This document shows, one piece after another, positions 1 through 24,755 of a stretch of 24,755 nucleotides of DNA; position 1 is the stretch's first letter; the number at the start of each line of letters is the position of its first letter. The notes beneath the pieces are model-generated. The model worked only from the letters and a program-made list of their open reading frames with translations, was not told the DNA's origin and searched no databases. The DNA is from a virus, in IMG/VR virus record IMGVR_UViG_3300023174_000606, positions 1 through 24,755 of that record; one strand, given 5' to 3'. A program made the position numbers and the translations under genes.

Positions 1-30
1 ACCCATCATTGAAGGCGGTTCAGTAACTCA

Positions 31-381
31 ATGGCTAATCCCAACGGGCGCAAAGGCGCACAATTTGAAACCGATGTTATGCGTTGGCTTCGTAGTGCTG
101 GTGCTTTGTGTGAGCGTTTGGTGAAGGCAGGTAAAAACGATGAAGGCGATTTGGTCGCAATTGTCGGTGGCAAGCAATACATTCTTGAACTGAAGAATCG
201 TAAAACAATAAGTTTGCCTGAATTTTGGCGTGAAGCTGAAGTTGAGGCAGAAAACTATGCAAAGGCTCGCGGTTTAGCCGAAGTGCCATTGCATTACATC
301 ATTCTCAAGCGCCGAAACGCTGGGATTGAAAAAGCCTGGGTAATCCAGGACCTTCAACAATGGCTAGGTGAAAAGCAATGA
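31..381 (+). CDS. Holliday-junction-resolvase-like PD-(D/E)XK nuclease
   Basis: This 116-aa protein reads as a small restriction-endonuclease-fold nuclease of the archaeal Hjc/VRR-NUC kind. Residues 6-20 form a basic start (GRKGAQFE) with a conserved Glu at 13. Asp40 in EGDL and the pair Glu53/Lys55 in ILELKNRK give the E...D...ExK metal-binding signature. Such proteins cut branched DNA during phage recombination or before packaging. The gene overlaps the next one by 4 nt (ATGA). A ribosome site is weak: GAAGG lies about 15 nt upstream of the ATG. The 5' flank (1-30) may hold the end of an upstream gene, but which frame is unclear. The fold is well supported; the exact substrate is inferred. 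Confidence 0.75.
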   Translation: MANPNGRKGAQFETDVMRWLRSAGALCERLVKAGKNDEGDLVAIVGGKQYILELKNRKTISLPEFWREAEVEAENYAKARGLAEVPLHYIILKRRNAGIEKAWVIQDLQQWLGEKQ

Positions 382-827
382 ACCAATTAGAGTTCTTTGT
401 TGATCTACCCCGCTTTGCTGAAGCCAAGTGTGCAGAAATTGAGGATAAAGATTTCTTTTTCCCCGATAACCGCACACAAGAGGCAGAAAGACTGCACCAA
501 CTTAAAGCAATATGCGCAAGTTGTATTCACAGTAAGGAGTGTTTGAAGTACGCACTAGAAAAACAGATTACCTACGGTATTTGGGGTGGCTCATCGCCAG
601 CCGAAAGAGATGCCGTTGTTGTAAAGGATAAGAATGTCACCTTCAAAGGTATGGCATTGACCATTATCCAATTGCATAAAAAAGGGTTGTCTGTCAACGA
701 AATTGCAGGCCAATTGAACACATCGCCAAGTTATGCAAAGCGAGTTGTGAGCAAGTGGTTGGCAACTGAACAAGGAGCAGATTCATTACACCAACAGACA
801 AAAGACTCATCAAAAGGCTGGCATTGA
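378..827 (+). CDS. WhiB-family Fe-S regulator with C-terminal helix-turn-helix extension
   Basis: WhiB proteins bind a [4Fe-4S] cluster through four cysteines and usually act with the housekeeping sigma factor. Here Cys18, Cys46, Cys49 and Cys55 give the C...CxxCx5C pattern, followed by the diagnostic GIWGG turn at 67-71. Ordinary WhiB proteins end soon after that turn. This 149-aa one continues with residues about 90-130, which look like a resolvase/sigma-type HTH (LSVNEIAGQLNTSPSYAKRVVSKWL). It may therefore bind DNA in its own right. It overlaps both neighbours. The family is the strongest evidence for an actinobacterial host. A role in redirecting host transcription is inferred from known phage WhiB proteins. 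Confidence 0.88.
   Translation: MNQLEFFVDLPRFAEAKCAEIEDKDFFFPDNRTQEAERLHQLKAICASCIHSKECLKYALEKQITYGIWGGSSPAERDAVVVKDKNVTFKGMALTIIQLHKKGLSVNEIAGQLNTSPSYAKRVVSKWLATEQGADSLHQQTKDSSKGWH
772..777 (+). promoter_or_regulatory. strong Shine-Dalgarno before a possible ATT start of the transglycosylase
   Basis: AAGGAG sits inside the WhiB coding region with no ATG, GTG or TTG at normal distance. The in-frame ATT at 785 is 7 nt downstream and leads into TPTDKRLIKRLA, which completes a textbook signal peptide for the next gene. It may decide that gene's true start. Confidence 0.35.
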
Positions 828-1216
828 TCGTGGTGGTTAGCGTTAGCACTTCATTGGTGGTTCAAACAATCGCAGCACCACCTGCAGTACCACAATTGGT
901 CATCTACAAAGAGCGACCACATTTGATGCAGGTAAATGCAAAAGAAGTAGCCCGTGAGCTACTGACAACTGAACAGTTCAAGTGCTTCTCATTCATAATG
1001 GGAAAAGAAAGCGCTTGGCAAGATAAGGACAACCCAACCAGTACCGCATCAGGTGTGGGGCAGTTGTTGGATGGTACTTATCGCAATCTTGGAATGAAGC
1101 GCAGCAAATCAACTGTTGCTCAAACGATTGCAGCACTGGCCTACATTGGCCGCAAATATGGCTCAGGTGGCCCGTGCGCTGCCAAAGCCTTTTGGTTAAA
1201 AAACTCGTACTATTGA
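824..1216 (+). CDS. secreted lytic-transglycosylase-like protein
   Basis: Residues about 45-128 match the small goose-lysozyme/SLT-like fold of actinobacterial aggregation-promoting-factor and phage transglycosylase proteins. Glu62 in GKESAW is the likely catalytic acid, followed by SGVGQLLDGTYRNLG and a terminal ALAYIGRKYG...AAKAFW block. The N terminus is hydrophobic (IVVVSVSTSLVV) and ends near an AxAPP site, suggesting export. The start is uncertain. The given TTG at 824 has AAAAGG six nt upstream and overlaps the WhiB stop. The frame stays open further up and would add KRLIKRLA, a basic signal-peptide n-region, from an ATT at 785 that lies 7 nt after a perfect AAGGAG. It may weaken peptidoglycan at lysis or entry. 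No tail or holin gene is adjacent. Confidence 0.7.
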   Translation: MIVVVSVSTSLVVQTIAAPPAVPQLVIYKERPHLMQVNAKEVARELLTTEQFKCFSFIMGKESAWQDKDNPTSTASGVGQLLDGTYRNLGMKRSKSTVAQTIAALAYIGRKYGSGGPCAAKAFWLKNSYY

Positions 1217-1227
1217 TGGGGGTCAAT

Positions 1228-1545
1228 ATGAGCGTGGAAAATGAAATAGGCGTGGTGGATTTTGATGCCAACACCGCCGCTTGGCTGGAGCAGTATAAAT
1301 CTGCCGTTGCCAAGATCAAGGAACTGCAAGAGGTGGCAGATGTTGCTCGCGCACACATCGAAGCTGCACTTGGAGACAATCAAATGGGTATGTTCTTGAA
1401 CCGCCCAGTTGTTAGATGGTCATTTGTTGAATCAACACGATTCGACACCAAACGCGCCAGGGAAATCTTGCCTGCGCAGGTTATTGAAGCACTTGAGGTA
1501 AAGTCATCCTCTCGCCGCTTTTCAATAGTAAATGAGGATGACTAA
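1228..1545 (+). CDS. small partner protein of the phage exonuclease
   Basis: This 105-aa protein resembles short proteins found beside YqaJ/Cas4-type recombination nucleases. Residues 10-50 form a heptad-rich helix (WLEQYKSAVAKIKELQEVADVARAHIEAAL). The C-terminal part has the recurring pattern RFDTKRAREILPA followed by SSRRFSI, which I associate with phage recombinase cassettes. The ATG at 1228 is preceded by GGGGG at 1218-1222, five nt away; an earlier in-frame start lacks a comparable site. Its end overlaps the exonuclease start by 14 nt, so the two are probably made together. The function is inferred from position and motif only. Confidence 0.65.
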   Translation: MSVENEIGVVDFDANTAAWLEQYKSAVAKIKELQEVADVARAHIEAALGDNQMGMFLNRPVVRWSFVESTRFDTKRAREILPAQVIEALEVKSSSRRFSIVNEDD

Positions 1546-2305
1546 TCCAATGGCCTTCACACCTTTGAACACACCAGCAAAAGAACTTGCACTGGAGTTG
1601 AGTAACATCATCACAGAGGCAAGCAAATGGACACCGCGAAGCCAACAGGTGTATATCGGTCCATCTGAAGTAGGGCAGGAATGTGTACGCAGACTTGCTT
1701 ACAAGTTGCTGGATTGGGATAAGGCTAATGAGTCGGGTGGCGGTTCCTGGGCTGCCAATGTCGGTTCCGCCATCCACTCATTTTTGGAAAATATCTTTGC
1801 AGCATTTCCTGATCGTTATGAGGTTGAGCAGAAAGTAAAGATTCGTGCAAACCTAACAGGTACCATTGACCTTTTCGATAAAGAAAAGGGTTATGTGTTG
1901 GATTGGAAAACAACATCACCTGCAGGTGTCAAAGCCAAGCGCAGTGAAGGTGCCACCGCCCAACAGATTACTCAGGTTCAGCTTTACGGTTACGGCAAAG
2001 CACAATTAGGTGTAACTGTTAACAAAGTTGGACTGATCTACCTGCCAACTGGCGGTTCCATTGAAGATATGCACATTGAATTGTTTGATTATGATGAGCA
2101 GGCAGCACTAGCCGCCCTTGCTCGCCTTGATTCAGTCTATTCATTGCTATCTACCATTGATGTTGAAACAACGCCTGAAATGTGGGCGCTGATACCAGCA
2201 ACACCAAGCCGAATGTGTATGTATTGCCCTTACTATCGGCCATTCAGCACTGATTTAGCCGTTGCCTGCAACGGAGATACGGGGGAACAAAATGACACAC
2301 GATGA
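1532..2305 (+). CDS. Cas4/RecB-like PD-(D/E)XK exonuclease
   Basis: The 257-aa protein has the Cas4/AddB-type nuclease layout: a GPSEVGQEC start of domain with Cys51, His82 in AIHSFLE, Asp113 in TGTIDLF, the D124-W-K126 motif and a QVQLYGYG helix (motif QxxxY) near 148-154. Cys229, Cys232 and Cys246 near the C terminus, together with Cys51, can hold a [4Fe-4S] cluster as in Cas4. It should resect DNA ends for phage recombination, probably with the ssDNA-binding protein encoded downstream. No CRISPR array or Cas1/Cas2 is present, so a CRISPR role is not suggested. The start could instead be the ATG at 1538 or 1550. Confidence 0.8.
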   Translation: MRMTNPMAFTPLNTPAKELALELSNIITEASKWTPRSQQVYIGPSEVGQECVRRLAYKLLDWDKANESGGGSWAANVGSAIHSFLENIFAAFPDRYEVEQKVKIRANLTGTIDLFDKEKGYVLDWKTTSPAGVKAKRSEGATAQQITQVQLYGYGKAQLGVTVNKVGLIYLPTGGSIEDMHIELFDYDEQAALAALARLDSVYSLLSTIDVETTPEMWALIPATPSRMCMYCPYYRPFSTDLAVACNGDTGEQNDTR

Positions 2306-2525
2306 ATTGCTGGAACTTACTAAAAGCCCAACATATATGAACAGTCGAACTTTAGAACATCCATATATTGCCATTCGTGCGGTACTGGAATTGCATAAGC
2401 CTATTGATAATGAAATTGAAGGTATTTATCAATCAACAAGTTTTGAGCAAGATATATGTGCGCAATGTGCAACAGTCTTTTATCCTTGCCCAACAATCAA
2501 AACCATTGCAGCGGAGTTATCCTAA
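2292..2525 (+). CDS. small CxxC protein, function unknown
   Basis: A 77-aa protein with a C-terminal zinc-type pair (CAQCATVFYPCPTIKTIAAEL). The ending CPTIKTIAAEL recurs in many short actinophage proteins that I cannot assign. The ATG at 2292 has GGGGGA six nt upstream. The stop overlaps the next ATG (TAATG). The next tiny gene ends with a matching layout (CGCG...KTINDIAKEL), so the two may be diverged relatives or work as a pair. Confidence 0.7.
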   Translation: MTHDELLELTKSPTYMNSRTLEHPYIAIRAVLELHKPIDNEIEGIYQSTSFEQDICAQCATVFYPCPTIKTIAAELS

Positions 2526-2632
2526 TGTGTGAGCGTGACGGTTGCGGATGCGGAATCCCAGCCAAAACAATCAATGACATTGCCAAAGAATTGGCGGAAC
2601 TTAATCCGCCGACAGAGTTAGAAAACAACTAA
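2525..2632 (+). CDS. tiny cysteine-rich protein
   Basis: This 35-aa reading frame starts in a TAATG overlap with the preceding gene and opens MCERDGCGCGIPAKT, with three cysteines. Its second half (KTINDIAKELAELNPP) echoes the last 12 residues of the upstream protein. The overlap, the shared motif and the absence of other coding potential here support it as real. A metal-binding adaptor role is possible, but nothing in the sequence proves a function. Confidence 0.55.
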   Translation: MCERDGCGCGIPAKTINDIAKELAELNPPTELENN

Positions 2633-2670
2633 CACCCAACTCAAACCAAAAAGAAACGGGGGAAAGCCAA

Positions 2671-3141
2671 ATGGCTTTTTCAGCACCTAGCAGTAACACA
2701 GAATCGGTAAAAGTTGCCGATTTGAACGGACACCTACTTATCCTTGAACCACTTGAATACAAAACAGGTATTTCAACAGTTCACGGTGATGCCGATGCAA
2801 TTGAAGTACGCATCAACGATTTAGACACTGGCCTATCACACGAATCAGTGTTGTTCTTCAATGTAGCTTTGAAGAACGCATTGAGAAACAAGATTGGTCA
2901 AAAAGTGCTTGCAAAAATTTCACAAGGTCAAGCAAAGCCTGGAAAGTCTGCGCCGTGGATTCTTGTGGATGCAACAGGCGATGCCGATGCAGTGGCAAAG
3001 GCCAACGCATTTATTTCGGGCGTGTCACTTACTGCAAATGCAGGCGGTGCCACACTTTCAACAACAACTGCACCTGCCAATATCAATGACCCTGCAGTGC
3101 AGGCGTTGTTGGCACAATTGGGAGCAAAACAAACTAACTAA
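2671..3141 (+). CDS. probable phage ssDNA-binding (OB-fold) protein
   Basis: The 156-aa protein has the layout of an actinophage protein family often annotated as SSB-like: a beta-rich core (LNGHLLILEPLEYKTGIST, EVRINDLDTG, SVLFFNVALKNALRNKIGQKVLAKISQG), a KPGKSAPWILVDAT strand and a flexible Ala/Thr-rich tail ending in PAVQALLAQLGAKQTN. It sits after the exonuclease and before the methyltransferases and primase, which fits a replication/recombination role. GGGGGA lies 8 nt before the ATG. The tail lacks the classic acidic DDDIPF tip of bacterial SSB, so partner binding would differ. Confidence 0.6.
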   Translation: MAFSAPSSNTESVKVADLNGHLLILEPLEYKTGISTVHGDADAIEVRINDLDTGLSHESVLFFNVALKNALRNKIGQKVLAKISQGQAKPGKSAPWILVDATGDADAVAKANAFISGVSLTANAGGATLSTTTAPANINDPAVQALLAQLGAKQTN

Positions 3142-3144
3142 AAC

Positions 3145-3173
3145 TCTTGGGGGCTAGTCCTTTCCACCCAAGA
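3145..3173 (+). other. stem-loop directly after the SSB-like gene
   Basis: TCTTGGG (3145-3151) and CCCAAGA (3167-3173) form a perfect 7-bp stem with a 15-nt loop, which can close further through GG/CC pairs. No T-run follows, so it is not a standard terminator. It stands just upstream of the tRNA-like element and may be part of the same RNA domain. Confidence 0.5.
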
Positions 3174-3175
3174 AC

Positions 3176-3243
3176 GGCGTTGTGATGGTTCACCCACGGG
3201 GCAACTGGCAACAGTTGGGGCAGGTTCGATTCCTGCAACGCCA
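3176..3243 (+). ncRNA. tRNA-like structured RNA lacking an anticodon arm
   Basis: The ends pair perfectly over 7 bp (GGCGTTG 3176-3182 with CAACGCC 3236-3242), followed by A3243 as a possible discriminator. Inside, CAGG-TTCGATT-CCTG (3221-3235) is a canonical T arm with the TTCGATT loop. CAACTG-GCAA-CAGTTG (3202-3217) is a 6-bp hairpin capped by a GNRA tetraloop. No 7-nt anticodon loop with T33 and no convincing D arm can be drawn. The acceptor plus T stack is 11 bp, against 12 in normal tRNA. It could be a degenerate class II tRNA (the GCAA hairpin as variable arm), a tRNA mimic, or a tRNA 3'-end copy of the attP kind. The pairing is seen; the role is unknown. Confidence 0.45.
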
Positions 3244-3272
3244 CGCAAGACATTACCGAACGGGGGAAAATA

Positions 3273-3425
3273 ATGGAAAAGACAATAGAAATACAGTTGC
3301 AAGAATTGCGTGAGCAGATTGCAAACGAGATTGAAGATAGGTTTTGGGAGATAAGCGCCGACTCGCCTGTTGATGTTGCACAAAAGATAATTAAGGAATG
3401 TGTCAAGATTGCGAGAGGCAAATGA
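3273..3425 (+). CDS. small helical protein upstream of the methyltransferase
   Basis: A 50-aa protein (MEKTIEIQLQELREQIANEI...) that looks entirely helical and charged. GGGGG stands 6 nt before its ATG. Its TGA overlaps the ATG of the C5 methyltransferase (ATGA), so it is the first gene after the structured RNA gap and is probably coupled to the methyltransferase. I recognise no family. It could be a methyltransferase partner or an unrelated small protein. Confidence 0.6.
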   Translation: MEKTIEIQLQELREQIANEIEDRFWEISADSPVDVAQKIIKECVKIARGK

Positions 3426-4069
3426 GGCTCCTTGACCTTTACTCTAAAGCGGGGGGGGCAGCAATGGGTTATCACCGCGCAGGGTTTGAGGTTGTTGGCG
3501 TGGACATCAAAAAGCAAAAGCGATTTCCATTTACATTCATTCAGGCAGATGCGCTGGAAGTTTTAGAGGATAAAGCATTTCTTGATTCTTTTGATGTAAT
3601 ACACGCATCACCACCTTGCCAAACTCATAGTGCAACCAAGCACTTGCGCAATGCACAAGGAAAGACCACAACAAAGATTGATTTAATTCCTCAAACTAGA
3701 GCTGCACTTATTGCAAGCGGCAAGCCTTATGTTATTGAGAATGTTCCGGGTGCGCCCTTAATCAATCCCATCCAAATGTGTGGTTCATCCTTTGGGCTTA
3801 CTGCCCGCCGCCATAGGTTGTTTGAATCTAATTATGAACTGACGGGCTCAATTTGTGATCACAAAACACAAGGAAAGCCTGTTGGGATTTATGGTTCAAT
3901 GCGCGATGAAATACCCGGTGGCGGTCACACCGCAAAGACAATTGAACAAGCACGAGATGCAATGGGAATTGATTGGATGATTTGGGGCGAGTTGGTAGAG
4001 GCAATACCACCGGCTTATACATTTGAAATTGGCAAACAACTAATGGGGGCAATTAATGAGACTAATTAA
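3422..4069 (+). CDS. DNA (cytosine-5-) methyltransferase, short phage form
   Basis: This 215-aa enzyme carries the C5-MTase motifs in order: motif I LLDLYSKAGGAAMGY (residues 3-17, usually DLFxGxGG), motif IV SPPCQ with catalytic Cys66, motif VI ENV at 106-108, motif VIII LTARRHRLFES (127-136) and a motif X-like GKQL near the end. It is shorter than bacterial enzymes and has little room for a target-recognition domain, as is common in phages. It methylates DNA, probably to evade host restriction, since no partner nuclease is adjacent. The ATG at 3422 follows GAGAGG. An eight-G run codes for Ala-Gly-Gly in motif I. It overlaps the next gene by 14 nt. Confidence 0.9.
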   Translation: MRLLDLYSKAGGAAMGYHRAGFEVVGVDIKKQKRFPFTFIQADALEVLEDKAFLDSFDVIHASPPCQTHSATKHLRNAQGKTTTKIDLIPQTRAALIASGKPYVIENVPGAPLINPIQMCGSSFGLTARRHRLFESNYELTGSICDHKTQGKPVGIYGSMRDEIPGGGHTAKTIEQARDAMGIDWMIWGELVEAIPPAYTFEIGKQLMGAINETN

Positions 4070-5306
4070 CGCAGATTGCATTGAGGCAATGAAGGCAATG
4101 CCTGATAACTTGGTGGATTCCATTGTCACCGACCCGCCGTATGAGCTTGGCTTTATGGGCAAATCGTGGGATGCAAGTGGTATTGCATTTAATGTTGATG
4201 TATGGCGTGAGGCGTTGCGAGTAATTAAGCCCGGCGGTCACTTGATTGCTTTCAGCGGTTCTCGCACCTATCACCGAATGGCAGTTGCCATTGAGGATGC
4301 AGGGTTTGAAATCCGCGATCAGATTATGTGGGTTTATGGGTCAGGGTTTCCTAAGTCGCATAACATTTCAAAAAATTTGGATAAAGCCAAAAACATTGAA
4401 GTTTGGGAAAATAACGCTTACGGCGGTGGCAATTCAAAATGCGATAAATGCGGAAAATGGTTGATTTCAGGAAGCCCCTGCCAATGCCCAAAGCCAATTA
4501 TTGAATTTAAGACGGAAGCCGCGAAGCAATGGAACGGCTGGGGCACCGCACTGAAACCAGCACACGAGCCAATGGTGCTTGCTCGCAAGCCGTTGATTGG
4601 CACCGTTGCCAACAATGTGCTGACTTACGGCGTTGGCGGATTGAACATTGACGGGTCAAGGGTTGGGACAACAGTTGAAACTTGGCCAAAATCAAGATCA
4701 TTTCCTTATGGCCAAGAACGAACTTATGGCAGCAAAGATGCTGCAACCGAATTGACTCAAGATGCACCCGCAGGTCGCTTCCCCGCCAACTTCATTCACG
4801 ATGGCAGTGATGAGGTTGTGGCGTTGTTTCCTGATACAAAATCGGGTGGTAAACAAACAAGTGATTTTGCAAACGAAGATGGATTGTTTGGATTCGGAGG
4901 TCAGCCTCAAAATACAACCCAACCATCATCAGGCAGCGCCGCTCGATTCTTTTACTGCGCAAAGGCAAGCAAGCGTGACCGCAATGAGGGGCTTGATGGG
5001 TTTGAAACAGTTGTTGCTGGCGGTATGCAGGGCAGACAAGATGGCTCAATGGGTTCAATCACAATGAACAAAAATCATCACCCAACTGTAAAACCAACAA
5101 CGCTGATGCAATACTTGGTTCGCCTAGTGACACCGCCAAACGGTGTTGTGCTTGACCCGTTTATGGGTTCAGGTTCAACTGGCAAGGCGTGTGCCTATGA
5201 AGGCTTTGATTTCATTGGCATAGATCAATCGGCAGAGTATGTGGAGATCGCGAAGGCTCGCATTGACTTTGCCCTGGCAGATAAAGCAACAGAGTTGCCG
5301 TTATGA
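4056..5306 (+). CDS. beta-class DNA adenine-N6/cytosine-N4 methyltransferase
   Basis: The 416-aa protein opens with the catalytic DPPY motif (residues 26-29) and ends with the SAM-binding DPFMGSGSTG block. This IV-then-I order defines the beta class. DPPY favours adenine N6 methylation, but N4-cytosine cannot be excluded. A Cys4 knuckle (Cys129, Cys132, Cys142, Cys144 in CDKCGKW...CQCP) lies between the motifs with the target-recognition region. HPTVKP before motif I is typical of the family. GGGGG is 6 nt upstream of the ATG. It follows the C5 enzyme with a 14-nt overlap, so the phage probably marks its DNA in two ways. No restriction enzyme is nearby. Confidence 0.9.
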   Translation: MRLINADCIEAMKAMPDNLVDSIVTDPPYELGFMGKSWDASGIAFNVDVWREALRVIKPGGHLIAFSGSRTYHRMAVAIEDAGFEIRDQIMWVYGSGFPKSHNISKNLDKAKNIEVWENNAYGGGNSKCDKCGKWLISGSPCQCPKPIIEFKTEAAKQWNGWGTALKPAHEPMVLARKPLIGTVANNVLTYGVGGLNIDGSRVGTTVETWPKSRSFPYGQERTYGSKDAATELTQDAPAGRFPANFIHDGSDEVVALFPDTKSGGKQTSDFANEDGLFGFGGQPQNTTQPSSGSAARFFYCAKASKRDRNEGLDGFETVVAGGMQGRQDGSMGSITMNKNHHPTVKPTTLMQYLVRLVTPPNGVVLDPFMGSGSTGKACAYEGFDFIGIDQSAEYVEIAKARIDFALADKATELPL

Positions 5307-5461
5307 ATAAAAACGATGAAATAATTTCACACTTAGCAAAAGAGCTGTGGGCATCATTTGAATACGGCTTGCCGGTATCACCTAGTTCAATGGCAAATTA
5401 CATAGTACGACAAATTGAAATTGCAGGCTTTGAGATTGTGAAGGTGGGAACCAATGAGTGA
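5303..5461 (+). CDS. small protein between methyltransferase and primase
   Basis: A 52-aa reading frame (MNKNDEIISHLAKELWASFEYG...) overlapping the methyltransferase stop by 4 nt and the primase start by 8 nt. It looks like a single helix-rich domain and I recognise no family. The tight overlaps on both sides and full use of the gap are the main reasons to believe it. Confidence 0.6.
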   Translation: MNKNDEIISHLAKELWASFEYGLPVSPSSMANYIVRQIEIAGFEIVKVGTNE

Positions 5462-7565
5462 ACTGTTACCAATCGCCTTGCGATTTTTAGCACAAAAAAT
5501 TTCAGTAGTTCCAGTTGCCAATGACGGTTCTAAGCGGCCTGCATTTGCTTGGCAGAGATTTCAACAAGAGTTGCCCATTGCAGATGAATTGCTGATGTGG
5601 TTTAAAGATGATGTCAATGGCATTGGTGTTATCACTGGCAAGGTATCAGGCAACCTAGAGATGCTAGAACTCGAAGGTCGGGCCGTAGCTCAAAAGATGC
5701 ACCTTGATATTGCAGAGATTGCAAACAATTCAGGGCTTGGCGATTTATGGAACGCACTCAACGCTGGTTATGTCGAGATCACACCTTCAGGTGGGCTTCA
5801 TTGGCTTTACCGCGTATCCAATGGTGAGTTACCAGGCAACACGAAGTTGGCACGAAAGCCTGGCGAAAATGGCGGGGTTGATGTGTGGGCAGAGACTCGA
5901 TCTGAAGGCGGATTTACTATCACTGCACCTTCAGGTGGCACTACCCACCCAAGCGGGGGCAATTGGACACTGATAGGTGGCTCCATTGAAACAATTCCGA
6001 CAATTACAATGGAACAACGAGCAGCACTGCACAACATCTTTGCAATGTTTGACGAGATGCCGAAAGCTGAAAGTATCCAACAAGAAGTTGCCACTAAGCA
6101 CGATGGCTTACTGACACCAGGGGATGATTTTGGTTCACAACATACTTGGGAAGAACTGTTGCAACCTTTGGGCTGGACCGTTGTTTATCGCAAGGGTGAG
6201 GCAACTGTTTGGCGCAGACCAGGTAAGAATGAAGGCATCAGTGCTACCACCAACTTCAATGGCAACGATAAGTTTTATGTGTTTTCAACATCAACTCAGT
6301 TTGATGCTGAAACTTCATATTCTAAGTTTGCCTTTTACGCCACTCTCAAACACGGTGGAGATTTCAAGGCGGCAGCAACCGACCTACGAAATCAAGGCTA
6401 CGGGGCGCAGGGGCTTAATTCTTTTGATTTAAGCAATTCACTGATGCCTGCAAACACACTACAAACCCCACCACAAGCCACACAAGGCGATTTGAGCGAT
6501 GATGAATCAAGTTGGAAGCCAATTGCACTTAAAGATTACTTTGACGGCTTATTCGCAGCACCCATTGCAACGATTCTAAAACGCTCAGATGGTCACGGCT
6601 TGATTTACACGGGTCGCGTTCATTCCATTTATGGTGAGTCAGAATCGGGTAAATCGTGGGTAGCACAAATTGCCACGGCTGAATGTCTTAAAGCTGACAA
6701 AAAGGTGATCTACATTGACTTTGAATCAGATGCCATTGACATTGTGAACCGATTGAAAGCATTGGGTGTCAGCCGTGCCAACCTTTTGCAATACTTCACC
6801 TACATTCGACCTGACGGCCCACGCGATAGCGATGACCCGTATTGGAAGGCGATACTTGAGCCTGATTCTGCCGAATTGGTCATTATTGATGGTGTCACCG
6901 AATCCCTGACAATGTGGGGTGGTGAGACTAAAGATAACGATGCCATCACCCGCTGGATGCGCATATTTCCAAGAACAGTAGCAACTGCCAGTGGCGCTGC
7001 CGTTGTGCTTATTGACCACATCACCAAAAATGCAGAAACACGGGGGCGGTTTGCCATTGGCGGCCAAGCCAAACTTGCCACCATTGATGGCGCTGCCTAT
7101 CTCGTTGAACCGCTAGAGGCACTTGCACCTGGTCGAACTGGAACGCTGACAATGAGAGTGACCAAAGATCGCCCTGGGTTCATCCGCAAGATTGCAGGTA
7201 TGTGGAGAAAGTCAGACCGCACCCAAGAAGCTGCAATTTTCACCATTGATTCAACCAAAGCGCAGATGCAATACATTATCAGCGTGCCATTGATTGAAGA
7301 TGAAATGGAAGCCAACAAAGAGTTCAAGAAGCAAAAAGAGGTTGCCGAGTTTATCCACAACCACCCAGGCGCTTCACGGCGATTGGTGGCAGATGGCGTG
7401 ACTGGTTCAAAAGAGGCCATTGGTGAAAGGTTGGCTGATCTTGTTGCTGGCGGTTGGATTGAAAACCGTGGCAATGACAGGTCATTTATTCTATATATCA
7501 CCGACAATGGCAAGAGCCATTTCAACCTTTTGGATGCCGAAATTACCCAATTGAAGGTGAACTAA
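5454..7565 (+). CDS. bifunctional primase-polymerase / replicative helicase
   Basis: This 703-aa protein joins a prim-pol domain to a RecA-fold helicase. Residues 1-180 show the prim-pol pattern: GIGVITGKVSGNLEMLELEG (acidic pair E72/E74, where many relatives have D-x-D), TPSGGLHWLYR with His116, and VDVWAE...APSG. A linker domain follows (about 225-320). The ATPase has Walker A GESESGKS (394-401), Walker B LVIID (475-479) and a VVLIDH sensor with His522. The C terminus (about 635-700) is a winged-helix-like region. It should prime and unwind phage DNA. The repeat array directly downstream could be its origin. The two glutamates at the prim-pol site deserve a check of activity. Confidence 0.88.
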   Translation: MSELLPIALRFLAQKISVVPVANDGSKRPAFAWQRFQQELPIADELLMWFKDDVNGIGVITGKVSGNLEMLELEGRAVAQKMHLDIAEIANNSGLGDLWNALNAGYVEITPSGGLHWLYRVSNGELPGNTKLARKPGENGGVDVWAETRSEGGFTITAPSGGTTHPSGGNWTLIGGSIETIPTITMEQRAALHNIFAMFDEMPKAESIQQEVATKHDGLLTPGDDFGSQHTWEELLQPLGWTVVYRKGEATVWRRPGKNEGISATTNFNGNDKFYVFSTSTQFDAETSYSKFAFYATLKHGGDFKAAATDLRNQGYGAQGLNSFDLSNSLMPANTLQTPPQATQGDLSDDESSWKPIALKDYFDGLFAAPIATILKRSDGHGLIYTGRVHSIYGESESGKSWVAQIATAECLKADKKVIYIDFESDAIDIVNRLKALGVSRANLLQYFTYIRPDGPRDSDDPYWKAILEPDSAELVIIDGVTESLTMWGGETKDNDAITRWMRIFPRTVATASGAAVVLIDHITKNAETRGRFAIGGQAKLATIDGAAYLVEPLEALAPGRTGTLTMRVTKDRPGFIRKIAGMWRKSDRTQEAAIFTIDSTKAQMQYIISVPLIEDEMEANKEFKKQKEVAEFIHNHPGASRRLVADGVTGSKEAIGERLADLVAGGWIENRGNDRSFILYITDNGKSHFNLLDAEITQLKVN

Positions 7566-7702
7566 GGTGTACCGTACTGTACCTTTTGTGTACCTTTTTA
7601 TTTTAGGTACACAGGCAGTTATGAGCGTGATCGGTGTGCGTACCGTTCCGCTTTATTGTATAAAGCGGAATAGGTACACCATCACACTCGGTACAGGTAC
7701 GC
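7566..7702. repeat. eight GTACC-type repeats around a perfect palindrome (candidate origin or operator)
   Basis: Four 7-mers read forward (GTGTACC at 7567 and 7588, CTGTACC at 7577, GCGTACC at 7638) and four read inverted (GGTACAC at 7606 and 7673, GGTACAG at 7690, GGTACGC at 7696). Each forward variant has its exact reverse complement among the inverted set. The first three are spaced 10-11 bp apart, one helical turn. In the middle, an 11-bp perfect inverted repeat (7646-7656 with 7660-7670, TGT spacer) is flanked by GTACC and GGTAC. AT-rich runs lie at 7595-7605. The position after the primase-helicase gene suits an iteron origin; a repressor operator is the alternative. Confidence 0.6.
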
Positions 7703-7705
7703 CTA

Positions 7706-8047
7706 ATGAGTGACTTAGATTTCAAACCTATCAACTGCCACAAATGTGGCAACCTAGTGTGGGCAGGGGTGTCAGCCACCAGCCGTTGCGACATCAAACT
7801 TGATACAGACCGACTCAACATTGTGCAAGAGATTGAAAAGTTATCCACAGGCATTGCAACTTATGAAATCCACCGCACCAGCCAATCCTTTGAAGCTACA
7901 CGCCGTACCCCAGTCAGAATGGGTGCCAAAGAGCCAATTGTGCTTGCCACCCACACCTGCAGATCAATGACTATTTTTGTGCAAGAGCCACCGCAATACT
8001 TCCAGCGACCACAAACTGCAACTACAACAAGTGAGGTGCCATTTTGA
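7706..8047 (+). CDS. zinc-finger-like protein, function unknown
   Basis: The 113-aa protein has a CHKCGNLVWAG knuckle at residues 11-21 and later cysteines (SRC near 28, HTC near 84) that could complete a metal site. The middle is polar without clear domains, and the C terminus is Thr/Gln-rich. Similar short CxxC proteins accompany actinophage replication genes. It begins just after the GTACC repeat array, so its expression may be controlled by it. It overlaps the next gene, which appears to begin with TTG. Confidence 0.6.
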   Translation: MSDLDFKPINCHKCGNLVWAGVSATSRCDIKLDTDRLNIVQEIEKLSTGIATYEIHRTSQSFEATRRTPVRMGAKEPIVLATHTCRSMTIFVQEPPQYFQRPQTATTTSEVPF

Positions 8048-8775
8048 ACTGCAACATCTGCCAACGCCCGACAGAGATAACAACCTGCCGCCGATGCCAT
8101 AGTTCAATCACCAGTTGGCTTGGCGCTATTCCCAGTTTGCAGGTAATGGCAGGTGACTACATAACACCAGGGCGATCAGGCTCAGGCACCGTCAGCGCCG
8201 AACGCTCCATCGGTGTCAATGTCAATGCGCTCGATTATTCAATGGCAATTGAGTTGCTAGGCATCTTGCATAGTTGGGAGTCAGAGATTCGCAGCGCACG
8301 GCAGTTGACACCGCCTGCGCTACTGAAGAAGGAACCAACAACCGATATGGAAGTGCAGGTTGCTTGCGACTTTCAACTTGCCCACCTTGAATGGACACTT
8401 AATCAGGAATGGGCAGCAGATTTCTACAATGAGATCAAAGAGCAACACGCAAAGGGAATGGCTGCTGCAAAGCAATTTGTTGAGCAACCCCGCAGGATTC
8501 CTTGCCCAACCGATGAGTGTGGCAGGTATGTAGTTATTGATGCCGAAAACCTTATGGCAGATGTGAGTTGCTTTGGGTGCAAACAATCCTGGACAGTATT
8601 GCGATTGGTGGCACTGGCAATGAGCAACCCCAACCGTAAGTTCTTTTTAGATGTTGAGGCCATAGCTTTGTGGTTGGGCATCAGCCAACGGCAGGTGCAT
8701 AAAATCATCAAGGCCAATGGCATTGCCAAGAATGGCAAGATGTATGACTTGGCAGCAGTCATTGCCAACAGATAA
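8044..8775 (+). CDS. zinc-finger and helix-turn-helix DNA-binding protein
   Basis: This 243-aa protein has an N-terminal Cys4 finger (CNICQRP...CRRC, residues 3-19), a helical middle (about 65-155), a second metal site (CPTDECG... with CFGC) around 163-190 and a C-terminal HTH (EAIALWLGISQRQVHKIIKANGI). The layout matches an actinophage family often called HTH or zinc-finger DNA-binding protein. It starts with TTG overlapping the previous TGA, preceded by GAGG. A transcription or origin-binding role is possible because the GTACC array lies one gene upstream; that link is inference. Confidence 0.68.
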   Translation: MNCNICQRPTEITTCRRCHSSITSWLGAIPSLQVMAGDYITPGRSGSGTVSAERSIGVNVNALDYSMAIELLGILHSWESEIRSARQLTPPALLKKEPTTDMEVQVACDFQLAHLEWTLNQEWAADFYNEIKEQHAKGMAAAKQFVEQPRRIPCPTDECGRYVVIDAENLMADVSCFGCKQSWTVLRLVALAMSNPNRKFFLDVEAIALWLGISQRQVHKIIKANGIAKNGKMYDLAAVIANR

Positions 8776-8778
8776 AAC

Positions 8779-8811
8779 TTGACAGAAAAGTTCTAATTCC
8801 TTTGCTACACT
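8779..8811 (+). promoter_or_regulatory. promoter-like element
   Basis: A perfect -35 hexamer TTGACA (8779-8784) is followed by an extended -10-like TGCTACACT (TG at 8803, TACACT 8806-8811). The spacer is 21 bp, longer than the usual 17, so either the -10 is nearer (TTGCTA at 8802) or the TGn-extended box works without the -35. It lies in one of the few gaps between genes, upstream of the small genes and the packaging region. Confidence 0.45.
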
Positions 8812-8842
8812 TTCGTTAACAGGTATTGCCATCCACTTAATC

Positions 8843-8876
8843 AGCCCAGCCAATAGGTTTGGGCTTTATTCATTTA
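8843..8876 (+). terminator. intrinsic terminator-like hairpin
   Basis: AGCCCA (8843-8848) pairs with TGGGCT (8860-8865), and CC/GG pairs (8850-8851 with 8856-8857) extend the stem around an AATA loop. A T-rich tail CTTTATTCATTT follows. It sits only about 30 nt after the predicted -10, so it may end upstream transcription or act as an attenuator on the new transcript. Confidence 0.5.
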
Positions 8877-8886
8877 TGGGATAGGT

Positions 8887-9033
8887 ATGGATACCGAGAC
8901 AATACAAGAGATAGATGAGGCGTTATCACACGCCGTAGATACTCGCTCCAAAACAATTGATTCAAAGAAACACATCGTTGATAGATTCATTGACGATTTA
9001 CTTGATAGCCGATTGGAGCTAACCAAATGCTAA
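8887..9033 (+). CDS. small acidic helical protein
   Basis: A 48-aa frame (MDTETIQEIDEALSHAVDTR...) beginning just after the terminator-like hairpin, with AGG upstream. It overlaps the next gene by 7 nt. It looks helical, with alternating acidic and basic residues, and I recognise no family. Gene-style overlap and frame continuity support it. Confidence 0.5.
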   Translation: MDTETIQEIDEALSHAVDTRSKTIDSKKHIVDRFIDDLLDSRLELTKC

Positions 9034-9206
9034 GCATTGCGGTAACAGTCGGTGATGTGTCAACAGACATTGTGACAGATCAGCCAATGTCATTTGAAGG
9101 AATCGAAACATTATTGTTAAGAGCGACTAACTCAACTCTTGATGCTTACAACCGATATGTGGTTGTCAATGAGGATTTGGAATCTTTAACAGAGGATGAT
9201 GAGTAA
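9027..9206 (+). CDS. small protein, function unknown
   Basis: A 59-aa frame (MLSIAVTVGDVSTDIVTDQP...) starting inside the last codons of its neighbour and ending 11 nt into the Endonuclease VII gene. The end is strongly acidic (NEDLESLTEDDE). No family is recognised. Overlaps on both sides are typical of the real genes in this window. Confidence 0.5.
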   Translation: MLSIAVTVGDVSTDIVTDQPMSFEGIETLLLRATNSTLDAYNRYVVVNEDLESLTEDDE

Positions 9207-9570
9207 CACACAGTTTTGTAAGAAATGCAACACAGATAAACCTTTAACAAAGTTTCATCACGATAAGCGAACACCTAACAAAAGAAGAACTACTTGCAAT
9301 GATTGCAGAAACTTACACAAAAGAGTTACCAACATTTCATCAGGTCATAGAAAAGATTTGCTTGAGGAACAGAATAACTCTTGCGCTATTTGTGGAATCA
9401 ACCAAAGCGATACAACAAAGAAGTTAAGCGTTGACCATAACCACGAAACCAATCAGGTGCGTGGATTGTTGTGCAATGGTTGCAACTTAGGATTAGGACA
9501 GTTCAAAGATTCTGTTGTGTTCTTATCGTATGCAATTGAATACTTGGAGCGCCACGATGGTATTGCCTAG
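9196..9570 (+). CDS. recombination endonuclease VII
   Basis: This 124-aa protein has the Endo VII (T4 gp49-like) His-Me signature. An N-terminal Cys4 ribbon (Cys8, Cys11, Cys34, Cys37) precedes the zinc-binding core Cys63/Cys66 and Cys93/Cys96, with catalytic-region D80-H-N-H83 in LSVDHNHETNQVRGLLC and CNLGLGQF. The family cuts Holliday junctions and branched DNA so that replicated phage DNA can be packaged. It overlaps the HNH gene by 14 nt. ATGs at 9196 and 9199 are both possible starts after AGAGG. Confidence 0.88.
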   Translation: MMSNTQFCKKCNTDKPLTKFHHDKRTPNKRRTTCNDCRNLHKRVTNISSGHRKDLLEEQNNSCAICGINQSDTTKKLSVDHNHETNQVRGLLCNGCNLGLGQFKDSVVFLSYAIEYLERHDGIA

Positions 9571-9862
9571 ACCGTGTGCTGGTTGTGGTCGAGTAGTGCG
9601 GGCAAGTAGATGTTTAGAATGTCAGCGCATCAAAGATAGAGCGCGACCAACACGCAGCCAACGCGGTTACGATTATCAATGGAACAAGCTAAGCCGACAG
9701 TTAAGAGAGCAGCAACCTTATTGTTCAATTGCTGGGTGTAAGAATAAAGATTTAACTGTTGATCACATTATTCCGCTGAGTGAAGCGCCGTGGTTGAAGT
9801 TGGAAATAACTAACCTGCGCATCTTGTGCCGATCACACAATTCACAAAAAGGCAATAGATAG
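9557..9862 (+). CDS. HNH endonuclease next to the terminase
   Basis: The 101-aa protein starts with a Cys4 finger (Cys7, Cys10, Cys19, Cys22), followed by a basic stretch and the HNH core: RGYDYQWNKLSRQLR, YCSIAGC, LTVDHIIPLSE (D69/H70), TNLRILCRSHNSQKG (Asn86, Cys91, His94). HNH proteins of this size commonly lie beside terminase genes and help cut DNA at cos sites (the HK97 gp74 type). I chose ATG 9557 because it lies at the Endo VII overlap and gives the usual short N terminus before the finger; the frame is open further up. Confidence 0.88.
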   Translation: MVLPRPCAGCGRVVRASRCLECQRIKDRARPTRSQRGYDYQWNKLSRQLREQQPYCSIAGCKNKDLTVDHIIPLSEAPWLKLEITNLRILCRSHNSQKGNR

Positions 9863-9977
9863 CCCCCCGTGGCACTACTGGGTACGGGTATAAAGTTGCG
9901 CAAGCGTGCGGGGTATAAACCCCGATGCCCTGCAAACGCAGAGTTCCGCAAAATGGGATTTGGGGGGTTTGCCTGAA
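9861..9977. other. repeat- and palindrome-rich gap, candidate cos/packaging region
   Basis: Between the HNH nuclease and the terminase block lie a GC-rich AGCCCCCCGTGGC (9861-9873), a direct repeat GGGTATAAA (9886-9894 and 9911-9919), the 8-bp palindrome TTGCGCAA (9896-9903), an inverted repeat CGGGG-TATAAA-CCCCG (9909-9924) and CTGC-AAAC-GCAG (9930-9941). Actinophage cos sites usually lie just here, upstream of the small terminase. No cut position can be read from one sequence. Alternatively this is only leader DNA of the next gene. Confidence 0.4.
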
Positions 9978-10376
9978 ATGTCCGAATTAGAACTGTTGCA
10001 GTTTTTGCAAACTAACTACCTGCGCGATTTGAAAAAAAGCCAAAACCAGTTCAGCACGCACGATTGCGTAAGCGATGAATCGCGGCTGGTGATTGAACTT
10101 AAATGCAGGCGCACGCACTATGACGAAATGACAATTGAAAAGAAAAAGTTTGATGCGCTGATCGCTAAAGCTGAACATCTGTTTTACAACGCCGTGTATA
10201 TCAACTCAACACCGCTTGGAATTTATGCCTGGAACTTATCGTTGCAGGAAATTGATTGGCACACACATTGGATGCCAGCATCAACTGATTTTGGCAAGAG
10301 CGAACAGGTTGAAAAGGTTGTTGGCTTTCTCCCAATCAGCAAGGCAATCAAACTAACGGGGGCGTTAGATTACTGA
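9978..10376 (+). CDS. small PD-(D/E)XK nuclease-like protein
   Basis: This 132-aa protein contains the ExK core in RLVIELKCRRTHYDE (Glu40, Lys42), preceded by an acidic segment (DCVSDES) that may supply the metal-binding Asp. A following helix, IEKKKFDALIAKA, matches phage restriction-fold nucleases. A GTG at 9906 would add 24 residues (RGINPDALQTQSSAKW...), but that stretch carries the repeats of the packaging gap, so I prefer ATG 9978, preceded by a run of six G. It may act with the terminase or in host DNA breakdown. The role is inferred from the fold only. Confidence 0.6.
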   Translation: MSELELLQFLQTNYLRDLKKSQNQFSTHDCVSDESRLVIELKCRRTHYDEMTIEKKKFDALIAKAEHLFYNAVYINSTPLGIYAWNLSLQEIDWHTHWMPASTDFGKSEQVEKVVGFLPISKAIKLTGALDY

Positions 10377-10381
10377 AGCGA

Positions 10382-10861
10382 ATGGATGAAACAATGGCAG
10401 GCAGACCAGCAAAGCCGACTGAACAAAAGCGAAAGACAGGCAACCCAGGCAAACGCCCGTTGCCTGATCTAAAAAATGTTATTTCCTTGCCGCCAATCAA
10501 AGGCGATGCACCGCTTCATTTAAGCGATGCTGGCCAAAAGATGTGGGCAGATGTGCGAGCAATGGCACCGTGGATTGCTAACACCGATGGCAAATTGCTC
10601 ATTGAACTTTGTGAAAAGATGGACAAGAAGTACGAGCTAAAAGAAAAGTTAGCCGCTACCGATTATGTGCTTTTTACCGATAAGGGCTATGCCTATGCCA
10701 ACCCTTTGTTTGGAATGTTGAACACTGTTGAAAACGACATTGTTAAATTGCTTTCATTGCTTGGCTTAACGCCAGTTGATCGCAGTAAGTTGGGGGTTGC
10801 TGAAGTAACGACTAAGGGCAAATTGGCTCAGTTGTTAGAGCAGCAAAAAAAGAATGGCTGA
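10382..10861 (+). CDS. terS: terminase small subunit (P27 family)
   Basis: The 159-aa protein starts with the P27-family basic GRPAKPTEQKRKTGNPGKRPLP segment, followed by a helical body (LSDAGQKMWADVRAMAPW..., KLLIELCEKMDKKYELKEKL) and the hallmark C-terminal GLTPVDRSKLGV. It recognises the packaging site and loads the large subunit. It overlaps the large-subunit gene by 8 nt after a run of A residues. ATG 10382 and ATG 10394 are both possible starts, the second giving MAGRPAKP. Confidence 0.88.
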   Translation: MDETMAGRPAKPTEQKRKTGNPGKRPLPDLKNVISLPPIKGDAPLHLSDAGQKMWADVRAMAPWIANTDGKLLIELCEKMDKKYELKEKLAATDYVLFTDKGYAYANPLFGMLNTVENDIVKLLSLLGLTPVDRSKLGVAEVTTKGKLAQLLEQQKKNG

Positions 10862-12383
10862 TGTTCCTGGTTGGCCACCGCGTTGGCTTACTGAAGTTCC
10901 GATTGAAGATCAGGAACGCGGCGATGGCGAGTTATATGCAAACTTTGCTGAAGCCGTTTGCCGAGTCACAAAAGATTCTGTAGCCTCACCTGCAGGCAAG
11001 TTGCTTGAACTGCGTGGATGGCAGAAAGAGTTACTCAAACACATTCTTGCCCGCCGTGAAGATGGCCGTTTCAGACACCGCACCGCGCTGGTTGGAATGG
11101 CTCGCAAAAATGGCAAGTCAGCATTGGCGGCTTCAATGGGGCTTGCTGGTTTAACACTTGGCGGCAACGGTTCAGAAATTTATTCTTGTGCAGCAGACCG
11201 CGACCAAGCACGCATTGTGTTTGGAACTGCAAAGCGAATGATTGAGCTAGATGAAGAACTATCTTCAATGTTCACTCTTTACCGCGATGCGATTGAGTTC
11301 AAAGATAAAGGCAGCGTGTACCGCGTACTTTCTGCCGAAGCGTATTCAAAAGAAGGTTTGAACCCTTCCCCGCTAGTTATCTTTGATGAAGTCCACGCCC
11401 AACCTAGTTGGGAATTGTGGAATGTGCTTTCGCTTGCCGGTGGTGCGCGTGCCGATTCACTTCTCCTGGGCATCACAACTGCAGGTGTTAAGACACAAAG
11501 TAACGGCCAAGATTCTCTTTGCTACTCGCTTTACCAGTACGGCCAACAAGTTGTTAAAGGTGAAAAGAAAGACCCATCATTTTTCTTTTCGTGGTGGGAA
11601 CCAACTCAACCTGAAGCCGATCATCGAAATGAAGAACTTTGGATTGAAGCCAACCCTGGGTTTTCAGATATTGTTGACAAAGAAGAAATGCAGAGTGCTG
11701 TATTACGCACACCTGAAGCTGAATTTCGTACCAAGCGCCTGAATTGTTTTGTAAATACTTCAGTTGCTTGGTTGCCAACAGGTGCTTGGGAAGCACTTGC
11801 AGATAAAGACAGATTTCCTGAACCTGGCGAAGATGTAATCCTTGCCTTTGATGGTGCGTTTTCAAATGACTCAACCGCCCTTGTAGCTTGGCTATTAGGT
11901 GGCGAGAAGCCACACTTAATGGTTGTTGGCTTATGGGAGCGCCCCGATGATGCTGAACAGGGCTGGCATATTCCAGTTGCTGAAGTTGAGCAAACAATTG
12001 TTGACACATACCGCGATGATCGCTTCAATGTTAAAGAAATTGTTTTTGACCCTGCTAGGTGGCAGCGAACATTTATGGTTTTGGATGAAGAAGGTTTGCC
12101 AGTTGTCTCTTATCCAAACAGTGCGCAGAATATGGTGCCAGCAACACAAAAGTTTTATGAAGCCGTGGTGAATCAATCATTTACCCACGATGGAGATGAA
12201 AGACTTGCTCGCCATATTGCCAACTGCGTAACGAAACAATCAAGCCGTGGTGTTATGGTTGCCAAAGCAAGTAGCAGGCGCAAGGTAGATGCAGCGGTTG
12301 CATCAATCTTTGGTTATGACAGAGCAACACAACCGGCTGAACCGCAAGCCCCAGTTGCTAGATTCTTTTCAATTCAGGTATAA
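10854..12383 (+). CDS. terL: terminase large subunit
   Basis: The 509-aa packaging motor has the ATPase half with Walker A GMARKNGKS (81-89) and Walker B VIFDEVH (175-181), then a TTAG coupling motif near 208-211. The RNase-H-like nuclease half has Asp333 in LAFDGAFSNDS, Asp399 in VFDPARW and Asp479 in KVDAAVAS, which would hold the catalytic metals. It cuts concatemers and pumps DNA into the prohead with the small subunit. Length and motif spacing are normal for the HK97-type family. A short membrane protein gene follows after 8 nt. Confidence 0.95.
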   Translation: MADVPGWPPRWLTEVPIEDQERGDGELYANFAEAVCRVTKDSVASPAGKLLELRGWQKELLKHILARREDGRFRHRTALVGMARKNGKSALAASMGLAGLTLGGNGSEIYSCAADRDQARIVFGTAKRMIELDEELSSMFTLYRDAIEFKDKGSVYRVLSAEAYSKEGLNPSPLVIFDEVHAQPSWELWNVLSLAGGARADSLLLGITTAGVKTQSNGQDSLCYSLYQYGQQVVKGEKKDPSFFFSWWEPTQPEADHRNEELWIEANPGFSDIVDKEEMQSAVLRTPEAEFRTKRLNCFVNTSVAWLPTGAWEALADKDRFPEPGEDVILAFDGAFSNDSTALVAWLLGGEKPHLMVVGLWERPDDAEQGWHIPVAEVEQTIVDTYRDDRFNVKEIVFDPARWQRTFMVLDEEGLPVVSYPNSAQNMVPATQKFYEAVVNQSFTHDGDERLARHIANCVTKQSSRGVMVAKASSRRKVDAAVASIFGYDRATQPAEPQAPVARFFSIQV

Positions 12384-12391
12384 GGAGCAAG

Positions 12392-12532
12392 ATGAAAAAG
12401 ATTGATCTTTCAGTTGCAGTTGAAGTTATAGGCGCAACCCTTACAGCAACTGGCCTTGCAATGATTTCAATACCTCTTGCCCTAATTATTTCAGGTGTAT
12501 TTCTCGTATGGATTACAGAAAAGGCTAACTAA
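12392..12532 (+). CDS. small membrane protein
   Basis: A 46-aa protein (MKKIDLSVAVEVIGATLTATG...) with a long hydrophobic core, residues about 9-40, that could form one or two membrane segments, and a charged end (ITEKAN). It has a very strong AAGGAG four nt before ATG and overlaps the portal start (TAATG). It is too small to identify. A holin-like role is possible, but its place between terminase and portal argues equally for an unknown head-module protein. Confidence 0.65.
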   Translation: MKKIDLSVAVEVIGATLTATGLAMISIPLALIISGVFLVWITEKAN

Positions 12533-13923
12533 TGAGTTTATCAAAGCGTTTGCGCACTTCATCAGAAAAGCGTGCCAATAACCAATTCATTGAACCATTG
12601 GTTCCAGGCCGCCCAGCATTTAATCAGCTCGCTGGTGTCAATGTTGATTCTGAATCTGCAATTCGTATGTCAACAGTTTATTCTTGTGTGCGCCTTTTGG
12701 CAGATACAGTTTCATCTTTGCCAGTTGGTGCTTATGTGCGCCGTGGTCGCAATCGCCTACCTTATTCAACGGTTTATGGAAGCCAACCAAATTGGATTGC
12801 TAAGCCAAATCCTGAAACAACGCGCCTTGAGTTTTATGAGCAGATTGTTACCTCATTCAAACTTGAGGGCAATGCTTTTATTCTTACTGTTCGTGATGAT
12901 ATGGATGAAGTTCAAGAACTGTATTGCATTGATCCGCGTAATGTCCGCATTGAACGCCTTGCACCTGGCGAAGCATTGATTTATTATGTAAAAATTAAAG
13001 ACTCACAAGGTGTATTTGAACAGCGTTTAAGTTCACGCGAAATTTTGCATATTCCTGATTTCCGTTTGCCAGGTCAAATGTATGGCCTTAGCCCAATTGC
13101 TGCCTGCCGCACAACACTTGGTTCAGCAATGGCAGCAGATACTTATGCAGCTTCATATTTTGGAAATGCAGCAAACCCTGGCGGCATCATTGAAGTTCAA
13201 GGTGAACTAACCGAAGAACAAGCACAAGATATTTCACGCGATTGGAACCTTACTCACACTGGCCCATACCGTGCAGGCAAGATTGGCATCCTTTCAGGTG
13301 GTGCAACATTTAGACCGCTTACAATTAACGCACAAGATGCGCAATTGTTGGATACGCGCCGCTTTAGTGTGGAAGAAATTGCTCGCATTTTCCGCGTTCC
13401 ATTGTCATTACTTGGCCATCCAGTAGCCGGTGCAATGTCATTTGCATCAGTTGAAGCGCAAAATCTTTCATTTGTTCAGCACTCATTGCGCCCTATTTTA
13501 GAGCGAATTGAACAATCTCTTTCAACATTACTACCTGAACCTGATGGTTTTATTCGTTTTAATTTAGATGCACTACTTCGTGGCACAACAAATGAGCGCT
13601 ATGATGCTTACACAAAGGGATTGCGTGAAGGTTTCTTATCACTCAATGATGTTCACGCATACGAAGATATGGCACCAATTACAGATGGCGATCAATACCG
13701 TGTGCCATTACAAAATATTGATGCTTCAGATGCTAAAGATGTTGGCCTGAAGCTACGCACCGAGATTGCTGCCGCATTGATTCAAGTTGGCTTTGACCCA
13801 GCAGCAGTAACAATGGCAGTTGGTTTGCCTGATATGAAGCACACAGGCGTTCCATCTAGCCAATTGCAGCAAGTATCAACAATTGATCCAGCGGCACCTG
13901 CAACAGTTTATGAGGTTCAGTAA
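12532..13923 (+). CDS. portal protein (HK97 family)
   Basis: The 463-aa protein follows the HK97 portal layout: STVYSCVRLLADTVSSLPVGAY near 47-68, a central wing (LEFYEQIVTSFKLEGNAFI, REILHIPDFRLPGQMYGLSPI) and the conserved clip/crown region SVEEIARIFRVPLSLLGHP followed by SVEAQNLSFVQHSLRPILERIEQSL. It forms the dodecameric DNA channel at one head vertex and binds terminase, then neck proteins. Its last base pairs overlap the start of the next gene. In contrast to the capsid gene it uses mostly TAT for tyrosine. Confidence 0.93.
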   Translation: MSLSKRLRTSSEKRANNQFIEPLVPGRPAFNQLAGVNVDSESAIRMSTVYSCVRLLADTVSSLPVGAYVRRGRNRLPYSTVYGSQPNWIAKPNPETTRLEFYEQIVTSFKLEGNAFILTVRDDMDEVQELYCIDPRNVRIERLAPGEALIYYVKIKDSQGVFEQRLSSREILHIPDFRLPGQMYGLSPIAACRTTLGSAMAADTYAASYFGNAANPGGIIEVQGELTEEQAQDISRDWNLTHTGPYRAGKIGILSGGATFRPLTINAQDAQLLDTRRFSVEEIARIFRVPLSLLGHPVAGAMSFASVEAQNLSFVQHSLRPILERIEQSLSTLLPEPDGFIRFNLDALLRGTTNERYDAYTKGLREGFLSLNDVHAYEDMAPITDGDQYRVPLQNIDASDAKDVGLKLRTEIAAALIQVGFDPAAVTMAVGLPDMKHTGVPSSQLQQVSTIDPAAPATVYEVQ

Positions 13924-15599
13924 TGCCTTATTACATCAGCGACAAACAAGCTGATTGTTCAGGATGGGCAACGGTTAAAGAAGAATCAGATGGTTCTTAT
14001 ACAACAATTGGATGCCACAAAACAAAGCAAGATGCAGTAGATCAAATGGTTGCAGTTTCAATTGCTGAAGGTATGGACCCAATGGGTGAGGTTCGCGCAG
14101 TTGATTTAAGCGTACCTTCATTTATTCGTGAAAATGCCAAGCGTGGTTTGAAATATCTTGATGAAGGTTTTGGCGGCGATGGATTAACCGATGGCACAAA
14201 GCGTGAAGCACGCGAGATGGCAGCAGGGCGAATTACAGAAAACAAAGTTCGCAAGATGGCACCGTGGTTTGCCCGTCATAAAGTTGATGGTCAGGCTCCA
14301 CAAAATAAAGATACTTCAAACTCTCAGTATCCTGGTGCTGGATTGGTCGCTTGGCTGCTATGGGGTGGTGATTCTGATTTTAGCGACAGAGCGCAAAATT
14401 GGGCGCAACGCAAAATTGATGCACTTGATGCAGAAATGAATCAACGCAATAGTTCATCTGACACAGTAATTATTGTTGATGTTGATGGCACTGTTCTCAA
14501 TGGCAGCGAAGGCATACAAAAGAACATTGATTATGTCAATGAATTAGGCAAAGATTATTACATTCATATTGTCACAGGTCGTATGGCAGATGAGCGTGAT
14601 AAAACAGCATCAGATTTGCGTGCTGCAGGAGTTCAATACAACGCACTGACTTTGAACAATACAGATATGGCAAGCCCTGAATACAAAAAGGCAACCGCCG
14701 AAAAGATTATGGAAACAAAAACCATAAAACTTGCAATTGATAACGGGGATAGCGCAAGGGCTGCATATCAGTCACTTGGCATTGAAACAATGAATCCATC
14801 CAGTATTACTGGTGCGAACTCAAGGAGCAAAATGAAAAAGATTGAACGCCGCACATTTACCGTTCAAGATGTTGAAGCACGCCAGGCAGAAGATGGAACA
14901 ATGCGCTTGCGCGGCTATGCAGCCGTGTTTAATGATGCCAGTGTTCCTTTGCCATTTAAGGAAACTATTGCCCCAGGCGCTTTCCGCAAGACATTGAGCG
15001 AAACACCCGATGTTCGTTTGCTAGTCAACCACGATGGTTTGCCACTAGCTCGTACAAAAAATGGCACATTGACTTTGACTGAAGATAATCGTGGCTTACT
15101 TATTGATGCAGAAATTGCAAATACTACCGAAGGCCGTGACCTTTATACATTGGTTCAGCGTGGAGATGTTGATCAAATGAGTTTTGCATTTCGCGTTATT
15201 CGTCAAAAATGGAATGAAGATCGTTCAGTTCGTACCTTAACAGAGGTTTCTTTAGCAGATGGAGATGTTTCAGTGGTTACTTATCCTGCCTACCCAACAA
15301 CAACAGTTGAAGCACGCGAAGCATTACGCAACGCAATTGATGCACTCAAAGAAGGTCGCGCATTAGATGGCGAATCAACTCTTGTTATTAACGCAATTCT
15401 TGAAAAGGTATCTGATTCCTACGATAGCCTTGAAGAAGGCAAAACAATGCTTGAAGTTTTGCTTGGACTTAACACGCTTACACCAACTGTTGAAGTTGAA
15501 GCACCTGAAGTTGAATTAATGCCAACTGATATGCCAGCAACTGCAGGTCGCTCAATTTCATTGCGCCTTGCTCAAGCAATCGTTAACAACACAAAATAA
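13923..15599 (+). CDS. three-domain protein: N-terminal phage domain, HAD phosphatase, HK97 prohead protease
   Basis: Residues 1-170 carry a domain seen in phage head genes (PSFIRENAKRGLKYLDEGFGGDGLTD, NKDTSNSQYPGAGLVAWLLWGGD). Residues 178-292 are a HAD phosphatase: D186-V-D188-GT, IVTGR with Thr218, and AIDNGD near 271-276. Residues 304-558 are the HK97 prohead protease with His371 in VNHDGLPLA and Ser421 in QMSFAF, which trims capsid and scaffold. Typical proteases are about 200-250 aa, so this is a fusion. An internal ATG at 14832, four nt after AAGGAG, would release the protease alone (255 aa). The HAD role is unknown; nucleic-acid end repair or capsid-linked hydrolysis is conceivable. 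Confidence 0.88.
   Translation: MPYYISDKQADCSGWATVKEESDGSYTTIGCHKTKQDAVDQMVAVSIAEGMDPMGEVRAVDLSVPSFIRENAKRGLKYLDEGFGGDGLTDGTKREAREMAAGRITENKVRKMAPWFARHKVDGQAPQNKDTSNSQYPGAGLVAWLLWGGDSDFSDRAQNWAQRKIDALDAEMNQRNSSSDTVIIVDVDGTVLNGSEGIQKNIDYVNELGKDYYIHIVTGRMADERDKTASDLRAAGVQYNALTLNNTDMASPEYKKATAEKIMETKTIKLAIDNGDSARAAYQSLGIETMNPSSITGANSRSKMKKIERRTFTVQDVEARQAEDGTMRLRGYAAVFNDASVPLPFKETIAPGAFRKTLSETPDVRLLVNHDGLPLARTKNGTLTLTEDNRGLLIDAEIANTTEGRDLYTLVQRGDVDQMSFAFRVIRQKWNEDRSVRTLTEVSLADGDVSVVTYPAYPTTTVEAREALRNAIDALKEGRALDGESTLVINAILEKVSDSYDSLEEGKTMLEVLLGLNTLTPTVEVEAPEVELMPTDMPATAGRSISLRLAQAIVNNTK
14822..14834 (+). promoter_or_regulatory. internal ribosome-binding site and start for the protease domain
   Basis: AAGGAG (14822-14827) precedes the in-frame ATG at 14832 by 4 nt, inside the fused gene and exactly at the domain border. 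The surrounding 24 nt match the start of the small membrane gene (12382-12405) at 23 positions. A separate 255-aa protease is therefore likely to be made besides the 558-aa fusion. Confidence 0.65.
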
Positions 15600-15602
15600 A
15601 TT

Positions 15603-15622
15603 TCTGTCAGCAATCTGACAGA
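15603..15622 (+). other. 8-bp stem-loop in the capsid gene leader
   Basis: TCTGTCAG and CTGACAGA form a perfect 8-bp stem with a CAAT loop directly after the protease stop. A smaller hairpin, GTCG-GAG-CGAC, follows. There is no T-run, so I do not call a terminator. It may protect or process the capsid mRNA or modulate read-through into the 120-nt leader, which otherwise shows no gene. Confidence 0.45.
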
Positions 15623-15719
15623 GCGAAGTCGGAGCGACATTCACACCCTAAAAGCGCCGTGAACAGAATCGCCACCACCTCAAAAAACACATTCACACTA
15701 ACTCACTTGGAGAAAACTT

Positions 15720-17063
15720 ATGTCATATTTTGACAATGTAGTTGAGCGCCGTGATGCAGTAAAGGCAGAAATGGATGCAATTCTTGAGGCAGTAGCCGCA
15801 GAGTCACGCACCGACCTTACAGCAGAAGAAACAACAAAGGTTGATGCCCTTGTTGAGGAATCACGCTCACTAGATGAAAAGATCGAAAAGCTAACTGCAC
15901 AGGCAGCAGCAGATGCAAAGGCATCTGAGGCACGCGCAGCAGTAGCAGCAGTTGTAACACCTGTTGGTGGAACAACAATTACACGCGAAGCACGCACATA
16001 CACACCTGAAGCTGAAGTTTCATTTGTGAAGGATGCGTTCAATGCACAATTCAAGGGTGACTATGCAGCTTCAGAGCGCCTAGCACGCCACACAAAGGAA
16101 GAAGCAATTGAGCGCCGCGCAGTTGATACATCAAACTTTGCTGGCCTTGTTGTTCCACAGTATTTGGTTGACCTAGCAGCACCTTTTGCTCGCGCAGGCC
16201 GTCCAACTGCAGATTTTGCAACATCAAAGCACGCACTACCAGCATCAGGAATGACACTAAACATTTCTCGTATGACTACTGGAACATCAACAGCGGTACA
16301 AGAAACTCAGAACACTGCAGTTTCAAATACTGATTCAGATGACACACTGCTAACAATTGATGTGCGTACAATTGCAGGTCAGCAAGACCTATCACGCCAG
16401 GCAATCGAGCGCGGAACAGGCATTGACACATTTGTTGTTGCTGATCTAATCCGCGCTTGGCACACAAATGTTGACTCACAGGTTCTCAACGGAACAGGCT
16501 CAAATGGACAAATGAAGGGAATCCGTAACGCTGGTGGAAATGCAATCACTTACACAGCAACATCACCAACAGTTGCACTTCTTTACTCAAAGTTGGCAGA
16601 TGCTTACCAGCAAGTTGAAAGCAATGTTTTCATTGCTCCAACACACTGGATTATGCACCCACGCCGCCTAGCTTACATATTGGCTGCATCAGATTCGACA
16701 GGCCGCCCATTGGCATTGCCTTCAAATCACGCACCAATGAACACAGTTGCAACAGGCGCTGGACTTCCAGGATACGGTAACTCAGGTTACACAATTCTTG
16801 GCCTTCCAGTTATTACTGATGCAAGCGTTGGTACTACATACGGCGCATCAACAAATCAGGATGAAATCTACTGCGTTGCAGCACCTGAAATGCACCTATG
16901 GGAGCAGGCTGGTTCACCATTCTCACTCTCATTTGATGCAACAACTGCAGGTTCATTAACAATCAAGACTGTTGTTTATGGCTTCGGTGCATTTACTGCA
17001 GAGCGTTATCCAAAGGCCGCTTCAATTATCAGCGGTACTGGTTTAGTAGCTCCAACTTTCTAA
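15720..17063 (+). CDS. major capsid protein (HK97 fold)
   Basis: This 447-aa protein has an N-terminal coiled-coil scaffold region (residues about 1-75, alternating acidic and basic helices), an Ala/Val linker and the HK97 fold: VPQYLVDLAAPFARAGRPTADF, SNTDSDDTLLTIDVRTIAGQQDLSRQAIERG (E-loop to spine), VFIAPTHWIMHPRRLAYILAASDSTGRP and the C-terminal GFGAFTAERYPKAASI. The protease encoded just before it should remove the scaffold region, with mature protein probably starting near residue 85-105. GGAG precedes the start by 6 nt. Tyrosine uses TAC over TAT (9:5), unlike the portal (4:13), as expected for a very highly expressed gene. Confidence 0.95.
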   Translation: MSYFDNVVERRDAVKAEMDAILEAVAAESRTDLTAEETTKVDALVEESRSLDEKIEKLTAQAAADAKASEARAAVAAVVTPVGGTTITREARTYTPEAEVSFVKDAFNAQFKGDYAASERLARHTKEEAIERRAVDTSNFAGLVVPQYLVDLAAPFARAGRPTADFATSKHALPASGMTLNISRMTTGTSTAVQETQNTAVSNTDSDDTLLTIDVRTIAGQQDLSRQAIERGTGIDTFVVADLIRAWHTNVDSQVLNGTGSNGQMKGIRNAGGNAITYTATSPTVALLYSKLADAYQQVESNVFIAPTHWIMHPRRLAYILAASDSTGRPLALPSNHAPMNTVATGAGLPGYGNSGYTILGLPVITDASVGTTYGASTNQDEIYCVAAPEMHLWEQAGSPFSLSFDATTAGSLTIKTVVYGFGAFTAERYPKAASIISGTGLVAPTF

Positions 17064-17078
17064 TCGAAAGTTAAAATT

Positions 17079-17125
17079 GTAAGAGGCGGGTTAATTTCCC
17101 CCGATTAGCCCGCCTCTTACTTCTT
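17079..17125 (+). terminator. strong intrinsic terminator after the capsid gene
   Basis: GTAAGAGGCGGG (17079-17090) pairs perfectly with CCCGCCTCTTAC (17109-17120). A T-G wobble and TAAT/ATTA extend the stem to 17 bp with an 8-nt loop (17096-17103). TTCTT follows, a short and imperfect T-tract. It probably lowers expression of the glycosyltransferase and neck genes relative to capsid. Confidence 0.82.
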
Positions 17126-17144
17126 AAATGATTCGGGGGAATCT

Positions 17145-17822
17145 ATGAAGTCAGCACATAAAGTTTCAATTGGTTCTTGTGACCCAGGAACCGTTAATGG
17201 CGGTTTTGCTTATAGCCTGATTCAACTGACACAGGCACGATCATCACAACTTGGGCCATTCATACGAATTAAGGGTTCAGGATTACTTTCAAAACAACGC
17301 AATCGCTTGGTGAAAGAATTTCTTAACACCAAATCTGAATGGCTTTTAATGATTGATTCAGATGAACAGTTACCAATAGCATCATTTGATAAGTTAATTG
17401 AGGCAGCACACGATAAAGAACGCCCAGTTATTGCAGGATTGGTTTTTGCTAGTTTTGATACTGGCCAACCTTATCCAAAGCCGGTGCCAACAATTTTTCA
17501 AGATGCTCCTGAAGGTTTCTTGCCGTTAAACAATTACGATAAAGATTCATTGTTTGAAGTAGATGCAGCAGGAACAGGTTGCTTGCTTATTCACCGCAGT
17601 GTTCTTGAAGCAATGAGAGCAGATGCAGACCCACACCAGGGGCAGGATTGGTGTTGGTTTTGGGATGGCCCGATTGATGGAATTTGGATTGGCGAAGATT
17701 TACAGTTTTGCCGGCGTATTCGCTCACTTGGATTCCCAATTTATGCCCACACTGGCGCAATTCTGCCTCACTCAAAGAGCTATTGGTTAGATGATCGGCA
17801 GCACGATATATGGAACGCATAA
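17145..17822 (+). CDS. glycosyltransferase (GT-A fold, family-2-like)
   Basis: The 225-aa protein has a GT-A fold with the DxD-type metal/nucleotide-sugar motif D71-S-D73 in WLLMIDSDEQ. It also has VDAAGTGCLLIHRSVLE and the GEDLQFCRRIRSLGFPIYAH block with the catalytic-region Glu-Asp, typical of small family-2 enzymes that lack membrane segments. It should transfer a sugar in the cytoplasm. Sitting between capsid and neck genes and behind a terminator, it looks like an added gene that may decorate the capsid or tail. GGGGGA stands 5 nt before ATG. The acceptor cannot be read from the sequence. Confidence 0.82.
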   Translation: MKSAHKVSIGSCDPGTVNGGFAYSLIQLTQARSSQLGPFIRIKGSGLLSKQRNRLVKEFLNTKSEWLLMIDSDEQLPIASFDKLIEAAHDKERPVIAGLVFASFDTGQPYPKPVPTIFQDAPEGFLPLNNYDKDSLFEVDAAGTGCLLIHRSVLEAMRADADPHQGQDWCWFWDGPIDGIWIGEDLQFCRRIRSLGFPIYAHTGAILPHSKSYWLDDRQHDIWNA

Positions 17823-17935
17823 AAAGAATTTTAAGAATTAAGGTAAAATCAAAGGAAACCGCTACCGCCGTTCCACAACTGGAACGCGCAATGCTTCCCA
17901 AAGTAGAAACGAGAACAACGCGTGGCGATCACTAA
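17810..17935 (+). CDS. small basic protein before the head-tail adaptor
   Basis: A 41-aa frame (MERIKRILRIKVKSKETATAV...) that overlaps the glycosyltransferase end and the adaptor start and fills the gap between them. It is rich in Lys and Arg. Many actinophages have a comparable short basic gene here. There is no clear ribosome site, so translation would depend on coupling. The overlaps support it; the function is unknown. Confidence 0.45.
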   Translation: MERIKRILRIKVKSKETATAVPQLERAMLPKVETRTTRGDH

Positions 17936-18530
17936 CGGCTATTGCACACTCAATGATGTGAAATCAGCACTCAATATTGAAGATTCACTTGATAATGCAG
18001 CCATTGAAATTGCTATTGCTGCTGCAAGCCGAATGATTGATGATTATTGTGGTCGTATCTTTTACAAAGATGGTTCAGTGGGAACACCAGCAACTCGTTA
18101 TTACACTCCACAAAACGAATGGTCACTTTCGGTAGATGATTTTGTGAGCATTAGCGAAATCGCAACAGATGATAATTTTGACCAAACATATTCAACTGTT
18201 TGGACTGCAACAGATGCGATGTATGAGCCAGTTAACAATCCTTCACGGGGTTGGCCATTGAATCGAATTTTGGCGGTTGGTTCTTATATTTTCCCATTTA
18301 CCCTGCCACAATCAGTACGAGTCAAGGGCATTTTTGGTTGGTCAGCCGTTCCAGTTGAGGTTAATGCAGCAGCTCAAATTCAGGCTTCCCGCCTATTCCT
18401 ACGCCGTCAATCACCATTTGGCATTGCCGGTTCAACCGATATTGGAACAGTCCGATTGGCTGCCAAATTAGATGCCGATGTAGAGGCACTGCTGCGCCCT
18501 ATGCGCAAGAATAACGGCTTGGCCGTCTAA
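17922..18530 (+). CDS. head-tail adaptor (connector, gp6-like)
   Basis: The 202-aa protein starts with the DNA-packaging-protein/adaptor pattern: YCTLNDVKSALNIEDSLDNAAIEIAIAAASRMIDDYCGRIFY (helices 1-2). A beta-rich insert and a C-terminal helix (AAQIQASRLFLRRQSPFGIAG, DADVEALLRPMRKNNGL) follow. It binds under the portal to form the neck. The start is GTG (GTGGCGATC), with no strong ribosome site. The next gene overlaps by one nt. Confidence 0.82.
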   Translation: MAITNGYCTLNDVKSALNIEDSLDNAAIEIAIAAASRMIDDYCGRIFYKDGSVGTPATRYYTPQNEWSLSVDDFVSISEIATDDNFDQTYSTVWTATDAMYEPVNNPSRGWPLNRILAVGSYIFPFTLPQSVRVKGIFGWSAVPVEVNAAAQIQASRLFLRRQSPFGIAGSTDIGTVRLAAKLDADVEALLRPMRKNNGLAV

Positions 18531-18928
18531 TGTTACCTAGCGAAGTCAGAGATGGCTTAAAAGCCAACCTACAGGCGATTAAGGGTATGCGCGTTTATGA
18601 CCTTATCCCATCACCTGCCGTGGCACCTGCTGCAGTAGTTGGTCAGTTGGATTTTACCTTTGATCTGAACAATGCCCGTGGTTTAGACCAGGCAAATTTG
18701 GATGTTGTTGTTTTGGTTCAACGCTTTTCAGATAGAACTGGCCAAAACGAACTTGATAAGTATCTTGCCGGAGCCGGCGATTACTCCATCAAGGCAGCAA
18801 TTGAATCAGACAGAACTCTTGGTGGCGCTTGCGACACCTTGCGCGTTACATCAGCCGAAGCTGGAACTTATGTATCAGGTGATATTGAGTTCCTTTCATA
18901 CCGTTACCGCCTAACCGTTTGGGGATAA
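18530..18928 (+). CDS. neck/tail-terminator-like protein
   Basis: A 132-aa protein with alternating helices and strands: VRDGLKANLQAIKGMRVYDLIPSPAVAP, DVVVLVQRFSDRTGQNELDKYLAG, SIKAAIESDRTLGGACDTLRV, FLSYRYRLTVWG. It matches the actinophage family in the tail-completion (lambda gpU-like) position between adaptor and tail tube. It should cap the tail or join it to the neck. Assignment rests on motif pattern and gene order; a stopper role is the alternative. Confidence 0.7.
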   Translation: MLPSEVRDGLKANLQAIKGMRVYDLIPSPAVAPAAVVGQLDFTFDLNNARGLDQANLDVVVLVQRFSDRTGQNELDKYLAGAGDYSIKAAIESDRTLGGACDTLRVTSAEAGTYVSGDIEFLSYRYRLTVWG

Positions 18929-18936
18929 GGAGAAAA

Positions 18937-19104
18937 ATGAGCTACACAGTTACCTCAGATAATTTTGAGGCGAAGAAAAAGGGTGAGGCAATCACCGAAA
19001 AAGAATTGCTTGAACTTGGGTTAAATGCCGATGCACTTGTTGCTGGCGATCATCTCAAGAGCAATGTACCAACTAAACCAGCAACAGTAGAGGAAGCAAA
19101 ATAA
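18937..19104 (+). CDS. small protein before the tail tube genes
   Basis: A 55-aa acidic/lysine-rich frame (MSYTVTSDNFEAKKKGEAITEK...) with a strong AAGGAG 4 nt before ATG and its stop directly against the tail-tube start. Similar short proteins occur beside actinophage tail tube genes, sometimes annotated as minor neck or head-fibre proteins. I cannot assign a role. Confidence 0.6.
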   Translation: MSYTVTSDNFEAKKKGEAITEKELLELGLNADALVAGDHLKSNVPTKPATVEEAK

Positions 19105-19512
19105 ATGGCCCGTATCGTATTAACAGATGCCAAAATCACAGTTAATGGTGTCAATCTAAGCAGTTACTGCACAAGCGTTACACTTAACACAAGCGCAGAT
19201 GTTGTTGAAACTACAGGTTTTTCATCAACTGCTGCAAAGACTCGCGTTGCTGGATTGCAGGATAATTCAGTAACACTTGAATTTGCTCAGGATTATGGAA
19301 CTTCACTTGTTGAAGCAACAATTTATCCTTTACTTGGATCAACAACAACAATTCTTGTATCACCTACTTCAACAACAAGTGCTACATCACCTTCATACAG
19401 CTTCACTGCATTGGTTTCTGAATGGCAACCACTATCAGGCGGCGTTGGAGAGTTAGCAACCGCATCTGTCACCTGGCCAATCTCAGGTGCTATCACAAAG
19501 GCAACTTCATAA
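19105..19512 (+). CDS. major tail (tube) protein, copy A
   Basis: This 135-aa beta-rich, Ser/Thr-rich protein starts MARIVLTDAKITVNGVNLS. It carries VVETTGFSST, AGLQDNSVTLEF and the ATIYPLLG and SEWQPLSGGVGELAT segments of short actinophage tube subunits, which stack as hexameric rings. GAGGAAG precedes the start. About two thirds of its residues are identical to the next gene's product by my hand alignment (90 of 136 columns). Which copy dominates in the tail cannot be told, but copy A has the better ribosome site. Confidence 0.8.
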   Translation: MARIVLTDAKITVNGVNLSSYCTSVTLNTSADVVETTGFSSTAAKTRVAGLQDNSVTLEFAQDYGTSLVEATIYPLLGSTTTILVSPTSTTSATSPSYSFTALVSEWQPLSGGVGELATASVTWPISGAITKATS

Positions 19513-19513
19513 T

Positions 19514-19921
19514 ATGGCACGCATCGTATTAACAAACGCATCAGTTGTATTTGGTACAACAGACCTTTCAGCATATTGCACAAGCATTGCGCTTAATACT
19601 TCATACGATATCGTTGAAACAACAGGTTTTGGCGATACCGCAAAGAAGCGCATTGCAGGCTTGCAGGATAATTCAGTTTCCTTTGAATGGAACCAGGATT
19701 ATGCAACAAGCGCACTTGAGGCAACAATTTACCCATTATTGGGAACTGCAGTAACAGTAGTTGTGAAGCCTGTTGCAACAACAGTTGGACCTACAAATCC
19801 AAGTTACACATTCTCAGCGCTCATCTCAGAGTGGCAACCACTTTCAGGTGGCGTGGGTGAACTTGCAACAGTAAGTACAACTTTTCCAATTTCGGGTACA
19901 ATCACAAAAGCAACTGCATAA
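19514..19921 (+). CDS. major tail (tube) protein, copy B
   Basis: Also 135 aa, it shares MARIVLT, VETTGF, AGLQDNSV, EATIYPLLG and SEWQPLSGGVGELAT with copy A, but differs in the loops (for example FGDTAKK versus FSSTAAK) and between the strands. It starts two bases after copy A stops (TAATATG) without a ribosome site at normal distance, so translation probably relies on coupling. A second tube subunit may mix into the tube, form a different ring, or decorate it. A TTG-start reading 27 nt upstream is unlikely. Confidence 0.78.
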   Translation: MARIVLTNASVVFGTTDLSAYCTSIALNTSYDIVETTGFGDTAKKRIAGLQDNSVSFEWNQDYATSALEATIYPLLGTAVTVVVKPVATTVGPTNPSYTFSALISEWQPLSGGVGELATVSTTFPISGTITKATA

Positions 19922-19939
19922 CTAACTTAGGGGGAACAA

Positions 19940-20218
19940 ATGGATGGATTATCAGTAAAGGTCAAAACCAAAGACGGATTTGAAGGCACTTATTCATTAA
20001 CGCCAAGAATCATCGTTGCTTTTGAGCAGAAGTACGGCAAGGGTTTTGCAAAGCTACTTGGCGAAGAACAGAAACTAGAGCATATCTATTTTCTAGGCCA
20101 CGAAATTCTTAAAGCCAATGGCAAAGTAGTAAAACCTTTTGGCCCAGACTTCTTAGATGATTTGATTTCAGTCGAACTGGTGGCAAACGATTCTTTCGAA
20201 TCCACCGAGATAGCCTAA
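19940..20218 (+). CDS. tail assembly chaperone, short form
   Basis: This 92-aa protein lies in the gpG position between tail tube and tape measure. It is a small charged protein with a beta start (SVKVKTKDGFEGTYSL) and helices (TPRIIVAFEQKYGKGFAKLL, FLGHEILKAN). GGGGG is 5 nt before ATG. The -1 frame becomes open at 20161 and runs past its stop to 20346, as expected if a fraction of ribosomes shift to make the long form. Confidence 0.7.
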   Translation: MDGLSVKVKTKDGFEGTYSLTPRIIVAFEQKYGKGFAKLLGEEQKLEHIYFLGHEILKANGKVVKPFGPDFLDDLISVELVANDSFESTEIA

Positions 20219-20346
20219 CTTATTCTTTGGCGGCTATTTCGGTGGAAACGGGAATTTCACCCATTGATTTGATGGATGCCCCTGATGGCATCTTGGAAGC
20301 AATGATTATATTCCTGAAAGAACGAAACAAAGCGCGGAGTAAATAA
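20161..20346 (+). CDS. tail assembly chaperone extension made by -1 frameshift
   Basis: The -1 frame relative to the short chaperone is open from 20161. After the short form's stop it reads YSLAAISVETGISPIDLMDA...APDG-type sequence and ends EAMIIFLKERNKARSK at 20346, exactly before the next ATG. It has no start codon until ATG 20272, so a gpG/gpGT-style shift is likely, giving a long protein of about 135 aa. No canonical XXXYYYZ heptamer is present between 20161 and 20216. The best single-tRNA site is TTC at 20195, which can re-pair as TTT. Confidence 0.6.
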   Translation, partial: FDFSRTGGKRFFRIHRDSLTYSLAAISVETGISPIDLMDAPDGILEAMIIFLKERNKARSK

Positions 20347-20904
20347 ATGGCTCAAGAAGTTATCGTTCTCAGCGGCATCAAAGAAACTCTTGATGCCTTA
20401 AAAGAATTTGATAAAGATGTTGTCAAGCGCTTTAACAAAGTGATCAATACCGAACTTGCTGGCGCAGAGCGTGATGCAAAAGGATTGATTGATGAAGACC
20501 CACCGATGAGTGGCTGGCGTAAGGCAGATGCTGCCAAAGGCCGCACTCGCGGTGGTGAAGGCTGGCCTGGATGGAACGCTAGCGAGATTAAAAGCAAGAT
20601 CACCAAGACAAAAGCGCAAGGCAAGGTTCGCAAGGGTGATTACACAACCAGTGCGGGTGCTTTGCTCAATAAGTCTGCAGCAGGTTCAATCTTTGAAGTT
20701 GCAGGCCGAAAAACTAAGCCAGGTTCAGGTGGCGGTTCAAGCGCACAATTCCTGCGCACCATCAGCAATAGATTCGGTGCTGCATCTCGCGTTGTTTGGC
20801 GTGTAGTTGATAAAGACAAAGACAGAATCCAAGCAAATGTTGCAAAGGCACTAGATGATGCCAAAAAAGAATTACAGACACACTTAAATAAGGAGCGTGC
20901 ATAA
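20347..20904 (+). CDS. HK97 gp10-like minor head/tail protein
   Basis: The 185-aa protein opens IKETLDALKEFDKDVVKRFNKVINTELAGAERDAKGLI, followed by PPMSGWR and a basic Gly-rich middle and FLRTISNRFG. This pattern belongs to the gp10-like neck/tail-completion family, usually encoded between the head and the tail tube. Here it lies after the chaperones, just before the tape measure. CGGAG precedes its ATG. It probably acts at a junction of the tail; which end is open because of its location. Confidence 0.65.
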   Translation: MAQEVIVLSGIKETLDALKEFDKDVVKRFNKVINTELAGAERDAKGLIDEDPPMSGWRKADAAKGRTRGGEGWPGWNASEIKSKITKTKAQGKVRKGDYTTSAGALLNKSAAGSIFEVAGRKTKPGSGGGSSAQFLRTISNRFGAASRVVWRVVDKDKDRIQANVAKALDDAKKELQTHLNKERA

Positions 20905-20907
20905 CAA

Positions 20908-22911
20908 ATGGCTATTGGTTCAATTGTTGCTCGCATTCTCACCCAGTATTCTGACAAAGGCTCAAAGGCTGCAGCAAAAGATATAAACAAATTAGGCAAG
21001 AACTTTGATGGTTTTGCTAAAAAAGCAACAAAGGCATTTGGTTTAGCGGCGGCAGCATCAGCGGCCTTTGCAATCAAAATGGGCGTTGATGCAGTTAAAG
21101 CTGCAATGGAAGATCAAAAGGCTCAAACAATCCTTGCCAACTCACTGCGCAATACAGTCGGTGCCAGTGATGAGGCCATTGCAGGTGTTGAAGAATACAT
21201 TTCAAAGCAACAGTTACTTGTCAATGTTGCAGATAGCGCCCTGCGCCCATCGTTGTCAGCCCTATTGGTTGCAACAAAAGATTTAACTCAGGCTCAGGCA
21301 TTACAGGCAATTGCCCTTGATACCGCAGCGGCAACGGGTAAAGATTTACAAACTGTCAGCATCGCAATTGCAAAGGCCACTACGGGCAATGTCGGCGCAC
21401 TGAAGAAACTTGGAATTCCTCTTAGTGACAACATTGTAAAGACAAAAGATTTTGCTGGCGCGATGGATGTTCTCAAAGAAGCCTACGGCGGGGCAGCAGG
21501 GGAGTTAGCAAAGACTGACCCGTTGACAACGCTCAACCTAGCATTTGGCGAAATCCAAGAGACTTTAGGCTTTGCACTTTTGCCAGTTGTTAAAGAATTT
21601 GCCAATTACATCATTACAGATGTTTTGCCAGTTGTTCAATCTTGGATTGATTTGAACCGAGATCAATTGGCTGCTGGCTTGAAAACTGCTGCAGAAAATG
21701 CTATTGCACTTGGCAAAGCGGTTTTTGGCTTTGTAGATTTCATTTCACGCAATATGACCACAGTAAAAGTCTTTGCTGGACTTGTTGCCAGTATGTATGT
21801 GGCTTCAAAAGTTTATGCCCTTATCACCGCAATTGGCCTTTTAAGTGCTGCATTTACCCGTCAAGCCGTAACCGCCACCGCCGCTGGTACTGCAACCGCT
21901 TTTGCAACAGGCGGTGTTTCTGCCATTGCTGCCGCTGCCGCCATTGGTGTATTTGCTGCAACTGCAGGTGGGCTTGGCCTTGCAATGATTAAATCCAGCA
22001 AGGATACTACGAAGGCCACAACCGCCTTCAAGGGTATGGGCAACATTTCAATGACCACTGGCAAGCAAATGACAGGGTTAAATAGAGTTGTTAATACAAA
22101 CACTACTGTTACAAATAACAATGCTGGCGCGGTCAAGAAACTCACCGCTGAACAACTACTTTCACTCAAGGTTCAAAAGCAATTGCAAGATGAGTTTGGA
22201 GTTAAGGCAACAACCGAGACTAACCCAATCCAACTCGAAGCTGCACGCCTGAATTTGATTAAGCAACAAAATCTTGCAATTCAGGCCGTTGATGCCTCAT
22301 ACCTTGCATTTATTGAAAAGCAAATGAAGGCAAATGAAAACGCCCAGCGTTATGCCGACATTCTCAAAGTTATCAAAGATGGCAAGATTACAACCGAGGA
22401 AATTGACAATCTTGCAAAGGCGTGGGGAATCCCACGCGAGGCAGTCGTTGCTTACATCACCAAAGTTACTGGAATTTCACAAGAGGCATTTCCTGGATTA
22501 GACACACCAGGATTGACGGCTGCAGGTGGTTGGATTACCGCTAAGGCAGCCGTTGATGCTTATTACGCCGCTTTGAATCAAGGTAATGCAGGTGGTGGGG
22601 TTGGCACCATTGCACCTAGCGGCGGTGGCTTAGATTCATTTATTGGTCCAAACTTAAAAGAATATATGACACCTGTTATTCCAGGCACTATATTGCAACC
22701 AAATCTTAGAGAATTTTCATCTAGCTTTGTGCCACAATCTAGTGGCGCTGGGATGGCTTCAGGTGGCGGTGGCACCGTCATTAACAACTACATCACTACC
22801 GTTGACCCATCAAAGGCTGGCGATGCAGTAGTGGATGCAATCAATAGCAGCACAAATATCAGAGGCGGCTTTCAGGGAATTGGTGTAAGCCGAGCCGTTA
22901 CGCTGCTATGA
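20908..22911 (+). CDS. tape measure protein
   Basis: This 667-aa protein is the longest in the tail module. Its N-terminal region is basic and helical (SDKGSKAAAKDINKLGKNFDGFAKKATKAFG). Ala-rich hydrophobic helices follow at about 300-360 (VFAGLVASMYVASKVYALITAIG, SAIAAAAAIGVFAATAGGLGLAMI), then a Gly-rich C-terminal part. By the usual rule of about 0.15 nm per residue it would set a tail near 100 nm. It is short compared with many actinophage tape measures (over 1000 aa). No peptidase or lysozyme domain is visible. It overlaps the next gene by 4 nt. Confidence 0.85.
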   Translation: MAIGSIVARILTQYSDKGSKAAAKDINKLGKNFDGFAKKATKAFGLAAAASAAFAIKMGVDAVKAAMEDQKAQTILANSLRNTVGASDEAIAGVEEYISKQQLLVNVADSALRPSLSALLVATKDLTQAQALQAIALDTAAATGKDLQTVSIAIAKATTGNVGALKKLGIPLSDNIVKTKDFAGAMDVLKEAYGGAAGELAKTDPLTTLNLAFGEIQETLGFALLPVVKEFANYIITDVLPVVQSWIDLNRDQLAAGLKTAAENAIALGKAVFGFVDFISRNMTTVKVFAGLVASMYVASKVYALITAIGLLSAAFTRQAVTATAAGTATAFATGGVSAIAAAAAIGVFAATAGGLGLAMIKSSKDTTKATTAFKGMGNISMTTGKQMTGLNRVVNTNTTVTNNNAGAVKKLTAEQLLSLKVQKQLQDEFGVKATTETNPIQLEAARLNLIKQQNLAIQAVDASYLAFIEKQMKANENAQRYADILKVIKDGKITTEEIDNLAKAWGIPREAVVAYITKVTGISQEAFPGLDTPGLTAAGGWITAKAAVDAYYAALNQGNAGGGVGTIAPSGGGLDSFIGPNLKEYMTPVIPGTILQPNLREFSSSFVPQSSGAGMASGGGGTVINNYITTVDPSKAGDAVVDAINSSTNIRGGFQGIGVSRAVTLL

Positions 22912-24059
22912 CCTGGAACATTGTTGCAAGCGTAACCATTGATGGTGTTGCCTACACCAACGATGCAATCGGTGCGTTAAGCGTTGATTTTGGCCGAAAC
23001 AATGTGTGGGACCAGCAAAGAGCATCAGTTGCAACAGTGCGCTTGATAGATGTGAACAACACGGGCTTTCCCATTGATATCAATGACCCTGTAGTTATCA
23101 AAATTCAAAACGCAACCAACACCGCTGACATTACTATTTTCACAGGCACTGTTAGCCAAGTTGCAGGTTCAATGCGCGTTGCAACCGCCTCAACAGATGT
23201 TGCAACTGTAACCGTTACCTCAGTTGGCCCATTTGCCAACCTTTCACGATCACCTGCGGGAACGACTATTTACCCATCAGAGACAGAATCTGCACGAATT
23301 CAACGCATTTTGGTTGAAGCTGATGCCAACATTGATGTGATTGATTCAGGCATTTATACGCTTATGGAGCGCCCAGTTAACCCCAATGATGCACTAACGC
23401 TAGTGAACCAATATGCAGCGATGGCAACGGGTGCGGTGTATGAAACAACTGTTAATACCATTGGGTATGCCAGCGAACAGCGCAGAAACACCGATGTTAC
23501 CAACAATGGATATTTTGCCATTGACCCCGTTTACATCAGCGTGAATAACATTCAATCCCAGCGTAATCTTTCAGATGTAATTAACCTCATTAACATCGGT
23601 TACAACGGCTCATCTTATACAGGCCAAAGCAACACCTCATCCATTGCTACCTATGGCACCATTGGCGGCACCTATGGCACCGAAATTGCAACTTTGGCTG
23701 ATGCAACTACCCTTGCTGGTGTATATCTTGGTATGCGTTCATACCCAAAAACCTCAATTTCAGCTTTTGATATTCGCTTAGATAACCCAAACATTAACAA
23801 CACAACTTTGAACAAAATGCTTAATATGTATTTTGGTATGCCAATCTCCATTACTGGCCTGCCTGTATCTATCACCGACACCGCCTATCAGGGCTTTGTT
23901 GAAGGCTGGAATATCTCATTTGATTCAGTAATGGCTAAAATTACAATTCGCAGTACCGATAAAACTTACTCTTACCGATCATCTCGCTGGATGGACACAT
24001 TGGCCACCCTGCAATGGAACGCGGTAGGGGCTACCCTTACTTGGGCAACTTATGACTAG
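22908..24059 (+). CDS. minor tail (tail-tip/hub) protein
   Basis: The 383-aa protein, first after the tape measure, is beta-rich with an N-terminal part starting WNIVASVTIDGVAYTNDAI and VRLIDVNNTG...DPVVIKIQNA...FTGTVSQ, the OB/hub pattern of gp27-like tail-tip proteins. Asn/Thr-rich strands follow. It probably forms the baseplate hub through which the tape measure and DNA leave. It starts in an ATGA overlap. A hydrolase motif is not seen. The separate distal-tail gene typical of many siphophages is not obvious here, so this may combine both roles. Confidence 0.72.
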   Translation: MTWNIVASVTIDGVAYTNDAIGALSVDFGRNNVWDQQRASVATVRLIDVNNTGFPIDINDPVVIKIQNATNTADITIFTGTVSQVAGSMRVATASTDVATVTVTSVGPFANLSRSPAGTTIYPSETESARIQRILVEADANIDVIDSGIYTLMERPVNPNDALTLVNQYAAMATGAVYETTVNTIGYASEQRRNTDVTNNGYFAIDPVYISVNNIQSQRNLSDVINLINIGYNGSSYTGQSNTSSIATYGTIGGTYGTEIATLADATTLAGVYLGMRSYPKTSISAFDIRLDNPNINNTTLNKMLNMYFGMPISITGLPVSITDTAYQGFVEGWNISFDSVMAKITIRSTDKTYSYRSSRWMDTLATLQWNAVGATLTWATYD

Positions 24060-24070
24060 GAGCAATTAAA

Positions 24071-24217
24071 ATGGCCAGTACCACAAATTTTAACTGGAGT
24101 ACACCCGATGACACTGCCCTTGTAAAAAATGGTGCTAGTGCTATACGCACTCTTGGTTCATCTGCAGATTCAACAGTTCAAGATCAGTTTATTGCATCAA
24201 CAATGGGAGCATACTAA
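24071..24217 (+). CDS. short tail-fibre-like protein
   Basis: A 48-aa protein containing NFNWSTPDDTALVKNGASAIRTLGSS. This is a motif that appears in the N-terminal part of many phage tail fibres, where it is part of a longer protein. Here it stands alone, directly before two more virion-type genes. It may be a fibre adaptor or a split-off piece of a fibre. GGAG lies 9 nt upstream. Confidence 0.6.
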   Translation: MASTTNFNWSTPDDTALVKNGASAIRTLGSSADSTVQDQFIASTMGAY

Positions 24218-24523
24218 ATGGCAAATACGGCAAAGGCACTCTTTCGTGGAGCTGCAACGACTACAACAACAACACTTCTTTATACGGTGCCAGCAAGTAC
24301 CAGCACCATTGTTACCAACATTGTTGTAACCAATACAGGTTCTAGCAGTTACACTTTCACCCTTGCACTTGATGATATTGCAATTCATACGGCTACTGCC
24401 ATTTCAGCCAATTCAACTGTTTATATTGACTGCAAGCAAGTATTGGCCACAACAAAAACCATTAAAGGTGGGGCATCAAATACTGCCGTCAATTTCCACA
24501 TTTCAGGGATGGAGATTGCGTAA
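24218..24523 (+). CDS. virion-associated beta-sandwich protein
   Basis: This 101-aa Thr/Ser-rich beta protein (TTTTTLLYTVPASTSTIVTNIVVTNTG...) looks like a small jelly-roll or immunoglobulin-like subunit common after tail-tip genes. It starts directly after the previous stop (TAAATG) and overlaps the fibre start. It is likely a tail or capsid decoration protein. The exact role is unknown. Confidence 0.6.
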   Translation: MANTAKALFRGAATTTTTTLLYTVPASTSTIVTNIVVTNTGSSSYTFTLALDDIAIHTATAISANSTVYIDCKQVLATTKTIKGGASNTAVNFHISGMEIA

Positions 24524-24755
24524 TGGGTGCTTCAACAATTCCAGCCGCTAGCGCTGCTGGACAACAAAGTTTAACGCTGCAACAAACAATCACTTCCACT
24601 TCAACCGTAACTATTCCTTCTGGCATTACTCAGGTGTATGTAATTATGGCTGGTGGCGGCGGCGGTGGTGGCGGCAATGCTGCAACAGGTAACGGTTCAG
24701 GTGGTGGTGGCGGTGGCGGTATTTTTCAAGGTTGGATACCAGCAAAAACTTCAAT
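24523..24755 (+). CDS. glycine-rich tail fibre, cut by window end
   Basis: The first 77 codons are present: a Ser/Thr/Gln-rich start (QQTITSTSTVTIPSGITQVYVIMAG), then two glycine runs (eight Gly and seven Gly, separated by NAATGNGSG) and the beginning of the next strand. Gly-rich segments of this kind occur in tail fibre and receptor-binding proteins. The end and any receptor domain lie outside the window. Confidence 0.7.
   Translation, partial: MGASTIPAASAAGQQSLTLQQTITSTSTVTIPSGITQVYVIMAGGGGGGGGNAATGNGSGGGGGGGIFQGWIPAKTS

What the first reader, a model, noticed from the sequence alone, without database searches (positions are those of the whole stretch)
3142..3272. Structured RNA with a tRNA T arm and a GNRA hairpin but no anticodon arm
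A 7-bp closing stem, a perfect T arm with TTCGATT loop and a 6-bp GCAA tetraloop hairpin occur within 68 nt, preceded by another 7-bp hairpin. It is not a standard tRNA: no T33 loop, no D arm, an 11-bp acceptor-T stack. If aligned with 12 bp it has a C1-A72 mismatch like an initiator tRNA. It may be a tRNA mimic, decayed class II tRNA or attP remnant.
Basis: partly seen in the sequence, partly recalled or inferred. Interest (0 to 1): 0.7.

Follow-up and report, generated by a model that had tools for sequence, protein, structure and literature searches.

The report
Anticodon-less tRNA mimic in phage operons
Viruses of freshwater actinobacteria carry, between two genes, a strongly conserved piece of RNA that folds like the top half of a transfer RNA but has no anticodon; it belongs to no catalogued RNA family and may mark where the virus's long messenger RNA is cut.

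Summary
The structure is real and is a member of a new RNA family. In the window it lies at 3176-3243, between a probable ssDNA-binding-protein gene (phrog_870) and the next gene, just after a hairpin (3145-3173). A covariance model built without this subfamily finds it once (E 5.5e-8). Every IMG/VR relative of the upstream gene with enough flank carries the element (about 137 distinct loci). The T stem is paired in 74/74 distinct sequences, with all four Watson-Crick pairs at three positions. 408 double-changed cells occur against 125 in shuffles. G1, R73-C74, the T loop TTCRANT and the spacing to the next start codon (25-34 nt, or exactly 2) are conserved. Rfam gives no match above threshold; it is not a decayed tRNA or attP remnant. 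Most likely role (inferred, about 45%): a tRNA-shaped processing signal ("tRNA punctuation") cut by host RNase P/RNase Z, with the upstream hairpin capping the freed 3' end. A trans-acting tRNA mimic or a cis translation regulator remain open. No transcript data were available.

The parts
2671..3141 (+). upstream gene, phrog_870 family, 156 aa, predicted beta-rich OB-like fold; probable ssDNA-binding protein
   Evidence: PHROG hit E 8e-23, function unknown; AlphaFold2 pLDDT 74, strand-strand-strand-helix-strand-strand order; best Foldseek hit is the PRD1 P12 ssDNA-binding protein, weak, E 0.07
3145..3173 (+). hairpin I, 0-6 nt upstream of the tRNA-like part in nearly all relatives; loop CTAGTCCTTT, consensus YCCUUYC (resembles the 16S anti-Shine-Dalgarno tail)
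   Evidence: folds; loop motif conserved in most families, lost in several
3176..3243 (+). tRNA-like structure (TLS), 68 nt including discriminator A3243
   Evidence: R1 hit 3176-3244, 33.3 bits, E 5.5e-8; one clear copy per record in 41 phage records
3176..3181 (+). acceptor-like stem 5' strand GGCGTT; G1 conserved
   Evidence: 5 of 6 pairs show double changes; G1 in 73/74
3182..3193 (+). D-like arm GTGA-TGGT-TCAC, GG in the loop
   Evidence: 3 pairs with double changes; 45/55 distinct sequences have a >=3-bp stem, 44 of them with GG in the loop (shuffles: 40% and 20%)
3198..3201 (+). conserved G-run (GGGG); in most families it lies in the loop of the arm that replaces the anticodon arm
3202..3217 (+). 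6-bp hairpin with GNRA (GCAA) tetraloop, window subfamily
   Evidence: compensatory variants CAACTA-GCAA-TAGTTG, CATAC-GCAA-GTATG, CAGCGA-GAGA-TCGTTG
3220..3236 (+). T arm, 5-bp stem, loop TTCGATT
   Evidence: 74/74 paired at all 5 positions; loop TTCRANT in all 74
3237..3242 (+). acceptor-like stem 3' strand AACGCC
3243..3244 (+). R73-C74 equivalent (discriminator A, then C), present in 74/74 sequences
3262..3266 (+). G-run of the Shine-Dalgarno sequence of the next gene; start codon 3273 lies 29 nt after the TLS
3273..3425 (+). downstream small ORF (50 aa); the downstream gene differs among relatives
   Evidence: no family hit; downstream genes vary

Best explanation
It is a conserved inter-cistronic tRNA-like structure: an acceptor-T stack of 11-12 bp, a D-like arm and T loop that can form the tRNA elbow, and a short G-rich or GNRA-capped arm in place of the anticodon arm. 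Shown by comparative sequence: the fold, its universality in this phage lineage, its fixed place and its conserved ends. Inferred: it works as 'tRNA punctuation'. Host RNase P cuts at G3176 and RNase Z (or another tRNA 3' nuclease) after A3243. This separates the mRNA of the ssDNA-binding-protein block from the genes downstream. Hairpin I then sits 0-4 nt from the new 3' end and shields it from 3' exonucleases; the downstream mRNA gets a short defined leader with its own Shine-Dalgarno, or becomes almost leaderless where the ATG is 2 nt after the discriminator.
For: Fold: T stem 74/74 with all four pair types at three positions; 408 double-changed cells against 125 shuffled, and sliding the partners destroys the signal; independent model hit. 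Shape-reading enzymes rather than one tRNA synthetase are implied, since the acceptor sequence varies freely (25 distinct 3' strands) while G1, T loop and R73-C74 are kept. RNase P pairs with R73-C74 (PMC4919922) and cuts tRNA-like phage RNAs such as M3 and C4 and some mRNAs (PMC11143913). Architecture: stop codon, hairpin I, mostly 0-4 nt, G1; TLS, then 25-34 nt to the next start in 54 of 73 loci despite different downstream genes, or exactly 2 nt in six loci with conserved N-termini and no room for a Shine-Dalgarno. The six cultured soil actinophages inspected have a different GC-rich, terminator-like hairpin after the same gene, so an mRNA end there is plausible. No terminator-like U-run here.
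Against: No transcript or cleavage data. Position -1 is never U (0/74), although bacterial RNase P prefers U(-1). C75 is not conserved. The stack is usually 11 bp, not 12. The conserved G-run and the CCUUYC loop of hairpin I are not explained by punctuation. Constant spacing could partly reflect common descent.
Confidence: 0.45

Rival explanations
1. Trans-acting tRNA mimic: the element is released as a stable ~68-nt RNA that occupies a host factor reading tRNA shape (tRNA modification or end-processing enzyme, EF-Tu, a tRNA-attacking defence nuclease or toxin), acting as decoy or adaptor.
For: Complete elbow (D-loop GG plus T loop) kept while the decoding part is lost; acceptor identity unimportant; one clear copy per genome at a fixed place.
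Against: Inter-cistronic spacing on both sides is conserved, which a free RNA would not need; no promoter or terminator of its own is apparent; no known target; it never moved to another locus in the genomes scanned.
Confidence: 0.25
2. Cis-acting translation or stability switch: hairpin I's anti-SD-like loop, the G-run of the TLS and the G-rich Shine-Dalgarno of the next gene compete for pairing, and a tRNA-binding factor sets downstream translation.
For: CCUUYC loops and G-runs are in principle complementary; spacing to the start codon is constrained.
Against: No covariation between the two loops (observed -5.64 against shuffled -5.79 kcal/mol, p 0.82). The loop motif is lost in several families (L061, L081, L294) that keep the G-run. 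It is kept in L283-type phages that have no Shine-Dalgarno to sequester. Downstream genes differ.
Confidence: 0.2
3. Decayed tRNA gene or attP fragment.
For: T arm and stem resemble a tRNA; Rfam tRNA-Sec sub-threshold 28.5 bits.
Against: Strong covariation; no exact match of the 3' half in 396 Actinomycetota genomes; tyrosine integrase in only 3 of 41 phage records.
Confidence: 0.02
4. Plain 3' stabiliser or terminator whose tRNA resemblance is incidental.
For: Hairpin I directly follows the stop codon; soil actinophages carry terminator-like hairpins at the same place.
Against: The T loop, G53-C61 equivalent and D-loop GG are kept without exception or nearly so; no U-run.
Confidence: 0.08

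Closest known systems
Canonical tRNA (Rfam RF00005) and tRNA-Sec (RF01852)
   Same: order acceptor - D arm - third arm - T arm; T loop TTCRANT with G-C closing pair; GG in the D loop; G1-C72; purine discriminator
   Different: no 7-nt anticodon loop; third arm has a G-rich loop or a GNRA tetraloop; stack usually 11 bp; CCA not encoded; below Rfam gathering scores
Other non-decoding tRNA-like RNAs: mascRNA of MALAT1, plant-virus 3' TLS, tmRNA tRNA-like domain, bacterial Y RNAs
   Same: tRNA-shaped top half without a decoding anticodon arm; several are RNase P substrates
   Different: different hosts, topology and sequence; none is an inter-cistronic element of a DNA-phage operon; no Rfam match. 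Details of those families are from general knowledge
RNase P substrates among phage RNAs (M3 RNA, P1/P7 C4 antisense RNA) and polycistronic mRNAs
   Same: phage or mRNA transcripts cut by RNase P (PMC11143913)
   Different: to my knowledge those lack a conserved D/T-loop elbow; cleavage of the present element is untested
tRNA punctuation of mitochondrial transcripts
   Same: proposed principle: tRNA-shaped elements mark cut sites between genes
   Different: known cases use real tRNAs (general knowledge); here a non-decoding mimic, function inferred

Membership tests
tRNA gene | 7-nt anticodon loop with U33 and a decodable anticodon | tested here: not met
   third arm has a GCAA tetraloop in the window and G-rich loops elsewhere; ARAGORN 0 genes
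tRNA gene | T arm 5 bp with TTCRANY loop and G53-C61 | tested here: met
   74/74
tRNA gene | D arm with GG in the loop | tested here: met
   window 3182-3193; 44 of 55 distinct relatives
tRNA gene | 7+5 bp acceptor-T stack | tested here: not met
   6+5 in the window; 12 bp only in a few subfamilies
tRNA gene | score above Rfam gathering threshold | tested here: not met
   no gathering hit; tRNA-Sec 28.5 against 47; RF00005 18.3 against 29 for three relatives
Any described Rfam 15 family | gathering-score match | tested here: not met
   window; 20 relatives at E<=1 give only sub-threshold tRNA-type matches, two of them to a separate tRNA
Selenocysteine tRNA | UCA anticodon and a 13-bp acceptor-T stack | tested here: not met
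   no anticodon, 11 bp
RNase P substrate | G1, T-loop elbow, R73-C74 contact | tested here: met
   recognition rules from PMC4919922
RNase P substrate | U(-1) preference | tested here: not met
   0 of 74 have U at -1
RNase P substrate | cleavage at N-1/G1 | not testable with these tools
   needs biochemistry or end mapping
attP/tRNA remnant | identity to a host tRNA 3' end plus a nearby integrase | tested here: not met
   0 of 396 genomes; integrase in 3 of 41
Intrinsic terminator | GC-rich hairpin followed by a U-run | tested here: not met
   0 found in 2600-3500

The most novel reading that the evidence does not exclude
A previously undescribed RNA family: a non-decoding, elbow-preserving tRNA mimic fixed between genes in a large lineage of DNA phages of freshwater actinobacteria. 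It recruits the host tRNA-maturation machinery, or another tRNA-shape reader, to control phage mRNA.
Probability: 0.6. Interest if true: 0.85.

Novelty: new variant of a known kind. Interest (0 to 1): 0.72.

Why it matters
Tailed DNA phages are known for real tRNAs, not for conserved tRNA mimics inside their operons. Here the elbow that tRNA-reading enzymes touch has been kept under strong selection while decoding was discarded, in viruses of some of the most abundant freshwater bacteria. If it is a processing signal, it is tRNA punctuation with a non-decoding mimic in a phage; if it is a decoy, it points to an unknown tRNA-directed host defence. Either is testable with a small reporter.

Tried and rejected
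Folding z-scores alone are not significant and would have misled. Kissing between the hairpin I loop and the G-run: no covariation. Shine-Dalgarno sequestration by hairpin I: loop kept where no Shine-Dalgarno exists. Integration site, decayed tRNA: rejected. Rfam families: none. MAFFT alignment of all families misplaces the 5' acceptor strand, so the T stem was counted from the rigid T loop and the rest on a model-fitted alignment, which leans towards its structure. Search for the acceptor 5' strand by best complement alone is weak (null reaches >=5 in 30%). A protein-independent pattern scan gave 40 loci, nearly all next to phrog_870; the exceptions are two elements at contig ends, one real tRNA-Ser (L329) and one beside a serine recombinase (L355), probably an att fragment. 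Literature searches found no description. Methyltransferase relatives mostly lack the element, so it travels with phrog_870.

Full report
Observation. Window 3142-3272 is the gap between a 156-aa gene (2671-3141) and a 50-aa ORF starting at 3273. It holds hairpin I (3145-3173) and, two bases later, a 68-nt tRNA-like structure: acceptor-like stem 3176-3181/3237-3242, D-like arm 3182-3193, G-run 3198-3201, GCAA hairpin 3202-3217, T arm 3220-3236, discriminator A3243. ARAGORN finds no tRNA and Rfam no family at its gathering score; the best sub-threshold match is tRNA-Sec at 28.5 bits against a cut-off of 47. Folding energy is unremarkable.

Relatives. The first 80 IMG/VR relatives of the upstream gene carry the element directly after the gene wherever the contig reaches far enough. 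Two wider scans brought the set to 143 distinct downstream regions. 132 show a T arm by simple pattern. Five more carry it displaced by a small ORF (L268, L303, L313) or with a TGCAANT T loop (L271, L273); all five are found by the model. The remaining six are the cultured soil actinophages (Gordonia, Mycobacterium, Nocardia, Streptomyces), which have GC-rich terminator-like hairpins instead.

Covariation. With the T stem counted rigidly from the T loop, which involves no structural fitting, all five positions pair in 74 of 74 distinct sequences. Three positions show all four Watson-Crick pairs and the loop is always TTCRANT. A covariance model from 16 sequences of other subfamilies (R1) finds the window element at 3176-3244 with 33.3 bits, E 5.5e-8, and nothing else in the window. 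It finds 85 copies in 87 loci, one each, and one clear copy in each of 41 phage records, many of 30-35 kb (a few further matches are very weak). On the model-fitted alignment 95.6% of cells pair (shuffled 63.4%), 408 cells have both sides changed (shuffled 125), and sliding partners by one to three bases destroys the signal. The window's own subfamily keeps a GNRA-capped hairpin through compensatory changes.

Ends and context. G1 is conserved in 73 of 74, position -1 is C, A or G but never U, and hairpin I mostly ends 0-4 nt before G1. A purine discriminator followed by C is present in all 74 (allowing for the one-base register of the 7-bp acceptors). The distance from the discriminator to the next start codon is 25-34 nt in 54 of 73 loci even though the downstream genes differ (zinc-ribbon proteins, methyltransferases and others). 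In six loci it is exactly 2 nt, before a protein with a conserved N-terminus. The G-rich Shine-Dalgarno is used by several other genes of the phage as well. A pattern scan that ignores proteins still lands next to phrog_870 in nearly all of 40 cases.

Host and lineage. WhiB, RecB/Cas4-like exonuclease, primase-polymerase, terminase, portal and capsid genes mark a tailed actinophage; whiB is the marker used to assign freshwater actinophages (PMC6802176). The upstream protein is predicted as a beta-rich OB-like fold whose best, weak structural match is the ssDNA-binding protein P12 of PRD1. The element is absent as a model hit from 296 actinobacterial genomes (without a positive control this is weak), and its tRNA-like 3' half has no exact match in 396.

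Mechanism. Because acceptor sequence drifts freely while G1, elbow and R73-C74 are kept, whatever reads the element most likely reads tRNA shape, not amino-acid identity (inference). RNase P, RNase Z and the CCA-adding enzyme fit. RNase P contacts R73-C74 (PMC4919922) and is known to cut phage RNAs and mRNAs with tRNA-like folds (PMC11143913). The layout stop codon - hairpin - cut site - TLS - cut site - short leader then resembles tRNA punctuation, with hairpin I protecting the upstream mRNA end. Against it stand the missing U(-1), the unconserved C75, the unexplained G-run and CCUUYC loop, and the lack of any transcript data. A trans-acting mimic and a cis switch remain possible; loop-loop covariation for the latter was sought and not found.

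Verdict. Of its three interpretations, 'tRNA mimic' stands and the two remnant ideas fall. The family appears undescribed in Rfam and in the paper library; most subscription papers are not in that library. The function is inferred, not shown.

Noticed in passing
L064:2720-2795, L065:3198-3273, L066:6214-6289, L073:3838-3913, L076:6340-6415, L079:6309-6384, L174:2265-2340, L220:2113-2188, L242:2102-2177, L259:2106-2181, L053 about 4610-4685: A tRNA-Gly(UCC)-like gene with a 6- or 8-nt anticodon loop, encoded CCA and a conserved T-stem mismatch lies within a few nt upstream of a Mom-like DNA-modification ORF in all 11 cases (Mom identity checked by Pfam PF25680 on L242 and L220). Across 41 phage records it occurs only in those with Mom (5 of 6 Mom records, 0 of 35 others). 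It suggests charged tRNA-Gly as a substrate of Mom; no paper in the library links glycyl-tRNA and Mom. Seven cultured phages with Mom lack an adjacent tRNA, as does the Mom of G008.
   Followed up: partly
window 3154-3164 and the same loop in relatives: The loop of hairpin I (consensus YCCUUYC, often GUCCUUUCU) resembles the anti-Shine-Dalgarno tail of 16S rRNA; lost in several subfamilies.
   Followed up: partly
L283, L287, L269, L272, L270, L294 downstream of the TLS: The next start codon is exactly 2 nt after the discriminator with no room for a Shine-Dalgarno; 3' processing would give a nearly leaderless mRNA.
   Followed up: partly
L314:3420-3481: An Acidimicrobiaceae MAG contig carries a distant phrog_870 relative followed by a TLS-like fold with a 7-bp acceptor and what reads as an encoded ACCA end; R1 does not reach it.
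   Followed up: no
L355:9490-9560 (minus strand): A TLS-like sequence directly downstream of a serine recombinase gene, probably a tRNA-derived attachment site and not a family member.
   Followed up: partly

Follow-up and report, generated by a model that had tools for sequence, protein, structure and literature searches.

A fold-back array of heptamers behind a phage Prim-Pol/helicase gene as a probable replication origin with a changing repeat word

The closest known counterparts of the locus reported here come from plasmid, satellite and phage replicons. In pRN1 of Sulfolobus, a 100-nt stem-loop behind the gene of the PrimPol ORF904 is needed for replication, and its shape is kept while its sequence is not; the replication protein bears a C-terminal winged helix, which was proposed to bind 'not yet identified' motifs at the stem-loop, while iterons were said to be absent (PMC4234260). 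A stem-loop similar to that of pRN1 was also described for phage BIP-1 (PMC4234260). The alpha protein of satellite phage P4 unites primase, helicase and winged helix in one protein, has a primase of the bacterial (Toprim) type and binds repeats at its own origin (PMC4234260). PLE satellites of the Vibrio phage ICP1 carry an initiator that is conserved outside its DNA-binding domain; this domain covaries with the iteron origin, and on several occasions the two have been swapped together. The reader domain is RepA_N, the iterons are 30-bp semi-palindromes, and the specificity was shown by experiment (PMC8263062). The polymerase of phage NrS-1, a Prim-Pol/helicase, is thought to initiate replication at specific template sites and recognizes TTTGGTTA and GTG (PMC7102993, PMC8718748), and template sites that contain GTG serve as start sites for the PrimPols of both pRN1 and NrS-1 (PMC8718748).

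The element described here occupies positions 7566-7703 (no strand assigned) of a 24,755-nt stretch of viral DNA (IMG/VR record IMGVR_UViG_3300023174_000606), the whole of which is called the window. Comparative evidence from sequences indicates that this element is quite probably the replication origin of a tailed freshwater phage, recognized by the phage's own Prim-Pol/helicase. A first-pass annotation had offered three readings of the locus, namely an iteron origin, a centromere-like site and a multi-operator, and the first of them is the best supported. Unlike NrS-1 with its two single-copy sites, the element here is an eight-site array with a fold.

The repeat array and its neighbourhood

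The array of 137 bases follows the stop codon of the 5454-7565 gene and precedes the ATG at 7706; it holds eight heptamers (7567-7702), four of the GTACC type in forward orientation and four exact reverse complements. Repeat 1 (GTGTACC, 7567-7573, + strand) and repeat 2 (CTGTACC, 7577-7583, +) form the 5' strand of a closing stem, P1, and repeat 3 (GTGTACC, 7588-7594, +) is the 5' arm of a hairpin, P2, whose 11-nt loop consists of A and T only (TTTTTATTTTA, 7595-7605) and might be an unwinding spot. Repeat 4, the reverse complement of GTGTACC (7606-7612, -), is the 3' arm of P2, and the conserved core TGAGCGTGATCGGTGT (7622-7637, +), which includes TGAGCGT, lies downstream. Repeat 5 (GCGTACC, 7638-7644, +) and repeat 6 (reverse complement of GTGTACC, 7673-7679, -) are the 5' and 3' arms of P3, and between them stands the terminal hairpin P4 (7646-7670), with 11-bp perfect arms (7646-7656 and 7660-7670) and a 3-nt loop. 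The 3' partner of the core stem, CATCACACTC (7680-7689), pairs with GAGCGTGAT, while repeat 7 (reverse complement of CTGTACC, 7690-7696, -) and repeat 8 (reverse complement of GCGTACC, 7696-7702, -), which overlap by one G at position 7696, provide the 3' strand of P1.

The first-pass annotation had described 4+4 heptamer copies, one-turn spacing in the left group and a central 11-bp perfect inverted repeat directly behind a primase-helicase gene, and all of this was borne out, with left-group spacings of 10 and 11 bp. The symmetry it claimed is approximate, since the repeat order is + + + - + - - -; its account of repeats and inverted repeat was right, but the conserved fold-back structure had been overlooked. 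No 6-mer cluster of the window is denser than the six non-overlapping TGTACC copies found here within less than 160 bp; in 60 first-order Markov sequences the count never exceeded five. Counting both strands, four of the five GTGTACC copies in the window and four of six in a 33-kb relative fall inside the array, so that the repeats are clustered here and an even scatter through the genome, which the annotation had named as a refuting outcome, is not seen.

The gene upstream (5454-7565, +) encodes a protein of 703 aa, the proposed initiator and primase, which matches phrog_19930 (E 4e-58) and combines a Prim-Pol domain (PF09250, aa 8-169, E 4e-10) with a helicase part of the AAA_25/RecA-like families (PF13481, E 6e-10; not SF3). 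Pfam gave no confident name for its C-terminal domain, and aa 594-703 were predicted, with 25 relatives, as a MarR-like winged helix with pLDDT 85-90 over the domain. Foldseek placed this model nearest to solved structures of MarR-family regulators (probability 1.00), and a VIA comparison with MarR-type structures gave Z ~11. The winged-helix part (aa 618-692) is encoded at 7305-7529 (+); the helix-turn-helix consists of predicted helices at aa 642-648 and 653-666, the latter being approximately the recognition helix, and the wing of strands at aa 669-671 and 680-682.

All evident genes of the window lie on the + strand, and a WhiB-like gene at 378-827 suggests an actinobacterial host. Two adjoining DNA methyltransferase genes (3398-5306), of the C5 type (PF00145) and the N6/N4 type (PF01555), are situated upstream of the primase. 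Between ORF8044 and the next gene, the segment 8778-8870 contains TTGACA, TACACT 21 nt on, a hairpin (AGCCCA/TGGGCT) and then TTTATT; it could be a promoter/terminator pair or a small RNA, and it is absent from the site-scan list. Contigs L022, L025, L012, L069 and L178 end at ...GGTATAAAC, equal to window positions 9910-9920, and in L026 sequencing-adapter sequence (AGATCGGAAGAGC...) directly follows window base 9920; the likely physical genome end is therefore 9920/9921, and the window reads through the joined ends. Moreover, the neighbouring genes at 19105-19512 and 19487-19921 encode clearly similar proteins (MARIVLTxA...YCTS...NTS..VETTGF), a tandem duplication that may concern a tail gene.

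Scans of IMG/VR with the Prim-Pol protein yielded ~80 relatives and later more distant ones (numbered L). The element stands behind the primase gene in nearly all of the ~80 whose contigs extend far enough; relatives with the primase but without repeats at this place would have refuted the first-pass proposal, and the relatives do carry the element there, written in other words. Searched with a covariance model trained on 37 elements, 15 of 16 larger records each had a single site, any second match being this site read on the opposite strand; the sixteenth record is of the GCGTTGTG type with its own kind of element. The phage collection contained no close relative of the Prim-Pol, the best matches being those of Arthrobacter phages, with 46-48% identity over half of the protein; neither the TGAGCGTGAT core nor a comparable element was recognized behind their Prim-Pol gene, where the next gene begins at the stop or at most ~25 nt from it. 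The genome collection gave a single weak Prim-Pol relative, from Saccharopolyspora (49% over aa 350-600), which gives no host assignment.

Two observations on position and composition speak against the origin reading, as do the hybrid elements, the 3' strand of P1, the co-inheritance of a DNA segment and the imperfect residue code described below. In L011 (5856-6700), L020 and L082, one additional gene, different in L082 from that in L011 and L020, is inserted between primase and element, and the parted element remains before the ORF7706 homologue where the contig shows that gene. In addition, cumulative GC skew climbs throughout the window without a turn at the element; the strand-skew switch looked for at 7.6 kb is absent, and skew was discarded as origin evidence.

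Fold-back structure and repeat words

Among all 140-nt windows of the stretch, the lowest-energy fold is at the array. The + strand of the element reaches -68.5 kcal/mol (z = -9.0) when folded as RNA, and -34.8 (z = -7.8) when folded as DNA. Across the relatives, the element keeps one order, with two to three forward words, P2 (word and complement), the TGAGCGT core, the long hairpin P3/P4 and reverse words, which pair with the first forward words as the closing stem P1. TGAGCGT is on the + strand in 63 of 70 unique elements, on the - strand in six and missing in L071. In 37 aligned elements, 98.7% of cells were paired, 121 cells were altered on both sides against 49.5 in shuffles, and the covariation score was 0.238, compared with 0.101 for shuffles and at most 0.053 for slid structures. 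The covariation extends beyond the word, to P3 pairs such as GTGAT/ATCAC, GTGAG/CTCAC and GTAAT/ATTAC and also to the arms of P4, which vary in sequence among relatives with pairing retained. Because pairing is kept by compensatory changes, also outside the word, the fold-back form is, judging from this alignment, under selection, and the acting form may be single-stranded DNA, a cruciform or RNA.

Copies within one element mostly share one word, and the word differs among lineages. Seven words or more were found: GTGTACC, GTGTTCC, GTGTGCC (L172-177, with mixed GTGCA/GTGCC in L170), GGTGTGGTG (L062-064), GCGTTGTG (L072, L074-077, L079, L116), GTTTCCC (L071) and ATCCTGC (L178, L179). A tree of Prim-Pol aa 1-600 requires no fewer than 15 changes of word. 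In several elements (L121, L140, L148, L082, L041), GTGTACC and GTGTTCC copies occur together, as where GTGTACC stands against GGGAACAC in P2; these hybrids may have arisen by recent recombination or be caught partway through a word switch. The word and the 3' strand of P1 do not always agree, and in most GTGTTCC elements repeat 2 reads CTGTTCC and faces an unaltered GGTACAG. Since repeats without a matching partner also switch, a reader protein rather than pairing alone is indicated.

The same switch of unpaired repeats bears on the first alternative, that the element is a structured RNA, either an mRNA leader controlling translation of ORF7706 or a small RNA, in which the repeats would be halves of stems and the word changes compensatory. 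The strong predicted RNA fold with its compensatory changes fits such an RNA. The same holds for the position of ORF7706, which starts 3 nt past the closing stem and whose expected ribosome-binding site overlaps the P1 3' strand, and for the fidelity of the element to ORF7706 where a gene is inserted behind the primase. Moreover, of the 63 elements whose core is on +, 55 fold more stably as the + strand, and in the GTGTACC and GTGTTCC groups this strand is usually stabler and retains more G-U pairs. The preference fails, however, in the GTGTGCC group (L170, L172-177), which folds better on the opposite strand, and was dropped as proof of RNA. In the GCGTTGTG clade (L072, L074-L077, L116), the two flanking genes are unchanged while the opposite strand carries the core; the element thus appears inverted relative to its genes and to transcription, which speaks for an element acting as DNA. 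Against an RNA, too, is that repeats with nothing to gain from pairing switch as well, that no promoter-like site was found in 5200-9100, and that the word tracks a DNA-binding domain, as described below. In Rfam, no family reached its gathering score, and only weak chance matches appeared by E-value threshold. An RNA role is accordingly considered unlikely.

Repeat word and winged helix

When GTGTACC and GTGTTCC elements were compared, the associated residues concentrated at Prim-Pol aa 620-701, with p down to 1e-14, whereas association in the next two genes reached only 1e-6 to 1e-7. The recognition helix differs in step with the word, being SKxxIGxx with GTGTACC/GTGTTCC, DKxLIxER with GTGTGCC, DDKAKKER with GGTGTGGTG, DDKTLLAR with GCGTTGTG, KSTTVLTR with GTTTCCC and GDHTIYER with ATCCTGC. 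Elements L062 and L046 differ in word, and their primases show an abrupt boundary: identity per window is 82-100% up to aa 600 and then 47, 29 and 53% over aa 601-703.

Part of this association reflects co-inheritance of a DNA segment, because third positions of codons 601-700 also associate with the word more than elsewhere; in the synonymous-site control, moreover, the association of positions 1 and 2 relative to position 3 in codons 601-650 was no higher than elsewhere. The raw association is therefore insufficient as proof, and Mantel and independent-pair tests were added, with the downstream gene as linkage control. This gene (7706-8047, +), a small CxxC protein of phrog_10480 with unassigned function, is at equal distance, both code segments being within ~255 nt of the element. 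In partial Mantel tests, the word was correlated with the winged helix given the downstream gene (r = 0.55, 0 of 999 permutations as high). With the roles reversed, the downstream gene showed no correlation with the word once the winged helix was accounted for (r = -0.05, 841 of 999). At every level of core identity of at least 0.65, winged helices were less alike in pairs with different words than in pairs with the same word; above 0.95 Prim-Pol core identity, their similarity was 0.72 and 0.93, respectively. Five independent GTGTACC/GTGTTCC contrasts on well-supported branches, which are few, showed residues 650, 659, 654 and 649 changing in the same direction 4.3-4.6 times and in the opposite direction 0 times. 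Nine sites in aa 601-703 reached a net value of at least 3.5; the downstream protein, aa 1-300 and aa 525-600 had no such site. The switching residues map to the turn and the first half of the recognition helix in the predicted structure. The residue code is not clean, as the window protein goes with GTGTACC yet has E654 and V649, the residues usual for GTGTTCC, and as in L057-L061 an SKEAIGER helix identical to that of the window accompanies the GTGTTCC word.

In these tests, then, the word tracks the winged helix, and neither the remaining Prim-Pol nor the equally near downstream gene; a functional bond between word and winged helix is argued from the lack of independent association in the downstream-gene control. 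The first-pass annotation had named the proteins encoded at 5454 and 8044 as possible binders, and the reader of the repeats is likely the C-terminus of the former. ORF8044 was rejected as binding partner, as its residue association with the word is no better than linkage predicts.

A MarR-like winged helix is a typical repressor fold and the element sits just ahead of a gene start, so the array could also be a multi-operator at which the Prim-Pol winged helix regulates transcription into ORF7706/ORF8044, with the origin elsewhere. We hold this to be quite improbable: sigma-70-like promoters in 5200-9100 numbered zero, eight sites with a conserved fold-back exceed the needs of an operator, and fusion of the reader domain to primase and helicase domains points to origin binding. 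A centromere-like partition site, a recombination or attachment site or a packaging site, although such sites can have symmetric repeat arrays, is very improbable, as ParA-type ATPases (PF13614) and tyrosine integrases (PF00589) were absent from 13 records (14 of 14 controls positive in both searches), which led us to reject an attachment site and a ParA-dependent partition site, and as the likely genome terminus near 9920, ~2.2 kb downstream of the element, led to rejection of a packaging end there.

Origin function and known systems

If the element is the origin, the C-terminal winged helix (aa ~618-692) would bind the eight heptamers as double-stranded iterons, and once loaded, the Prim-Pol would assist the opening or extrusion of the A+T-rich loops and of the long hairpin. 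The Prim-Pol domain would then start primers on the exposed strand, perhaps at the GTG-containing core or at word sequences, GTG being present in the core and in several words. The winged helix and the iteron word would form a specificity module, exchanged or re-evolved together among related phages. We tentatively propose that this amounts to an exchangeable origin-recognition code, in which winged helix and word may have passed between phages, or evolved anew, jointly and on at least 15 occasions, giving at least seven mutually exclusive origin specificities in one phage family. Should such a code exist, it would likely be driven by the need to prevent co-infecting phages or satellites from cross-using the origin, or to escape nucleases directed at it, for which PLE and Odn are a precedent.

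For the question of how PrimPol replicons find their origin, these phages offer more than 70 natural origin/initiator pairs, at least seven words, repeated switches and few co-switching recognition-helix residues, and swaps can directly test the motif, the residues that read it and what the hairpin does. The comparison suggests, too, a PLE-like diversification of origin specificity among abundant freshwater phages; with the element as an anchor, origins could be marked in thousands of uncultured phage genomes.

In the literature searched, which held little usable on P4 and on the coevolution of origins and initiators, neither a comparable combination of features nor so large a natural word set was found. 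Like pRN1, the locus has a fold-back element right behind a gene whose product is a PrimPol-helicase ending in a winged helix; the shape of the element is conserved and its sequence is not. Unlike in pRN1, copies of a repeated word make up the fold, the choice of word goes with the winged helix, and the helicase is RecA-like AAA_25 and not SF3, so that the element is not classed as a member of the pRN1 type. The clustering of short repeats at a single locus and a primase-helicase with a winged helix as proposed reader resemble satellite phage P4, although the primase here is an archaeo-eukaryotic Prim-Pol (PF09250) and that of P4 is of the Toprim type. As in PLE, winged helix and repeats covary through repeated switches while the remaining Prim-Pol is conserved; in contrast to PLE, the winged helix is carried by a Prim-Pol, the repeats are heptamers within a hairpin element, the words number at least seven, and the evidence comes from sequences. 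On the best reading, the element would combine iterons, as in P4, with a stem-loop directly behind the PrimPol gene, as in pRN1, and would be exchanged as a module, as in PLE.
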